From Alphaproteobacteria bacterium (GTDB lineage Bacteria > Pseudomonadota > Alphaproteobacteria > UBA8366 > Aestuariispiraceae), in assembly GCA_033344895.1 (NCBI GenBank), contig JAWPMN010000001.1, forward strand, positions 3,108,001-3,172,000: a DNA stretch of 64,000 nt, written 5' to 3'. The stretch's first letter is position 1; each line of letters opens with the position of its first letter. Below the pieces are notes generated by a model. The model was not told the origin of the DNA, did no database searches, and was given only the letters and a program-made list of their open reading frames with translations. Shown here piece by piece: positions 1 through 64,000 of this stretch. The position numbers and the translations under genes were made by a program.

Positions 1-846
1 TGCCCAGGCAAGCCCGGCATTGTAGATCGGCACCAGATACATCAGAAGGCTGGACCGGCCGGCGCCCAGAACCCGTTGTACATAGGCATAGACCTGATAG
101 GCGCCGAAGGATGCCACGACGGCCAGGAGCGCAATCCATCCGGCCGTTTCCCAGTTCCAGACCGGTACCTGGCCCGTAGATGCTTCCCACAGCGTGAATG
201 GCGCCAGAATGATGACCCCGGCGAGTGTTGTTGCTCCGAACCGGGTCGACAGACCCATCTCGCTGGGGCGGTGTCGCAGAAGTACGCTGTAGACCGCCCA
301 TCCGATCATCGCCGCCAGTATCCAGAGGTCACCAACGGTGAAGGCGAGATTGAGCAGCACGTCCAGGTCGGCCCGGCACACGATCACGATGACGCCCAGC
401 AGGCTCAGCACAATGCCGCCGATCTGGAGTCTGTTCACCGCTTCGCCGTAGATCATCGCCGCCAACAGGATGATGAGGACGGGCGAGGCAGAATAGATCA
501 GACCGATATTGGTTGCCGATGTTGTGTCGGCGCCGATATAGACGAAGGCTCCGCAGACCCCCATTCCGAGCGCGCCGAGCACCGCGAGATCCTTCCATTC
601 CCGCAGGATCGCGCCGCGCCGGACCCAGAGCCGCGGGCCGACGAGCGGCAACAGCAACAGGAAGGTCGCGCCCCAGCGCAGAAAGGATAGATGGACCGGC
701 GGTATCAGGTCGGCCGTTGCCTTCGCGACCAGCAGGTTGGTGCAAAACAGGGCAGGTGCGACAAACAGCAGAATTCGGGCGAACTGGTCTTCGCCGAAAC
801 CTGCAGTGCGGGAGGGGGAGTCGGTAAACTGGACGGGCTGTGACAT
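1..846 (-). CDS. EamA-type drug/metabolite transporter (DMT), 3' end outside window
   Basis: Inner-membrane permease of the DMT superfamily, probably a metabolite exporter; the substrate cannot be read from sequence. The frame is open from an ATG at 846 to the window edge, giving 282 codons against about 300 for the family, so only the last helix or tail is missing. A short polar start (MSQPVQFTD) leads into a run of hydrophobic helices forming two EamA repeats, roughly residues 25-155 and 165 onward. It follows the glycerophosphodiesterase gene on the same strand after 87 bp holding a small inverted repeat, so it may have its own promoter. Family assignment is secure; function is not. Confidence 0.85.
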   Translation of the reverse strand, partial: MSQPVQFTDSPSRTAGFGEDQFARILLFVAPALFCTNLLVAKATADLIPPVHLSFLRWGATFLLLLPLVGPRLWVRRGAILREWKDLAVLGALGMGVCGAFVYIGADTTSATNIGLIYSASPVLIILLAAMIYGEAVNRLQIGGIVLSLLGVIVIVCRADLDVLLNLAFTVGDLWILAAMIGWAVYSVLLRHRPSEMGLSTRFGATTLAGVIILAPFTLWEASTGQVPVWNWETAGWIALLAVVASFGAYQVYAYVQRVLGAGRSSLLMYLVPIYNAGLAWA

Positions 847-903
847 AGGCCGTTTGTAACGTCTTGCTGCGCTGCGGTGTACGGGAAAGGTTTCCGAGTA
901 CTT

Positions 904-918
904 GTGACGCTACGTCAC
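904..918. promoter_or_regulatory. Small inverted repeat upstream of the DMT gene
   Basis: GTGACG and CGTCAC arms separated by CTA form a perfect 6+3+6 inverted repeat in the 87-bp gap between two minus-strand genes. It could be an operator or part of a promoter for the DMT transporter. No T-run follows on the minus strand, so it does not look like an intrinsic terminator of the upstream gene. Confidence 0.3.
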
Positions 919-933
919 GAAGTGGGCCGGTGA

Positions 934-1674
934 TCAGGCGAACCGATCCGGGTGATCCGTAAAAATCGCCTCGCAACCCCAGCTGAACAGGCGGTCCGCG
1001 TCGGCCGGGTCGTTCACCGTGTAGACCCGGAACGGGATGCCGGACTCTCGGAACTGCGCTGCCCGGGCTTCCGTCAGCTTCTTGATGCTGACATGAACCG
1101 CCGATGCGCCGAGGTGGTCTTGATGAACCTGCCAGTCGTCCGGAATTTCCCACCACAGGATCGCGCGATCGAGCTGCGGGGCGGCCTTCTGCGCCTCTTC
1201 CAGGGCATCGAGCGAGAAGGATGACATGACCGGCGGCGGCAGCGTCCCCGGCCACAGTTCGGCGGTGCGTTCCGCGACGATCCGGCCCGTGATCCGCTCA
1301 TATCCTTTTACCGGTTTGATTTCCACATTGCCCCCGAGCCCCAGGCTGGCCAGGGCCGCCACGGTTTCGTCCAGCGTCGGAATCGGGACCTTCGCGAATT
1401 CCGGCGAGAACCATGAGCCCGCATCCAGTCTGCGAATGGCGGCAAGATTGGTCTCTGAGACCAGTCCCGTTCCATTGGTGGTGCGGTCCAACTCATCGTC
1501 ATGGTGCAGGATCACCACCTGGTCCCGGGTCAGCATGCAGTCGAACTCGACCCAGTCGCAGCCGAGTTCCTTGGCCTTCCGGAAGCCGGCGACAGTGTTT
1601 TCCGGCGCATGACCGACGGCGCCACGATGACCGATGATTCGGGGAATGTCGGTGCGTTTGGGCGACGGTGTCAT
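934..1674 (-). CDS. ugpQ: Glycerophosphodiester phosphodiesterase
   Basis: Cytoplasmic GDPD of the UgpQ type, 246 aa, hydrolysing glycerophosphodiesters to glycerol-3-phosphate and an alcohol. The TIM-barrel active-site signature is complete: HRG (16-18) with PENT (24-27), the metal ligands E43 and D45, HHD (57-59) with LDRTT (62-66), and EIK around E118. There is no signal peptide. The start at 1674 lies 3 bp after the stop of the upstream phosphonate-monoester-hydrolase-like gene, so the two are almost certainly co-transcribed and probably work together on phosphodiesters. The symbol is by family resemblance; no ugp ABC transporter is adjacent. Confidence 0.9.
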   Translation of the reverse strand: MTPSPKRTDIPRIIGHRGAVGHAPENTVAGFRKAKELGCDWVEFDCMLTRDQVVILHHDDELDRTTNGTGLVSETNLAAIRRLDAGSWFSPEFAKVPIPTLDETVAALASLGLGGNVEIKPVKGYERITGRIVAERTAELWPGTLPPPVMSSFSLDALEEAQKAAPQLDRAILWWEIPDDWQVHQDHLGASAVHVSIKKLTEARAAQFRESGIPFRVYTVNDPADADRLFSWGCEAIFTDHPDRFA

Positions 1675-1677
1675 AGG

Positions 1678-3246
1678 TCAGAGGTCCCGGTAACGATCAT
1701 CGGGCAACTCGTACACGCCGTTGCCGATATGACAATAGGTCAGGTCACGGTCCTCGCTTCGCATGCGCCAGGTGATCAGGCGCTGCGTCATCTCCAGCAT
1801 CGGTTCGCGATAGGCCGGGTCGTCTGCGCGGTTGACCAACTGTGCGGGGTCATCCTGCAAGTCGAAGAACAGCGGCGGCAGCGCAGCGAAGTGGACATAT
1901 TTGTAGCGGTCGGTCCGGATAACGGCGATGCCGCATTCATCGGTCCTCAACCCCAGGGCCGTTTCCGCCGATTGAGCGGTCGGGTCCCCGAAATCGTACT
2001 CGAAATGAACTTCATCACGCCATGCTGCGGGCGTGCCGCCGGTCAGCCACTGCGTCAGCGGATAGCCGTCGACCTGGCGCGGAATTTCGGCATCGAACAG
2101 GTTCAGAATGGTCGGCATTACGTCGACGGACTCGGTGAAGGCATCGATTGTTCGGCCCCGGCCGGCATCTGCCTCCGGTCGCGGGTCGCGGATGATCAGC
2201 GGGATGCGATAGCTCTCATCGAAGAAGCCGGTCTTCGAGAACATCCAGTGGTCGCCCAGTTGCTCGCCATGGTCGGAGGTCAGGATGATCAGCGTCTCGT
2301 CATAGGTTCCCTGTGCCTTCAAATGGTCCAAGATGCGTTGGAAATTGTCTTCGACCTCGTTGATCATGCCGTAATAGGTCGCGCGGATCTGGGCGATTTC
2401 CGCATCGTCCATTTCCGCCGGGTTGATGTCCCGGCCGATCACCAGCCCGCTGCCCTGGTTTGCGCCCTTGCCGTGGCTGTGGATGCGATGTCTCAGCCAG
2501 GGATGCAGGGCGCCTTCCGCCTCCGGTGTTTCCGCACGGACAGGGGGCGGCGCATCCTTGGCGTCGTATCGCGCGTTGTAAGGTTCCGGCGACACGAAAG
2601 GGGGATGCGGGCTGATATAAGTGACATGGGCGACCCAGGATTGACCCCGGCGGGAGTCCAGATAGTCGATCACGCGATCGGTCAGAAACGCGGCGTTGCT
2701 ATCCTCCGCCTTGAAGGGGGCGGGGGCGAAACTGTAACGCTTGCCCGGGACCGGCCGGGCCGGATTGAAGACATCCCAGGGATCGGCAGGCAGGTCGTAG
2801 CCCTTGGCAGCCAGATCGGCGAACCATGTCCCGAAATCGTCGTCCAGGCGGCAAATCCGGGTCATGCCCGGCAGCACGCCCTCATAGCTGTTGAAGATCG
2901 GATCGCGATGATCAGCGCCGCGTGGGTCCGGGGATATGTCGGTATAGCCGAACAGGACCGGGTCGTAGTTCAGCTTGCGCAGTTCCAGTGCGACATTGGT
3001 GAAGCGCCGGTCCAGGGGCGTTCCGTTTCGCAGCGAACGGTTCTTGTGCAGATAGGTTCCGGTCAGCAACGCCGTTCGCGCCGGACCGCAGGGACAGGTT
3101 ACCGTCCAGTGATTGCGGAACAGCACGGAATCCCGTGCAAAGGCATCCAGTTTCGGTGTCTGCAGCAACGGGTGTCCCATCGCCGACAGGCAATCCCATC
3201 GCCATTGATCGAAGGTGACAAGTAGTACGTTTTTGATCGCGGCCAT
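1678..3246 (-). CDS. Sulfatase-fold phosphonate monoester hydrolase / phosphodiesterase
   Basis: Alkaline-phosphatase-superfamily hydrolase, 522 aa. The nucleophile motif is CGPAR at residues 53-57, the C-X-P-X-R pattern in which Cys is converted to formylglycine; its setting (CPCGPARTALLTG) and the following LDRRFTNVALELRK block resemble phosphonate monoester hydrolases more than classical arylsulfatases. Asp13 in LVTFDQWRWD and the later TSDHGEQLGDH block supply metal ligands. The frame is open further upstream, but the start at 3246 (MAAIKNVLLV) begins directly at the conserved first strand. There is no signal peptide. Coupling to the GDPD gene (3-bp gap) suggests a phosphodiester or phosphonate-ester scavenging role. 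Choline sulfatase or other sulfatase activity is a weaker alternative. Confidence 0.8.
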   Translation of the reverse strand: MAAIKNVLLVTFDQWRWDCLSAMGHPLLQTPKLDAFARDSVLFRNHWTVTCPCGPARTALLTGTYLHKNRSLRNGTPLDRRFTNVALELRKLNYDPVLFGYTDISPDPRGADHRDPIFNSYEGVLPGMTRICRLDDDFGTWFADLAAKGYDLPADPWDVFNPARPVPGKRYSFAPAPFKAEDSNAAFLTDRVIDYLDSRRGQSWVAHVTYISPHPPFVSPEPYNARYDAKDAPPPVRAETPEAEGALHPWLRHRIHSHGKGANQGSGLVIGRDINPAEMDDAEIAQIRATYYGMINEVEDNFQRILDHLKAQGTYDETLIILTSDHGEQLGDHWMFSKTGFFDESYRIPLIIRDPRPEADAGRGRTIDAFTESVDVMPTILNLFDAEIPRQVDGYPLTQWLTGGTPAAWRDEVHFEYDFGDPTAQSAETALGLRTDECGIAVIRTDRYKYVHFAALPPLFFDLQDDPAQLVNRADDPAYREPMLEMTQRLITWRMRSEDRDLTYCHIGNGVYELPDDRYRDL

Positions 3247-3341
3247 GGTCGGTTCCGGAAAGGATGGGGGCGGGCGGCGTGAAAGGCCGAACCACACCAT
3301 GAAACGGTTTCGGAATTATGACCCCGAATTGGCGGGCCGGG

Positions 3342-4301
3342 TCAAATCCCGGCGCGCGGTGCCAGGCTGACGATGTAGGCGATATAGCCGACCAAGATGA
3401 CGGACCCGCTGATCCGGTTTATGCCGCCCCGCGCGAGCATCAGCGCGGCAATCGTCAGCGTCGCGGCCAACATGACCCAGATATCGATCGACTGGATGTC
3501 CGGCTCGAAGGTCAGGCTGGAGACCAGGGAGGTGATCCCAAGGATCGACAGGATGTTGAAGACGCAGGACCCCATGACATTGGCGATCGCGACATCGGTG
3601 TGGTTGCGCATCGCTGCGACCGCCGTGGCCGCCAGCTCCGGCAATGACGTGCCGAGCGCGACGACGGTCAGGCCGATCACCGTCTCCGGCACGCCGAAAT
3701 CCTCGGCAATTCCGATGGCGCCTGTGACCATCAGGTCGGCGCCGAGGACGAGCCCGACCAGCCCGAGGATCGTAAAGACCGCGATAACCGGCAGTTTGGT
3801 CGGGGCGTTTTCAAGCTCGTCCGCTTCCTGCTCGTGCAGGTCACGCGACGCCTGATCACGCTTGTCGCGGATATAGGTCACGGTCAGGTAGGTGATCAGG
3901 GCACCGATCATCAGGATGCCGTGCCACCAGACGATGGCGCCATAGATCGACAGACCGACCAGCACCAGGGTCGCAGCGACCATCATCCCGGCATCGCGTT
4001 TGGCGGCACCGATGGTACAGACGAGCGGCGCGATGACGGCACCGACCCCGAGGATCAGCAGCAGGTTGGAGATGTTGGAGCCGACGACATTGCCGATGGC
4101 CAGCCCGCTCTTGTCAGCCAGGGCGGCCTGGACCGTCACCACCAGTTCGGGCGCGGATGTCCCGAAACCGACCACGGTCAATCCGATGATGGCCGCAGAG
4201 ACCCCAAGGAACCGTGCAAGCCCGACCGCACCGCGAAGCGTAAGCTCGCCCCCGACAAACAGGATTGCGAGCCCGGCGACCAGGTAAACGATGTCCAGCA
4301 A
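3342..4301 (-). CDS. Ca2+/cation antiporter (CaCA family, YrbG-like)
   Basis: Inner-membrane Na+/Ca2+-exchanger-type antiporter, 319 aa, close to the family length. The two inverted alpha repeats are clear: GFGTSAPEL at 45-53 with GNVVGSNISN after it, and ALGTSLPEL in the second half followed by IANVMGSCVFN. These Glu and Ser/Asn residues form the ion pathway. About ten hydrophobic helices are present, with a charged cytoplasmic loop (RDKRDQASRD) between the halves. It lies between the TRAP operon and the sulfatase gene with gaps of 223 and 95 bp and is probably expressed separately. A paralogue sits at 47018-47980. Confidence 0.88.
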   Translation of the reverse strand: MLDIVYLVAGLAILFVGGELTLRGAVGLARFLGVSAAIIGLTVVGFGTSAPELVVTVQAALADKSGLAIGNVVGSNISNLLLILGVGAVIAPLVCTIGAAKRDAGMMVAATLVLVGLSIYGAIVWWHGILMIGALITYLTVTYIRDKRDQASRDLHEQEADELENAPTKLPVIAVFTILGLVGLVLGADLMVTGAIGIAEDFGVPETVIGLTVVALGTSLPELAATAVAAMRNHTDVAIANVMGSCVFNILSILGITSLVSSLTFEPDIQSIDIWVMLAATLTIAALMLARGGINRISGSVILVGYIAYIVSLAPRAGI

Positions 4302-4524
4302 GTTGAAACCCCGCGACTGTGACCTGCATAGGACGGTTGTTCCGTCCGGCTGAGTACTTGCGACGCCACGGACCCGTGGGCCGACGCCGCCCCCCGGCTC
4401 ATGGATATGCGGTTTGATCCGGGAAATACAAGCCTGAAAACCGACCAGTGTAGTTGGCTGGAGGGCACGGAGGGCGGGAAGTCAGAATCCGAATTCCCGA
4501 TGCCGACGCAGGACCCTCCTCACG

Positions 4525-5832
4525 CTACCCGAACAGCGCGTTGGGAAGCCAGAGCGCGATGTCCGGGAAAATCGTGATCAGCGCGACCCCAATGATCATC
4601 AGAACGAAGAAGGGTGCGGCCGCAACGGCGATCCTGTTCACCGGGATGCCGGTCAAACCCTGCAGGACGAACAGGTTGAAGCCGACCGGCGGCGTCATCT
4701 GGCCCAGTTCGACCATCAGGACCAGAAACACCCCGAACCAGATCGGATCGAACCCCATCGCCATGACCGGGGCCAGGGTGATCGGCAGGCTCATCACCAC
4801 AATGGAGATGCCGTCGAGAAACAGGCCCAGCACAACGTAAAACACCGCCAGAATGATGATCAGGCCGTAGGGACCGATATCCATTGCCGCAATCGCCGTC
4901 GCGACATCCTGCGGCACATGCATGTAACCCATCGCGGTCGACAGGAAGGCCGCGGCGACGAGAATGGAGCAGACCATTGCAGAGGAGCGAACGGCTCCCA
5001 TCAGGCTGTCCTTCAGCATGGTCCAGGACAGTTGCCGCATCGCGCCGGCGAGGATAAGCGTGCCGACGACCCCGACGGCGGCGGCTTCCGACGGGGTGGC
5101 AAGGCCGGAATAGATCGCGCCCAGCACCACCACGATCAGGCCCAGAATCGGGCACAGATCGGTCAGGGCGGCGCTCATCGGGACCTTTTCGCCTTCGCCG
5201 TCCTTCGGGGACAATGCCGGGTTCAGGCTGCACCGGAACGCGATATAGGCCGAATAGAGAAAGGCCACCAATACGCCGGGCAGGACACCCGCCGCGAACA
5301 GGCGTGAGATCGAGACTTCCGCCAGAACGCCGTAGATGATCATCACGATCGACGGCGGGATCAGCAGGCCGAGACTGCCCGCACCGGCCAGGGATCCGAT
5401 CGACAGGCCCTGATCGTATCCGCGCCGCTTCAGTTCGACGGAGGTAATCTTCCCGACTGTCGCCGTCGTTGCTGCCGAAGATCCGGAAACCGCCGCGAAC
5501 AGCGTCGACCCTGCGACATTGGTATGTATCAGCCCGCCCGGCACCTTTGCGACCAGCGGCGTGAGGCCGCGAAACAGCCGGTTGGAGATGTCGGTTCGCA
5601 GGATCATCTCCCCCATCCAGATGAACAGGGGGATGGCGGCGAGTTCCCATGAACTGGCGCTTCGAAACAGGATCTTGCCCAGGATGACACCGATGCGGTG
5701 CGGCGGGAAATCCAGGATCAGCATCAGGCCGGTTGTCGAAACCAGCAGCAGGCCGATGAAGACCCAGACGCCGCTGCCCAGGAAGAAAAGAATCAGAACC
5801 AGGACGACAAGGCCGGAGATCAGCGCTTCCAT
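4525..5832 (-). CDS. dctM: TRAP transporter large permease (DctM)
   Basis: Large membrane subunit of a tripartite ATP-independent periplasmic transporter, 435 aa, the usual length. It is hydrophobic throughout, with typical DctM segments such as SGSSAATTATVG near residue 120 and VELGQMTPPVGFNLFVLQG near the C-terminus. The start at 5832 overlaps the dctQ stop by one base (TAATG), an arrangement of translational coupling; the longer open frame upstream is the dctQ gene in another frame and should not be included. Works with DctQ and the periplasmic DctP to import an organic acid or related anion using a sodium gradient. Confidence 0.93.
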   Translation of the reverse strand: MEALISGLVVLVLILFFLGSGVWVFIGLLLVSTTGLMLILDFPPHRIGVILGKILFRSASSWELAAIPLFIWMGEMILRTDISNRLFRGLTPLVAKVPGGLIHTNVAGSTLFAAVSGSSAATTATVGKITSVELKRRGYDQGLSIGSLAGAGSLGLLIPPSIVMIIYGVLAEVSISRLFAAGVLPGVLVAFLYSAYIAFRCSLNPALSPKDGEGEKVPMSAALTDLCPILGLIVVVLGAIYSGLATPSEAAAVGVVGTLILAGAMRQLSWTMLKDSLMGAVRSSAMVCSILVAAAFLSTAMGYMHVPQDVATAIAAMDIGPYGLIIILAVFYVVLGLFLDGISIVVMSLPITLAPVMAMGFDPIWFGVFLVLMVELGQMTPPVGFNLFVLQGLTGIPVNRIAVAAAPFFVLMIIGVALITIFPDIALWLPNALFG

Positions 5833-6344
5833 TATTCGGTCTCCACGCTGTCGATCGGCGTGCCGCCGGCCGCGATCCGCAGGAAATAGACGAAGAGTTG
5901 CAGCATCAGCAGCACGAGGCCGAGCCAGACCGCCCCGACAGGAATCCAGAGCGGCACTTCGGCGATGCTCTCGGACACCGATCCCCGCGTCCACTCGCGC
6001 AGGGCGTTCTTGCCGACATACCAGGCACAGAACCCGGCCATGACGAAGCTGACCGCGATGCAGAACAGTTCGACCCAGCGCCGGGCACGTCCCTTGATCC
6101 GGGTGATGGCCAGATCGACGCGGATCAGAGATCCATGATCCAGCGCGTGCGCCAGCGACAGGAAGGTCATCGCCGCCACGGCGTAGCCCACGAATTCATC
6201 CAGCACGAAGGTCGAACTGGCGAAGATCGAACGCAACACGATCTCGTAGGCGATATGAGCGACGATATAGACGAGAAGGAGGGCGGCCACGGCGCCGGCG
6301 GCGCGGCTGACGGCCGTTACCGCCCGGTCGATTGTCTTGATCAC
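5832..6344 (-). CDS. dctQ: TRAP transporter small permease (DctQ)
   Basis: Small membrane subunit of the TRAP transporter, 170 aa, with four predicted helices (roughly 15-35, 50-70, 92-112 and 130-155) and the family pattern of a moderately conserved first half, including LDEFVGYAVAAMTFLSLAHAL. It bridges the substrate-binding protein and the large permease. It sits second in a dctP-dctQ-dctM operon, 53 bp after dctP and overlapping dctM by one base. Confidence 0.9.
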   Translation of the reverse strand: MIKTIDRAVTAVSRAAGAVAALLLVYIVAHIAYEIVLRSIFASSTFVLDEFVGYAVAAMTFLSLAHALDHGSLIRVDLAITRIKGRARRWVELFCIAVSFVMAGFCAWYVGKNALREWTRGSVSESIAEVPLWIPVGAVWLGLVLLMLQLFVYFLRIAAGGTPIDSVETE

Positions 6345-6397
6345 GGGACCGCCCCCAGTCTCGTTCGGATTTGAAGCTTAACCGGTGAACCGGCTTC

Positions 6398-7390
6398 TTA
6401 CTTCATGAACGCGTCCAGGATCGCCTGACCCTTTTCGCCGGTCTTTTCCAGCCATTCCGCGCGCGCCTTGGCGCCGGCTTCGTTCAGGGCACTGAGATAG
6501 CCGCTGTCCACACCGGTGACGACGGTCAGGCCGTTTTCCTTCATCGTCGCGTAGTTTTCCGCAACGCGTTTCTCGACGGCGGCCCAGACATAGTCTTCCG
6601 CGGCCTTGGCGGCTTCGGTGACGGCGGCCTTGTGCTCGTCGGACAGGTCGTTCCAGACATCCAGATTGATGTGGACCATGTTCAGGGGCATGGCGTAGTT
6701 CACCTCGGTGAAGTGGCTCAGCTGTTCCCAGAACTTGGCGTTGGTGCCGCCCTCGGCGGAGGTCAGAACGGCTTCGATACCGCCGGTCGACAATTGCGGA
6801 ACGACATCGGCCCAGCTCAGCTGAATCGGCGCAGCACCGGCTTCCTGCAGGGTAATCGTGCCGTTTGCGTCATAGGTACGGATCTTCAGACCGGCCAGAG
6901 CTTCGGTGCTGTCGACGGCCTTGTTGGCCCAGATGCCCGACGGCGGCCAGGGCGATGCCCACAGCAGCTTCTGATTGTTGTTCGCGAAGATCGCGTCGTA
7001 TTCGGCGCGCGCCGCGTCGAACAGCTTGCGTGCCTCCGTCGGCGTCTTGGCCAGGAAGGGCAGGGACGGCAGCAGGAACATCGGGTCGATGCCGCCCAGC
7101 GGACCGACATAGGTGTCGGCGATCGGCAGGGCGCCGTCGCCCACGGCGTCCAGCTGATCCTTGGACTTGAAGCCGATGGAACCGCCGAAATGGTGCGTGA
7201 TCGTGATGCCGCCGTCGGTCAGCTTCGACAGGGTTTCGGAAAACACCTTGTCGCCCTCGGCGTGAATCGATGTGTCGTTGTATTCGTTCGCCATGTCCCA
7301 GTTGATGCTTTCGGCCTGGGAGGCGCCCCCGAACGCAACCGGGGTAATGGCCAGCGTCGCCGCGGCCAGGATCTTGGAGATCTTGCTCAT
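6398..7390 (-). CDS. dctP: TRAP transporter periplasmic substrate-binding protein (DctP)
   Basis: Solute receptor of the TRAP system, 330 aa. Residues 1-26 form a Sec signal peptide (hydrophobic ATLAITPVAF, cleavage likely after SQA). The mature part carries the DctP fold, including the DTYVGPLGGIDPMFLLPSLP segment and GLKIRTYDANGTI before the ligand-binding loop. The start at 7390 is preceded by AGGGA at a suitable distance; the frame is open for 63 more codons upstream but that region runs into the promoter. First gene of the TRAP operon and divergent from an AraC regulator. The ligand is unknown; the shared operator with the oxoprolinase gene makes a cyclic amide or amino-acid derivative a reasonable inference. 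Confidence 0.92.
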   Translation of the reverse strand: MSKISKILAAATLAITPVAFGGASQAESINWDMANEYNDTSIHAEGDKVFSETLSKLTDGGITITHHFGGSIGFKSKDQLDAVGDGALPIADTYVGPLGGIDPMFLLPSLPFLAKTPTEARKLFDAARAEYDAIFANNNQKLLWASPWPPSGIWANKAVDSTEALAGLKIRTYDANGTITLQEAGAAPIQLSWADVVPQLSTGGIEAVLTSAEGGTNAKFWEQLSHFTEVNYAMPLNMVHINLDVWNDLSDEHKAAVTEAAKAAEDYVWAAVEKRVAENYATMKENGLTVVTGVDSGYLSALNEAGAKARAEWLEKTGEKGQAILDAFMK

Positions 7391-7568
7391 GATATCGTAT
7401 TCCCTGTTCTTGTCGCACACCGCCGCCGACCGCTCATTCGGCCGGGACGGAGCCCGATCGTCCCTTTTGGTTGCGGGCTTCGAACGCCAGTCTAGGCGAG
7501 CCGCGCAAATTCCGCCACTGCCGTCAATCGGATCGAGTCTGACGCTCGTTTCCGGGTGAAGGCGACAT

Positions 7569-7602
7569 AACGTTAACAATATATCGATAAATTGTCAACG
7601 TT
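7569..7602. promoter_or_regulatory. 34-bp palindromic operator between dctP and the AraC gene
   Basis: A near-perfect palindrome centred on ATCGAT. Its 17-bp arms, AACGTTAACAATATATC and GATAAATTGTCAACGTT, match at 15 of 17 positions. It lies about 180 bp before dctP and 75 bp before the AraC regulator, in a 286-bp divergent intergenic region that otherwise holds no gene. The core reappears at 18518-18539 before the oxoprolinase gene, so this is very likely the binding site of a dimeric repressor or activator shared by the two units. AraC proteins usually bind direct repeats, so the binder is more likely the winged-helix or GntR regulator of the second cluster. Confidence 0.7.
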
Positions 7603-7676
7603 ATTTTAATTCCGTGCGTCTCGGGCGCAATTTTGTACAAGCGCGGCGGGGGCGGCTCGCCTAGATTAGGGGAATC

Positions 7677-8543
7677 ATGAGCGCGATTTCACAGGAACAG
7701 GCGGTCGACCGGAGCTCCTTGAGCCGGCGGGACCATGTTTGCTTCTGGCGCGACCCGCGCTGGGACGACCTGGAATGCCTGCATGCCCGGTTCCTGAACC
7801 ATGTCTATTGCCCGCATATCCATGAAACCTTTGCCATGGGCGTCATTCTGGACGGCATCGAGCGCTATACGCTGAAAGGCGTGCATTATGCCGCCGGGGC
7901 AGGCGACATGGGGCTGGTCAATCCGGGAGAACTGCATGACGGCTGCCCTGGGGAGGATGGCTATCAATACCGCATGTTCTATCCCACTGAGGCGCTGATG
8001 GCGCGGATCGCGACCGAGGTGACGGGCAGGCCCGTCGACCGGGTCTATTTCCGCCAGGGTCTTGTGAAGGACCCGGATGTCTACGCCCTGCTGACCCGCG
8101 CGCATCTGTCGATGGAATATGCCGAAACCAATCTGAAGCGCGATTCCGACTTTCTGGAGGCCGCCGCCCTGCTGATCGAACGGCATGCCGACACCAGTCT
8201 GCCGCCGATCCAGGTCGGCAGGGAAGTCCGCGCCATCGCCACGGTTTGCGACTATGCCGAGGACCGGCTGGAGGAGGAGTTGGATCTGGACGAACTGGCC
8301 GGTCTGGTCGGTTTCAGCCGCTTCCAACTGATCCGCGTCTTTCGGCGGGAACTGGGCATCACGCCCCATGCCTGGATCATGAACCGCCGCGTCGCCCGGG
8401 CCAAACAGCTGATGGCCGCCGGCACCCCCCCGGCCCAGACCGCCGCCGCCTGCGGCTTCTACGACCAGGCCCACCTGACCCGCAATTTCAAGGCGGTGAC
8501 GGGGGTAACCCCGGCGAAGTATCGGACAGCCTTCCTGCGGTGA
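7677..8543 (+). CDS. AraC family transcriptional regulator
   Basis: DNA-binding regulator, 288 aa, with an N-terminal AraC-type cupin sensor (about residues 20-165, including HIHETFAMGVILDGIERY and the NPGELHDG turn) and a C-terminal double helix-turn-helix (about 195-288, ending TPAKYRTAFLR). The ATG at 7677 follows AGGGGAA. It is transcribed divergently from the TRAP operon, so control of dctPQM is the natural expectation; the effector would be the transported compound or a derivative. This is the last gene before an AT-rich foreign segment. Confidence 0.9.
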   Translation: MSAISQEQAVDRSSLSRRDHVCFWRDPRWDDLECLHARFLNHVYCPHIHETFAMGVILDGIERYTLKGVHYAAGAGDMGLVNPGELHDGCPGEDGYQYRMFYPTEALMARIATEVTGRPVDRVYFRQGLVKDPDVYALLTRAHLSMEYAETNLKRDSDFLEAAALLIERHADTSLPPIQVGREVRAIATVCDYAEDRLEEELDLDELAGLVGFSRFQLIRVFRRELGITPHAWIMNRRVARAKQLMAAGTPPAQTAAACGFYDQAHLTRNFKAVTGVTPAKYRTAFLR

Positions 8544-8729
8544 CCAGCACACCGCTGCCATTCAGGGATATGCCAACAAAATTGGCAGCAAGTCTGCTTA
8601 GTCAAGTTTTAGCCAGAAAGGGAAATGATTAAACCTCACTCGCGACGCGCCATTGATCAAATTTGTAAGCTGCCCATGGCGTGTGCTGTTCGTGGACTGA
8701 TGCCAAATAGTGGAACCACGAGAGCCGTA

Positions 8730-9223
8730 TTAGCGCTTTGAATCAACCCACAGTTTTTCATTGAATAGGGAGTGCCCAAAAAGCAAATGTCCGAAAAAAT
8801 ACCTAATAAGAATTTTCATAACAAATAAATTTCCAATCGAAAACAATAGGAAGTCCATGAATAGAGTTTCTACATTTATTGAATGAGAATTCTGCTCATT
8901 GATAATGTTGTAAAAATTTATTGAATAAAACATGAAGAAAAGGTAAGAAGCTAACGGAACATGCAAAACAATAAATAAAAATACGAACATGGCAAAGAAG
9001 TGTCTATGATAGAATCCTGATGCCATAGGATTCATGTAGAACAAGCAACGGCACATACCAAGTATCCCGATAAACACGTAAACAATATTAGTCGTAATGT
9101 AGAAAATGTAATAAGATGAGAAATTTAGAAAGAACCTTCCTTCTCCATTTACTGGAAATAGAAACCCAAAAAAATAGAACTCTCTTTCGGTGCTAAAACT
9201 AAATTGAAGTTCCTCTGAAAAAC
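8730..9223 (-). pseudogene. Interrupted AT-rich membrane protein gene, C-terminal part
   Basis: The 3' part of a gene cut by the transposon at 9224. It encodes about 161 residues plus the shared target site, with at least four hydrophobic stretches (for example YIFYITTNIVYVFIGILGM and FFAMFVFLFIVLHVP) and strongly AT-rich codons unlike its neighbours. Joined in frame to 12132-12404 after removing the transposon and one copy of the 8-bp duplication, it restores a 252-residue multi-pass membrane protein. I recognise no family. The remaining fragment can still be read from an ATG inside the transposon end (9248), but there is no sign that this is expressed. Confidence 0.75.
9216..9223. repeat. 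Target site duplication, left copy (first transposon)
   Basis: TGAAAAAC directly abuts the left inverted repeat and recurs as 12132-12139 after the right repeat. An 8-bp duplication is the hallmark of IS1595-family transposition. Confidence 0.93.
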
Positions 9224-9246
9224 GGGAATTATATACTTGACTGAAC
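9224..9246 (+). repeat. Left terminal inverted repeat of the first transposon
   Basis: Begins GGGAATTATATACTTGACTG and runs 23 bp. It is the exact reverse complement of 12109-12131. It contains TTGAC next to AT-rich sequence, so it may also act as an outward or inward promoter element. Confidence 0.93.
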
Positions 9247-9286
9247 ATGCTCTAATCCCCAGATATCAGGGGAAGGGAGAAACTCA

Positions 9287-9508
9287 ATGACTTCACCGCT
9301 CTGGAACATTGTCAGCATGGACATCCCTTGCACGGCATGTGGCAAGAAGCGCCCGAAGCTCGTCGACGAGTTGATACACAACAATTCCGTTCGGTGCTCC
9401 TACTGCCGGAGTGAGATCGACATCAGCTCTGAGGGGTGGCGATCCGCCATAGAGGAACTTGCTGAGAGCCTCACCCACGTCAGGCGACTCCCGCCCGTAG
9501 GTGACTAG
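9287..9508 (+). CDS. Small zinc-ribbon passenger protein
   Basis: 73-aa protein with two CxxC knuckles (CTAC at 16-19 and CSYC at 37-40), the spacing of a zinc ribbon, followed by an acidic helix (EGWRSAIEELAESL). The ATG at 9287 follows GGGAG. It lies 41 bp inside the left transposon end and 46 bp before the transposase. A role in transposition or DNA binding is possible but not shown; I do not recognise a named family. Confidence 0.6.
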   Translation: MTSPLWNIVSMDIPCTACGKKRPKLVDELIHNNSVRCSYCRSEIDISSEGWRSAIEELAESLTHVRRLPPVGD

Positions 9509-9554
9509 TTCACGAAATTCGGACAACGCCTCTCTCGCATCTGGAACATAAGTC

Positions 9555-10472
9555 ATGAACATCACCGATCCTATTTTCACCGACGAAGACAAGGCCCGCG
9601 CGTTTCTCGAAGCGCAGCGTTGGCCTAACGGCGCGACCTGCCCGTTCTGCGGTGAGTGCGAGCCGGTTAAGTCGCTCCCCGCCGAAGGCTCCATGGGCAA
9701 GGGCTGGTATCACTGCAAGTCGTGCCGCAAGAAGTTCACCGTGCGCGTCGGGACGCTGTACGAGCGCTCCCATGTGCCGCTGAACAAGTGGCTTCTGGCG
9801 ACCTTCCTTCTCACGTCCTCCAAGAAGGGCATGAGCGCACATCAGCTTCACCGCATGCTGGGCGTCACCTACAAAACCGCTTGGTTCATGGCACACCGCA
9901 TCCGCGAAGGAATGCGCGACTTCAACCCCGGCCCCATGGGCGGACAGAACAAGGTGGTCGAAGCCGACGAAACCTATGTTGGCGGCAAGGCCAAGAACGC
10001 GAAGAAGGGCAAGCCCGTTCCCAAGAAGGAAGCGGTGTTCTCCCTTGTCGAACGTGACGGCAAGGTCCGCTCGTTCCACGTACCTTCGGTTTCCCGCAAC
10101 ACCTTGCGCCCGATCCTCGTTTCCCAGATCGACCGCAAGTCATACCTCATGACCGACGAGGCCGGTGTGTACCGCTCCCCCGGTCGTGAGTTTGCCGGGC
10201 ACGGCACCGTGAACCATTCCATCGATGAGTACGTTCGCGGCACCTTCTGGCATACAAACACCATCGAAGGCTATTTCGCGATCCTCAAGCGCGGCATCAC
10301 GGGCGTTTACCAGCACGTCAGTCAGAAGCACTTGAAGCGTTACCTTGGCGAGTTCGACTTCCGCTACAACGAGCGCGACCTGACCGACACCGAGCGCACC
10401 ATCGCGGCGCTCAAAGGCATCGAAGGCAAGCGCATGACCTATCGGCGGACTGGTGAATGGGGAACCGCCTAA
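9555..10472 (+). CDS. IS1595 family transposase
   Basis: 305-aa DDE transposase. The N-terminus carries the IS1595-type zinc ribbon (CPFC at about 34-37 and CKSC at about 55-58), followed by the helix-turn-helix-like MSAHQLHRMLGVTYKTAWF. The catalytic core (ISXO2-like) shows VVEADETYVGG for the first Asp, SYLMTDEAGVY for the second, and NTIEGYFAILKRG for the acidic third position, followed by HLKRYLGEFDFRYN. The ORF appears intact. Only about 290-310 residues are expected for the family, so it is full length. It shares overall layout but little close identity with the second transposase at 25224. Confidence 0.95.
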   Translation: MNITDPIFTDEDKARAFLEAQRWPNGATCPFCGECEPVKSLPAEGSMGKGWYHCKSCRKKFTVRVGTLYERSHVPLNKWLLATFLLTSSKKGMSAHQLHRMLGVTYKTAWFMAHRIREGMRDFNPGPMGGQNKVVEADETYVGGKAKNAKKGKPVPKKEAVFSLVERDGKVRSFHVPSVSRNTLRPILVSQIDRKSYLMTDEAGVYRSPGREFAGHGTVNHSIDEYVRGTFWHTNTIEGYFAILKRGITGVYQHVSQKHLKRYLGEFDFRYNERDLTDTERTIAALKGIEGKRMTYRRTGEWGTA

Positions 10473-10613
10473 GAGGCTCCAAACCCGTCGCCAGTGGCGT
10501 GGGTTTCTCGCCCTAACCCGTTGGCTTAACTCACGAAACAATGAATCGTAAAAGTTGAGTCGAATGTCTTGCATTTCGCGTCAGAATCGACGGAGACTCG
10601 ATTCGCCAAACGA

Positions 10614-10643
10614 ATAAGGACCGGGCTGCAACCCGGTCCTTAT
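10614..10643. terminator. Strong hairpin after the transposase gene
   Basis: A perfect 12-bp stem (ATAAGGACCGGG with CCCGGTCCTTAT) and a CTGCAA loop, 141 bp downstream of the transposase stop. It could terminate transposase transcription; the 3' side has no long T-run beyond the stem, so Rho-independent termination would be inefficient. It separates transposase from passenger genes. Confidence 0.5.
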
Positions 10644-10730
10644 CTCGGAAACCCCATCGACATAGGAGCCTAGGGGTTTATTAGAAATGCAAGAGCATCC
10701 CAACGCGATTCTTTCTATCTGGTCAACCGG

Positions 10731-10752
10731 CTCCTATCAACCGGTATAGGAG
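10731..10752 (+). promoter_or_regulatory. Hairpin covering the DUF3892 ribosome binding site
   Basis: CTCCTAT (10731-10737) pairs with ATAGGAG (10746-10752) across an 8-nt loop. The 3' arm contains the AGGAG Shine-Dalgarno of the gene starting at 10761. TCAACCGG occurs twice in tandem here (10723-10730 and 10737-10744). The arrangement would hide the ribosome site unless something melts or binds it. Confidence 0.5.
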
Positions 10753-10760
10753 ATGATACC

Positions 10761-11003
10761 ATGAGCAAGAATAAGCGCACCATTGTCGACGCCCGCGCAG
10801 ACGCGGACGGAGACATCACCCATGTGCGGTTCAAGGACAACCAGCGCTTTACGCCTGTCGGGGTTGCTATCCCGATGGCAGAACGCGGGGAGATCAAGAA
10901 CACGCACGTCGTTCACCCGAACGATGGCCGCAAGGACCACCTGCGCACCAACGCCGATGGAAAGCGGAAAAACAACCTCGATGACATGGCTGGCGACGAC
11001 TAG
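10761..11003 (+). CDS. DUF3892 domain-containing passenger protein
   Basis: 80-aa protein matching the DUF3892 pattern: VDARADADGDITHVRFKDNQ, then RFTPVGVAIPMAERGEI, and a C-terminal LRTNADGKRKNNLDDMAGDD. Function of the family is unknown; members are small, soluble and frequently found near mobile elements. Here it is inside the transposon, behind a good AGGAG site that sits in a hairpin. It overlaps the end of the convergent 89-aa gene by a few bases. Confidence 0.75.
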   Translation: MSKNKRTIVDARADADGDITHVRFKDNQRFTPVGVAIPMAERGEIKNTHVVHPNDGRKDHLRTNADGKRKNNLDDMAGDD

Positions 11004-11269
11004 AGCCGCCCTCTGAACTCGCGCTCCATCACGACGCCGCGTCGGTAATCGTCTAGATTCCGGTAAAGGTCCATCGTGATGGAGCCGTTTTCATCTGCCG
11101 CGCTTACGGGCTTGGCGATCATCAGCTTTCCGTTCAGGACTGCGAAGAAATCACCTTTCGCCAAACCCGCCCCCACGACCGCCTTCTTGTGCGGGCGCGG
11201 CGGGGTTTTCAGGAAGTGCTGGACAACCTGCTTGAACTCTTTGTCGTCGTTCCTTTTTTGATCATTCAC
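11000..11269 (-). CDS. Hypothetical 89-aa passenger protein
   Basis: Soluble small protein with an unusual basic motif FLKTPPRPHKK near residues 20-30, then a GDFFAVLNGKLMIAKPV hairpin-like section. The chosen start is a GTG at 11269 preceded by GGAG; the frame is open up to 11320 but that extension overlaps the divergent gene and is hydrophobic and unlikely. Start sites of this gene and the HEPN-like gene at 11286 are 16 bp apart, back to back, so the two may share a regulatory region. Family not recognised. Confidence 0.5.
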   Translation of the reverse strand: MNDQKRNDDKEFKQVVQHFLKTPPRPHKKAVVGAGLAKGDFFAVLNGKLMIAKPVSAADENGSITMDLYRNLDDYRRGVVMEREFRGRL

Positions 11270-11285
11270 TGCACTGGAACTCCAA

Positions 11286-11957
11286 ATGGCTAAGAAAAAA
11301 GATATGGGCAGTAAGCCCAAAAAACCACCGACTCCGAAAACTGTACATGCTTGGGACGCCCCGCCGCCGCCAAGAGATGGCGACCCCGATAAGGAAACCG
11401 TCTTTCAGGCCGTTGGCGAGGCGCTGTCCGCTTGGGAGGGGCTTGAGGAACAATTTGCAGGCATATTTGCCACCCTCATGAATCCGGATCATCCACTAGC
11501 GGCAAAACGCGCCTACGGCTCGGTCATGTCCTTCCGCGGAAGGGCGGAACTCATTGAAGCTGCGGCCAGCGCCCAGTTTTTCCTCCGACAGGATGAACAA
11601 CTTTCGAGCGCGCTATCCTCTCAAATTGTCACCGCCAGGAAATTTTCGCCCAGACGGAATGAGATCGCACACGGCAGGGTGATTCCCTACTTCTCCATGG
11701 CGTACGGACCGTTCGGCTACCGCACCGCGCGAAAAACTCCGTCTGGCTACGTTCTTTGCCCTACCGACCATGCAACGAACAAGCGTGAACTGAACGAACC
11801 ACGCATGCTCCTTGAAACCGCCCATGAGGCCCCGAAGTACGCCTACTCATCCAAGGAAGTCCTAGCTTTCGCGGCGCACTTTAGAGCAGCCACCGATGAC
11901 GTGCGCGAGATTCGCTTCAAACTATTCCGTCACGTACTGGATACGCAGAAATCATAG
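11286..11957 (+). CDS. HEPN-like 223-aa passenger protein
   Basis: 223 aa with a basic, proline-rich N-terminus (about 1-30) and an alpha-helical remainder. The segment SPRRNEIAHGRV (122-132) gives R124-N125-x3-H129, the R-x4-H arrangement with a polar residue after Arg that marks many HEPN ribonucleases and HEPN-fold proteins. A leading amphipathic helix (ETVFQAVGEALSAWEGLEEQ) fits the same fold. If active it would be an RNA-cleaving or abortive-infection type protein carried on the transposon. Assignment is by motif and helical character only; it could also be a catalytically silent HEPN relative. Confidence 0.55.
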   Translation: MAKKKDMGSKPKKPPTPKTVHAWDAPPPPRDGDPDKETVFQAVGEALSAWEGLEEQFAGIFATLMNPDHPLAAKRAYGSVMSFRGRAELIEAAASAQFFLRQDEQLSSALSSQIVTARKFSPRRNEIAHGRVIPYFSMAYGPFGYRTARKTPSGYVLCPTDHATNKRELNEPRMLLETAHEAPKYAYSSKEVLAFAAHFRAATDDVREIRFKLFRHVLDTQKS

Positions 11958-12102
11958 CGCGGAACACTTCAACAGCAAACGCCTCACCGGTATTCTGGCT
12001 GGTGTCAAAGCAGTCCGCCAAAATGCGTCCGCCCGCTGCCTTCATCTCGGGCGTAACCTCGATTTCGTCAGTACCGGCCTGTCGTTCTGTAGGTGTGTTC
12101 AT
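11917..12102 (-). CDS. Hypothetical 61-aa protein at the transposon right end
   Basis: Small protein (MNTPTERQAGTDEIEVTPEM...) whose EVTPEMKAAGGRILADC followed by EVFRAM resembles a recurrent short alphaproteobacterial hypothetical-protein pattern. It ends convergently inside the HEPN-like gene (41-bp overlap) and starts 6 bp inside the right inverted repeat, so any promoter must lie in or beyond the transposon end. No clear ribosome site is seen. Real but unproven. Confidence 0.4.
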   Translation of the reverse strand: MNTPTERQAGTDEIEVTPEMKAAGGRILADCFDTSQNTGEAFAVEVFRAMISAYPVRDGIV

Positions 12103-12108
12103 CGATCC

Positions 12109-12131
12109 GTTCAGTCAAGTATATAATTCCC
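12109..12131 (-). repeat. Right terminal inverted repeat of the first transposon
   Basis: Ends ...AAGTATATAATTCCC; exact reverse complement of the left end over 23 bp. Confidence 0.93.
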
Positions 12132-12139
12132 TGAAAAAC
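12132..12139. repeat. Target site duplication, right copy (first transposon)
   Basis: TGAAAAAC directly after the right inverted repeat, identical to 9216-9223. Confidence 0.93.
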
Positions 12140-12404
12140 GGTAAGAGATGGTGCAGTTTTTCGCTATATCAGCGCATTCAGTCACCTTGGTCGGAATGAA
12201 AAAGAGAATATTGTCAAGTAAGAATTCCGATATAACGTACCCATTGTTAAAGAATAGAGTGTAAGCTAAGTATATAAGTGATGTCAAAAATGAAACAGAC
12301 CATATCAAAAGAAGAAAGCGGAATTCATATTCTACTGTCAGAACACGGCAAAGGTCCGCGCATTTTTTCGCTATTGTTAAAGCGCCGTGCAGTGTCACTA
12401 CCAC
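12132..12404 (-). pseudogene. Interrupted AT-rich membrane protein gene, N-terminal part
   Basis: The 5' part of the gene whose remainder lies at 8730-9223. About 91 residues precede the insertion, with a first transmembrane segment (FLLLIWSVSFLTSLIYLAY) and a second hydrophobic stretch near ISEFLLDNILFF. The frame opens with a GTG at 12404 after GAGAGG, but the true start is uncertain. The split falls after the residues SYRFS, and the other fragment continues EELQFSF in the same frame. Confidence 0.7.
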
Positions 12405-12851
12405 CCTCTCAGAGTCAGAGGAACTTCGCGGTTACGCTCGCGTCCATCTGTACATTTTGACATTCCCCAAATGATAGAATTTTCAGGCTTATGTAATCGG
12501 AAGATTCCATTATGCGTAGCGTAATTCGATGCTGTATGACTTGGCAAGAATATCGATTATATGAGCGTCCGTTCCGGGTCACGAACGGAGGTCTCGGTTG
12601 GTGGCGCTTACGGTCTGCTGCTGGGATGCGAGCGGACCAATCGTTTCGTAGTCGGCGGGCGCGCCTGCGGTCTGATCCTTGGCGCTCTCTCCCAAACCCC
12701 GGCCAATCCGCGGGCCGTCCCGCCGTTCTGTGCGATCTAAATGTCCTCTCCGGCCAAGCTGTCGACCACCCCGCAATTTCCTACAATCTTTTCCGCCGCC
12801 GCTGTCGCATACCTCTCATCGTGACGAGGTGTTCGCGACAGGGAGTGATCG
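12405..12851. other. Intergenic region, no gene seen
   Basis: About 450 bp. The left part (to about 12560) is AT-rich and probably holds the promoter of the interrupted membrane gene; the right part returns to the GC-rich composition of the chromosome, marking the edge of the foreign segment. Short open frames here have no ribosome site or family pattern. A weak CCGTTC/GAACGG hairpin lies at 12569-12588. The azlC gene follows with GGGAG before its start. Confidence 0.5.
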
Positions 12852-13574
12852 ATGTTCTGGGCTGAGTTTCGGCGCGGGTTTCTGGATATCCTGCCGTTGA
12901 TGGCGGGGGTGATGCCCTTTGCACTGCTGTTCGGGACCCTGGCGTCCCAGAAAGGGTTGAGCCCGGCGGAGATCGTGCTGATGTCCTCGACCGTCTATGC
13001 CGGCGGGGCGCAGTTCGTGTCGATCGATGTCTGGTCGACGCCGGTCCCGGTTCTGGCGGTTGTGCTGGCGACGGGGCTGGCCAACGCGCGATACTTCCTG
13101 ATGGGCGCGGCGTTGCGGCCGCATGTGACGGGCCTGTCCTGGCCGGCGCGGCTGTGGTTCGTCGGCATTCATTCCGACGAAACCTGGGCGCTTGCGCTGA
13201 AGCGGACCCGGAAGGCGCCGCTGACGCCGGGCTATGTGCTGGGCCTGACCGGGCTGTTCTATCTGAACTGGCCGTTCTGGTGCCTGGTCGGGGCGCTGGT
13301 CGGCGGGCTGATCGACGATCCGGCGCGCTATGGGGCGGATTTCATGTTCGTGGCCATGTTCCTGTGCCTGATCCGGGGCATGTGGCAGGGCCGGATCTCG
13401 CTGGTCGCCGTCGGCGCCTCGGCGGTGGCCGGGCTGGCGGCGCAGCAATTGCTGCCGGGCCATTGGTACATCTTCATCGGCGCAGTCTCGGGCATGTTGG
13501 CCGCCGCCGCCGTCTGGTCCCCGGGGGGAGGGCGCGACGAGACCTGCGACGCCAAACTGGAGGCGCGGACATGA
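12852..13574 (+). CDS. azlC: AzlC family branched-chain amino acid exporter subunit
   Basis: Large subunit of the AzlCD (YgaZH-type) exporter, 240 aa, inner membrane. The N-terminal FRRGFLDILPLMAGVMPFAL and the following SSTVYAGGAQF and NARYFLMGAAL blocks are diagnostic of the family. It exports branched-chain amino acids or analogues together with AzlD. The stop overlaps the azlD start (ATGA), so the two subunits are translationally coupled. GGGAG precedes the ATG. Confidence 0.92.
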   Translation: MFWAEFRRGFLDILPLMAGVMPFALLFGTLASQKGLSPAEIVLMSSTVYAGGAQFVSIDVWSTPVPVLAVVLATGLANARYFLMGAALRPHVTGLSWPARLWFVGIHSDETWALALKRTRKAPLTPGYVLGLTGLFYLNWPFWCLVGALVGGLIDDPARYGADFMFVAMFLCLIRGMWQGRISLVAVGASAVAGLAAQQLLPGHWYIFIGAVSGMLAAAAVWSPGGGRDETCDAKLEART

Positions 13575-13873
13575 GTTTCGATCCGATTCACCTGACCGCC
13601 ATCCTGGGCATGGCCGCGGTAACCCTGGCGATGCGGTTCGGCGGATATCTGCTGGTGCGCTACGTCACTGTGACCGGGCGCGCGGCGGCGGCGATGGAGG
13701 CGATGCCGGTCGCGGTGCTGACGGCGCTGGTTGTCCCCACGGCGCTGGCAACCGGACCGGCCGAGACGATTGCCGCCGCCGTGACGCTGTTCGCCGCATG
13801 GCGCCTGCCGATCATTGTCGCGGTGATCATCGGAACCGCGGCTGTGGTGGTTTTGCGCCTTGGATTGTCGTGA
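13571..13873 (+). CDS. azlD: AzlD family small exporter subunit
   Basis: 100-aa membrane protein with three to four helices, beginning MSFDPIHLTAILGMAAVTLAMRF style, partner of AzlC. The ATG at 13571 overlaps the azlC stop by four bases. The MEAMPVAVLTALVVP segment is typical of AzlD. Confidence 0.9.
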   Translation: MSFDPIHLTAILGMAAVTLAMRFGGYLLVRYVTVTGRAAAAMEAMPVAVLTALVVPTALATGPAETIAAAVTLFAAWRLPIIVAVIIGTAAVVVLRLGLS

Positions 13874-14001
13874 CGTCGGGACCTAAGCGATAGACGGTTT
13901 CCCCGGTGTTCTGTCGTACCATGGGCCGCGGCCCTGCCGGCGGGCATTTCGGATAATCCTTGCTCCGTTCTGAGAACCCGTGTAAGCGCACAGTGTGCGC
14001 A

Positions 14002-14030
14002 ATTTCATAAAACCGTAACAAAACGGTCAC
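14002..14030 (+). promoter_or_regulatory. Candidate PhoB box before the Na/Pi symporter
   Basis: Three heptamers, ATTTCAT, CCGTAAC and CGGTCAC, spaced by AAAA with an 11-bp period. This matches the layout of PhoB direct repeats (CTGTCAT-like, 4-bp A/T spacers), though individual heptamers are degenerate. It lies 18 bp before the symporter start, so if used for activation transcription would begin very near the start codon. Confidence 0.45.
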
Positions 14031-14047
14031 GGTTCTCAGAGGTGGTT

Positions 14048-15772
14048 ATGGTCGCGGCGACAACGGGTACGGAATTTCTGCTTTGGCTTCTGGGCGGCGT
14101 TGCGCTGCTGCTCTGGGGGATGCGGATGGTGCGCACCGGCGTGCAGCGGGCCTTCGGTGACCGCCTTCGGACCATCGGCGGCCGTGTGATCGGAAACCGC
14201 TTTCAGGCGTGGGGGGTCGGCCTGGCGGTGACCGTCCTGTTGCAAAGCAGCACGGCGACCGCGCTTCTGATGTCCTCCCTGGCCAACCGATTGGCGGTCC
14301 CGACCGCCATGGCGCTGGCGGTCATGCTGGGGGCGGATGTCGGAACGACGCTGGTGGCCCAGGTCTTCGTGCTCGACATCTCCGCCGGGATTCCGGTTCT
14401 ACTGTTCCTCGGGATCGTCGGCTTCCTGGCCCTTGAATCCAGAATTCACCGAAACATTGCCCGGGCCGTGGTCGGGCTGGGTTTCCTGATGCTGGCGCTC
14501 AATATCATCACCGGACAGTCCGCCTTCATCGGGGAGAGCGACATCGCGGCGCTTGTCATCGTCGCCCTGTCGCAGGAGCCGCTTCTCGCGGTTCTCGCTG
14601 CGGCGGTCTGTGCCTGGACGATGCATTCCAGCCTGGCCGCGGTTCTGCTGATTGCCACTTTGGCGGCCGGCGGATCCATGCCGGTTGAGGCAATGGTGGC
14701 GCTTGTCCTGGGGGCCAATCTGGGGGGCGCCGTTGCCCCCTTGATCGCCAGCCTGGGCGGCCCGGTATCGGCCCGCAGGGTCGTTGTCGGCAACTTCACC
14801 TTCAAGTTGACCGCTTGCGTGCTGGCGCTGTCGGCCCTGTCGCCGGCATCTGCCGGGATCGCCGCATTGCAGATCGGTCCGGCCCAGGCTGTCGTGCTGA
14901 CCCATCTGGCCTTCAATCTGGGCATTGCGCTGTTGTTCCTGCCCTGGGTGCGCAGTGCGGCCGCCCTTCTGGAGCGGACGGTGAAGGAGCCGCAATCTGA
15001 CGAGGGCGTGGCGTTGCCGGTCGTCAGTCATCTGGACGAAACGGATCTGGAATCGCCATCCCGTGCCCTGAACAACGCGGTGCGGGAAACCCTGACGCTG
15101 GGCGGTTACGTCGAATCCATGGTGACCGGGGCGGGGACCGCCCTGCGTACGAACGACCGTCTGCTGATGGATGAGGCCGGGGCGGCGGATGACCGGGTGG
15201 ACGCCGCCTATGAAAGTGTGAAGGCCTATGTGACGCGGCTCAGGACCGTACCGCTGGATCCGGCGGAAAGCCGACGGGCCAGCGATGTCCTGTCCTTCGT
15301 CACCAACCTGGAGCATGCGGGGGATATCGTCGAATCGACGCTTGCCGGGACTGTTCGGAAGAAGGCCAAGCGCGGCCTGCAGTTTTCCCAGGAAGGGCAG
15401 GAGGAACTCGACGCCCTGATCGCGCGGGTTCAGGCCAATCTGCGTCTGGCAATGAATGTGTTCCAATCCGGCGATGTCGATCTCGCCCGTGCCCTGCTGT
15501 GCGAGAAGGAGGCGTTCAGCCAGTTGGAGCGGGAAGCGGTTGAACGGCATTACGGTCGCTTGGAAGAGGGGCGCAGCGCGTCCATCGAGACCTCCGCCCT
15601 GCATCTGGACGTGCTGAGGGACCTGCGGCGCATCAACTCCCATCTCAGTTCGGCGGCCTATCCGATCCTAGCGGAAGCGGGGGAATTGCGCCGGACGCGC
15701 CTCAAGAATTCCGCTCTCAGGAAAATGCGCCCGTCCGAAACGGTTGCCGGTGCGGAACCGACCTTCTCTTGA
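14048..15772 (+). CDS. Na+/Pi cotransporter family protein with PhoU-like domain
   Basis: NptA-type phosphate transporter, 574 aa. The N-terminal half is membrane-embedded and holds both repeat signatures, LLQSSTATALL (QSST at 66-69) and, later, WTMHSSLAAVLLIATLAAGG. The C-terminal third (about 340-560) is soluble, helical and charged like a PhoU domain. A GTG in frame at 14042 is possible, but the ATG at 14048 has AGAGG five bases before it. The upstream PhoB-like repeats support a phosphate role. Confidence 0.9.
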   Translation: MVAATTGTEFLLWLLGGVALLLWGMRMVRTGVQRAFGDRLRTIGGRVIGNRFQAWGVGLAVTVLLQSSTATALLMSSLANRLAVPTAMALAVMLGADVGTTLVAQVFVLDISAGIPVLLFLGIVGFLALESRIHRNIARAVVGLGFLMLALNIITGQSAFIGESDIAALVIVALSQEPLLAVLAAAVCAWTMHSSLAAVLLIATLAAGGSMPVEAMVALVLGANLGGAVAPLIASLGGPVSARRVVVGNFTFKLTACVLALSALSPASAGIAALQIGPAQAVVLTHLAFNLGIALLFLPWVRSAAALLERTVKEPQSDEGVALPVVSHLDETDLESPSRALNNAVRETLTLGGYVESMVTGAGTALRTNDRLLMDEAGAADDRVDAAYESVKAYVTRLRTVPLDPAESRRASDVLSFVTNLEHAGDIVESTLAGTVRKKAKRGLQFSQEGQEELDALIARVQANLRLAMNVFQSGDVDLARALLCEKEAFSQLEREAVERHYGRLEEGRSASIETSALHLDVLRDLRRINSHLSSAAYPILAEAGELRRTRLKNSALRKMRPSETVAGAEPTFS

Positions 15773-15798
15773 CATCGGCTGGTGACGGGACGCGGCGC

Positions 15799-16458
15799 TT
15801 ACGGCGTCGCGCCGTCCGGGAAGACCTGTGCGTAGGCATAGGCGATATAGTTGCGCTGGATATAGCCGACGGCGATCGGGTCACGGCGTGCCATGGCCCC
15901 TCGGACGGCGTCGATTTCTTCTACCAGATCGGCGGCGACCTCGGCCCCCAGGGTCGCGGAAACGCTGTACCAGGCGCGGGCCGTCTGGAAGTAGAGGCGG
16001 TGCCAGTTATCCCGCAGCGCATAGTTGCCGATGAGTTCGGCCAGCAGAAAATGCACCTCGTGGTTCAGGGAAAAATATCGCCTGACATCGAAATCCGCCC
16101 GCAGGACCCGGGCCCTGATTCCGAACTGATCCATGGCTTCGACATGGGCGTCTTCGATCGGATGGGGCGACATATGCCCGAACAGTTCGGCGATCTTCAG
16201 GCGCATCTCGTAGGCCTGTCGCGTCCGGTCGGCATCCAGGTCCGTCACGAAGGTGCCGACACCATTGCGGCTTTCAACGAGCCCGAGCGCGCCGAGGCGC
16301 TGCAGCGCCTCGCGGACCGGGGTCCGGCTGACACCGAACTCCGCCGCCAGATCGGCCTCCCGCAGGGCTGTCCCGGGGGCAAGGTCCAGCAAGCAGATCC
16401 GGTCACGGATCTCCGCATAGATATCGGCAGGGCTGGTCCGCTTGGCCTCGTCCGGCAT
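15799..16458 (-). CDS. GntR family regulator, FCD subfamily
   Basis: 219-aa transcription factor with an N-terminal winged helix (about 10-80, LREADLAAEFGVSRTPVREA as recognition region) and a helical FCD ligand-binding domain. The start at 16458 is one base after the stop of the racemase-fold gene (TGAcATG), so the regulator is translated from the same operon; a longer frame exists but is not needed. Likely autoregulates the divergent region at 17201-17332, where GntR-like TGTATGCA motifs occur. Confidence 0.88.
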   Translation of the reverse strand: MPDEAKRTSPADIYAEIRDRICLLDLAPGTALREADLAAEFGVSRTPVREALQRLGALGLVESRNGVGTFVTDLDADRTRQAYEMRLKIAELFGHMSPHPIEDAHVEAMDQFGIRARVLRADFDVRRYFSLNHEVHFLLAELIGNYALRDNWHRLYFQTARAWYSVSATLGAEVAADLVEEIDAVRGAMARRDPIAVGYIQRNYIAYAYAQVFPDGATP

Positions 16459-16459
16459 G

Positions 16460-17200
16460 TCAATGATCCCTGAAAAGACGTCCGTATCCCTGAATCCGAT
16501 CATCGATCCCGGCGGAACGCAGGCAATGCCACATCATCGCCTGATTCGAACAGATCACCGGCTTTCCCGCCCTCTGCTCGATCTCCTCGACGACGTCCAG
16601 CGTGCGCAGTGCACCGCAACTGACAAAGATCGCCTCAGCTTCCGGCCGGTCGACGGACAGGGCGAAGTCGACGATGTAGTCGGGCGGCACTCGGACCATG
16701 TCGCTGTCCTTCTCGATGCGCAGACCCTTGATGGTCAGTACGTCGAACCCGGCCGCGTTGAGGTAATCGGCTTCGCGCGAATCAATGTCGGCGAGATAGG
16801 GCGTCGCAACGGCGACGCGTGTGACGGACAGGGCGCGCAACGCGGCGATCACCCCGCTGATCAGGGAGGTCGGTATGGCACCGGGGGCGCCCTTTCGGAT
16901 TTCGGCGAAAACCCGCTCCTCGCCAATTACAAGACTGCCGGAGGTGCAGGCGTAGCAGCAGACGTCCAGGCTGCCGTCAGGCAGCAGTGTTGCCGCCGCG
17001 TCGGCCAGCAGTTCCGCCTGTGCCGCCAGGGTTTCCGACGTGATGCTGTCCGGGATTGCCGCCCGACAGAAATGCACGCCAACGCCCTCCGGCCGCAGTT
17101 GGAACATGTCGTCTTCAATCGTCTGCTCCGTCGCCAGCAGGATGAAACCGATCTTGGCCCGGTGGTGTCGGCCACGGTCGAAAGGAATGTGCGCTACCAT
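16460..17200 (-). CDS. Asp/Glu racemase-fold enzyme (maleate isomerase / arylmalonate decarboxylase type)
   Basis: 246-aa enzyme of the Asp/Glu/hydantoin racemase superfamily. Two cysteine regions typical of the fold are visible: CYACTSGSLVIG in the first half and IFVSCGALRTLDV in the second, the spacing of maleate isomerase and arylmalonate decarboxylase. The start at 17200 (MVAHIPFDRG) is preferred over an upstream ATG that would run into the inverted repeat. It shares an operon with the GntR regulator and is divergent from the M24-fold hydrolase, beside an oxoprolinase, so it likely racemises or isomerises an acid in that pathway. Confidence 0.75.
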   Translation of the reverse strand: MVAHIPFDRGRHHRAKIGFILLATEQTIEDDMFQLRPEGVGVHFCRAAIPDSITSETLAAQAELLADAAATLLPDGSLDVCCYACTSGSLVIGEERVFAEIRKGAPGAIPTSLISGVIAALRALSVTRVAVATPYLADIDSREADYLNAAGFDVLTIKGLRIEKDSDMVRVPPDYIVDFALSVDRPEAEAIFVSCGALRTLDVVEEIEQRAGKPVICSNQAMMWHCLRSAGIDDRIQGYGRLFRDH

Positions 17201-17214
17201 CGCCGTCTCTCCAT

Positions 17215-17286
17215 CTGTATGCAGCACTGTCGATACTAGGGTGAATTTTCCGCGTTTGATACAAAAAACACTATAGCTGCATACAG
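17215..17286. promoter_or_regulatory. Paired inverted operators in a divergent promoter
   Basis: CTGTATGCAGC at 17215-17225 and its exact reverse complement GCTGCATACAG at 17276-17286 flank the divergent promoter region between the racemase-fold gene and the M24 hydrolase. Each 11-mer is itself close to a palindrome around TGTATGCA, the type of site bound by GntR/FCD regulators. One site lies just before each gene, so a dimer pair could repress both directions. The GntR gene in the left operon is the natural binder. Confidence 0.65.
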
Positions 17287-17332
17287 CAATATGCTAACGC
17301 TCCATGGACAGATTTTTTGAGGGGGGACGGGA

Positions 17333-18490
17333 ATGCCGATCCATTTTACCGAGGAAGAGTTCACCGCCCGCCAGGCGCGGGCCGTTGCATCGCTGCGGAT
17401 ACGGGGCTTGGACGGCATTCTGCTGTTCGCGCCGGAAAGTCATTACTGGCTCACGGGGTACGACACGTTCGGCTTTGCCATGTTCCAGTGCATGGTTCTG
17501 ACCGCGTCCGGCGATATACAGCTGCTGACACGCATGCCGGACCTGCGTCAGGCGCAACAGACATCAATCCTGACGGACGCGCAGATCCATATCTGGACGG
17601 AGGTCGAAGGCGCCGATCCTATGGCCGACCTTGTCGAACTGGCCCGCAGACTGGGGCTGTCGGGCAAAAAACTGGGGGTCGAGACCAAGACGCCGGGCCT
17701 GAACCACTACAACGGTGCGCGCGTGGCCGCACTGTTCGAAGGGGTGGCGGAACTGGTTGAGGCGTCCGACCTGATTACCTGGCTGCGGCGTGACAAGAGC
17801 GACCAGGAAATCGCCTATCACCGCCGGGCGGCCGAACTGTCCGACGACGCGCTGGATGCCTGCCTGGAACTCGCCGCGCCGGGTGCCTTCGAGGGCGATA
17901 TCCTGGCCGCGATGCAGGGCGCTGTCTTCCGGGGGGGCGGCGATTATGCCGGCAATGAATTCATCATCGGTTCGGGCCCGACCGCGTTGCTGGTCCGTTA
18001 CCATGCCGGCCGCAGACATCTCGACCCCAAGGACCAACTGACCCTCGAGTGGTCGGGTGCCTATCGCCGCTACCATGCCGCCATGATGCGTACCATCGTC
18101 GTGGGCAAGCCGACGCCACACCAGATCCACATGCACAGTGCCGCCGTCGAGGCGTTGGAGGCCTGCGAAGCGGCGATCCGCCCCGGACGGCCGATGGGCG
18201 ATGTCTTCGATGCCCATGCGGAAGTCTTTGACCGCCGCGGGTTGAAGCATGCCAGATTCCAGGCCTGCGGCTACGGCATGGGGGCGATCTACAACCCGAT
18301 CTGGGTCGACTTTCCGATGTTCTATCACGGCAATCCGCTGCTGATGGAGGCGGGGAATGTGTTCTTCCTGCACATGATCCTGAATGATTCCGAAGCCGGA
18401 TTTGCGATGTCTTACGGTCATTCGGTTCTGGTGAAGGAGGACGGGGTGGAACGCTTGTCCCGGCATTCATTGGACCTGTTACAGGTCTGA
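17333..18490 (+). CDS. M24 (pita-bread fold) hydrolase, creatinase-like, metal ligands missing
   Basis: 385 aa with the N-terminal creatinase domain (about 1-150) and a pita-bread C-terminal domain. It resembles Xaa-Pro peptidases, but the usual five metal ligands are mostly replaced: the first Asp region reads LEWSGAYRRYHAAMMRT, where the second Asp is Ala, the GHG histidine region reads CGYGMG, and the last Glu region reads SYGHSVLV. One Glu (LLMEAGN) remains. This fits non-peptidase members such as creatinase or ectoine-hydrolase-like amidohydrolases more than a true aminopeptidase. GGGGGGACGGGA precedes the start. Neighbouring oxoprolinase and racemase-fold genes suggest C-N bond hydrolysis in the same pathway. 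Confidence 0.8.
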   Translation: MPIHFTEEEFTARQARAVASLRIRGLDGILLFAPESHYWLTGYDTFGFAMFQCMVLTASGDIQLLTRMPDLRQAQQTSILTDAQIHIWTEVEGADPMADLVELARRLGLSGKKLGVETKTPGLNHYNGARVAALFEGVAELVEASDLITWLRRDKSDQEIAYHRRAAELSDDALDACLELAAPGAFEGDILAAMQGAVFRGGGDYAGNEFIIGSGPTALLVRYHAGRRHLDPKDQLTLEWSGAYRRYHAAMMRTIVVGKPTPHQIHMHSAAVEALEACEAAIRPGRPMGDVFDAHAEVFDRRGLKHARFQACGYGMGAIYNPIWVDFPMFYHGNPLLMEAGNVFFLHMILNDSEAGFAMSYGHSVLVKEDGVERLSRHSLDLLQV

Positions 18491-18517
18491 CGCCGACATT
18501 TTCTATCAATCATCGTT

Positions 18518-18539
18518 GACAATTTATCGATAAATTGTC
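18518..18539. promoter_or_regulatory. 22-bp perfect palindrome before the oxoprolinase gene
   Basis: Arms GACAATTTATC and GATAAATTGTC meet without a spacer around ATCGAT. It lies 36 bp before the oxoprolinase start and overlaps a possible -35 element (TTGACA at 18517-18522). Seventeen consecutive bases, GTTGACAATTTATCGAT, are also found on the minus strand at 7583-7599 before dctP. This is the second member of an operator pair. Confidence 0.75.
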
Positions 18540-18574
18540 TTTGATGGTGTGCCAATGTAACGGAGGATATGGGT

Positions 18575-21500
18575 ATGACGGCGTCACGCGAAGCGGAACC
18601 GCGCAAAGAAGGCTGGCAGTTCTGGATCGACCGGGGCGGTACCTTCACCGATGTTGTCGCGCGCGCGCCGGACGGCACGCTGAATACCCACAAGCTGCTG
18701 TCGGAGAACCCGGAAGCCTACAAGGACGCCGCCGTTCAGGGCATCCGCGATCTGCTGGGCCTGAAGCCGGGCGATCCGATTCCCTCGGACAAGATCGACG
18801 CCGTGAAGATGGGGACGACCGTCGCAACCAATGCGCTGCTGGAGCGTAAGGGCGATCGCACATTGCTGGTTGTCACCGAGGGTTTCCGAGATCAGTTGCG
18901 CATTGCCTATCAGGCTCGCCCGCGCCTGTTTGACCGTAACATCCTGCTGCCGGAAATGCTGTACGAGCGCGTCGAGGAAGTGGTCGAGCGCGTCGACGCC
19001 AAGGACCAGATCCTTACGCCGCTGGACCTCGACGATTTGCGTCCGAAACTGCAGAAGGCCTATGACGACGGCATCCGCGCCGTGGCCATCGTCCTGATGC
19101 ATGGCTATCGCGTGCCGGACCATGAGAAGAAGGTCGCCGCGCTGGCGCGGGAGATCGGCTTCACCCAGGTATCCACGAGCCATGAAACCAGCCCGCTGAT
19201 CAAATTCGTGGGGCGCGGCGACACGACCGTGGTTGATGCCTATCTTTCGCCGATCCTGGGCCGCTACGTGCAGCAGGTCGCCGGGGAACTCGGCGATGTC
19301 CGGTTGCAGTTCATGCAGTCCAATGGCGGCCTGACCGACGCCAAGCTGTTCCAGGGCAAGGACGCGATCCTGTCCGGTCCGGCCGGCGGTATCGTCGGAT
19401 CAGTGAAGACGGCGGAACAGGCCGGCTTCGACAAGGTCATCACCTTCGATATGGGCGGGACTTCCACCGACGTCGCCCATTACGACGGTGAGTATGAGCG
19501 TGCTTTCGAAACCCTGGTCGCCGGTGTTCGTATGCGCGCGCCGATGATGCTGATTCACACCGTGGCTGCCGGCGGGGGGTCGATCTGCCAGTTCGACGGC
19601 GCCCGGTTCCGTGTCGGCCCGGAAAGTGCCGGCGCCAACCCCGGCCCGGCCGCTTATCGCCGTGGCGGGCCGCTTGCCGTTACCGACTGCAATGTCATGC
19701 TGGGCAAATTGCAGCCGCAATTCTTCCCTGCCGTCTTCGGTCCGAACCAGGATGAGGCGCTGGACGCCGCGCCGGTGCGCGAGAAGTTCGAGGCGCTGGC
19801 GAAGGAGGTCGAGGCTGCGACCGGTCAGAAGCGCTCACCCGAGGAAATTGCCGACGGGTTCCTGAAGATCGCCGTCGAAAACATGGCGAACGCGATCAAG
19901 AAGATTTCCGTTCAGCGCGGCTATGATGTCACCGAATACGCCCTGCAGTGCTTCGGCGGCGCAGGCGGGCAGCATGCGTGCCTGATCGCGGACACGCTGG
20001 GCATGACGAAGGTACTGATTCATCCTTTCGCGGGTGTCCTGTCCGCCTATGGCATGGGCCTGGCCGATATCCGCGCTATGCGCGAACGGTCGGTCGAACA
20101 GCCGTTGAATGACGGCCTGCTGACGCGTCTGGAAGACGAATTGGGTGCCATGGCCGAGGAAGCCGAGGCGGAACTGCTGAAACAGGATGTGCCGTCGGAG
20201 CGGATCGAACTGCTGCGCAAGGTACATATCCGCTATGACGGGTCGGACACGGCTCTGGAAGTGCCGTTCGGTCCGCTCGAGGAAATGGCCGAAGCCTTCG
20301 AGGCTTCCTACCGCTCCCGCTTCGGATTCCTGATGGGCGGGAAGGGGCTGGTCGCCTCCGCCCTGTCCGTGGAAGGCATCGGCCGGACCTTCGATCTGGC
20401 GTCGGACGATCTGGCGGCGCGCGCCGCCTCGCCGGATCCGGTTGAGACGGTGACGACGTATATGGCCGGCGATTTCGTCGAAACACCGGTCTTCGACCGC
20501 GACCGCATGTCGGCGGGGCAGAAGGTGAAGGGCCCGGCGATCCTGATCGAACGCACCGGCACCAATGTCGTCGAGCCGGGCTGGGAAGCCGAGATGACCG
20601 CCATCGGCAATCTGGTCCTGACCCGCGTCGAGGCGTTGCCGCGTCAGGTCGCGATCGGCACCCAGGCCGATCCGGTGATGCTGGAAGTGTTCAACAACCT
20701 GTTCATGTCCATCGCCGAGCAGATGGGCTACACGCTCCAGAACACCGCCTATTCGGTGAACATCAAGGAGCGACTGGATTTCTCCTGCGCGGTCTTCGAT
20801 GCTGAGGGGAATCTGATTGCCAATGCGCCGCATATGCCGGTGCATCTGGGGTCCATGGGCGAAAGCGTCCGGGCCGTCGTGCGCAACAATGAGGGCACGA
20901 TCAAGCCGGGCGACGCCTATGTCCTGAACAACCCCTATAATGGCGGCACGCACCTTCCCGACGTTACCGTGGTGACCCCGGTCTTCCATGAGGATGGCAG
21001 CCGCATCCTGTTCTTCGTCGCCAGCCGCGGGCACCATTCCGATATCGGCGGTCGCACGCCGGGGTCCGCCCCGCCGGATTCCGCGCATATCGACGAGGAA
21101 GGCGTGCTGATCGACAATTTCAAACTGGTCGATCAGGGCACCTATCGGGAGGACGCGCTGCGCGAGGTTCTGGCATCGGCCAAGTACCCGGCACGCAATC
21201 CGGACCAGAACGTCGCTGACCTGCGCGCGCAGCTGGCGGCGAACGAGAAGGGTGTCCAGGAATTGCGCAAGATGGTCGGCCATTTCGGTCTGGACACGGT
21301 TGAGGCCTATATGGGGCACGTCCAGGACAATGCCGAGGAATCCGTGCGCCGGGTGATCGATGTCCTGAAGGACGGAACCTTCGAATATCCGATGGACAAC
21401 GGCCAGAAGGTCAAGGTCGCGATCACCATCGACAAGGCGAAGCGTGGCGCGACCGTCGACTTTACCGGAACCAGCCCGCAGGGCCCGAACAACTTCAATG

Positions 21501-22213
21501 CTCCGGCGGCCGTCTGCCGGGCGGCGGTGTTGTATGTCTTCCGGACCCTGGTCGAGGACGACATCCCGATGAATGAGGGCTGTCTGAAGCCGATCGAGAT
21601 CATCCTGCCGGAAGATTGCATGCTGAACGCGCGCTATCCCGGGGCGGTGATCGCGGGCAATGTCGAGACCTCGCAGATCGTCACGGATACGCTTTATGGC
21701 GCACTGGGGGTCATGGCGGCGGCCCAGGGGACGATGAACAACTTCGTCTGGGGCAATGACCGCTATCAGTATTACGAAACCGTCTGCGGCGGCTCGGGTG
21801 CCGGTCCGGATTTCGACGGGACGGATGCGGTCCATACCCATATGACCAACAGCCGCCTGACCGATCCGGAAATTCTGGAATGGCGTTTGCCGGTCATGCT
21901 GGAGAAGTTCGAGATCCGGCGCGGTTCCGGTGGCAAGGGCAAGCATCGCGGCGGCGACGGCGTCCGCCGGATCGTGCGCTTCCTGGAGGATATGGACGTC
22001 GTCATCCTGGCGAATCACCGCATTGTTCCGCCCTACGGCATGGCCGGGGGCGACGATGGTGCGGTTGGCCGCAACTGGATCGAGCGCACCGACGGCCGTC
22101 GCGACGAGATGACGGCAACGGACATGCGCGCGGTACAGGCGGGCGATGTCTTCGTCCTTGAGACGCCCGGTGGCGGCGGCTTCGGCAAGGCCCGGGCCGA
22201 GGCGGCGGAGTAG
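18575..22213 (+). CDS. 5-oxoprolinase / hydantoinase, fused HyuA-HyuB
   Basis: 1212-aa cytoplasmic ATP-dependent amidohydrolase in which the hydantoinase A part (about 15-680) and hydantoinase B part (about 690-1205) are joined, as in 5-oxoprolinase (5-oxo-L-proline + ATP to glutamate). Visible marks are DRGGTFTD (19-26), [25 protein letters not shown] and the HyuB segments [16 protein letters not shown] and [12 protein letters not shown]. The ATG at 18575 has GGAGG eight bases before it; the ATG at 18569 is too close to the same site. A related hydantoin or acetone-carboxylase-like substrate is possible. It is preceded by a perfect palindrome and followed by a winged-helix regulator. Confidence 0.88.
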
Positions 22214-22253
22214 GCCGACGGCAGGACATCTATCAGACCGGGAGTGATCAGCC

Positions 22254-22763
22254 ATGGCCAGAAACCGCATCGTATCCTCGGCGCATCTCGTCTCCGACAA
22301 GGCGGCGGAACTGAGTGAGTACGAATACGGGCTGATCGTCGCCTGGCATGCCTTTCAGCGCTGGGTATCGCGCTGCATGGCGGCGGCAGGCTATGGCGAC
22401 CTGGGCTCCCTGGATGTCCTGGTCCTGCATTCGGTCAATCACCGCGACCGTCAGAAGCGCCTGGCAGATATCTGCTTCACCCTGAATGTCGAGGATACGC
22501 ACACCGTCAACTATGCGCTCAAGAAGCTGCTGAAGGCCGGGCTTGTTGAATCCGAAAAGCGCGGCAAGGAGGCCTTCTATTCCGTAACCGAGGCGGGGCA
22601 GGAGGCCTGTCGTGTCTATCGCGAGGTGCGGGAATCCTGCCTGGTCGATGCTTTCGAGGCGCTGGGCGGTCTGGATGCCGAGGAAATCGCCGACACCGCC
22701 CGGACCTTGCGTGCCCTGTCCGGCCTGTACGATCAGGCAGCGCGCAGCGCGACGAGCCTGTGA
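22254..22763 (+). CDS. MarR-like winged-helix regulator
   Basis: 169 aa with a winged-helix DNA-binding core (about 30-130, including LADICFTLNVEDTHTVNYAL and LVESEKRGKEAFYSVTEAG). It matches the predicted MarR-type regulators often found beside amidohydrolase or hydantoinase genes. GGGAG precedes the start, 40 bp after the oxoprolinase stop, so it is probably co-transcribed. It is a strong candidate to bind the palindromes at 18518 and 7569, since MarR dimers bind such symmetric sites. Confidence 0.8.
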   Translation: MARNRIVSSAHLVSDKAAELSEYEYGLIVAWHAFQRWVSRCMAAAGYGDLGSLDVLVLHSVNHRDRQKRLADICFTLNVEDTHTVNYALKKLLKAGLVESEKRGKEAFYSVTEAGQEACRVYREVRESCLVDAFEALGGLDAEEIADTARTLRALSGLYDQAARSATSL

Positions 22764-23650
22764 CCGTGATGGGGGTACGCCCGACAACCCTGGCCGGTAT
22801 GCGGGCGGCTCTGGCCGGGTTTGAGACTGCAGAGGGTTTCCGCAAGGGCCTGGCGTTCAAGCCCAGGCCCACGGATGTTTTCATATCGCCCTATTCGAAA
22901 TGCGGCACGACCTGGATGCAGCAGATCGTCCATGGTCTGCGCAGCGGTGGGGACATGTCCTTTTCTGAAATCACGGAAGCCGTGCCCTGGATTGAAATGG
23001 CCCACGACCTTGGCTTGGACCCGGAGGTACAGCGTTTCAAGCCGCGCGCCTACAAGAGCCATCTTTCCTGGTTCGATATCCCGAAGGGCGGGCGCTATAT
23101 TGTGGTCTTTCGCGACCCTGCGGACGCCTGCCTGTCGCTCTACAAGTTCTTTGAAGGCTGGTTCTTCGAGACCGGCAGCATTCGATTCGAGGCCTTCGCA
23201 CGGGACTTCTATCTGGGGCGCGGCGATGATCACGGATATTGGGCCCATGCCGCTTCCTGGTGGGCGCAGCGGGACCGCGATGATGTGTTGTTGCTCTGTT
23301 TCGAGGATTTGAAGGACGATCTGCCGGGCGCCGTCCGGACGGTGGCGCGATTCCTGAACCTGCCGGAAAGTGGCCCGACCTTCGACATCGCCGTCAAACA
23401 GGCAGGTTTCGATTTCATGAAAGCCCATGGCGGGCAGTTCGATGATCACCTTGTCCGCGCACGCCGGGACGCCGCCTGCGGTCTGCCGCCCGGCGGTTCC
23501 GCATCGAAGGTCAGCAAGGGCGTCGCCGGGGCCGCCAAGCCGATCATGTCCGACGAAACCCGCGCCGCGTTTGATGCGGAATGGCGGCGAAGGATGGGCG
23601 AACCGTTCGGTCTGAAGGATTATGCGGCCATTCGGGCAATGTTAAATTGA
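22760..23650 (+). CDS. Sulfotransferase family protein
   Basis: 296-aa PAPS-dependent sulfotransferase fold. The 5'-phosphosulfate loop reads SPYSKCGTTWMQQ (44-55), close to the PKSGTTW consensus, and the 3'-phosphate site reads YIVVFRDPADACLSLYKF near 113-130. A GTG at 22760 overlaps the preceding stop (GTGA); an ATG at 22769 is the alternative. The acceptor substrate is unknown. It ends the GC-rich catabolic block; AT-rich sequence begins immediately after. Confidence 0.82.
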   Translation: MTVMGVRPTTLAGMRAALAGFETAEGFRKGLAFKPRPTDVFISPYSKCGTTWMQQIVHGLRSGGDMSFSEITEAVPWIEMAHDLGLDPEVQRFKPRAYKSHLSWFDIPKGGRYIVVFRDPADACLSLYKFFEGWFFETGSIRFEAFARDFYLGRGDDHGYWAHAASWWAQRDRDDVLLLCFEDLKDDLPGAVRTVARFLNLPESGPTFDIAVKQAGFDFMKAHGGQFDDHLVRARRDAACGLPPGGSASKVSKGVAGAAKPIMSDETRAAFDAEWRRRMGEPFGLKDYAAIRAMLN

Positions 23651-23675
23651 GTTTTTTCTTTATCTAATCAATGAT

Positions 23676-24185
23676 TTATCGCCTCATGGCATGATCCAGA
23701 CAAAATATAATTTCTTTTCCGAGTTTATAGCTATTTTTTATTTCTGGGTAATTTGTAGTGCCAGGGGCGACCCCTTCGTGAACAAATGTATGTCTCCAAG
23801 TTATTATGTTTCCATAGCTTGACTTTATGCTGCCAAAACCATCCTTTAGGAACTGTTTCTCTTTCTTTTCTAGCATCTTTTCAAATTTATCAACATACTT
23901 TCGACCAAACATATTGACGTGTTCATTCTTCAAATCTTTTATTTTAATTCTTCCGTTTATCCGATCAAAGTGACCTCGTGAAAAGCTCCCTAATATCTTA
24001 TGTTTTTTGTCTGAGAAGGAAAAAAATATATCTTTAATTGCAAGTTCATAAACTGTTACAGCCGCAGTGGTTACAAAGCCAAGATATCTGCTTTGTATAA
24101 ACGGATCGCCAATTCCAACCATTACAGAGTCTAAGTGGTCCAAATATTCTTCTACTAGTCTAAATCTTTCAGTATAAAGTGTCAT
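23676..24185 (-). CDS. HEPN domain protein, partner of the DUF262 gene
   Basis: 169-aa alpha-helical protein. ITWRHTFVHEG (128-138) gives R131-x4-H136, the HEPN ribonuclease motif; the helix FVTTAAVTVYELAIKDIFF and the layout resemble RiboL-PSP-type HEPN proteins. The start overlaps the DUF262 stop by four bases (ATGA), so the two are translationally coupled. HEPN RNases paired with DUF262 proteins are typical of antiphage or toxin modules, in which the HEPN member cleaves RNA. The gene itself looks intact although its partner is broken. Codons are AT-rich, unlike the flanking chromosome. Confidence 0.75.
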   Translation of the reverse strand: MTLYTERFRLVEEYLDHLDSVMVGIGDPFIQSRYLGFVTTAAVTVYELAIKDIFFSFSDKKHKILGSFSRGHFDRINGRIKIKDLKNEHVNMFGRKYVDKFEKMLEKKEKQFLKDGFGSIKSSYGNIITWRHTFVHEGVAPGTTNYPEIKNSYKLGKEIIFCLDHAMRR

Positions 24186-25159
24186 TTTTCGAGATACCGT
24201 CTTGCGATTTCAAGTCTAGAACGAACAACAGAGGCGTCACTAGTGTTAAAGAAAATACACTCTCTATAAACTTCATCATTGATAAGGTTGTTGAAACGAA
24301 CATTAATGTCTTCAGGGATATTGTCACCCATATTGAGAAGTGTTGTTAGAACAGAATCCATGGCTGCCAAATTAATGGGGCCCCTAACATTGAAGGGTTT
24401 TTCAGGAAATTTATCACTTATGATTTCCAAAACATATGGAAACCTAGATAAGAACTGAGAGTATTTTGAAGAATTTCCGCTTTTGTTGTTTTCCATGGAA
24501 ATATTCAGAAATTCTTTCATTGGTTTTTCATATTTATCTCCTCGATCAAATAGAGAGAATACTCTTAATATCATTTCCACATCTCGTTTTGTGTTTATCT
24601 ATTGTCTTTTTCCCTATTATTTTCCTCCAGATGGCGTTCTGATTTAACTCTTGAAGTGAATCAACAATCGGTCCATGAAAAACACAATTCCGTATTTCTT
24701 GAGGGCGTAAAGGGGTGCCTCCGGTGTTAAGCCGTTCGAAAATGTAAAACATACTGTCCGAACTGTTGGCTGGAGATAGTTGCCGAATATTGACCGCGCG
24801 AAGCACGGCGTTTTTTAGGCGCCGTTGGTCCGATTGAGTTAAATCTTCAAATCTCAAATTTGCGTAAGGGCTATCTTCAGGAAGCCCTGTAAGACGAAAA
24901 ACGCGCCGTTTCCCAAGGTTTTCGTAGCCAAAATAACCATCAAAGAAAAATATTATTGATAGCAATCTCTGCTGCCCATCAATTACCAAGTTTTTATTCG
25001 TAGAATCTATGTAGAAAAAGACCTGAGGAACTGGTAATCCTAGAAGAAACGACTCTACTAAAAGGGAGGATTGCTTGATTGTCCATACGAAATTCCTTTG
25101 GAATTTAGGTATCGTTACATCTTTTTCATTCCACATCTCGTATATGACGCTTAGAGTTA
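24182..25159 (-). pseudogene. DUF262 (GmrSD N-terminal-like) gene, C-terminal part with frameshift
   Basis: The main part of a DUF262 gene cut by a transposon at 25160. Readable signatures are VTIPKFQRNFVW, LVIDGQQRLLSII (the ParB-like DGQQR loop) and FERLNTGGTPLRPQEIRN. Near 24583 the frame breaks: one frame ends KHKTRCGNDIKSILSI-stop, while the next frame reads KRDVEMILRVFSLFDRGD, the expected continuation. Removing one A from the AAAA run at about 24585-24588 (minus strand) restores the match. With the 39 codons at 27594-27710 an intact protein would be about 360 aa. DUF262 proteins are nucleotide-binding, ParB/Srx-fold components of defence systems. Confidence 0.82.
25152..25159. repeat. 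Target site duplication, left copy (second transposon)
   Basis: TAGAGTTA immediately before the left inverted repeat, repeated exactly at 27594-27601. Confidence 0.92.
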
Positions 25160-25173
25160 GGGGTTTATCCCCT
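25160..25173 (+). repeat. Left terminal inverted repeat of the second transposon
   Basis: GGGGTTTATCCCCT, itself partly self-complementary (GGGG...CCCC). Exact reverse complement of 27580-27593. Confidence 0.9.
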
Positions 25174-25223
25174 TGACGCAAGTATGTTGACTTCCTATAT
25201 ATTGGTCATCGATGGAGGACACG

Positions 25224-26096
25224 ATGACCAAACTGACCGTTCGAGATTTCTTCGCCCGCTTCCCGGACGACGATGCGTGCCTTCATCATGTGATGGAAGT
25301 TCGCTACGGTGCGCGGCATGAGTGCGAAGCCTGCGGCAAGGAAAGCACCTTCCATCGTATCGCCAAGCGCAAAGCCTATGCCTGCGCGGCCTGCGGCCAT
25401 CATATCTATCCGTGCGCCGGTACGATCTTCGAAGACAGCCGCACGTCGCTGCAACTCTGGTTCTATGCCATCTACCTGTTCGTGACGACGCGCCACGGCG
25501 TTTCCGGCAAGGAACTGCAACGGTCGCTTGGCGTCACGTACAAAACCGCGTGGCGCATGGGCCAGCAGATCCGCAAGCTGATGGGCGATGCCGACAACTT
25601 CGAAATGCTGCGCGGTCACGTCGAACTGGACGAGGCGTATGTCGGTGGCCGTCGCCCCGGCAAGCGCGGTCGCGGTGCCGAAGGTAAGACCATCGTCATG
25701 GGCCTGAAACAGCGCGATGGCCGGATCGTTACCGAAGTCATCCCGAACGTGAAGAAAACCACACTGCGGGATGTAACGCTGCGCAACGTCGAGCCGGGAA
25801 CGACCGTCTCTACCGACGAACTGATGTCTTACGGCTTACTGGACGACGACGGGTACCAGCACGGCGCGGTGAAGCATGGTGCGAAGGAATACGCGCACTA
25901 CGACTACCGTCACGACGCGGTACACCACACGAACCACGTTGAAAGCTTCTGGCGGCTGTTCAAGAAGTCCATTGCCGGGACGCACATTCACGTGTCTTCG
26001 AAGTACATGCGCCGGTATCTGGACGAGTTCACTTTCCGGTCGAACCATCGGAAGATGGAGAACGCGATGTTCGATCTTCTGATTTCGCGGGTCTGA
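25224..26096 (+). CDS. IS1595 family transposase
   Basis: 290-aa DDE transposase. A zinc ribbon (CEAC near 33-36 and CAAC near 53-56) precedes a helix-turn-helix (GVSGKELQRSLGVTYKTAW). The catalytic residues are visible in VELDEAYVGG, TVSTDELMSYG and NHVESFWRLFKKS, followed by KYMRRYLDEFTFRSNHR. The ATG at 25224 has GGAGG five bases before it; an upstream ATG at 25212 overlaps that site and is rejected. The gene looks intact. The last 60 or so bases overlap a convergent small gene. Confidence 0.95.
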   Translation: MTKLTVRDFFARFPDDDACLHHVMEVRYGARHECEACGKESTFHRIAKRKAYACAACGHHIYPCAGTIFEDSRTSLQLWFYAIYLFVTTRHGVSGKELQRSLGVTYKTAWRMGQQIRKLMGDADNFEMLRGHVELDEAYVGGRRPGKRGRGAEGKTIVMGLKQRDGRIVTEVIPNVKKTTLRDVTLRNVEPGTTVSTDELMSYGLLDDDGYQHGAVKHGAKEYAHYDYRHDAVHHTNHVESFWRLFKKSIAGTHIHVSSKYMRRYLDEFTFRSNHRKMENAMFDLLISRV

Positions 26097-26217
26097 TGGT
26101 GGACGCTAAGGCGTCCATCAATTCAGACTCATCGACAGGACCGACGCCGCGCGCCTCTTCCTGAGCGATGAAATCCTTTAATCGTCCGGCCCGCCTCGCG
26201 GCTCTTAAGCTCAACAT
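26029..26217 (-). CDS. Small conserved protein overlapping the transposase 3' end
   Basis: 62-aa protein (MLSLRAARRAGRLKDFIAQE...) with RAGRLKDFIAQEEARGVGP and a Ser-rich tail SEDRTSRSPSSDGS. This pattern recurs as a small hypothetical protein encoded convergently with IS1595-type transposases. The start at 26217 has a GAGG-containing upstream; 26232 is the alternative, overlapping the stop of the 268-aa gene. Function unknown; the DNA shared with the transposase end constrains both frames. Confidence 0.5.
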   Translation of the reverse strand: MLSLRAARRAGRLKDFIAQEEARGVGPVDESELMDALASTIRPAKSEDRTSRSPSSDGSTGK

Positions 26218-26221
26218 CTTC

Positions 26222-26995
26222 TCAACCCTCATGGATCACAACACGCTGCAGAAGCTCAGTATCTGCATCCCAGTCTATCACCCTGCAGTCCATGCTGAGA
26301 ATGTTATGCATCGTACCAAGTGACGCCTTGTCTCGGACCATTGCCACTCGCTCCGGCGCCCCCTCTGATGCCTTAACATCTCGAAACTTGGTCGACGCCG
26401 CGTAGATGGAATTTCGATGATTGGCCACCGCCTCGAACACAGTCCTAACGTAGCTAGAGTTTACCATCGCGTCGAACGGCCAGTGGGTATTTGACGCCCC
26501 AACGATATCAACGTCCCGCGATACGTTCTTGGCCGAAAATACACGAACCAGCTTCGCATAGAGCAGGTCGCTGTCGTTTTCTTTCCTAGCCTCATCGACC
26601 TTCTGCGCTGCCAGAACAACGGCCTCGCACGACGCATTTGCAACAGACAGCGCGGCCCATGCAAGATTGGCTCGCGGCACATTTGTCACAGAAAATGCAT
26701 GTTTGATAAACGCCAAGCCTAGCCGTTGAGCCACTTCACCCGCTTGCCGGACGAAGGAGGTTGCCACGCCCATTGCCTCCGCCTCGTCATACGCCAGGGC
26801 ATAGTCGGACACCAGATAGCTATCTGTCTCCGTAAGGGGCGGAATCTTCTGGATTCGGACGGCGACACAAGAGCCATTGGGGTAAAAGACAGGCAGACGA
26901 ATGAAGCAAGCGCCACTATCGGTCTCAATCACCGAGACATGTCGCGCAATCTCGTCTGCCACCGCCCCACAGATCGATGTCTTTGCTTCCGTCAT
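26222..26995 (-). CDS. DUF1828-like passenger protein
   Basis: 257-aa soluble protein. The N-terminal half (ACFIRLPVFYPNGSCVAVRI, then SYLVSDYALAYDEAEAMG) resembles the DUF1828 arrangement, in which a bound-DNA or nuclease-like domain reads ...TDxG; the match is only by eye. The C-terminal half is mixed alpha/beta. The start at 26995 overlaps the stop of the 183-aa gene (ATGA), so the two are translationally coupled and probably act together. Function unknown. Confidence 0.55.
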   Translation of the reverse strand: MTEAKTSICGAVADEIARHVSVIETDSGACFIRLPVFYPNGSCVAVRIQKIPPLTETDSYLVSDYALAYDEAEAMGVATSFVRQAGEVAQRLGLAFIKHAFSVTNVPRANLAWAALSVANASCEAVVLAAQKVDEARKENDSDLLYAKLVRVFSAKNVSRDVDIVGASNTHWPFDAMVNSSYVRTVFEAVANHRNSIYAASTKFRDVKASEGAPERVAMVRDKASLGTMHNILSMDCRVIDWDADTELLQRVVIHEG

Positions 26996-27543
26996 AAGAA
27001 TAGGTCGCCTTCTGGGCCCTCCGCCCAAGGATTGGGGACGTATTCAGCCAGGCCGTTGATTCTAAAGCATTTTGATGTTAGCGCAAGCAAGTCGGAAAAG
27101 GTGGCCGGATCAGGGCTAAGTGCCTCAGCAATCGGCAAATTGTTGGTTAGAAGTCTCCGCTGGTCGGTCAGCCAGTTACAACTAAACAGGTGCCTGTGGC
27201 TACCATACACGAACGTCTTGTGCAGATGTCCGCACGGACCCTTTGGAACATTCTTGTGGTATCCTTGGATCGGGCGCCACTCTATCCGGTCTATAGCACG
27301 GTCTGTGCGTCCGTCTTGCGGATACTCCAGCTGCAACAAGACGTTGGCGTTCGGTAAGTCCGCCCGGGCCTTTCCACGAAACGCGAGCCCTTCGCGCGGC
27401 ATCCCTTCGCCGGTCTCCAGCGACAAAACAATCTGAAGGCAGCCATCCCCTGTCGCGCTCCAGCGCTGGGGGATCGCCACGCTTTTCTCAACTTCGAAAA
27501 CTGTTGGCGTCTCTCCTGACATGCATGGATAAAACCACAACAT
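26992..27543 (-). CDS. Hypothetical 183-aa passenger protein
   Basis: First gene of the transposon-borne minus-strand operon, starting about 50 bp inside the right end. It contains the conserved-looking block IDRIEWRPIQGYHKN followed by CGHLHKTFVYGSHRHLF with several His and Cys residues. I do not recognise the family. The start may instead be 27522 (MSGETPTVFE); neither has a good ribosome site. It is coupled by ATGA to the DUF1828-like gene. Confidence 0.55.
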   Translation of the reverse strand: MLWFYPCMSGETPTVFEVEKSVAIPQRWSATGDGCLQIVLSLETGEGMPREGLAFRGKARADLPNANVLLQLEYPQDGRTDRAIDRIEWRPIQGYHKNVPKGPCGHLHKTFVYGSHRHLFSCNWLTDQRRLLTNNLPIAEALSPDPATFSDLLALTSKCFRINGLAEYVPNPWAEGPEGDLFL

Positions 27544-27579
27544 GCACTAGAAATGCGACTCCCAACTTAACTTGCTCTC

Positions 27580-27593
27580 AGGGGATAAACCCC
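27580..27593 (-). repeat. Right terminal inverted repeat of the second transposon
   Basis: AGGGGATAAACCCC, the reverse complement of the left end. Confidence 0.9.
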
Positions 27594-27601
27594 TAGAGTT
27601 A
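27594..27601. repeat. Target site duplication, right copy (second transposon)
   Basis: TAGAGTTA directly after the right inverted repeat, identical to 25152-25159. Confidence 0.92.
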
Positions 27602-27710
27602 AATCAGATGGATATGTTGCTATGTCAAATGTGACATGCTTTCCTGTAGAATCAGACTCGCGTTCAGCATCTTCATCAATTACAATTTCGTCATCTTGAA
27701 CATCTGACAT
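27594..27710 (-). pseudogene. DUF262 gene, first 39 codons
   Basis: Start codon at 27710 with GGAGAG seven bases before it. It encodes an acidic N-terminus (MSDVQDDEIVIDEDAERE) and reads DLTL at the break; the fragment at 25151 continues SVIYEMWNEKD in the same frame once the transposon and one duplication are removed. This establishes the true 5' end of the interrupted DUF262 gene. Confidence 0.85.
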
Positions 27711-28008
27711 TTTTTACTCTCCAACTGGGATTTGAAACGGTAGCATCTAGATGCGGCGTGTAGACGCCTTGCTGAATCGACCATAGGTTATCGTTTGTTT
27801 CGTCATTTGTGAAACGAAACTATGGATGTTGGGGGCAACCTAGGAGTTAATAAGAGCCCGGACGAGTGCCCTAACTAAGTATAAAAATCATAAGCTTGGT
27901 TTGGCTAGGCGCTTGATGGTCAGTTTATGCAGGTTTGCAAAGCTAGAACAACAGGTTGCTAACGGAAGAGAACCGTTCTCGTTGCCATCATTTTCATAAA
28001 GGTTTTCT
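27711..28008. other. AT-rich promoter region of the DUF262-HEPN unit, no gene
   Basis: About 300 bp between the DUF262 start and the isochorismatase-fold gene. It contains nested inverted repeats at 27781-27825: CCATAG/CTATGG outside and GTTTCGT/ACGAAAC inside. Such a structure upstream of a defence-type operon may be an operator or leader hairpin. Right of about 28000 composition returns to GC-rich. Confidence 0.5.
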
Positions 28009-28560
28009 ATGCACGTGCCGCCTCTCGTTATCCTTGATGTCCAGGATGCCATCGACCAAACGGTTTGGAACGGCAAGAGCAATCCGGACTACCTGGCCGT
28101 GATTCAGCGCCTGCTGGCGCATTGGCGGGGGAAGGGCTGGCCGGTGGTCCATGTGAAACATGACGAGGCGACCCCGACTTCGACCTATCACACCCATGGC
28201 CCCTGGAATGCGATCAAGCGCGAGGTCGCGCCGTTATCCGGAGAGTCAGTGGTGGCGAAGACCCAGAACTGCGCCTTTATCGGCACGGATCTGGACGGGG
28301 TGTTGAAAGGGCTTGGCGCGGACGGCTTCGTGCTGACCGGGGTCGTGATCCACAACAGCATGGACGCCACGGTGAGGGTGGGGAAGGCCTTGGGCTATCG
28401 CATCCTTTTGCCCTCGGATGCGACCACGGCTGTTCCGGTCAGGGGCGCCGACGGCACAGTCTGGGACGCGCAAACCGTCTCGGACCTGACCCTGGCGATC
28501 CTGGACGGTGAATATGCGGAAGTTCTGACATCCGGCGCCGTCCTCACACGGTTCGCATAA
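28009..28560 (+). CDS. Isochorismatase-fold hydrolase with Ser at the nucleophile position
   Basis: 183-aa cytoplasmic protein of the cysteine hydrolase (isochorismatase-like) superfamily. Asp10 (VILDVQDAID) and Lys84 (VVAKTQNCAF) of the catalytic triad are present. Where amidase members have Cys in a H.C.D.T.R context, this protein reads HNSMDATVR, with Ser117. It may use Ser, have lost amidase activity, or act as a non-cysteine isochorismatase-type hydrolase. No clear ribosome site precedes 28009; the first ATG is used. Convergent with tyrS. Confidence 0.8.
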   Translation: MHVPPLVILDVQDAIDQTVWNGKSNPDYLAVIQRLLAHWRGKGWPVVHVKHDEATPTSTYHTHGPWNAIKREVAPLSGESVVAKTQNCAFIGTDLDGVLKGLGADGFVLTGVVIHNSMDATVRVGKALGYRILLPSDATTAVPVRGADGTVWDAQTVSDLTLAILDGEYAEVLTSGAVLTRFA

Positions 28561-28583
28561 CCCGACAGTCAACCCAAAGCCGT

Positions 28584-28658
28584 GTTCCTGCGAAAGCAGG
28601 AACGTGCATCGTTCCGGTACGGTGCCTGGGGAAGGAAGGCTCCTGCTTTCGCAGGAGC
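28584..28658. terminator. Two mirrored hairpins between convergent genes
   Basis: GTTCCTGC-GAAA-GCAGGAAC (28584-28603) and GCTCCTGC-TTTC-GCAGGAGC (28639-28658) each form an 8-bp stem with a tetraloop, and they are inverted copies of one another. They occupy the 112-bp gap between two converging genes and probably act as a bidirectional terminator; they also look like a repetitive extragenic palindrome pair. Confidence 0.6.
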
Positions 28659-28672
28659 ACAGCTTTACAAAC

Positions 28673-29923
28673 TCAGACGACCTTCAGAAGCGCGTGCTTC
28701 TTCTTGCCCATGGACAGTTTCACGACGCCGTCGATAGCCGAGTCCGAACCGAGGGTCAGGCTGTCGTCTTCGACCTTTTCGTCATTCACGCGGATGGCGC
28801 CGCCCTTGATCTGGCGGCGGGCATCGCCGTTCGACTGGGTCAGGCCGGCGCGGGTCAGGGCATTCAGAATGCCGATTCCGTCCGCCAGTTCAGCCGCGGA
28901 GACCTCGACCGTCGGCAGATCGTCGCCCAGGCCCCCCTGTTCGAAGGTCTTGCGTGCGGTCTCGGCGGCGGCTGCGGCCGCTTCCGCGCCGTGGCACAGT
29001 TTCGTCGCTTCATTGGCCAGGCGGATCTTCACGTCATTGATGGCGGCGCCTTCGGCCTTTTCCAGTTCCGCGATCTCGTCCAGGGGCAGGTCGGTGAACA
29101 GGCGCAGGAATCGGCCGACGTCGGCGTCCTCGGTATTGCGCCAGTATTGCCAGTAATCGTAGGGGCTCAGCCGTTCGGCATTCAGCCAGACGGCGCCACT
29201 GGCGGTCTTACCCATCTTCGCGCCCGACGCGGTGGTCAGCAGCGGCACGGTCAGACCATAGAGCGACGCATCGTCGGTCCGGCGTCCCAGTTCGACTCCG
29301 TTGACGATGTTGCCCCATTGGTCGGAGCCGCCCATCTGCAGGCAGACACCGTAGCGCTTGTTTAACTCCACGAAGTCGTAGGCCTGGAGGATCATGTAGT
29401 TGAACTCCAGGAAGCTGAGCGGCTGCTCCCGCTCCAGGCGCAGGGCGACGCTGTCGAATTTCAGCATCCGATTGACCGAGAAATGACGGCCGTAATCGCG
29501 CAGGAAGGGGATGTAGGCGAGCTTAGACAGCCAGTCGTCGTTGTTGACCATGATGGCGTCGGTCGGCCCATCCCCGAAGGTCAGGAACTTCTCGAACACC
29601 TTCTTGATGCCGTCGATATTGCGTTGGATGTCGTCGTCGGTCAGCAGCTTGCGCTGTTCGTCCTTGCCGCTGGGATCGCCGACCTTGGTCGTCCCGCCGC
29701 CCATCAGGACGACCGGCTTGTGGCCGTTCCGCTGCAGCAGGCGCAGCAACATGATCGGGACCAGGGAACCCGCATGCAGCGAATCCGCCGTGGCGTCGAA
29801 GCCGATATAGGCGGGGATCGGACCTTCCAATGCGCGCGCGTCAAGCGCTTGCATATCCGTGCACTGATGCAGGAATCCGCGGTCGCGGACGGCCTTCAGG
29901 AAATCCGAACGTAGCTGTTCCAT
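28673..29923 (-). CDS. tyrS: Tyrosyl-tRNA synthetase
   Basis: Class I synthetase charging tRNA-Tyr, 416 aa. The HIGH-equivalent is HAGS at 50-53, the KMSKS-equivalent is KMGKT at 236-240, and a C-terminal S4 RNA-binding domain (about 345-410, [20 protein letters not shown]) is present. Tyr-binding residues lie in the YMILQAYDF and [10 protein letters not shown] blocks. The start at 29923 (MEQLRSDF) begins at the conserved domain; the frame extends upstream into a divergent intergenic region. Divergent from anmK. Confidence 0.96.
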
Positions 29924-30048
29924 GGTCGTAAAAACTCTGATTTGTCGGTTGAACGCGGCGCGGGATAGCATGAACCTGCGGACCCGGCAACGAGGGACGC
30001 CGACTGACCGTTGAATGCGGTGGGGAAGAGAAGATTGGGGAGATGGTT

Positions 30049-31134
30049 ATGGCCAGGACGATGATGGCGCTGGGCTTGATGAGCGGCACGAGCTTCGATG
30101 GCATCGATGCAGCCCTGATCGAAACCGACGGCGAGTCGGTTCTGTCCACCGGGGCCAGTCTGACGCATCCCTATGACGAGGCATTCCGGGCGCGTCTTCG
30201 TGCCGTGCTGAGGGCGGAAACCAGGACCGCCGCCATCGACACGCTGGAACGCGATCTGACGGATCGGCATGCGGATGTCGTACAGTCGCTTTTGTCTGCA
30301 GAGGGCCTGTCGGCCGCCGATATCGACATTGTCGGTTTCCACGGTCAGACCATCAACCATCGGCCCGACCTCGGCTGGACCTGGCAACTGGGGCTGGGCG
30401 GGCGCCTCGCCAAGCGTGTCGGGATCGATGTGGTCTACGACCTGCGTAGCGCGGATGTGGCGGCCGGGGGGCAGGGCGCACCGCTTGCGCCCGTCTATCA
30501 TCGTGCGCTGGCCGGGCGGCAGACCATGCCGCTGGTCGTGCTCAATCTGGGCGGTGTCGCGAACATCACCTTTCTGGAAGGTGCCGACGCGGACCCCGTT
30601 GCCTTTGACACCGGGCCGGCCAGCGCCTTGCTTGATGACTGGATTTCCCGCCACGGCGCCGGCGCATTCGACGAGGACGGCCGCATATCGCTGGCGGGGC
30701 GGGTCGATCGGGCGGCATTGGCGGCCCTGATGGACAATCCCTATTTCGCCCGCCCCTATCCTAAGTCGTTGGACCGGGACGATTTTGATCCGGCGCCGGT
30801 CGCGGGACTTGCATTGGAAGACGGTGCCGCGACGCTGGCGGCCTTTACGGTGGAAAGCGTGGCGCGGGGGGTGGAGATGCTGCCGACCGCGCCGATGCGT
30901 CTGCTGGTGACGGGGGGCGGTCGTCACAACCCAAGTTTCATGAACGGACTGGCGCGCCGCCTCGGCGTTCCGACCGCCCCCGTGGAGGAGGCGGGCTGGG
31001 ACGGCGACGTACTGGAAGCCCAGGCCTTTGCCTTCATGGCTGTGCGCAGCCGTCTGGGGCTGCCGATCAGCTTCCCCGGCACCACGGGGGTGCCCCGTCC
31101 GATGACGGGCGGCCGCTTCGCACCCGGGCGCTGA
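30049..31134 (+). CDS. anmK: Anhydro-N-acetylmuramic acid kinase
   Basis: 361-aa kinase of cell-wall recycling, converting 1,6-anhydro-MurNAc to MurNAc-6-phosphate. The N-terminal GLMSGTSFDGID (9-20) is the family signature; FHGQTINHRP and LNLGGVANIT follow, with GGGRHNPSFM near the C-terminus. GGGGAG at 30037-30042 favours the ATG at 30049 over the one at 30043. A conserved alphaproteobacterial neighbour of tyrS. Confidence 0.95.
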   Translation: MARTMMALGLMSGTSFDGIDAALIETDGESVLSTGASLTHPYDEAFRARLRAVLRAETRTAAIDTLERDLTDRHADVVQSLLSAEGLSAADIDIVGFHGQTINHRPDLGWTWQLGLGGRLAKRVGIDVVYDLRSADVAAGGQGAPLAPVYHRALAGRQTMPLVVLNLGGVANITFLEGADADPVAFDTGPASALLDDWISRHGAGAFDEDGRISLAGRVDRAALAALMDNPYFARPYPKSLDRDDFDPAPVAGLALEDGAATLAAFTVESVARGVEMLPTAPMRLLVTGGGRHNPSFMNGLARRLGVPTAPVEEAGWDGDVLEAQAFAFMAVRSRLGLPISFPGTTGVPRPMTGGRFAPGR

Positions 31135-31152
31135 CGGCCTGGGCCTGCGCAA

Positions 31153-31794
31153 TCAGCCGCGGAGCCGCTGATCCAGATAGCCGCTGACCGTTTCCTTCAG
31201 GTCGTCGACCTTGTTGGTGAAGAAATGGTTGGTGTCGGCCATCAGGTCGTAGTCGATGGTGATACCCTTCTGCGCGCGCAGCTTGTCGACCAGCTTGTTC
31301 ACCTGCTCCGGCGGGACGATGTCGTCGGAATCCCCGTGCACGATCAGACCCGATGACGGACAGGGCGCCAGGAAGGTGAAATCGTACAGGTTCGCCGGCG
31401 GCGCGATGGAGATGAAGCCGTTGATTTCCGGCCGGCGCATCAAAAGCTGCATGCCGATCCAGGCGCCGAAGGAGAACCCTGCGATCCAGCAGTCGCGGGC
31501 ATTCTCGTTGTAGGTCTGCAGCCAGTCCAGCGCGGTTGCCGCATCCGACAATTCCCCTTCGCCACGGGAAAACACCCCTTGAGACCGGCCGACGCCGCGG
31601 AAATTGAACCGAAGGCAGGAGAAGCCCCGCTTCGCGAAGGTATGATACATCTCATAGACCACACGATTGTTCATCGTGCCGCCATGCTGAGGATGCGGAT
31701 GCAGGAACAGCGCGATCGGCGCGTTGTCGTCCTGTCCGTGTGTATAGCGGCCTTCGAGACGTCCCTCTGGACCGTTGATAATGACTTCCGGCAT
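31153..31794 (-). CDS. Alpha/beta hydrolase
   Basis: 213-aa serine hydrolase fold. The nucleophile elbow is GFSFGAWIG, the acid Asp is in VHGDSDDIVPPEQV and the His in DTNHFF. An oxyanion region HPHPQHGGTMNN precedes it. It is like the widespread KANL3/Tex30- or dienelactone-hydrolase-like small hydrolases; substrate unknown. It ends 18 bp from anmK, convergently. Confidence 0.85.
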   Translation of the reverse strand: MPEVIINGPEGRLEGRYTHGQDDNAPIALFLHPHPQHGGTMNNRVVYEMYHTFAKRGFSCLRFNFRGVGRSQGVFSRGEGELSDAATALDWLQTYNENARDCWIAGFSFGAWIGMQLLMRRPEINGFISIAPPANLYDFTFLAPCPSSGLIVHGDSDDIVPPEQVNKLVDKLRAQKGITIDYDLMADTNHFFTNKVDDLKETVSGYLDQRLRG

Positions 31795-32124
31795 CAGTTC
31801 ACCCCGGTAGGAATAAAGACGGTTTGCCCCTGCAATTCCGGCCCATCGCTTTAGACGTCAAGGCCTTGGGACACAAGTGTTATCGCGGCAAAGTGTTCGG
31901 CGGGCTCCTTGACGCCGTTTTTGCCTACCGTATATGTAGGGGGCGCTTCGGTGCGGGAAAAGCCGGTTCCGCAGGTAAGGGGGTGGAACCGGTCGGGTCG
32001 GAAACCGACCTTCGGGAGGGATCGCGAATTCTTTCCGGATGGTGCCCGACCCATGGAGAAACGGAGCTTCGCGACCACGCTGCACCGGCACTAGGACCGG
32101 TCGGCCGGAAAGGCACGGACCAGA
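31795..32124 (+). other. cysE upstream region with long leader, no gene
   Basis: 330 bp without a credible gene. A promoter-like pair lies at 31909-31936, leaving a leader of about 180 nt before cysE. The leader includes a GGTCGG-AAA-CCGACC hairpin near 31996-32010 and other GC-rich complementarity. I do not recognise a known riboswitch in it. Confidence 0.45.
31909..31936 (+). promoter_or_regulatory. Candidate sigma-70 promoter for cysE
   Basis: TTGACG (31909-31914) and TATATG (31931-31936) are 16 bp apart, a good match in a GC-rich genome. Transcription would start near 31943. Confidence 0.45.
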
Positions 32125-32880
32125 ATGTTCCAGACCATACGTTCCGATATCGACGCGATGATCTCGCGCGATCCCGCGGCCCGCTCCCGGATTGAAGTCG
32201 CACTCTGTTACCCGGCCTTCCATGCCATCATGCTGTACCGCGCCTCCAGCTGGATGTGGCGGCGCGGATGGCGCCTGTCGGCCCGCATGGTATCGCAGTT
32301 CGCCCGTTGGACGACGGGCATCGAAATTCATCCCGGCGCCACGATCGGCCGCGGCTTCTTCATTGATCACGGCATGGGCGTCGTGATCGGCGAGACCGCC
32401 GAGATCGGCGATAACGTCACGCTGTATCACGACGTCACGCTGGGTGGTGTTTCCCCTGCGGAGGATTCCGACGGACAGCGCTGCACCAAGCGCCACCCGA
32501 CGCTGTGCGATGATGTGATCGTCGGGTCCGGCGCGCAGATCCTGGGCCCGATCACGGTCGGCAAGGGCGCGCGTGTCGGTGCCAACGCCGTGGTCATCAA
32601 GAATGTGGCCGAGAATGCAACAATGGTCGGTATTCCGGCGAAACCGGTCACCGGCAAGGCGGCCCGTGCCACGGGGGCGTTTTCACCCTACGGGACGCCG
32701 CTCGGCGACCTGCCGGATCCGGCCGCGAGAGCCATCGAGGGCCTGATGCAGCAGGTCGAGACGCTGAAGGCGCAGATCGGCGACCTGGAAGGACGTCTGG
32801 CCGAAGCCGAGAAGCGGCCAAGCTTCGGATTCTCGGTCGACAATGACGAGGGCACATCTCGCCAGCCTGCGAAAAAGTAA
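32125..32880 (+). CDS. cysE: Serine O-acetyltransferase
   Basis: 251-aa cytoplasmic enzyme making O-acetylserine, the cysteine precursor. The left-handed beta-helix built from hexapeptide repeats spans about 70-180 ([59 protein letters not shown]). The C-terminal tail includes a coiled section ([20 protein letters not shown]). It precedes iscR and two cysteine desulfurases, linking cysteine supply to Fe-S cluster assembly. Confidence 0.94.
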
Positions 32881-33104
32881 GCCTGACATTCGAAAAATGC
32901 GACGTAACGGCGCGGCCGAGGTGGAAACACTTCGGCCGTCTTTACATAGTGGTTGCAGGCACTAAATTTGGAAATGTCAGCGTTTGCTGATTGTTGGTAA
33001 TAACCGACCGATATCGCTCAGGGATGGGAGGGGACGCGATCGGGTCGGGCGCAGGACTGGCTATGCCGACAGGCTGGCCGGGCCGCGAACGGCGGAGGAT
33101 ATGC

Positions 33105-33563
33105 GTGAGACTGAGCACTAAGGGACGCTATGCGGTGATGGCCATCGTCGATCTGGCGTCCATGAATGCGGATCGACCGGTGCCTCTGGCCGATATCGCG
33201 GAACGGCAGGACATCTCCCTGTCCTATCTGGAACAATTATTCTCGAAAATGAAGCGGGGCGGAATCGTTCGCAGCGTGCGCGGGCCCGGCGGCGGCTATT
33301 CGCTGGCCCGGTCGCGGGACGCGATCAGCGTTTCGGACATCTTGCGATCCGTGGACGATGAGACACGGCTGAGCCGATGTGTGCCGGCGTCGCCGTCCCG
33401 GTGCCGTCCGGGCGACACGCGCTGCGCCACCCATTCGCTCTGGGCCATGCTGTCGGCGCGCATGGAGGCGGTGCTGGACGGGGTTTCCGTTGCCGATATC
33501 TGTGACGGAAGGCTGGAGGTCGACTCTCTGGTGACTGCAGCCCAGGCCGTCGGCGATACGTGA
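33105..33563 (+). CDS. iscR: Rrf2 family Fe-S regulator IscR
   Basis: 152-aa winged-helix transcription factor. The N-terminus MRLSTKGRYAVMAIVDLA and SVRGPGGGYSLARS are typical; Cys92, Cys100, Cys107 and His110 fit the 2Fe-2S ligand set of IscR. The GTG at 33105 follows GGAGG by six bases; an upstream in-frame start would include an implausible tail, and the ATG at 33101 is out of frame. It represses Fe-S biogenesis genes when carrying a cluster, and heads the downstream desulfurase genes. Confidence 0.93.
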   Translation: MRLSTKGRYAVMAIVDLASMNADRPVPLADIAERQDISLSYLEQLFSKMKRGGIVRSVRGPGGGYSLARSRDAISVSDILRSVDDETRLSRCVPASPSRCRPGDTRCATHSLWAMLSARMEAVLDGVSVADICDGRLEVDSLVTAAQAVGDT

Positions 33564-33609
33564 ACGTATAGAGCCTTTTCCCGCCGTCCCGGTCGTGAGA
33601 CAAAGCGGC

Positions 33610-34722
33610 ATGCGCCAGGCACCTGTCTATCTGGATTACAATGCGACCTGCCCGATCCTGCCAGAGGCGGAACGGGCCGTTCTGGCGGCGTTGGCCGCCG
33701 GGGGCAACCCGTCCTCTGTCCATTCCTTCGGGCGGACCGCGCGCGGAACCGTCGAGGAGGCGCGTCGCAAGGTGGCTGCCTTGGTCAGCGGCGATCCTGC
33801 GCAGGTGGTTTTCACATCCGGGGCCAGCGAGGCGAACATGCTGGCGCTGCGCGGGTTGGCCGGCGGGCGCGCCCTCGTTTCCGATATTGAACATGACAGC
33901 GTGTTGAACGCCATCCCGGAGGCGAAGCGACTGTCGGTCTGTGCGGATGGACGGCTCGACCTCGCCGATCTGCAGGCTGTGATCGCTGAAGGGGATCTTG
34001 TTTCCGTTATGGCGGTCAACAACGAGACCGGCGTTGTTCAGCCCCTGACCCGCATTGCCGAAATCGTGGCGCAGGCCGGCGGCCGGCTGCATGTCGACGC
34101 GGTGCAGGCGGCAGGACGTCTGCCGCTGGACATGGTGGCTTTGGGCGCGACGTCGGTCAGCCTCAGCGCCCACAAGATCGGCGGCCCGCCCGGCGTCGGT
34201 GCCCTTGTGCTCGGCCGTGGCGTCGCCCTGAAAGCCATCATGCCGGGCGGCGGGCAGGAACGCGGACGCCGGGGCGGCACGGAGAACACCCCGGGTATCG
34301 CAGGTTTCGGCGCCGCGGCGGACCGCGTTCTGGCTCAGCGCGAAACGGAGCAAGGTCGATTGGCTGACCTGCGAAACCGCCTGGAGATCGGGCTTTCGGA
34401 AGCCGGTGCAATACTCATCGCTCCATCATCGGAAAGGGTGGCAAATACGGTCTGCGCTGCCCTTCCGGGGGTTCCTTCCGAGAAGCAGGTGATCGCGCTG
34501 GATCTCGCCGGATTTGCCGTCAGTGCCGGATCCGCCTGCTCGTCCGGAAAGGTCAAGACCAGCCATGTACTCAACGCCATGGGTCTGCCCGAGCGGATTT
34601 CAGGGGCATCCATCCGCGTCAGTATGGGCTGGCGCACGACGGCGGAGGAGATTGAGGCATTCGTCGCCGCCTATGGGGCAATGGCGCGGCGTCTAGGCCA
34701 GTCCGCATCCGTCGCAGGCTGA
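33610..34722 (+). CDS. Cysteine desulfurase, NifS/IscS-like (first of tandem pair)
   Basis: 370-aa PLP enzyme taking sulfur from cysteine. The PLP lysine is in SLSAHKIGGPPGVG and the catalytic cysteine loop reads SAGSACSSGKVKTSHVL. The ATG at 33610 is taken as start; a GTG at 33595 is possible. It is shorter and more diverged than the following IscS (for example YLDYNATCPILPEA versus YLDYQATTPCDPRV), so the two are likely functionally distinct, one perhaps supplying thiolation of tRNA or cofactors. No U-type scaffold gene adjoins. Confidence 0.9.
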   Translation: MRQAPVYLDYNATCPILPEAERAVLAALAAGGNPSSVHSFGRTARGTVEEARRKVAALVSGDPAQVVFTSGASEANMLALRGLAGGRALVSDIEHDSVLNAIPEAKRLSVCADGRLDLADLQAVIAEGDLVSVMAVNNETGVVQPLTRIAEIVAQAGGRLHVDAVQAAGRLPLDMVALGATSVSLSAHKIGGPPGVGALVLGRGVALKAIMPGGGQERGRRGGTENTPGIAGFGAAADRVLAQRETEQGRLADLRNRLEIGLSEAGAILIAPSSERVANTVCAALPGVPSEKQVIALDLAGFAVSAGSACSSGKVKTSHVLNAMGLPERISGASIRVSMGWRTTAEEIEAFVAAYGAMARRLGQSASVAG

Positions 34723-34736
34723 ACAGGAGCGCTGTC

Positions 34737-35900
34737 ATGTCCAGCAACCGGCCCGAAAGACCGATCTATCTCGACTATCAGGCGACGACCCCATGCGATC
34801 CGCGCGTTGTGGATCGAATGATGCCCTATTTCAGTGAGGTTTTCGGTAACCCCCATTCGGCGGACCACCGCCATGGCTGGGATGCGGAATCGGCCATAGA
34901 GGCGGCACGCGGTCAGGTGGCGGAGTTGATCGGCGCGAAACCGCGGGAGATCGTCTTTACGTCCGGCGCGACGGAATCGAACAATCTGGCGATCAAAGGG
35001 GCGGCGCGTCACCGCCGCGCGACCGAAGGACGGACCCGTGTCGTGACGGTCGCCAGCGAGCACAAATGCGTTCTGGAGAGCGTGGCGCGGTTGGAACGCG
35101 AAGGGTTCGATGTCACCTATCTGCCGGTGAGGCCGAACGGGTTGCTGGATCTCGCAGTTCTGCAAGAGGCCCTGGATGAGCGTGTCGCCGTTGTGTCCGT
35201 CATGGCGGTGAACAACGAGATCGGTGTGATCCAGCCGCTTGAGGAGATCGGCCAGATGGCGCGGGCGGTCGGTGCCTGGTTCCACAGTGACTGCGCCCAG
35301 GCCTTCGGCAAGATCCCACTGGATGTGGATGCCCTGTCGATCGACATGATGAGTGTCTCCGGCCACAAGATCTACGGGCCCAAGGGGGTTGGCGCGCTGT
35401 ATGTCCGTTCGCGCAAGCCGAAAGTTGTGCTGGAGGCGTTGATGGACGGCGGCGGCCAGGAGCGGGGACTGCGGTCCGGAACGCTGCCGACGCCTCTATG
35501 CGTCGGCCTTGGTGCGGCGGCGGAAATCGCATCGCGTGAAATGGCGGAAGAAGGCGACCGTCTGCGGGCGCTGCGGGACAGCCTTTGGGAGAGGTTGCAG
35601 CAGGACCTGCCGGGTCTGACCGTCAATGGCGATCTGGAACACCGCATACCGGGCAATCTGAATCTGACCGTCGCGGGGCTGGAGAGCACCGAATTGCTCG
35701 CAGCGCTCGATGGATTGTCGGTCTCGGCCGGGTCGGCCTGTTCGTCCGGCGCACAGGCCGCCAGCCATGTCCTGCAGGCCCTCGGCCACGATCCGGCAAA
35801 GATCGCTGCGGGTCTGCGCATCGGTTTGGGGCGATTCACCACCCGCTCCGATATCGATGCCGCCGCCGAGATGCTGCGTGATGCGATCTCCGGTCGCTGA
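34737..35900 (+). CDS. iscS: Cysteine desulfurase IscS
   Basis: 387-aa group I cysteine desulfurase. Signatures: YLDYQATTPCDPRV, SGATESNNLAIKG, the PLP lysine in SVSGHKIYGPKGVG, and the persulfide cysteine in SAGSACSSGAQAASHVL. Starts 14 bp after the previous desulfurase. It provides sulfur for ferredoxin-linked Fe-S assembly and tRNA modification. A third desulfurase (SufS) is 8 kb downstream. Confidence 0.92.
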   Translation: MSSNRPERPIYLDYQATTPCDPRVVDRMMPYFSEVFGNPHSADHRHGWDAESAIEAARGQVAELIGAKPREIVFTSGATESNNLAIKGAARHRRATEGRTRVVTVASEHKCVLESVARLEREGFDVTYLPVRPNGLLDLAVLQEALDERVAVVSVMAVNNEIGVIQPLEEIGQMARAVGAWFHSDCAQAFGKIPLDVDALSIDMMSVSGHKIYGPKGVGALYVRSRKPKVVLEALMDGGGQERGLRSGTLPTPLCVGLGAAAEIASREMAEEGDRLRALRDSLWERLQQDLPGLTVNGDLEHRIPGNLNLTVAGLESTELLAALDGLSVSAGSACSSGAQAASHVLQALGHDPAKIAAGLRIGLGRFTTRSDIDAAAEMLRDAISGR

Positions 35901-35976
35901 TCGATTGACTTAGTTGGGCGCTTGGCCCAAATAGCCCGGGTCGTCGCGCCGCCGAACTGCCACGAGAGGACGTTTC

Positions 35977-36294
35977 ATGCCGAAAATCACCTTCGTTCAC
36001 CGCGATGGAAGCGAAACCGTCGTCGATGCCAAGAATGGTCTGTCGGTGATGGAAACGGCTGTCGACAATGACGTCGAAATTGAAGCGGCCTGTGAAGGGT
36101 CGCTGGCCTGCGCGACCTGCCATCTGGTGGTGGAGGACCAGGATTGGTTCGACAAGCTGGATCCGCCCAGCGAAGACGAGGAAGATATGCTCGACCTTGC
36201 CTTTGGTCTGACCAAGACGTCGCGGCTGTCCTGCCAGATTCGCGTGACGGACGAGTTGGACGGCATCCGCTTCCGGGTTCCGGACGAAACCTGA
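35977..36294 (+). CDS. fdx: 2Fe-2S ferredoxin (adrenodoxin/Isc type)
   Basis: 105-aa electron carrier. The cluster ligands are Cys39, Cys45, Cys48 and Cys86 in ACEGSLACATCHLVV and SCQIRV, the pattern of Isc-type ferredoxin. The acidic segment PPSEDEEDMLDLAFG is typical of adrenodoxin-like partners. Follows iscS after 76 bp and is terminated by a strong hairpin, closing the iscR-iscS-fdx unit. Confidence 0.94.
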   Translation: MPKITFVHRDGSETVVDAKNGLSVMETAVDNDVEIEAACEGSLACATCHLVVEDQDWFDKLDPPSEDEEDMLDLAFGLTKTSRLSCQIRVTDELDGIRFRVPDET

Positions 36295-36318
36295 TCGGCC
36301 GCCTTTTGCCGCCTACCG

Positions 36319-36343
36319 AAGCCCCGCATTGCGGGGCTTTTTT
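36319..36343 (+). terminator. Rho-independent terminator after fdx
   Basis: AAGCCCCGC-ATT-GCGGGGCTT followed by a run of T. Nine-base stem with a three-base loop, about 25 bp after the ferredoxin stop. Confidence 0.9.
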
Positions 36344-36415
36344 GCTTTGTGCCCCTCGGCCCGGTTGCTAGGCTTCATCCTTTGGGACAGGCATATCGCA
36401 TCCGGGGGAGCGGAA

Positions 36416-37771
36416 ATGGGCGATCACGCGGCGGAAATCGAGACCTTCATGGAGGCCCTGAAGGCCAAGAACCCGGGGGAAACCGAGTTCCATCAGGCGG
36501 TGCACGAGGTCGCGCAGACCATCATTCCGTTTCTCGATACCAAGCCGATCTACAAGGATCTGAAAATCTTCGAGCGGATGTGCGAGCCGGACAGGACCGT
36601 GATGTTCCGCGTCTGTTGGCAGGCGGATGACGGAACGGTGCATGTCAACCGCGGCTTCCGTGTCCAGGTCAACAATGCGATCGGCCCGTACAAGGGCGGT
36701 TGCCGGTTTCACCCGTCGGTCAATCTGTCCGTGCTAAAGTTCCTGGGCTTCGAACAGCAATTCAAGAATTCGCTGACAGGCCTGCCGATGGGCGGGGCAA
36801 AGGGCGGTTCGGATTTCGATCCGAAGGGCCGTTCCCATGCTGAGATCATGCGGTTTTGCCAGGCATTCATGTCGGAACTGTTCCGGCATATCGGACCGGA
36901 TGTCGATGTGCCGGCCGGCGATATCGGCGTCGGTGCCAAGGAAATCGGCTATATGTTCGGCCAGTACAAACGTCTGACGAACAAGTTCGAAGGCGTGTTG
37001 ACCGGCAAGGGGCTGGAATATGGCGGATCGCTGATCCGAACGGAGGCGACGGGCTACGGCGCTGTGTATTTCATGCAGAACATGCTGGACGTCGCCGGTT
37101 TGGGCATGGACGGCAAGACCGTCGTCGTTTCCGGGGCAGGCAATGTCGCCACCCACGCGGCGGAGAAGGCGCATCAACTGGGCGGCCGGGTGGTCACGCT
37201 GTCCGATTCAGGCGGTTTCGTGCACGACCCTGACGGCATGACCCAGGAGAAGATCGACTGGGTGAAGGAGCTCAAGAAGAATGGCGGTCGGATATCGGAA
37301 TATGCCGACAATTTCTCCGGGGCGACCTTCCACGAGGGGAAGCGCCCCTGGCATGTGCCATGCGATTATGCGCTGCCCTGCGCGACCCAGAACGAGATCA
37401 GCGAGGAGGATGCAAATGCGCTGATCAAGAATGGCGTGAAGGCGGTGTCGGAAGGGGCCAACATGCCGACGATGGACGCCGCTCAGAAGGCGTTTCAGCA
37501 GGCGGGCATCCTGTTCGGGCCGGCGAAAGCGGCCAATGCCGGCGGTGTTGCGGTTTCGGGCATGGAAATGTCGCAGAACTCGGCCCGTATCAGCTGGACC
37601 GACAAGGAATTGCGCAACCTTTTGAAGTCGACCATGGCCAATATCCACCAGACCTGCCACCAGTTCGGCGAAGGACACGGAAAGGATGGCGGTATCGACT
37701 ATGTCCGCGGAGCCAATATCGGTGGATTCGTCAAGGTGGCGGACGCGATGCTGGCCTTCGGCGTCATGTAA
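36416..37771 (+). CDS. gdhA: NADP-specific glutamate dehydrogenase
   Basis: 451-aa enzyme interconverting 2-oxoglutarate plus ammonia with glutamate; the length is right for the hexameric NADP form. GLPMGGAKGG (122-131) carries the catalytic lysine, PAGDIGVGAKEIG and the Rossmann segment VVSGAGNVATHAAEKA follow. The ATG at 36416 has GGGGGAG before it. The frame is open upstream but crosses the fdx terminator. Ammonium assimilation inserted between the isc-like and suf blocks. Confidence 0.95.
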   Translation: MGDHAAEIETFMEALKAKNPGETEFHQAVHEVAQTIIPFLDTKPIYKDLKIFERMCEPDRTVMFRVCWQADDGTVHVNRGFRVQVNNAIGPYKGGCRFHPSVNLSVLKFLGFEQQFKNSLTGLPMGGAKGGSDFDPKGRSHAEIMRFCQAFMSELFRHIGPDVDVPAGDIGVGAKEIGYMFGQYKRLTNKFEGVLTGKGLEYGGSLIRTEATGYGAVYFMQNMLDVAGLGMDGKTVVVSGAGNVATHAAEKAHQLGGRVVTLSDSGGFVHDPDGMTQEKIDWVKELKKNGGRISEYADNFSGATFHEGKRPWHVPCDYALPCATQNEISEEDANALIKNGVKAVSEGANMPTMDAAQKAFQQAGILFGPAKAANAGGVAVSGMEMSQNSARISWTDKELRNLLKSTMANIHQTCHQFGEGHGKDGGIDYVRGANIGGFVKVADAMLAFGVM

Positions 37772-37782
37772 AAGGGAACCGA

Positions 37783-37983
37783 ATGAACGCTGGCCGGGAT
37801 AGGGAGCACACGCCGACGCGACCGTCGGAACCGATCGATCCGCGCGAGATCGACCGCGCCCTGGCCCGAGGCGCGATGCAGAATCGCCGGCTGAACAAGG
37901 CCCTGTCGACAGTCACCCGCGAACTGGAACGCGACCCTGGCGCCCTGGCGCGGGTTCTTAGGCGCTGGATCAACGAATCGTAA
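37783..37983 (+). CDS. Hypothetical 66-aa protein downstream of gdhA
   Basis: Small charged protein (MNAGRDREHTPTRPSEPIDP..., ending LARVLRRWINES) with a good AAAGGG site eight bases before the start, 11 bp after gdhA. The helix NKALSTVTRELERDP followed by ALARVLRRWINE looks amphipathic. I do not recognise a family. Its position suggests co-expression with gdhA. Confidence 0.55.
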   Translation: MNAGRDREHTPTRPSEPIDPREIDRALARGAMQNRRLNKALSTVTRELERDPGALARVLRRWINES

Positions 37984-38267
37984 ATTGGCTGAACGATTCA
38001 ATGGAAGCCGTCACCAGATTCACCTTGCATTGCGGTACTTTACGGCGCATGTTCCGCGCGTGGCGGCCCCGCAGCCGTTAAGAGTGACGAATGACTATGG
38101 TGCGATCCCGGCCGAAGGGCCCTGGAACCCGTACCGGAGACGGACTTCCTCTAAGCTTTGTGGGACGTGCGCCCCGGCCATGCATGTGCAGGTCGGGCAC
38201 CAATGCGTGCCGGAGGACCAATGACTGGCCCCGGCACGACGCTAAGAACGAGTAGGACTACGAGATC
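37984..38267 (+). other. Region before the cold-shock gene, no gene seen
   Basis: 284 bp. It likely holds the promoter and a long 5' leader of the cold-shock gene, as is usual for cspA-type genes where the leader folds with temperature. No specific cold box or promoter could be assigned with confidence. Confidence 0.4.
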
Positions 38268-38471
38268 ATGGCCAAAGGCACCGTTAAATTCTTCAACACC
38301 ACCAAAGGCTTCGGCTTCATTACGCCGGAAGGCGGCGAAAAGGACGTTTTCGTCCACATTACCGCCGTTCAGGCCTCTGGGCTGGATACGCTGAGCGACG
38401 GCCAGAACGTCGAATTCGACATCGAGCCGGATCGCCGCGGACCGAAGGCGGTGAACCTGCGCGCGGCCTAA
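38268..38471 (+). CDS. Cold-shock protein (CspA family)
   Basis: 67-aa single cold-shock domain, an RNA/ssDNA-binding beta barrel. RNP1 reads KGFGFI and RNP2 VFVHI. The start is followed by the classic GTVKFFN sequence. Ends in a strong terminator; probably monocistronic. Confidence 0.95.
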
Positions 38472-38497
38472 CAGCCCCGCGACAAGGCGAATTCGGG

Positions 38498-38533
38498 AAA
38501 GGGCGGTGCCATCGGGCACCGCCCTTTCTCTTT
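38498..38533 (+). terminator. Rho-independent terminator after the cold-shock gene
   Basis: AAAGGGCGGTGCC pairs with GGCACCGCCCTTT across an ATCG loop, then CTCTTT. Thirteen-base stem, 27 bp after the stop. Confidence 0.88.
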
Positions 38534-38650
38534 GTGGCTACGCTTCCTTGTCGATCCGACGATGAAAATCGTCGATCACCCGACAAAAATATGTCACTCG
38601 CCTTCGTCGGCGTTCTCGGGCAGGTTGCGCGATAATATGCGGAGGGTGCC

Positions 38651-39496
38651 ATGGCAAAGATCATCGTCTTCACGGACCTGCACATCGTCCCCGAGGGGAA
38701 GACCATCATCGGTCTGGACCCGTATGAGCGACTGCTGGCCGGTGTCGAACATGCGTTGCGCGTGCATCCGAATGCCGATCGGATTGTCCTGACCGGCGAT
38801 CTGACCAACCGGGGTGATACGGAATCCTACGGCCGATTGAAGGAAATCCTGGACCGATCCCACGTGCCGGTGCGCCTGCTGATCGGCAATCACGATGAGC
38901 GCAAGACCTTTCAGCAGTGCTTCCCCGATATCGCCCGCGACCCGAAAGGTTTTGTGCAGAGCGCGGAGGATCTGGGCGACTGGCGGATGATCTATCTCGA
39001 TACCCTGAACGCACCGCCCTATGTGTTCCCGGAGGCCTATAGCGGCTATCTGTGCAACAGCCGAATGGCCTGGCTGGAGGCGCAGCTGGCGGCCGCTGCG
39101 GACAGGAAGGTGGCGATCTTCATGCACCATCCGCCGCATGATGTGGGCTTCCCCGGCATGGACGAGATCAAGCTGAAGAATGGGGACGCCTTCTACGATC
39201 TGATCGGCCGTTTCGGAAATGTGCGGCACGTCGTCGCCGGGCATGTGCACCGGACCATCTCCGGGTCGCATCGAGGCGTTGCGTTCTCCGTGTTCAAAAG
39301 TCCCTGCCATCAGCAGCCGATGAACCTGGATTCGCATGATCTTTCGCTGTCGGTGGATGAGCCAGGCGCCTACGGAATCCTGCTGACCACGTCCTATGGC
39401 ATGATCGTGCACACCGAGGATTACCAGATCGCCGTGGCGAATGCCCGATCCGATCAGGACGCCCTGGGTGCCGGGGCCGACGCGGCGGCCGAATAG
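38651..39496 (+). CDS. Metallophosphoesterase (3',5'-cAMP phosphodiesterase-like)
   Basis: 281-aa calcineurin-like phosphoesterase. The metal-site motifs are complete: Asp9 and His11 in FTDLHIVP, VLTGDLTNRGD, LLIGNHDER, MHHPPHDVG and GHVHRTISG. The layout fits the CpdA/Icc class that hydrolyses cAMP or other phosphodiesters; substrate is not certain. GGAGGG precedes the ATG. Confidence 0.88.
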   Translation: MAKIIVFTDLHIVPEGKTIIGLDPYERLLAGVEHALRVHPNADRIVLTGDLTNRGDTESYGRLKEILDRSHVPVRLLIGNHDERKTFQQCFPDIARDPKGFVQSAEDLGDWRMIYLDTLNAPPYVFPEAYSGYLCNSRMAWLEAQLAAAADRKVAIFMHHPPHDVGFPGMDEIKLKNGDAFYDLIGRFGNVRHVVAGHVHRTISGSHRGVAFSVFKSPCHQQPMNLDSHDLSLSVDEPGAYGILLTTSYGMIVHTEDYQIAVANARSDQDALGAGADAAAE

Positions 39497-39550
39497 ACTT
39501 AGAACCCTTCCAGATTCAGGACTTGCCATCCCGGGCATAAACGCTAAATA

Positions 39551-39577
39551 CAAAGAGGACTAATTTGGTACTCTTTG
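39551..39577. promoter_or_regulatory. 27-bp palindrome before the suf operon
   Basis: Outer arms CAAAGAG and CTCTTTG enclose GACTAATTTGGTA; 11 of the 13 base pairs around the central base are complementary. It lies 24 bp before the Rrf2-type suf regulator gene and is a strong candidate operator for that regulator or for IscR, in the position of a promoter. Confidence 0.6.
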
Positions 39578-39600
39578 CGCAATCCGCGGGGTGCAGGATC

Positions 39601-40065
39601 GTGTTTCGGATTTCGAGGATGACGGATTACGGCGTCGTGCTGTTGAGCTACATGGCTCGGCGGCCGGATGCCCTGTCGACCGCGCCGGAACTGGCGGAAC
39701 GAACGGCCCTGCCGGCACCGACCGTGGCGAAGATCCTGAAGGCCCTGGCCAAGGCCCAGGTCATCAAGGCGCAACGCGGCGCGCAGGGGGGGTATGCCCT
39801 GCAACGGCCGGCGGCGCAAGTCACCGTGTCGGAGATCGTGTCCGCCCTGGACGGACCGGTTGCCCTGACGGCCTGCGTCGACGGGTCGACGGACGATTGC
39901 AAGGTGGAAAATCTTTGCCCCCTGGCCGGTGGCTGGAACCGCATCAACACGGCGGTCCAGACGGCCTTGGACAGCGTAACCCTGGCGGATCTGATCGCGG
40001 ACAGCGCGATGGTTCCGAGTTTCGAGGAAAGACCGGTGCGCGCAACCGCGCCGGCGGGACGGTAA
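39601..40065 (+). CDS. sufR: Rrf2 family SUF system regulator
   Basis: 154-aa winged-helix regulator. It begins MFRISRMTDYGVVLLSYMA, the start of the SUF-type Rrf2 regulators, and Cys92, Cys100 and Cys106 are likely Fe-S ligands. The GTG at 39601 with GCAGGA upstream matches the family start; the open frame before it is not needed. It stands three bases before sufB and probably autoregulates the operon through the palindrome upstream. The symbol is by role; it is Rrf2-type, unlike the cyanobacterial SufR. Confidence 0.88.
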   Translation: MFRISRMTDYGVVLLSYMARRPDALSTAPELAERTALPAPTVAKILKALAKAQVIKAQRGAQGGYALQRPAAQVTVSEIVSALDGPVALTACVDGSTDDCKVENLCPLAGGWNRINTAVQTALDSVTLADLIADSAMVPSFEERPVRATAPAGR

Positions 40066-40068
40066 GAG

Positions 40069-41538
<1,470 letters not shown>

Positions 41539-41552
41539 GGATTTACGGAACC

Positions 41553-42308
41553 ATGTCACTGTTGAAGATCGAAAACCTGACCGCGGAAGTCGACGGCAAG
41601 GAAATCCTGAAGGGCCTCAGCCTGGAGCTGAACGCCGGCGAAGTGCACGCCATCATGGGGCCGAATGGATCGGGGAAATCGACCCTGTCCTATGTGCTGG
41701 CCGGGCGTGACGGATACGAAGTCACCGGTGGTTCTGTCACCTATGACGGCAAGGATCTGCTGGCCATGGCGCCGGAGGAACGTGCCTGTGAAGGCGTCTT
41801 TCTGGCCTTCCAGTACCCGGTCGAACTGCCTGGCGTCGCCAACACGACCTTCCTGAAGCATGCCTTGAACGCGCGCAGGAAGTATCGCGGTGAGGCGGAA
41901 CTGGACGCGCTGGAATTCGTCAAAGCCGTTCGCGGCAAGGCGAAGGAACTGAACATGCCGGACGACATGCTGAAGCGTCCGGTCAATGTCGGCTTCTCCG
42001 GCGGTGAGAAGAAGCGGAACGAAACGCTGCAGATGGCCGTGCTGGAACCCACGCTGGCGATCCTTGACGAGACCGACAGCGGTCTGGACATCGACGCCCT
42101 GAAGCTGGTGTCGGAAGGGGTCAACGCCCTGCGCAGCCCGGACCGCGCCTTCCTGGTCATTACCCATTATCAGCGCCTGCTGGACTATATCGTGCCCGAC
42201 AAGGTGCACGTTCTGTCCGGCGGCAAGATCGTCAAGACCGGCGGCAAGGAACTGGCCCAGGAACTCGAAAAATCCGGCTATGCCGAATTCACCGGGGAGG
42301 CCGCATGA
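41553..42308 (+). CDS. sufC: Fe-S cluster assembly ATPase SufC
   Basis: 251-aa ABC-type ATPase. Walker A GPNGSGKST (36-44), ABC signature FSGGEKKRNE, Walker B LAILDETDSGLD and the H-loop VITHYQRLLDY are all present. It energises the SufBCD scaffold. The stop overlaps the sufD start (ATGA). Confidence 0.97.
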   Translation: MSLLKIENLTAEVDGKEILKGLSLELNAGEVHAIMGPNGSGKSTLSYVLAGRDGYEVTGGSVTYDGKDLLAMAPEERACEGVFLAFQYPVELPGVANTTFLKHALNARRKYRGEAELDALEFVKAVRGKAKELNMPDDMLKRPVNVGFSGGEKKRNETLQMAVLEPTLAILDETDSGLDIDALKLVSEGVNALRSPDRAFLVITHYQRLLDYIVPDKVHVLSGGKIVKTGGKELAQELEKSGYAEFTGEAA

Positions 42309-43525
42309 CCGACAACGTCCTGCAGGATCTGCTGCGTCAGCGGGGCGCGCCGGGCCGGTTCGATGCCGGCGATGCGCTGCCGACCCGCAAGGCGGAGCAG
42401 TGGAAATACACCGACCTGAAGCGGCTGGAGAAGATCGGCTGGACGGTCTGGCTGGCCGAGGATGAACATGGCGTTGTCCGTCCGCCGGAAACCGGACTGG
42501 AGCTCGACGGCGCGATCGAACTGGTTCTGGTGAACGGTTTTCTGGACCGGGATCTGTCGATGCTGGACGACCTGCCTGCCGGCCTGTCGGTCGAGGCTGG
42601 CCCGACCGCCGACGCCTGGGGGGAAGGGTTCACGGAACGGCTGAGCGATGCGCTGGCGCAGGAGGAACTGACCATCCGCGTCGATCCGGGCCGGACCATA
42701 GAGGCCCCGGTTCACATTCGCCATGTGACCTGGGGTGCCGACAAGGATGCGGCCATCGCCCATGCGGCGCGGGTGACGATCACCGTCGGGGCAGACGCGG
42801 AAGCATGTATCGTTGAAAGTCACGTTACGGCCGAAGGGCGCGGTTTCTCCGCCCCCAGCCTGGGCGTCAGCCTGGATCGAGATTCGCGGCTGGGGCTCTA
42901 CACGCTGCTGTCGGAGAAGGCGCAGTCGGCTCAACTGGCGCTGAGTGACATCGGCGTTGCGGAGAGCGCGGTGCTGGATTCCTTCGTTCTGGCGATCGGC
43001 GATGGATTGTCGCGCCGTGAAACGCGTCTGACCATGGCTGGCCAGTATGGCGAAGCGGCGTTGTCCGGGTCCTATTTCGGAACCGGGGACGCGCTGATCG
43101 ACAATACGACCCATGTCACCCATGGCGCGGAAAACGCGACCAGCCGCCAGTTCTTCCGTGGCGTGCTGGACGGACATGCGCGTGGCGTCTTCCAGGGCAA
43201 GGTCCTGGTTCGTGAAGGCGCGCAGGGTACGGATGGCCAACAGCAGCACAAGGCATTGCTGCTGTCGCCCCATGCCGAGGTCGATGCCAAGCCCGAGCTG
43301 GAAATCTACGCCGACGATGTGCAATGCGCCCATGGCGCAACCGTCGGCGCCATTGATGCGGATCAGCTGTTCTACATGCGTGCCCGGGGCATCCCGGAGG
43401 ATCGCGCCCGTGCCATGCTGACCGAATCCTTCCTGATCGAAGCGGTGGAGAAGATCGCCCGTCCGGCGATCCGCGACACCTTCCGGGATCTGCTGTCCGC
43501 GCGCCTGAATGGAGAGACGGCATGA
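42305..43525 (+). CDS. sufD: Fe-S cluster assembly protein SufD
   Basis: 406-aa paralogue of SufB in the scaffold. The N-terminus is helical (RKAEQWKYTDLKRLEKIGW), followed by the beta-helix core and the C-terminal VGAIDADQLFYMRARGI motif. It overlaps sufC and sufS by four bases each, showing tight coupling. Confidence 0.95.
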   Translation: MTDNVLQDLLRQRGAPGRFDAGDALPTRKAEQWKYTDLKRLEKIGWTVWLAEDEHGVVRPPETGLELDGAIELVLVNGFLDRDLSMLDDLPAGLSVEAGPTADAWGEGFTERLSDALAQEELTIRVDPGRTIEAPVHIRHVTWGADKDAAIAHAARVTITVGADAEACIVESHVTAEGRGFSAPSLGVSLDRDSRLGLYTLLSEKAQSAQLALSDIGVAESAVLDSFVLAIGDGLSRRETRLTMAGQYGEAALSGSYFGTGDALIDNTTHVTHGAENATSRQFFRGVLDGHARGVFQGKVLVREGAQGTDGQQQHKALLLSPHAEVDAKPELEIYADDVQCAHGATVGAIDADQLFYMRARGIPEDRARAMLTESFLIEAVEKIARPAIRDTFRDLLSARLNGETA

Positions 43526-44772
43526 ACGATACGGTGCTGAAACCGACTGATATTCCCTATGATGTGGAGGCCTACCGCGCCGACTTCCCGATCCTGTCGG
43601 AAACGGTGCATGGCAAGCCGCTGGTCTATCTGGACAACGGTGCGTCGGCGCAGAAGCCGAAGGCGGTGATCGACGCCATGCGCGGTGCATTTGAACATTG
43701 CTACGCCAATGTTCATCGCGGCGCCTACGATTTCTCCGAACGCACGACAGCTGCCTATGAAGGGGCGCGTGAAACGGTTCGGGCTTTCCTGAATGCCAAA
43801 AGCGAGCGGGAAATTGTCTTTGCCAAGAACACGACGGAGGCGATCAATCTGGTGGCCCATTCCTTCGGCCGCGGGCTGCTGAAGGCCGGTGACGCCGTCG
43901 TGATTTCGGAGATGGAGCATCACTCCAACATCGTGCCCTGGCAGATGCTGCGCGATGAGAAGGGGATCGAACTGCGTTTCGCGCCGATTTCCGACGAGGG
44001 CGAACTCCTGATGGACCGCTTCGCGGAACTCTTGGACGAGAAGGTGAAGCTGGTTGCGATCACGCATGTCTCCAACGTACTCGGCACGATCACGCCGGCG
44101 GAGAAGATCGTCGACATGGCCCATGCGGTCGGCGCCAAGGTGCTGTTCGACGGCAGCCAGTCGGTCATGCATATGCCGATCGACGTTCAGGCGATGGACT
44201 GCGACTTCTACGTCTTCACCGGTCACAAGATCTATGGCCCGACCGGGATCGGTGTTCTGTACGGCAAGGAAGCCCTGTTGGACGCCATGCCGCCCTTCCT
44301 TGGCGGTGGCGACATGATTTCCTCCGTTACACTGGAGAAGTCGACCTGGGCGGAATTGCCGGCGAAGTTCGAAGCGGGGACGCCGCCGATCGTCGAGGCG
44401 ATCGGCCTTGGGGCGGCCATCGACTATCTCACCGGTATCGGGCTGGAGCGGATCGCCGCGCATGAACGGGACCTGCTGTCTTATGCCATGCAGCGCCTTG
44501 CGGCGGTCGACAACCTTCGGGTCATCGGTACGGCACCGCACAAGACGGCCGTGATCTCCTTCGCGATGGGGGAGGCCCATCCCCATGACATCGCCACGAT
44601 TATCGATCAGCAGGGCGTCGCCGTGCGCGCCGGGCACCATTGCGCCGAACCGCTGATGCACCGCATGGGGGTGGTCGGCACCGCCCGTGCCTCCATGGGC
44701 CTGTACAACACCCGCGCCGAAATCGACCGACTGGGCGAGGCGCTGGACAAGGTGAATGCGATTTTCGGGTAA
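43522..44772 (+). CDS. sufS: Cysteine desulfurase SufS
   Basis: 416-aa group II cysteine desulfurase. The PLP lysine is in VFTGHKIYGPTGIG and the catalytic cysteine in RAGHHCAEPLMHRMG. YLDNGASAQKPKAVID near the N-terminus is typical of SufS. Starts by overlapping sufD. Supplies persulfide to the SufBCD scaffold, usually through SufE or SufU; neither is seen nearby. Confidence 0.96.
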   Translation: MNDTVLKPTDIPYDVEAYRADFPILSETVHGKPLVYLDNGASAQKPKAVIDAMRGAFEHCYANVHRGAYDFSERTTAAYEGARETVRAFLNAKSEREIVFAKNTTEAINLVAHSFGRGLLKAGDAVVISEMEHHSNIVPWQMLRDEKGIELRFAPISDEGELLMDRFAELLDEKVKLVAITHVSNVLGTITPAEKIVDMAHAVGAKVLFDGSQSVMHMPIDVQAMDCDFYVFTGHKIYGPTGIGVLYGKEALLDAMPPFLGGGDMISSVTLEKSTWAELPAKFEAGTPPIVEAIGLGAAIDYLTGIGLERIAAHERDLLSYAMQRLAAVDNLRVIGTAPHKTAVISFAMGEAHPHDIATIIDQQGVAVRAGHHCAEPLMHRMGVVGTARASMGLYNTRAEIDRLGEALDKVNAIFG

Positions 44773-44785
44773 GGACGAGACCGAG

Positions 44786-45250
44786 ATGGACGACGGACGC
44801 GACGACAGAGACTACCTGACCGCCGAGAACGAGCCGCAAAGCGGCGCGGATCTGGTGCATCCCTATATGGGCATGTTCGGCGACGGCCCCGCCGCTGAGG
44901 AAGGCATGCAGGCTCTCGCCGGTCAGCCGCTGGCGGAAGGTGCTGGAACGGCCTCGCCGGAGACGGTGGAAGCGGCCTTGCGCACGGTTCACGATCCGGA
45001 AATCCCGGTGAATATCTATGACCTGGGTCTGATCTACTCCTGTGAGGTCGATGCCAAGGGCGATTGCGACATCCTGATGACCCTGACAGCCCCGGCCTGT
45101 CCGGTCGCGGGCGAGATGCCGCAGCAGGTCGCGGATGCGGTGGCGGCGGTCGAAGGCATCGGCGTGGTTACGGTGACGCTGACCTGGTCCCCGCCCTGGC
45201 GTCCGGACATGATGTCCGAAGATGCCAAGCTGGCTCTGGATTTATTCTAG
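44786..45250 (+). CDS. sufT: SUF system DUF59 (MIP18-like) protein SufT
   Basis: 154-aa protein with an acidic, variable N-terminus and a DUF59 domain (about 60-150): VHDPEIPVNIYDLGLIY and LTAPACPVAGEMP with the conserved Cys. The domain helps deliver Fe-S clusters to targets. Start at 44786 follows AAGGACGAGA, 13 bp after sufS. Confidence 0.92.
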   Translation: MDDGRDDRDYLTAENEPQSGADLVHPYMGMFGDGPAAEEGMQALAGQPLAEGAGTASPETVEAALRTVHDPEIPVNIYDLGLIYSCEVDAKGDCDILMTLTAPACPVAGEMPQQVADAVAAVEGIGVVTVTLTWSPPWRPDMMSEDAKLALDLF

Positions 45251-45299
45251 AACCATTCCGATATAGAGTAGCCGACGGAAACGCCGAAAGAGGTCCCTG

Positions 45300-45647
45300 A
45301 TGTTCGATCCGAGCAAACCCATCGTTAGCCTGACAGACGCCGCCGCGGATCGCGTCCGCTCGCTGATGAGCAAGGCGGGCGACGGCGTGATCGGCCTGCG
45401 TATCGGTGTCTCTTCCAAAGGCTGCTCCGGCCTGTCCTATGTCGTTGAATATGCCAAGGACAAGAAGCAGTTCGAAGAGGAAGTGGACGTCGAGGGCGCC
45501 CGTATCCTGATCGATCCGGCCGCAACCATGTTCCTGATCGGTGCCGAGATCGATTATGAGGAGAGCCGCCTGCAATCCGGCTTCACCTTCAAGAACCCGA
45601 ACGAGACGGCCCGTTGCGGCTGCGGCGAAAGCTTCTCGGTTTCCTGA
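45300..45647 (+). CDS. sufA: A-type Fe-S carrier (SufA/IscA family)
   Basis: 115-aa carrier protein. The three conserved cysteines are Cys42 (SSKGCSGLSY), Cys106 and Cys108 (CGCGESF). It accepts clusters from the SUF scaffold and passes them on. Ends the suf operon, 49 bp after sufT, with AGAGG before the start. Confidence 0.95.
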   Translation: MFDPSKPIVSLTDAAADRVRSLMSKAGDGVIGLRIGVSSKGCSGLSYVVEYAKDKKQFEEEVDVEGARILIDPAATMFLIGAEIDYEESRLQSGFTFKNPNETARCGCGESFSVS

Positions 45648-45659
45648 TCCGGCAAATCC

Positions 45660-46916
45660 CTATTCGGTGACCGCCTGCCGGCAATGCGTCTCGCGCAGGA
45701 TGATGGTTGCCAGCAAACCTATTCCATAGGCGACCAGCAGCGCGCTGAACGCCGCTTGGTATCCTGCGGCGTCATAGACCGGCGCGCCGTTCACCATCGT
45801 GCCGTCCCAGTTCTGATCCAGAATGACACCCAGCAGCGGCTGGAACAGGGCGCCGGATCCCACGACGAACATGTTGACGAAACCGAGGCCCGCGCCGGCA
45901 CGGCTGGGTCGATTGGTCTCCCGCACGCAGGTGAAGGTCAGGATCATCGTGCAGCCGCCGATCCCGTTCAGGACGAACAGGGTCCGTATCGCCCAGGGCG
46001 ACAGGTCCGGCGTGAAGATCATCGCCGCCATGGCCGTGCCACTGAGGGCGAAGCCGCCATAGATCAGTGGCTTGCGGCGCCCGATCTTTTCCGTTGCCAA
46101 CCCGATCATCGGTCCGACCACCGCCCATCCGACGAAGATCAGCGAGGCGGATCCCGCGGCATCGGCGGGGGAGAAACCGTGCACCTGAATGAGCCAGGGC
46201 ACGGCCCACAGGCCGGCGAAGGCCAGCATCGGGGCGGTCAGGGTGAACCCGATGATCGCGCAGCACCAACTGTCACGCCGGGCGAGTACGTCCCGGAAAG
46301 CCCCTTTGGATGCGCCGTTCGCGGCCGCCTTGCGTTCGGACGGGATCTCCTCCACGACCAGGAAGATCAGCACGGCGAGAACGGCCCCGACAATCCCGAT
46401 GCCGATCACGGTCTCGCGCCAGCCGGTCGCTTCGACCACGAGACTCAGCGGTGCCTGTCCGGCGATGGCGCCGCTCATCCCGACACTTTGAAGAATCCCG
46501 ATCAGGAGGCTGAAGCGCTGGGGCGGGAACCAGGTTGCCGCGATCGACATCGTGCCGACATAGCCGAAGGCGACCGCCGCGCCGATCATCGTCCGGCCGA
46601 CGGCGGCAGGTGTGATTGACTCGGCGAGCGCGAAGACAAGGCTGCCGACGAGACACAGGGCCATTGCGCCGCTCAGGAGTCGGCGCGGGCCGAACCGATC
46701 CATCAGCACGCCGATCGGCATCTGCATCCCGGCATAGGCATAGAAGTAGAAGGCGCTCATCGCGCCGAGGGCCCCGGCCTGAACCTGAAACGCCCGCATC
46801 AGGTCGTCCGTCATGACGCTGGGGGCAACCCGCTGCAGGAAGGCATAGCCGAAGCAGGCGCATCCCAGTAGGAAGGCGGCCCAGGCGCGCAGGGAAGGGG
46901 AGGATGCCGTGGTCAT
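45660..46916 (-). CDS. MFS transporter
   Basis: 418-aa major facilitator permease with twelve predicted helices. The loop-2/3 signature reads GVLMDRFGPRRLL. The N-terminal AFLLGCACFGYAFLQRVAPS resembles MFS anion or sugar-acid carriers (ACS-like), but substrate is unknown. Convergent with sufA. Confidence 0.88.
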   Translation of the reverse strand: MTTASSPSLRAWAAFLLGCACFGYAFLQRVAPSVMTDDLMRAFQVQAGALGAMSAFYFYAYAGMQMPIGVLMDRFGPRRLLSGAMALCLVGSLVFALAESITPAAVGRTMIGAAVAFGYVGTMSIAATWFPPQRFSLLIGILQSVGMSGAIAGQAPLSLVVEATGWRETVIGIGIVGAVLAVLIFLVVEEIPSERKAAANGASKGAFRDVLARRDSWCCAIIGFTLTAPMLAFAGLWAVPWLIQVHGFSPADAAGSASLIFVGWAVVGPMIGLATEKIGRRKPLIYGGFALSGTAMAAMIFTPDLSPWAIRTLFVLNGIGGCTMILTFTCVRETNRPSRAGAGLGFVNMFVVGSGALFQPLLGVILDQNWDGTMVNGAPVYDAAGYQAAFSALLVAYGIGLLATIILRETHCRQAVTE

Positions 46917-47017
46917 GCACCGCTGTTACGACATCGCCGGGCCGGTTGAAAGTCTCGCCAACTGCTTGAGGCCGCACGGCCCGTCACAATTATGCGGATC
47001 ATTCGGCAAAGATCGCG

Positions 47018-47980
47018 CTAGGCAGTGAAGATCGAGCGGCAGGTCCATCCGAGATAGGCCGCATAGCCGACCAGAAGGGCGCCCCCTTCCAGACGACAGA
47101 GCCGCCCGCCGGTCAGCGCGAAGCCAAGCATCGCAAGGGTGGCCGCGATCATGACCCAGATGTCGATCCGTGCAATCTCCACCGGGATTTCCAATGGGTG
47201 GACGATGGCGGTGACACCCAGAATGCCCAGCGTGTTAAAGAGGTTGCTGCCCAGAATGTTGCCAAGCGCGAGGTCCGTCTGACGTCGGACGGCCGCGACG
47301 ATGGAAGCTGACAACTCGGGAAGGGACGTGCCGACCGCGACGATCGTCAACCCGATCAGCGTCTGCGAAAGCCCGGCGGATTCCGCCAGGTCGATGGCGC
47401 CCGATACCAGCATCTTGGCGCCGACAAGCGTCAGGACCAGCCCGAAGAAGGCGAGCCCGATTGCGACGGACAGGCGCTCAGGGCCGGGCTCCGCAATTTC
47501 GGATTCTGCCCTGTGCAGGTCATAGGCCGCATCCTGGACGCGCCGCTCGCGGGAGATCGTGTAGGTCAGATAGAGGCCCAGCAACAGGATCAGGCCGATC
47601 CCGTAGGGCCGATCCGCAAAGCCGACCAGAACGATGCCGAGACAGGCCGCGGTCGCAATGCATAGGGCGAGGCCATCCCGCAGGATTGCGTCGCGCGATG
47701 TGACGATGGGGACGATCACGGCCGTCAGTCCCAGGATCAGGAGAATGTTGGCGATATTGCTTCCGACCACGTTCCCGACCGCGATCCCGGGCGAACCGGC
47801 GAAGGCCGCCGCCACGCTGGTCACCAACTCCGGTGCGGAGGTGCCGAACCCGACAAGGGTCAGTCCGATCAGCAGGGGGGAAACGCCCAATCGGCGCGCT
47901 GTGGAGGCGGAACCGCGCACCAAAGCCTCTCCGCCTACGAAGAGGCAGACCAGACCGGCAACGATCAGAAGATAATCCAT
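47018..47980 (-). CDS. Ca2+/cation antiporter (CaCA family), second copy
   Basis: 320-aa antiporter closely like the one at 3342-4301. Alpha-repeat motifs GFGTSAPEL and AVGTSLPEL are present with GNVVGSNIANILLILG and GNILGSNLFNTLGILG. It differs from its paralogue in the central loop (RERRVQDAAYDLHRAE). It probably moves Ca2+ or Na+ out of the cell. Confidence 0.87.
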   Translation of the reverse strand: MDYLLIVAGLVCLFVGGEALVRGSASTARRLGVSPLLIGLTLVGFGTSAPELVTSVAAAFAGSPGIAVGNVVGSNIANILLILGLTAVIVPIVTSRDAILRDGLALCIATAACLGIVLVGFADRPYGIGLILLLGLYLTYTISRERRVQDAAYDLHRAESEIAEPGPERLSVAIGLAFFGLVLTLVGAKMLVSGAIDLAESAGLSQTLIGLTIVAVGTSLPELSASIVAAVRRQTDLALGNILGSNLFNTLGILGVTAIVHPLEIPVEIARIDIWVMIAATLAMLGFALTGGRLCRLEGGALLVGYAAYLGWTCRSIFTA

Positions 47981-48146
47981 GGGAGGGCCTTCACATCCGG
48001 CGCGGCCCGGTGCCGCGCATGACCGACGCGGATATCGGTCGTCCTCGTCCGGTTACAAGCCTGTCACCTTAACCCGGATCAAATATATCCGCCCCAGGGA
48101 ATTTTGCGATTGCGCCTGACCGCGGAAACTGTTGCCGGGTCTTTCC

Positions 48147-48578
48147 TTACGTGGAAGATTTTGAGGATAGCTGCGATAGGATTCTGTCCAGGGCCTTGCG
48201 GTCCTCGGCTGACAGATCGGCCAGCAATGCGCTCTCGAAGGCCAGTGCGTCCGGCACAATCCGCTCATACAAGGCGCGGCCTTCCTGGGTCAGGGCCACG
48301 GCGATCAGGCGGCGGTCCCGGTCGGACGAGGATTTTCGGACCAGGCCGGCCGCCTCCAGGCGCTGCAGCGCACGGGTCACCCGATACTTCTCGAGACTGA
48401 CGCGGTCATGGATGTCGCGGACCGACAAGCCGTCGCGGTTGCCACCCAGATGCGCGAGGACCCGCCATTCGGCCTGACCGATGCCCTTCGGACCGTAAAC
48501 CCGCGACAGGTCGCGCCCGACCCGGTCGGCGAGAACCGACAGCCGGTAGGGCAGAAACCTGTCGAGATCGAGGGGCAT
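48147..48578 (-). CDS. MarR family regulator, divergent from hmgA
   Basis: About 143-aa winged-helix regulator with YGPKGIGQAEWRVLAHLGG, recognition region RDIHDRVSLEKYRVTRALQR, and wing KSSSDRDRRLIAVAL. The start is uncertain: ATGs at 48593 and 48578 are possible; 48578 (MPLDLDRFLP) is preferred because the upstream 20-bp palindrome covers the other candidates. Likely represses hmgA and itself until a homogentisate-pathway intermediate binds. Confidence 0.83.
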   Translation of the reverse strand: MPLDLDRFLPYRLSVLADRVGRDLSRVYGPKGIGQAEWRVLAHLGGNRDGLSVRDIHDRVSLEKYRVTRALQRLEAAGLVRKSSSDRDRRLIAVALTQEGRALYERIVPDALAFESALLADLSAEDRKALDRILSQLSSKSST

Positions 48579-48592
48579 CGCATCTATTGACA

Positions 48593-48612
48593 TTCGTTGC
48601 ATTTGCAATGAA
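48593..48612. promoter_or_regulatory. Palindromic operator between the MarR gene and hmgA
   Basis: Arms TTCGTTGCA and TGCAATGAA separated by TT; 8 of 9 positions complementary. It lies directly at the MarR gene start and 57 bp before hmgA, an expected place for a MarR dimer to control both genes. Confidence 0.6.
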
Positions 48613-48668
48613 ATCTATGCCGTGAACCTGTCGGGTAGGTCAACCCGCATGAAGGAAGGGGTTTTCGA

Positions 48669-49970
48669 ATGGCCGGCAAGACGGACATGTTGAGCGGTTT
48701 CGGGAACGAGTTCGAATCCGAGGCGGTGGCAGGCGCTTTGCCGCAGGGGCGCAACAATCCGCAGCGCTGCCCGTTCGATCTCTATGCGGAACAACTGTCC
48801 GGTACGGCGTTCACGGCGCCGAATGCAGAGAACCGGCGAACCTGGCTGTACCGGTTGCGGCCAAGCGTCCGGCATTCCGGCCGCTTCTCGCGATACGATG
48901 CGCCTTACTGGAAATCCGCACCGCATCGACCCGAACATGACCTGCCGCTGGGCCCTTATCGCTGGAATCCCGTCGGGCGAAATTCGGAACCCCAGGACTT
49001 CGTGGATGCAATGCGGACCATGACGACGGCGGGGGATGCTGCGGCTCTCACCGGCATGGCCGCCCATGTCTTTGCGGCGGACCGGTCGATGGAAGACCGC
49101 TGTCTGATCAACGCCGATGCCGAAATGCTGATTGCCCCGTGGCACGGCCGTATGGAGATCGTGGCCGAGACGGGGCGGTTCGAGATCGCACCGTTGGAAA
49201 TCGCAATTCTGCCCCGGGGCATGGCGTTCCAGGTGCGTCTGCCCGATGGTGCCGCCAGCGGGTATGTGCTGGAAAACTATGGTGCCCTTTTGCGTCTGCC
49301 CGACCGCGGTCCGATCGGGGCGAACGGCCTTGCCAATCCGCGTGACTTCAGGTCGCCGACCGCCTGGTTCGAAGATCGGGAAGCGCCGATGGAGTTGATC
49401 ATGAAATGGGGGGGATCGCTGCACGTCGCGGAAATCCCGCAAAGCCCGTTCGATGTCGTCGCCTGGCACGGCAATTACGTGCCGGTGGCATATGACCTGA
49501 GGCGGTTCAACACGATGGGATCGATTTCCTTCGACCATCCCGACCCGTCGATCTTCACCGTTCTGACCTCTCCATCGGAAGTCCCCGGCACCGCGAATAT
49601 CGACTTCGTGATCTTTCCGGAGCGTTGGTTGGTGGCCGAGGACACGTTCCGTCCCCCTTGGTATCACCGCAATGTCATGTCGGAATTCATGGGCAATTTG
49701 TGCGGTGCCTATGATGCGAAGCCCAACGGCTTCCCGCCGGGCGCCATGAGCCTGCACAACTGCATGATTCCTCACGGACCGGATGCCGGCGCCTTCAAGG
49801 CGGCCAGCACCGCCGATCTGAAGCCGCAGAAGCTGTCGGACACCATGGCCTTCATGTTCGAGACCCGATATCCGCAGTTTCCGACCCGTTTTGCGGCCGA
49901 AGATGCGCCGCCGCAGACGGACTACGCCGAATGCTGGGCCGGGATCGAAAAACTGTTCCCGGGTAGGTGA
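48669..49970 (+). CDS. hmgA: Homogentisate 1,2-dioxygenase
   Basis: 433-aa non-haem iron ring-cleaving enzyme of tyrosine and phenylalanine catabolism, forming maleylacetoacetate. It begins [21 protein letters not shown] style and has the iron-site region [20 protein letters not shown] and [23 protein letters not shown] precedes the start. No hppD or maiA neighbour is in the window. Confidence 0.95.
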
Positions 49971-49971
49971 C

Positions 49972-50364
49972 TCAGACCAGGGCCAGAACCACGCTCTGTA
50001 AGACCAGAACACCCAACCAGTGCAGGCCGTCGATCACCGTCAGCGCCGGCTTGTGACCCTGGAAGCTGTGATTGATTGTCATGGTCGTCATGACGATGCC
50101 GATCCAGAGCAGCAGTCCGAGGGCGATTGTCGGGCCCATCCCGCTTTCCGCGCCTGCCAGGATCGACAGCGTCGCGGCCAGGACAAACTGCCCGATGGCG
50201 GCAACGACAAAGGGCAGGATGGATTTCCGTTTCTCGATCTCTTCCTTCGTGGTCTCCAGGGCGGCCATCCAGCGGGTGCCCAGAACCGTGTAATAGACCG
50301 CGCCGAATACGTAGCCGGCGATGCCGGCTGCCAGCACGCCCAACCAGTCGATTGATCCGATCAT
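49972..50364 (-). CDS. DUF1761 membrane protein
   Basis: 130-aa protein with four predicted helices. The N-terminal AAGIAGYVFGAVYYTVLG and ALTVIDGLHWLGVLVLQS near the C-terminus match DUF1761, a family of unknown function. Convergent with hmgA, one base apart. Confidence 0.8.
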   Translation of the reverse strand: MIGSIDWLGVLAAGIAGYVFGAVYYTVLGTRWMAALETTKEEIEKRKSILPFVVAAIGQFVLAATLSILAGAESGMGPTIALGLLLWIGIVMTTMTINHSFQGHKPALTVIDGLHWLGVLVLQSVVLALV

Positions 50365-50501
50365 TTTCCGATTTCCCCCACGAATTTGTCTTTCCGCGAC
50401 TATCCGCCAACACCGTAGTGCGGTCCAGCTTGACGAGGGGTTTATGATATCCCAAACGGGCTCGTCCCGGTTTTTCCATGACCGAATGGGGAGGACTAGC
50501 G

Positions 50502-52199
50502 ATGAGCGACCAACAGACTTTCGATTACATCATTGTCGGCGCGGGGTCGGCCGGTTGCGTGCTGGCGGCACGCCTGACGGAAGACCCGGAGACACGGGTT
50601 CTGCTGATCGAGGCGGGGGGCAGCGATTCCTCCATCTTCATTCAGATGCCGACCGCTCTGTCCATTCCGATGAACATGAAGAAATTCAACTGGTTCTTCG
50701 AGAGCCAGCCGGAACCGGGCATGGACAATCGCCGCATGCACACCCCGCGCGGCAAGGTGCTGGGCGGATCGTCGTCGATCAATGGTATGGTCTATGTTCG
50801 TGGCCATGCCTGCGACTTCGACGAATGGGAGGAGCATGGCGCGAAGGGCTGGGCCTACCGGAACTGTCTGCCCTATTTCCGCCGGGCGGAAACCTGGAAG
50901 GATCCGGACGGTCGGGACGCCGATGAATACCGCGGTGGCGACGGTCCGCTGGGGACCTGCAACGGCAATGAAATGCAGAACCCGCTCTACAAGGCGTGGA
51001 TCGATGCCGGTGAGCAGGCCGGTTATGGCGTTACGGAAGACTATAACGGCCACCGTCAGGAAGGGTTCGGCCGGATGCATATGACCGTGAAGGACGGTGT
51101 GCGCTGGTCGACATCGAATGCCTATCTGAAGCCGGCCCGCAGCCGGTCCAACCTGACGGTCGTAACCGGGGCACTTACACACAAGGTCCTGCTGGAAGGC
51201 AAGAAGGCGGTCGGTGTGCGATACGAGGTCGGCGGTCGGATTGTCGATGCGACGGCAGTGCGGGAGGTCATCCTGTCCGCCGGTTCGGTCGGCTCTCCAC
51301 AATTGCTGCAACTGTCCGGAATCGGGCCTGCCGATGTTCTGAAGTCGGCCGGTGTCGAGGTCGTCCATGACCTGCCGGGTGTCGGCAGCAACCTGCAGGA
51401 TCACCTGGAAGTCTATTTCCAGTTCCGCAGCACGCAGCCGATTACGCTGAACGGCAAGCTGGATCTGTTCAGCAAGTTCCTGATCGGTGCGCGCTGGTTC
51501 TTCTTCAAGTCGGGTCTGGGTGCGACCAATCACTTCGAGAGCTGCGCCTTCATCCGTTCAAAGGCTGGCCTGAAATGGCCGGATATCCAGTACCATTTTC
51601 TGCCCGCCGCCATGCGGTATGATGGCAATGCGGCCTTTGACGGACACGGGTTCCAGGTGCATGTCGGACCGAACAAGCCCAAGAGCCGAGGCCATATTCA
51701 CATCAATTCCGCCGATCCGGCGGCGAAGCCTTCCATCCTGTTCAACTACATGACGGAACAGGAGGACATCGAAGCCTTCCGTGCCTGCATTCGACTGACC
51801 CGCGAGATCATGGCGCAGCCCGCAATGGATCCCTATCGCGGTCCGGAAATCCAGCCAGGCGAGGACATTCGGGACGACGAAGCGATCGACGCCTGGGTGC
51901 GCCAGAACGCCGAAAGTGCCTATCACCCGTCCTGTACCTGCAAGATCGGGGCGGACGACGATCCGATGGCGGTCCTGGATCCCGAATGCCGCGTGCGTGG
52001 TATCGGCAATCTGCGCGTTGTCGACAGTTCGGTGTTTCCGACGATCCCGAACGGCAACCTCAACGCCCCGACAATCATGGTCGGGGAGAAGGCATCCGAC
52101 ATCATCCGGGGACGCGATCCGCTGCCGGCGTCAAACGCGCCGGTCTGGATCGCTCCGGATTGGGAAACGAAGCAGCGCGAGGGTACGGCGGTGCGATAG
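50502..52199 (+). CDS. GMC family oxidoreductase (choline dehydrogenase-like)
   Basis: 565-aa FAD-dependent alcohol dehydrogenase. The FAD-binding start reads [21 protein letters not shown] signature 1 is [18 protein letters not shown] and signature 2 [16 protein letters not shown]. The catalytic His lies in [12 protein letters not shown] and the C-terminal [17 protein letters not shown] is typical. It is BetA-like, but no betB or betI accompanies it, so the alcohol substrate is uncertain. GGGGAGGAC precedes the ATG. Confidence 0.92.
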
Positions 52200-52212
52200 G
52201 TCCGCGCCGATC

Positions 52213-52755
52213 TCAAACCTCGGAGCAGGGGATCTGGGTAATGTCTTCCGGTTCCAGCGACGGGCGCGAGCTGTCGGTCGGCGAGATCTCGTAGAGGCTG
52301 ATCCCCAGGATATGATTGGGGTTGCCGTCATTGTCCGCCAATGGTGTCAGCATCCGTTCCGCACGTCGCGTGTCGAGGGCGGATAGACGCTCGCTGCTGG
52401 CACCATAGTGAATCAGCGGCACGCCGAGGATGTTGTCCCATCGCTCACGCATGACCGGATAGTCGGCATCCCCGACGACTTCCCGCATGGTCATGCCCTT
52501 GATGCTGCGGCCCCAGGCATTGTTGATCTCCTCCCCGGCCAGGCGGACGACATAATCGTCCCGCTCCGTCTCGAAGCGATAGATCCAGAGGAAGGGAAGC
52601 AGGCTTCGTACCGCCATTGGGTCGAAAGCGCTGCGTTTTGGGATCAGGGCATCGCCCCGCGCCTCCCGCCATGCCTGCAGGAAGACAAAGATCCGTGGGT
52701 CCGCGCCCGCCAGCCGCGCTTCCACAGAAGCGCCCAATGGAGCGATCTTGGTCAT
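52213..52755 (-). CDS. PAS_5 domain protein (first of tandem pair)
   Basis: 180-aa protein with a single PAS-like domain of the PAS_5 family common in alphaproteobacteria: FLQAWREARGDALIPKRSAF, VRSLLPFLWIYRFE, then YVVRLAGEEINNAWGRSIKG. No output domain is attached, so it may act as a stand-alone sensor. Paralogous to the next gene and probably a duplicate. Confidence 0.8.
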   Translation of the reverse strand: MTKIAPLGASVEARLAGADPRIFVFLQAWREARGDALIPKRSAFDPMAVRSLLPFLWIYRFETERDDYVVRLAGEEINNAWGRSIKGMTMREVVGDADYPVMRERWDNILGVPLIHYGASSERLSALDTRRAERMLTPLADNDGNPNHILGISLYEISPTDSSRPSLEPEDITQIPCSEV

Positions 52756-52836
52756 GCGGTACTGGTCTCCCGGACAAGCGGCTGCGCTATGTCCAACATA
52801 TTACAAGATTTGTAAATAGCGACGGGCCAAGTGCCG

Positions 52837-53388
52837 TTATTCAATGTCGGCACAATGGACCTGATATCCGTTCTGGAGGAGAATTTGAGGAGGGGTATCG
52901 TCCACATCACCGAACTGGTAAAGACTGATGCCCAGAACATGGTCCGGCCGGGCATCCACTGCGTCTTCGCCGATGATTGGCAGGACGAGGCGCTCCGCCG
53001 AATACAGGCGGTTCTCGAGAAGACGTTCCCCCTTGCCGTAGTGAATGAGCGGAGTGTTCAGGACCTTTCGCCAGATTTCCGTGACGACGATGTAATCCTG
53101 GTCGCCCAGGATCCGGCGTGCCTTATGGCCGGCAATGCTGTAGCCCCAGGAGCGGTTCACGTCCTCGCCTGCCAGCTTGCAGACAAAGTCGTCGGTTTCC
53201 GGGTCCAGCCGATACAGCCAGATCAATGGCAAGAGACGCGGAACACTCAGGGGGTCGAAGTCCCGCTTTCTCGGGACAATGCTTTCACCGCGCACGGATT
53301 TCCAGGCGTCGAGCAACTCCATGATCCGCGCGTCGGGGTCCGGAAGTTCGGATAGCTTCTGTTTCCGTGCTGTGACCTGCCCCGGCAT
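52837..53388 (-). CDS. PAS_5 domain protein (second of tandem pair)
   Basis: 183-aa PAS_5 protein similar throughout to its neighbour (LLDAWKSVRGESIVPRKRDF, LLPLIWLYRLDPETDDFVCK, LAGEDVNRSWGYSIAG). It ends VHCADIE. The shared architecture and orientation indicate tandem duplication. Both contain HYG motifs near the end (PLIHYG), which may be ligand residues. Confidence 0.8.
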   Translation of the reverse strand: MPGQVTARKQKLSELPDPDARIMELLDAWKSVRGESIVPRKRDFDPLSVPRLLPLIWLYRLDPETDDFVCKLAGEDVNRSWGYSIAGHKARRILGDQDYIVVTEIWRKVLNTPLIHYGKGERLLENRLYSAERLVLPIIGEDAVDARPDHVLGISLYQFGDVDDTPPQILLQNGYQVHCADIE

Positions 53389-53544
53389 TCCCGATCCTCA
53401 ATGCGATTGGGCGAACATTCGAGTTACCTTCAAACATGGATACCACGACCGATGACAATGTCATCAGACATTCCGAGGTTTCGACCCTTGGCGAAGGCGG
53501 GCCGTCGTGATCCACTTCGACGCGAACGGATCGGAGGGACTACG

Positions 53545-54150
53545 ATGGCCTGGATCAAGACCGTCGCCTATCGGGATGCGGGGGAGAACCTGAAACCCCT
53601 GTATGACCGGGTGTCGGGACCGGACGAGAATGTCGACAACATCATGATGGCGCATTCCCTGCGGCCACATACGCTGGAGGGGCATATGACCCTCTACAAG
53701 GCGGTCCTGCACCATTACGACAACGAACTCCCAAAGTGGATTCTGGAGGTCATCGGCATTTATGTCAGCCTGCTCAACGGCTGCGCCTATTGTGCCGAGC
53801 ATCACTATGCGGGCCTGAAGCGACTGATGCGCGACAAGGAGCGCGCGCGGCTCATCCGGGAGGCGCTGGAGGCACGCCGACCATACGAGGCCCTGGACCG
53901 CCAGACGGCAAGGGCATTGGATTATGCCGAGAAACTGACCCTCGACCCGCGCAAGGTTTCGAAGTCTGACATCGAAGCCCTGCGGGAGGCCGGGTTCAAG
54001 GATGGTCAGATTTTAGAGATCAACCAGGTTACCGCGTATTTCGCCTATGCCAATCGCACCGTTCAGGGATTGGGGGTCGACATGGATGGCGACGTTCTGG
54101 GGCGGTCTCCGGGCAATGACGCCGATCCTGACAACTGGAAGCACGAATGA
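53545..54150 (+). CDS. Carboxymuconolactone decarboxylase family protein
   Basis: 201-aa AhpD-fold protein. CAYCAEHHYAG supplies the CxxC redox or catalytic pair with downstream His. MAWIKTVAYRDAGENLKPLY is a common start of uncharacterised peroxidase-related members. GGAGGG precedes 53545; the frame extends upstream over the divergent region. Overlaps the next gene by four bases (ATGA), so they are co-expressed. Confidence 0.85.
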   Translation: MAWIKTVAYRDAGENLKPLYDRVSGPDENVDNIMMAHSLRPHTLEGHMTLYKAVLHHYDNELPKWILEVIGIYVSLLNGCAYCAEHHYAGLKRLMRDKERARLIREALEARRPYEALDRQTARALDYAEKLTLDPRKVSKSDIEALREAGFKDGQILEINQVTAYFAYANRTVQGLGVDMDGDVLGRSPGNDADPDNWKHE

Positions 54151-55154
54151 ACGACACGTCCAATCCGATCGCCTGCACGGTCGACCTCACGGCACAGGGC
54201 CGCAATTGTGGATTTCTGACCGTGCCGCATTCGGTGCACCGGTCCGCCTATGGCCATATCCCGGTACCGATCGCATCCTTCGTCGGTCGAAATGAGGGGC
54301 CGTCCGTGCTGCTTATGGCGGGCAATCACGGGGACGAGTATGAGGGGCAGGTGATCCTGTCGACCCTGATCCGGGAACTGGATCCCGCACGGGTGAACGG
54401 CAGACTGACCCTGCTGCCGATGGCGAACTTTCCGGCGGCGGAGGCCGGTACACGCACATCGCCTGCGGACGGTGGCAACCTGAACCGGACCTTTCCGGGA
54501 AAACCGCGCGGTACGCCGACGGAAATGCTGGCGCATTTCATCGAACATCGGCTGATCGCCGGAACCGATCTGGTCATCGACCTTCATTCGGGCGGCAGCT
54601 CGCTGTATTGCGTGCCCTTCGGCATGACGTCCTGGGTGGAGGGCAATGCGCGTAACGATCTACGCCGCCGTGTCATGGCGGCGCTTGGATTGCAGGTGGC
54701 GTTGTACCATGCCCCGGACGGGGATGGCTGGTACTCCAGTTCCGCGGCCTGGCGTGCGGGCGCGGCCGGATTCACGCTGGAACTTGGTGGCGGCGGGACG
54801 GTCGACCCTGACATTCGCAAGGCTGCGCAGAACGGTGTGCTGCGCGCCCTTCGTGCAGTCGGCAGCTATGATGACGAAATGGCGGCAGGGCCGATTCCGC
54901 CGCATCCGCCGGAACTCAGGGATGAAAGCCTCCTCTCCGCCCAGGAGCCGGGCCTCTATGAACCGCTTGCCCATGCTGGCGACACGGTAAAGTCGGGGCA
55001 GCTTGTCGCGCGAATTCACTTTCCGGAAACCCCGGACAAGCCGCCACTGGATGTCATCCTGCCCCGCGGCGGCTATATTCTTGCCCACCGCGTGCCTGCG
55101 CGGGTGGTGCGCGGCGACGGCCTGTTTCACATCGGACATGCGGAAATGGTGTAA
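54147..55154 (+). CDS. Aspartoacylase / succinylglutamate desuccinylase family deacylase
   Basis: 335-aa zinc deacylase. His61 and Glu64 (GNHGDEYEG) and His147 (DLHSGG) form the zinc site, and Glu212 (FTLELGGGG) is the likely general base. The closest characterised relatives are N-acetyl-diaminobutyrate deacetylases (DoeB-like), but the ectoine genes that would confirm this are absent. The C-terminal part (about 250-330) is the beta-barrel tail. Coupled with the CMD-fold gene. Confidence 0.85.
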   Translation: MNDTSNPIACTVDLTAQGRNCGFLTVPHSVHRSAYGHIPVPIASFVGRNEGPSVLLMAGNHGDEYEGQVILSTLIRELDPARVNGRLTLLPMANFPAAEAGTRTSPADGGNLNRTFPGKPRGTPTEMLAHFIEHRLIAGTDLVIDLHSGGSSLYCVPFGMTSWVEGNARNDLRRRVMAALGLQVALYHAPDGDGWYSSSAAWRAGAAGFTLELGGGGTVDPDIRKAAQNGVLRALRAVGSYDDEMAAGPIPPHPPELRDESLLSAQEPGLYEPLAHAGDTVKSGQLVARIHFPETPDKPPLDVILPRGGYILAHRVPARVVRGDGLFHIGHAEMV

Positions 55155-55169
55155 GCGGCGCGGGGCTGA

Positions 55170-55496
55170 TCAGAACAGAACGGTGCTGCTTTCGTCGATT
55201 GTCTCCAGCGTCTCATAATGGACGCCTACGGAGTCGCCCTCGACATGCCGGACTTCGAAGGCTATGCGTTTTCGGATTCTGTAGCCCGCTGCCTGCATGT
55301 GCAGGTTCGCCTCGCCGCTCGCGCCGACATGGCGATAGGCCTCGGGCAGGATTGCACGGAAGCCGTTCGAACTGAAATCCTGCAATGAACGCAGCCGCCC
55401 ATCGAGTTCCAGAGTCGGCAGAACCGTCGTCAGCCGCAGTTCCTCGCGGCGATCCATCTTCTGCGCTTCATTCTGATACATTTCCATGACAACCAT
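55170..55496 (-). CDS. PilZ domain protein
   Basis: 108-aa single-domain protein. Arg17-x3-Arg21 (MDRREELRL) and Asp40-x-Ser42-x2-Gly45 (DFSSNGFRA) are the two c-di-GMP-binding motifs of PilZ, correctly spaced. No other domain. It would sense c-di-GMP, but its partner is not obvious from context. Confidence 0.8.
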   Translation of the reverse strand: MVVMEMYQNEAQKMDRREELRLTTVLPTLELDGRLRSLQDFSSNGFRAILPEAYRHVGASGEANLHMQAAGYRIRKRIAFEVRHVEGDSVGVHYETLETIDESSTVLF

Positions 55497-55690
55497 CGTG
55501 ACCCGATCCGCAAAATTCCCATTGGGAATGTGAGGATTCTAGGCAGGCTTTGTTAACACGCGGTAAATGGATGCCCAGGGGGCGGTAAGCAAAGGTACGA
55601 TCCTTCATGCGTCCAGCCCATGATATTAATCTGTTAGATAGATTTTGATTATGTGACAGACTGGCCAAGGGATTCAGGGGAGGGGCCGAC

Positions 55691-56572
55691 ATGTCCGTGA
55701 ACCATAGTCAACTTCGTGCATTTCATCACGTCGCCAATGAGGGCAGTTTCACCCGTGCGGCACAGGCTCTGGGCGTGTCCCAGCCAACCCTGTCCGCGCA
55801 GGTGAAGGCGCTGGAGGACGGATACGGCGTCCGCCTGTTCGACCGGCGCGGTCGTCGCATTGCCCTGACACCCCTGGCGCAGGACCTGCTGGCCGTGACC
55901 GAGCAGGTCTTCGCACTGGAAGGGGAGGCGGAGGCTTTACTGTCCGGAATACGGGATCCGGCCCGTGGAGCGTTGGCGATCGGCACGGAATCGCCGCACC
56001 ACGCGATGACGTTCCTGGCCGGATTGAAGACCCGGCATGACGGGCTGGTCCTGTCCGTTTCGGTTGGCGGGGCGCGTTCCGTTTTGCGAGATCTAAGGGA
56101 GTATCGCTGCGACGTGGCGGTGCTTTCAAACCCGCCGGACGCGCCGGACCTGTTCGCGGTTCCATTTCGGCGTGACCGGCTGGTGGCGATCGCGCCGGCG
56201 TCAGAACCGGAAGGGGACGCCCCGATCCCACTGTCGTTATTGCTGGAGCGACGGTTGATCCTGCGCGAAGCCGGGTCGGTGACGCGCGACGTGCTGCAGG
56301 CCGCCGCTGCCGCCCGCGGACTGAAACTACGGCCGCATCTGGAAATCGGCAGCCGGGAGGCGATTCGGGAAGCCGTCGTCGCGGGCCTGGGGGTCGGTGT
56401 CGTCTTTGAAAGCGAATTCGGCCGGGATGCGGGACTGCGCAGGATCAAGATCGCCGGTGCGGATCTGACCGTTCGTTATGCCGTGGTCTGCCTGGAAAAC
56501 CGCTGCCGCCTGGCCACCATCCGCGCCGCCATGGCTGTTGCGGAAATGCTGGCCGACCCGGCGGCAATGTGA
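55691..56572 (+). CDS. LysR family transcriptional regulator
   Basis: 293-aa regulator with an N-terminal helix-turn-helix (1-60: LRAFHHVANEGSFTRAAQAL, VSQPTLSAQVKALEDGYGV) and a C-terminal substrate-binding fold ending AMAVAEMLADPAAM. GGGGAGGGGCCGAC precedes the start. It has no adjacent divergent gene, so the target is unclear. Confidence 0.9.
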   Translation: MSVNHSQLRAFHHVANEGSFTRAAQALGVSQPTLSAQVKALEDGYGVRLFDRRGRRIALTPLAQDLLAVTEQVFALEGEAEALLSGIRDPARGALAIGTESPHHAMTFLAGLKTRHDGLVLSVSVGGARSVLRDLREYRCDVAVLSNPPDAPDLFAVPFRRDRLVAIAPASEPEGDAPIPLSLLLERRLILREAGSVTRDVLQAAAAARGLKLRPHLEIGSREAIREAVVAGLGVGVVFESEFGRDAGLRRIKIAGADLTVRYAVVCLENRCRLATIRAAMAVAEMLADPAAM

Positions 56573-56887
56573 GTGGGGCGTTACGCCGTCGGTCTGTCCC
56601 GATATGATCGCCATCAGGCTGGCCTCTCGCATGCGAATTCCAGGGGCGACCACGGTATCGCGCGCTTGATTCAGGGGCGCCCTGCCCATAAAGTCGCGCC
56701 GCTATGAAATCCGGTATGACCCAAGTCCAGGCGCGCTTTGCGGCGCCCATACGAATTATCGGCCCGACCCCTGCGGGCCGGGGCGCGCGGGTGTCGGGAT
56801 AAGACTGGTGTCGGTTCGGCCGAAAAGGCCGTTCCGGGCGCCGCCCCGATCCGGAATCTCGATTTTCACGTGACTGGAAGCTGACCC
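56573..56887 (+). other. Upstream region of ileS, no gene seen
   Basis: 315 bp with a promoter candidate (56666-56694) and GC-rich inverted segments (for example CGGCCC...GGGCCG near 56760). No T-box or other known leader is recognisable. Confidence 0.4.
56666..56694 (+). promoter_or_regulatory. Candidate promoter for ileS
   Basis: TTGATT (56666-56671) and TAAAGT (56689-56694), 17 bp apart, giving a leader of about 185 nt. Confidence 0.35.
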
Positions 56888-59770
<2,883 letters not shown>

Positions 59771-59771
59771 G

Positions 59772-60245
59772 ATGCAGCGGTTGGGTCTCGTCATTGCCGC
59801 GCTGGTCTTCGTGGCGGATCAGGTTTCCAAACCTTGGATTCTGTCCGTTTTCGAAGGTGGCGCGCGTCCGGTCGAAGTGACGCCGTTCTTCAATCTGGTG
59901 CTGGTGTATAACCGGGGCGTCAGTTTTGGACTGTTCAGCAATGATTCGGCCTACGGGCCATACATTCTTGCGGGACTGGCCGTGGCAATCGCTCTTGGGA
60001 TCTGGTGGTTCCTGCTGCGCAAGGCGACGGGCCGATACCTGGCCGTCGCCTGTGGCATGATCGTCGGCGGCGCCTTCGGCAATGCTCTGGACCGCCTGTT
60101 ATATGGCGGTGTGGTGGATTTTCTGGACTTTCATGTCGCCGGGTACCACTGGCCGGCCTTCAACATCGCCGATTGTGCTATCGTCGTGGGTGCGGTGCTG
60201 GTTGCCGCTGACGGCTTGTTCGGAAAGGCGAAACCCCTTACATGA
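59772..60245 (+). CDS. lspA: Lipoprotein signal peptidase
   Basis: 157-aa inner-membrane aspartic protease with four helices. Catalytic aspartates are in GNALDRLLYGGVVDF and FNIADCAIVVGAV. It starts one base after the ileS stop. It would process lipoproteins such as the following DUF3035 protein. Confidence 0.95.
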   Translation: MQRLGLVIAALVFVADQVSKPWILSVFEGGARPVEVTPFFNLVLVYNRGVSFGLFSNDSAYGPYILAGLAVAIALGIWWFLLRKATGRYLAVACGMIVGGAFGNALDRLLYGGVVDFLDFHVAGYHWPAFNIADCAIVVGAVLVAADGLFGKAKPLT

Positions 60246-60267
60246 TGAGGGGTGTCGGCAAGTATGT

Positions 60268-60273
60268 TATACT
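60268..60273 (+). promoter_or_regulatory. -10 element before the DUF3035 gene
   Basis: TATACT, about 22 bp after lspA ends. Transcription would start near 60280, which favours 60322 over 60283 as the coding start. No good -35 is seen. Confidence 0.35.
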
Positions 60274-60321
60274 GTCGGCGACATGGCAGCGTTCCATAAA
60301 CGAACGGATTTGGGACCGACA

Positions 60322-60921
60322 ATGACGGGACCGCGTAAATTGGGTGGAAGACTGGTAACGATCGGCCTGCTGGGCGGGACGATGCTGCTGACGGCCTGTT
60401 CGGCTGACACCGGCAAAATTCTCGGGCTGGAAAAGACGACGCCGGACGAGTTCGCCGTTGTGTCCCGTGCGCCGCTGTCGCTGCCGCCGGAATATGGCCT
60501 TCGTCCGCCCGATCCCAATGGTCAACGCTTTCAGGATCTGAAGCCGCAACTGGATGCCCAGCGTGCGGTATTCGGCGAAGAAGCCGTTCAGCGTCGCCTG
60601 GAGACAGAGGCCCAGTTGCGCCGGGCCGGCGTGACGCCGGGCGAAATGACGCTGCTGGACCGCACAGGTGCTATTGAGGCCAGCCCGGAAATCCGCCTTG
60701 TGGTGGATGAGGAAACAGCTGCCCTTGCGGCGGAACAGGAATCCTTCGTGGATGACCTGGTTTTCTGGCGTGAAGCGGAAAAATCCGGTGACGTGATCGA
60801 TGCCAATGAGGAAACCCGTCGCATTCAGGGCAATTCCGCGCTGGGCGTGCCGGTAACCGAGGGCCAGACGCCGATCATCACCCGCGAAGGCGAGAAATCC
60901 TGGTTCGAGTGGCCGTTCTAA
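60322..60921 (+). CDS. DUF3035 outer-membrane lipoprotein
   Basis: 199-aa predicted lipoprotein: basic N-terminus, hydrophobic TIGLLGGTMLL and lipobox LTAC with Cys26. The mature part has the DUF3035 features, LPPEYGLRPPDPNGQRFQ and a C-terminal GEKSWFEWPF. In alphaproteobacteria DUF3035 proteins are associated with the BAM outer-membrane assembly complex. An upstream ATG at 60283 is less likely because of the -10 element. Confidence 0.85.
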   Translation: MTGPRKLGGRLVTIGLLGGTMLLTACSADTGKILGLEKTTPDEFAVVSRAPLSLPPEYGLRPPDPNGQRFQDLKPQLDAQRAVFGEEAVQRRLETEAQLRRAGVTPGEMTLLDRTGAIEASPEIRLVVDEETAALAAEQESFVDDLVFWREAEKSGDVIDANEETRRIQGNSALGVPVTEGQTPIITREGEKSWFEWPF

Positions 60922-61049
60922 GCGCGTTCAAGGCCCGCTTGATTTCGTTTCCATAATTGGGAATTTCTGTGTCGAACGGTGGATGTTTTCGCCGTCCTTC
61001 CTATTTGCGTAATCGTTGGTCACAGAACATCGATTAAGAAGGGTAGCGG

Positions 61050-62408
61050 ATGCGGTCCTCGAAAGCCTCGATCGGCGCGGCGGCACTGGTGCTGCTCGCC
61101 GTGTTTCAGTCGGCGCAGGCCGAAGTCTTCAATGCGAAGGAGACGTTTCTCGACAACGGCATGCAGGTCGTTGTCGTGGAAAACCATCGGGCCCCGGTCG
61201 TAACGCATATGGTCTGGTATCGCGTCGGCGCGATGGACGAGCCTCCTGGCCGCTCCGGGATCGCGCATTTTCTGGAGCACCTGATGTTCAAGGGCACCGA
61301 CACCCTGGAACCGGGCGAGTTTTCGGCGATTGTCGCGCGTAATGGCGGGAAGGGAAATGCCTTCACCTCCCAGGACTTCACGGCCTATTTCCAGTCGGTC
61401 GCCAGTGATCGACTCGATCTCGTGATGCGGCTCGAGGCCGACAGGATGGCCAATCTGGATATCGCACAGGACCATTTCGAGCCGGAAAAGAAGGTCGTTC
61501 TCGAGGAGCGCCGTCAACGCGTCGATACGGAGCCGTCGTCGATCCTTTGGGAGCAGACGGCACCGGCGGTTTATCGAAACCATCCTTATGCCAATCCGGT
61601 GATCGGCTGGCGTCACGAAATCGAGGCGCTGCGGCTGGAAGATGCGATTGAGTTCTACAAGACCTATTACGCCCCCAACAATGCAATCCTGGTCGTGTCC
61701 GGCGATGTCGAGGCGAATGAGGTCTTCGCGATGGCGGAAAAGTATTACGGCGTGATTGCGCCAAGCGAGATCCCCGATCGGCCGGAGTTTCGCGAACCGC
61801 CGATGACCGTCGCGACCGAAGTGACCTATCGTGATCCGCGCGTCCGGCAGCCCAGTGTTTCGATCCGGAAACCGGCGCCGTCCTGGAATACAGCGACGGA
61901 CAAAGCCGAAACCTATGCGCTGGACGTGCTGTCCCAGATCATCGGTGGCGGCAACACGTCGAAGCTTTATCGTGCCCTGGTCATCGATCGCGGCGTCGCG
62001 GTCGGCGCCGGCGGTTGGTATGACGGCGACGGTCGCGGTCCCGGTACGATCGGCTTCTTCGTCAGCCCGGCGGACGGTACGACATTGGACGCCGCAGAGG
62101 CGGCGCTTCGCGAGGAAATCGCAAAACTGCTTGAAAACGGCGTTACGGAATCCGAGGTCCAGCGCGCCATTGTCCGGCTGCAGGATGCGGCGGCGACCGC
62201 GCGCGACAGCCTGAGCGGGCCAGCCATGACCATCGGCCGGGCCCTGGCGACCGGCAAGAGCCTGGAGGATGTCGAGACCTGGCCGGAGCGCATCGGCGCG
62301 GTGACGACAGACCAGGTGAACGAAGCCGCCCGCAAATACCTGTCCCGGCCGGGCGAGGTCGTCAGCCGCCTCCTGCCCGCCGACGGCCCGAAGGGAGAAA
62401 GCCAATGA
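61050..62408 (+). CDS. M16 family zinc peptidase, catalytic partner
   Basis: 452-aa secreted peptidase. The signal peptide spans about 1-24 (ALVLLAVFQSAQA). The inverted zinc motif HFLEH (73-77) and the distal Glu in VVLEERRQR (about 152-153) are intact. It probably degrades peptides in the periplasm together with the following gene, whose start overlaps its stop. Confidence 0.92.
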   Translation: MRSSKASIGAAALVLLAVFQSAQAEVFNAKETFLDNGMQVVVVENHRAPVVTHMVWYRVGAMDEPPGRSGIAHFLEHLMFKGTDTLEPGEFSAIVARNGGKGNAFTSQDFTAYFQSVASDRLDLVMRLEADRMANLDIAQDHFEPEKKVVLEERRQRVDTEPSSILWEQTAPAVYRNHPYANPVIGWRHEIEALRLEDAIEFYKTYYAPNNAILVVSGDVEANEVFAMAEKYYGVIAPSEIPDRPEFREPPMTVATEVTYRDPRVRQPSVSIRKPAPSWNTATDKAETYALDVLSQIIGGGNTSKLYRALVIDRGVAVGAGGWYDGDGRGPGTIGFFVSPADGTTLDAAEAALREEIAKLLENGVTESEVQRAIVRLQDAAATARDSLSGPAMTIGRALATGKSLEDVETWPERIGAVTTDQVNEAARKYLSRPGEVVSRLLPADGPKGESQ

Positions 62409-63736
62409 CCGGCCGCCCCGTTGCCTTTGTGCTCATTGTTCTGGCCGTCCTGACGCTGGGGGCCGTTCATCCTGCCCAGGCGGAGGTCCAGGTCGAGGAG
62501 GTCGTCAGCCCGGGCGGGATCACGGCCTGGCTGGTGCGCGACGATACGGTCCCGGTCACGGCCATCGAATTCTCCTTCAAGGGCGGCGGCGCCGGTCTCG
62601 ACCCGGAAGGAAAGGAAGGGACCGCCAACCTGGTCGCGTCGACAATCGATGAGGGATCGGGCCCCTATGACAGCAAGACCTATCAGCAACGGCTGGCCGA
62701 TCAGTCGATCCGCATCTCCTTCAGCGCAGGACGCGATGCATTCTCCGGCAGTTTCTACACGCTGAACCGGTATCGGGACGATGCGCTGGAACTTCTGCGT
62801 CTGGCGCTGACCGAACCGCGGTTCGATTCGGAGCCGGTGGAGCGTATCCGAAGCCAGATCATGGTCGGCATCCGTCAATCCGAGAGCGACCCGGAAAGCC
62901 GGGGAGGAAAGGCCTTGCGGGAAGCCATCTTCGGAGATCACCCTTACGCCGATCCGGTGGAGGGAACAGAGGACAGTCTGGCGGCGATTTCCGTAGACGA
63001 TATGCGCCGTTTCCTGGGGGAGGCATTGACCCGGGACAGGCTGACGATCGGCGTCGTCGGTGATATTGAGCCGCTGGAGCTTGGCGCGGCACTCGACAGG
63101 GTGTTCGGCGCCCTGCCCGAAACCGGCCGGGCGGATCCGACGCCGGATATCGATCCGGAGATCACGGGCAAGACGGTCGTGGTGGAGATGGATATCCCGC
63201 AGAGCACGATCCTGTTTGCGCAGCGGGGCCTGCAGATTGATGATCCACAATACTATGCCGGGATGGTGCTGAACTACGTGATCGGCGGAGGATCTTTCAG
63301 TTCGGTCCTGACGGATGAAATCCGCGTCAAACGAGGGCTGGTCTATTCTGTCTATTCCTTCTTGCATCCGATGGACCACGCGGCGCTGCTGCGCGGCGGT
63401 GCGGCGACCCAGAACGCGCGGGTGGGCGAAACGATCGGCCTGATTCGATCTGTCCTGAAGGACATCCGCGACAACGGTGTCTCCACGGAGCAGATCGCCG
63501 ATGCAAAGACCTACCTGACCGGCTCCTTCCCGCTGCGCTTTACCAATTCCTCGCAGATCGCCTCGCAACTGGACGCAATGCAGTACCACGGATTTCCGAT
63601 CGACTACTTCCAGACGCGAAATGCGCAGGTCGAGTCGGTAAGCGATGAGGATGTGAACCGACTGGCCGGTGAATGGCTTGACCCGGACAACCTGTTGTTC
63701 GTCGTGGTCGGGAAGCCGGAAGGGATTGGCGGCTGA
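62405..63736 (+). CDS. M16 family peptidase-like protein, non-catalytic partner
   Basis: 443-aa homologue of the preceding gene with a signal peptide (cleavage near AQA). The HxxEH site is replaced by GTANLVASTIDEGSG, so it cannot bind zinc normally. The C-terminal substrate-binding features are kept (RVKRGLVYSVYSF type, here IRVKRGLVYSVY). M16 enzymes of this class act as active/inactive pairs. Confidence 0.92.
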   Translation: MTGRPVAFVLIVLAVLTLGAVHPAQAEVQVEEVVSPGGITAWLVRDDTVPVTAIEFSFKGGGAGLDPEGKEGTANLVASTIDEGSGPYDSKTYQQRLADQSIRISFSAGRDAFSGSFYTLNRYRDDALELLRLALTEPRFDSEPVERIRSQIMVGIRQSESDPESRGGKALREAIFGDHPYADPVEGTEDSLAAISVDDMRRFLGEALTRDRLTIGVVGDIEPLELGAALDRVFGALPETGRADPTPDIDPEITGKTVVVEMDIPQSTILFAQRGLQIDDPQYYAGMVLNYVIGGGSFSSVLTDEIRVKRGLVYSVYSFLHPMDHAALLRGGAATQNARVGETIGLIRSVLKDIRDNGVSTEQIADAKTYLTGSFPLRFTNSSQIASQLDAMQYHGFPIDYFQTRNAQVESVSDEDVNRLAGEWLDPDNLLFVVVGKPEGIGG

Positions 63737-63844
63737 AGCCAGGCGTTCCCATTAATTCACATGCTCCCGGCAAAATAGTCTGGAAGCGGTGATGTCGGAA
63801 ATTTTATACTCTGGCGGGTAACGCACAGAGAAAGGGAACTTCCG

Positions 63845-64000
63845 ATGCTTCAGGGGCTCGCCACGATGCCGAACGGTCTGTCCATCCGCCCGGCGCGGCC
63901 CGCGGACAAGCCGTTTCTCGAGAAACTTCATCGCGATCAACGCGAGGACTTGAAGATGGTCGATGCGGACCGGGCCTATATCGAGGAACTGCTGGACATG
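63845..64000 (+). CDS. GNAT family N-acetyltransferase, 5' part
   Basis: Begins at 63845 with AAAGGGAAC before the ATG, and runs off the window after 52 codons. The start NGLSIRPARPADKPFLEKLH is typical of a GNAT domain's first strand and helix. The rest is needed for a firm call. A TATACT -10 element is at 63805-63810. Confidence 0.6.
   Translation, partial: MLQGLATMPNGLSIRPARPADKPFLEKLHRDQREDLKMVDADRAYIEELLDM

Follow-up and report, generated by a model that had tools for sequence, protein, structure and literature searches.

The 64,000-nucleotide stretch of DNA analysed here (the window) contains a complete IS1595-family transposon of 2,908 bp, at positions 9224-12131, which is probably an ISNwi1-type element whose constant backbone carries exchangeable RNase or defence effectors. 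Comparison of the ends and flanks confirmed exactly the ends, duplication and transposase that the original prediction had assigned to a complete IS1595-type element: the 23-bp inverted repeats are perfect, the 8-bp target duplication TGAAAAAC is exact, and five ORFs accompany the transposase at the sizes claimed (73 aa zinc ribbon, 80 aa DUF3892, 89 aa on the minus strand, 223 aa HEPN-like, and 61 aa on the minus strand). The features of the element and its flanks are as follows.

8730..9223, minus strand: interrupted host ORF, 3′ part; one duplication copy lies within it
9216..9223: left copy of the 8-bp target duplication TGAAAAAC; identical to 12132-12139
9224..9246, plus strand: left terminal inverted repeat, 23 bp; 100% complementary to 12109-12131; same end type in 67 relatives
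9287..9508, plus strand: zinc-ribbon ORF (CxxC...CxxC), 73 aa, in the left leader; only weak Pfam zinc-ribbon matches
9555..10472, plus strand: IS1595-family DDE transposase, 305 aa (Pfam, NCBIfam); D138, D201, E238 and K245 invariant in 20 relatives
10614..10643: inverted repeat 3′ of the transposase, 15-nt arms, 93% complementary; possible terminator
10761..11003, plus strand: slot A cargo, DUF3892 protein, 80 aa (PF13031, 7.4e-11)
11000..11269, minus strand: TPPKPH-family small protein, 89 aa, GTG start; family in 64 of 68 elements, minus strand throughout
11286..11957, plus strand: slot B cargo, 223-aa HEPN-like protein; residues 124-129 read RNEIAH; family in 47 of 68 elements
11917..12102, minus strand: TPxMIEAG-family small protein, 61 aa; overlaps the 3′ end of the HEPN-like gene; family in 33 of 68 elements, at the right end
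12109..12131, minus strand: right terminal inverted repeat, 23 bp; pairs perfectly with 9224-9246
12132..12139: right copy of the target duplication TGAAAAAC; identical to 9216-9223
12140..12404, minus strand: interrupted host ORF, 5′ part; A+T-rich, membrane-protein-like; in frame with 8730-9223 once the flanks are joined

In-silico joining of the flanks generated an in-frame minus-strand ORF of 252 aa (759 nt; 12404 to 12140 plus 9223 to 8730), and this restoration indicates that the boundaries and the duplication are correct. A recent move had been argued from the identity of the terminal repeats, but in elements of this kind such identity does not date a move; better evidence comes from the undamaged duplication and from the restored ORF. 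The search for further copies proposed at the outset was carried out: the element is present as a single copy in its genome, plasmids yielded only diverged transposases (best about 54%) when searched with the whole element, and a transposase search of phages gave no match. No natural empty site was found among 20 related genomes, in which the left flank had no match. We rejected the idea that abutting ends build a promoter, as the spacing of the hexamers is not usable.

The transposase matched Pfam PF12762 (1.8e-34), the zinc ribbon PF12760 (1.1e-09) and, above its cut-off, NCBIfam NF033547 (7.4e-56). A DDE domain with an N-terminal zinc ribbon, an 8-bp target duplication and terminal inverted repeats thus place the element in the IS1595 family. 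Within this family, the ISNwi1 group was reportedly treated by Siguier, Gagnevin and Chandler in 2009 (ISfinder). Its signature, a K following the DDE triad, ends of the type ggnnatTAT, a length of 1.75-4.75 kb and the presence of passenger genes, is found here as D138/D201/E238/K245, ends that read GGGAATTAT, 2,908 bp and five other genes. On these ISfinder signatures we provisionally assign the element to the ISNwi1 type. The elements described below resemble the group in their IS1595 transposase with N-terminal zinc ribbon and D-D-E-K residues, in the 8-bp duplication, in ends of the form GGNNATTAT and in a size of 1.9-3.6 kb with passenger genes; they may differ from it in having a fixed gene order, two replaceable slots and the small proteins TPPKPH and TPxM.

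The layout is conserved across 68 delimited elements (the window element and 67 relatives, taken from the best 80 of about 480 related loci), which share boundaries and gene order. From left to right they encode the transposase on the plus strand, slot A, a TPPKPH protein of about 50 aa on the minus strand, slot B and often a TPxMIEAG protein of about 60 aa on the minus strand, followed by the right end. Order and strand are constant for the TPPKPH (64/68), HEPN-like (47/68) and TPxMIEAG (33/68) families. The elements span 1.9-3.6 kb, and in each of the 68 the DNA additional to the transposase amounts to 862 bp or more (0.9-2.4 kb), so that the passenger load, held to be uncommon in the original prediction, is the rule in this subgroup. 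Likewise, the passenger genes that it listed are present, but they are not a one-off collection: three of them belong to families common to dozens of elements, in fixed order and orientation. None of the papers that we found describes the constant gene order, the small proteins TPPKPH and TPxM or the pair of replaceable slots.

HEPN domains carry an Rx4-6H motif with a polar residue after the R, located at the end of a long helix (PMC3710099). The slot-B protein of the window element contains RNEIAH, which has this form, and among the 47 members of its RNx3H family the alignment showed R124 to be invariant and H129 to be conserved in at least 90%. The predicted structure (pLDDT 86) places the motif, residues 124-129, at the close of a long helix (104-129), a position like that in HEPN domains, which are helical bundles with the motif closing helix 3. 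None of the 47 members matched a HEPN family in Pfam, the window protein had no Pfam or PADLOC family match, and profile comparison of the family with HEPN_AbiU2 was not significant; a few members weakly matched Csx1/CARF-HEPN models. Foldseek found no significant match for two AF2 models in the PDB, or for one model when compared with viral models (best E 0.011, to an unnamed protein). On this profile evidence we call the protein HEPN-like and do not place it in the HEPN superfamily. Across 44 genomes of the order only the window copy was found. Of 30 HEPN-like loci sampled from the class, about 12 stood without the companion genes.

The slot-B protein is decoupled from the transposase. Divergence of the HEPN-like protein and of the transposase was uncorrelated (r 0.03, p 0.20), and transposases that are 94-97% identical accompany HEPN-like proteins that are only 10-12% identical. 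Close element pairs have just three blocks of DNA in common, and both of their slots are unrelated. Other elements hold NYN, AIPR/AbiU, GmrSD, HEPN_MAE_28990 or PDC-M24B-like proteins in slot B, and PADLOC models match some of them. L021 has an AbiU/AIPR match (2.7e-123), L018 matches NsnA (2.6e-62) and PD-T4-2_A (4.8e-48) beside HEPN_MAE_28990 (9.6e-14), L009 carries NYN, and L010, L075 and L080 carry PDC-M24B. These alternative slot-B genes match families known from defence or as nucleases. In most elements slot B is occupied by a protein of toxin or immunity type for which RNA cleavage is predicted, and the data suggest that tiny elements shuttle defence-type genes between bacteria.

Nucleotide substitutions in the TPPKPH gene, counted in alignments made independently of the protein, numbered 597, 587 and 1552 at codon positions 1, 2 and 3. 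This is a protein-coding pattern, and the strong third-position excess led us to reject a DNA signal without a protein product. The start codons of the HEPN-like and TPPKPH genes overlap as CATG in 33 of 44 elements; in the window element they lie 16 bp apart and do not overlap.

These results are best accommodated by a complete passenger-carrying IS1595 element (‘tIS’) with a backbone that would comprise the DDE transposase and the TPPKPH protein between the two ends, joined in many relatives by the TPxMIEAG protein, and would enclose two exchangeable cargo slots, here filled by DUF3892 (A) and the HEPN-like protein (B). The latter would be a HEPN RNase independent of metal, with the role of an abortive-infection or toxin-like effector, and would be retained because it shields its host, or the element itself, from phages or from competing elements. 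Cargo might be replaced by recombination within the three short common blocks, and TPPKPH may be no cognate antitoxin but a regulator specific to the element, controlling either slot-B expression or transposition. We infer the HEPN activity and a function against phages, as well as what the small proteins do. More tentatively, and with the balance somewhat against it, this IS1595 clade could be a vehicle dedicated to exchanging cassettes, each with a single gene for an RNase-type immune effector, on a constant backbone that includes the previously unrecognised, near-universal TPPKPH protein. Its start codon, in most cases fused with the effector's, would let effectors come and go without loss of control over them.

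An addiction module of the sort proposed for toxin-antitoxin pairs in Tn3-family transposons, with a HEPN-like toxin countered by one or both small proteins and the element retained because its loss harms the cell, seems unlikely. In its favour, HEPN domains are frequent as toxins (PMC3710099), and Tn3-family transposons carry toxin-antitoxin pairs, one of them HEPN-MNT (PMC7157771). The TPxM protein is present in 32 of the 47 HEPN-like elements and in none of the 12 with minus-strand effectors, and its divergence shows a weak correlation with that of the HEPN-like protein (r 0.12, p 0.02). It is nevertheless absent from 15 of the 47, and neither MNT nor any other known antitoxin was recognised. 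The co-evolution with the toxin expected of a cognate antitoxin was lacking for TPPKPH (r -0.006), which also accompanies unrelated effectors.

TPPKPH divergence follows instead that of the transposase (r 0.20-0.29, p<0.001). This parallel, the near-universal presence of TPPKPH with this transposase clade and its position adjoining the transposase in most matches of the class sample would suit a function in transposition itself, whereby the HEPN-like and TPPKPH proteins serve the element and give protection to no one. They might, for instance, cleave the mRNA of the transposase or tune its use of targets. We consider this improbable, since unrelated proteins, several of them known defence proteins, replace the slot-B protein while the transposase stays near-identical, and sister transposases lack TPPKPH. 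That the passengers are any DNA caught between two ends, with no common function, is already disfavoured and hardly credible: no function is known for several cargo genes, including DUF3892, the zinc ribbon and many ORFs of slot A, yet order and orientation are fixed, one motif-defined family occupies 47 of 68 elements, the CATG geometry is precise and TPPKPH is conserved as a coding sequence.

Passenger genes carried by an IS1595-type transposase are also found in tISCpe8, a lincomycin resistance element, and MTnSag1 (PMC5704250); these are described as mobilizable, whereas no resistance or mobilization gene was recognised in the present element. Tn3-family transposons likewise hold toxin-like RNase genes (HEPN, PIN) at a constant position (PMC7157771), but with another transposase, a resolvase and res site and recognised toxin-antitoxin pairs, in contrast to the single effectors and non-cognate small proteins seen here. 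Tn7-like transposons carry diverse exchangeable defence genes including HEPN (PMC8649781), although they are far larger, multi-gene and targeted; the elements studied here have a single effector within 2-3 kb and a DDE transposase that duplicates 8 bp.

If the proposed backbone is real, very small transposons would supply mobile genes for defence or toxins that annotation probably misses; in a Mesorhizobium plasmid element that we checked, the TPPKPH gene is unannotated and the product of slot B is listed as ‘hypothetical’. Because the slot has a fixed position, new effectors could be mined simply by reading the DNA from the TPPKPH gene to the right end. A further question is what role is played by a near-universal small protein when its start codon and that of an exchangeable effector overlap.

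Among the cargo of the window element, PADLOC gave marginal zinc-ribbon matches for the 73-aa ORF and none for the other passengers. A DUF3892 gene also occupies slot A of the Mesorhizobium plasmid element. In elements L036 and L044, too, the transposase is preceded by CxxC...CxxC ORFs.

The IS1595-family transposon at 9224-12131 of the window is a complete element of 2,908 bp. The perfect 23-bp inverted repeats and the exact 8-bp duplication (TGAAAAAC) reported in the original prediction were confirmed, and joining the flanks by script restored an in-frame 252-aa minus-strand ORF that the element interrupts. It is present as a single copy in its own 4.64-Mb genome. The identical ends had been taken as a sign of recent movement, an argument that is unsound for such elements; it is the exact duplication together with the restored ORF, and not the identical ends, that shows the insertion to be intact. 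The G+C content of the element is 56.7%, compared with 32% in the adjoining left 500 bp and 40% in the right 400 bp. Host DNA at 8600-9223 and 12140-12530 is A+T-rich (32-40% G+C versus 61% for the window), and its left part (8600-9223) had no match among 20 related genomes; this flanking sequence is probably acquired DNA.

Pfam and NCBIfam both assigned the transposase, which carries an N-terminal zinc ribbon, to IS1595, and residues D138, D201, E238 and K245 were invariant across 20 aligned transposases. In ISfinder, the ISNwi1 group is characterized by a DDE-K signature, ggnnatTAT ends, passenger genes and element lengths of 1.75-4.75 kb. In its transposase and ends, the element is a typical representative of a known family. 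From the 80 best transposase matches in GTDB genomes we delimited 67 elements by their ends and duplication (68 with that of the window); the 8-bp duplication was exact in most, and 11 were accepted on their ends, the duplication being poor or absent. These 68 elements measured 1,857-3,601 bp, with 862-2,407 bp beyond the transposase. The passenger load had been predicted to be uncommon, yet passengers are the rule, since all 68 elements have at least 862 bp beyond the transposase. Among IS1595 transposases that are less closely related, passengers were likewise present in most cases in which ends were found; one such element, L167, measures 1,195 bp and has no space for them.

Three families emerged from iterated profile searches with the passenger ORFs, and the order is constant: transposase, slot A, TPPKPH, slot B, TPxMIEAG (TPxM) when present, and right end. 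The original prediction had every gene size correct, and the window genes are distributed as follows:

9555-10472, plus strand, transposase (305 aa)
slot A, DUF3892 gene
start codon GTG ending at 11269, minus strand, 89-aa gene of the TPPKPH family (~50 aa; 64/68 elements, always minus strand)
11286-11957, start codon ATG at 11286, plus strand, 223-aa gene of the HEPN-like family (~200 aa; 47/68 elements, always plus strand), in slot B
adjoining the right end, minus strand, 61-aa gene of the TPxMIEAG family (~60 aa; 33/68 elements, always minus strand)

An element on a Mesorhizobium plasmid, whose transposase is 54% identical and whose 8-bp duplication is exact, likewise contains DUF3892 in slot A and an unannotated TPPKPH ORF; its slot-B protein, also on the plus strand, is a different one. 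In 33 of the 44 elements having both HEPN-like and TPPKPH genes, the start codons closest to each other overlap as CATG; those of the window lie 16 bp apart. Where the effector lies on the minus strand, TPPKPH in many cases overlaps its end by ~4 bp instead. Nucleotide alignments between elements, made blind to the protein, gave 597, 587 and 1552 mismatches at TPPKPH codon positions 1, 2 and 3, counts that carry no p-value because element pairs are non-independent; this third-position excess indicates that TPPKPH is very probably translated. TPxM occurred in 32/47 HEPN-like elements versus 0/12 with minus-strand effectors. Scored for a -10 hexamer suitably spaced from the TTGAC in the repeat, the left ends averaged 4.6, versus 3.3 for shuffled sequence. 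A small CxxC...CxxC ORF lies between left end and transposase in the window (9287-9508) and in two relatives (L036 and L044); it recurs in those few elements whose left leader is long, and its position is possibly a third cargo site. In the literature searched, which covered few subscription papers and not the founding 2009 paper, we found no description of the two-slot layout or the TPPKPH protein. We infer all functions of the element and its passengers.

Judged from protein similarities, slot B is nuclease-rich. Its HEPN-like proteins share a mean identity of only ~15%, yet R124 is invariant and H129 is conserved in at least 90% of them; R-[ND]-x3-5-H is present in 41/47. In HEPN proteins this motif, in which R is followed by a polar residue, has been placed where helix 3 ends (PMC3710099). 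Structure prediction for the window protein (pLDDT 86, pTM 0.82) put the motif at the end of helix 104-129, and a second family member gave a similar model. A PDB search with both models returned no match, so the name HEPN-like rests on motif and predicted topology; the window protein had no PADLOC match. Other elements carried the following in slot B:

L021, AIPR/AbiU
L018, GmrSD_N with NsnA and PD-T4-2_A similarity, plus HEPN_MAE_28990
L023, NsnA-like
L009, NYN
L042, DUF3800 (TPPKPH gene not found in this element)
L010, L075 and L080, PDC-M24B-like proteins

Several further non-HEPN-like slot-B proteins gave no identification. In more distant relatives on Methylobacterium and Roseomonas plasmids, annotated cargo includes VapC/PIN-domain proteins.

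TPPKPH distances correlated with transposase distances (r 0.20 in 44 elements, 0.29 in 64; p<0.001); HEPN-like distances showed no correlation with those of the transposase (r 0.03, p 0.20) or of TPPKPH (r -0.006), a test weakened by distances near saturation at 15% identity. For this reason close pairs weigh more. The transposases of L067 and L078 are 97% identical and their HEPN-like proteins 12%; for L035 and L043 the values are 94% and 10%. Close pairs have only three blocks in common:

left end to ~50 bp past the transposase
~70-150 bp within TPPKPH
22-109 bp at the right end

Recombination within these blocks would leave such a pattern. Among 289 genomes of the class there were 30 TPPKPH matches, ~21 of which, with coordinates read by eye, adjoin a strong transposase match. 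HEPN-like homologues were less exclusive: no companion lay inside the 2-3.6-kb locus in ~12 of the 30 loci retrieved, and the cargo pool is therefore probably common to elements and host genomes.

At loci L009-L088, the nucleotides that directly flank the duplication are similar to the tips of the element's ends, with 114/220 matches at outer positions 1-4, against a permuted mean of 78 (sd 6). Many targets are palindromes or hairpins, several reading CCCTCCCC-N-GGGGAGGG, and 16/55 reconstructed targets folded unusually well versus 3/55 controls. The elements may possibly prefer tip-like or palindromic sites; the window's own target forms no hairpin (z 0.7).

A second IS1595-type element of 2,434 bp lies at 25160-27593, with a diverged transposase (36% identity), an 8-bp duplication (TAGAGTTA) and two minus-strand passengers of 268 and 183 aa. 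The genome has another, identical copy of it at ~2.33 Mb. The 268-aa passenger is a distant relative (26%, E 2e-05) of the PDC-M24B-like protein that L010 carries in slot B. A minus-strand ORF at 24546-25181 matches NsnA/PD-T4-2_A, of GmrSD type (2.5e-47), and since it stops at the left edge of this second element, its insertion may have disrupted a defence-type gene.
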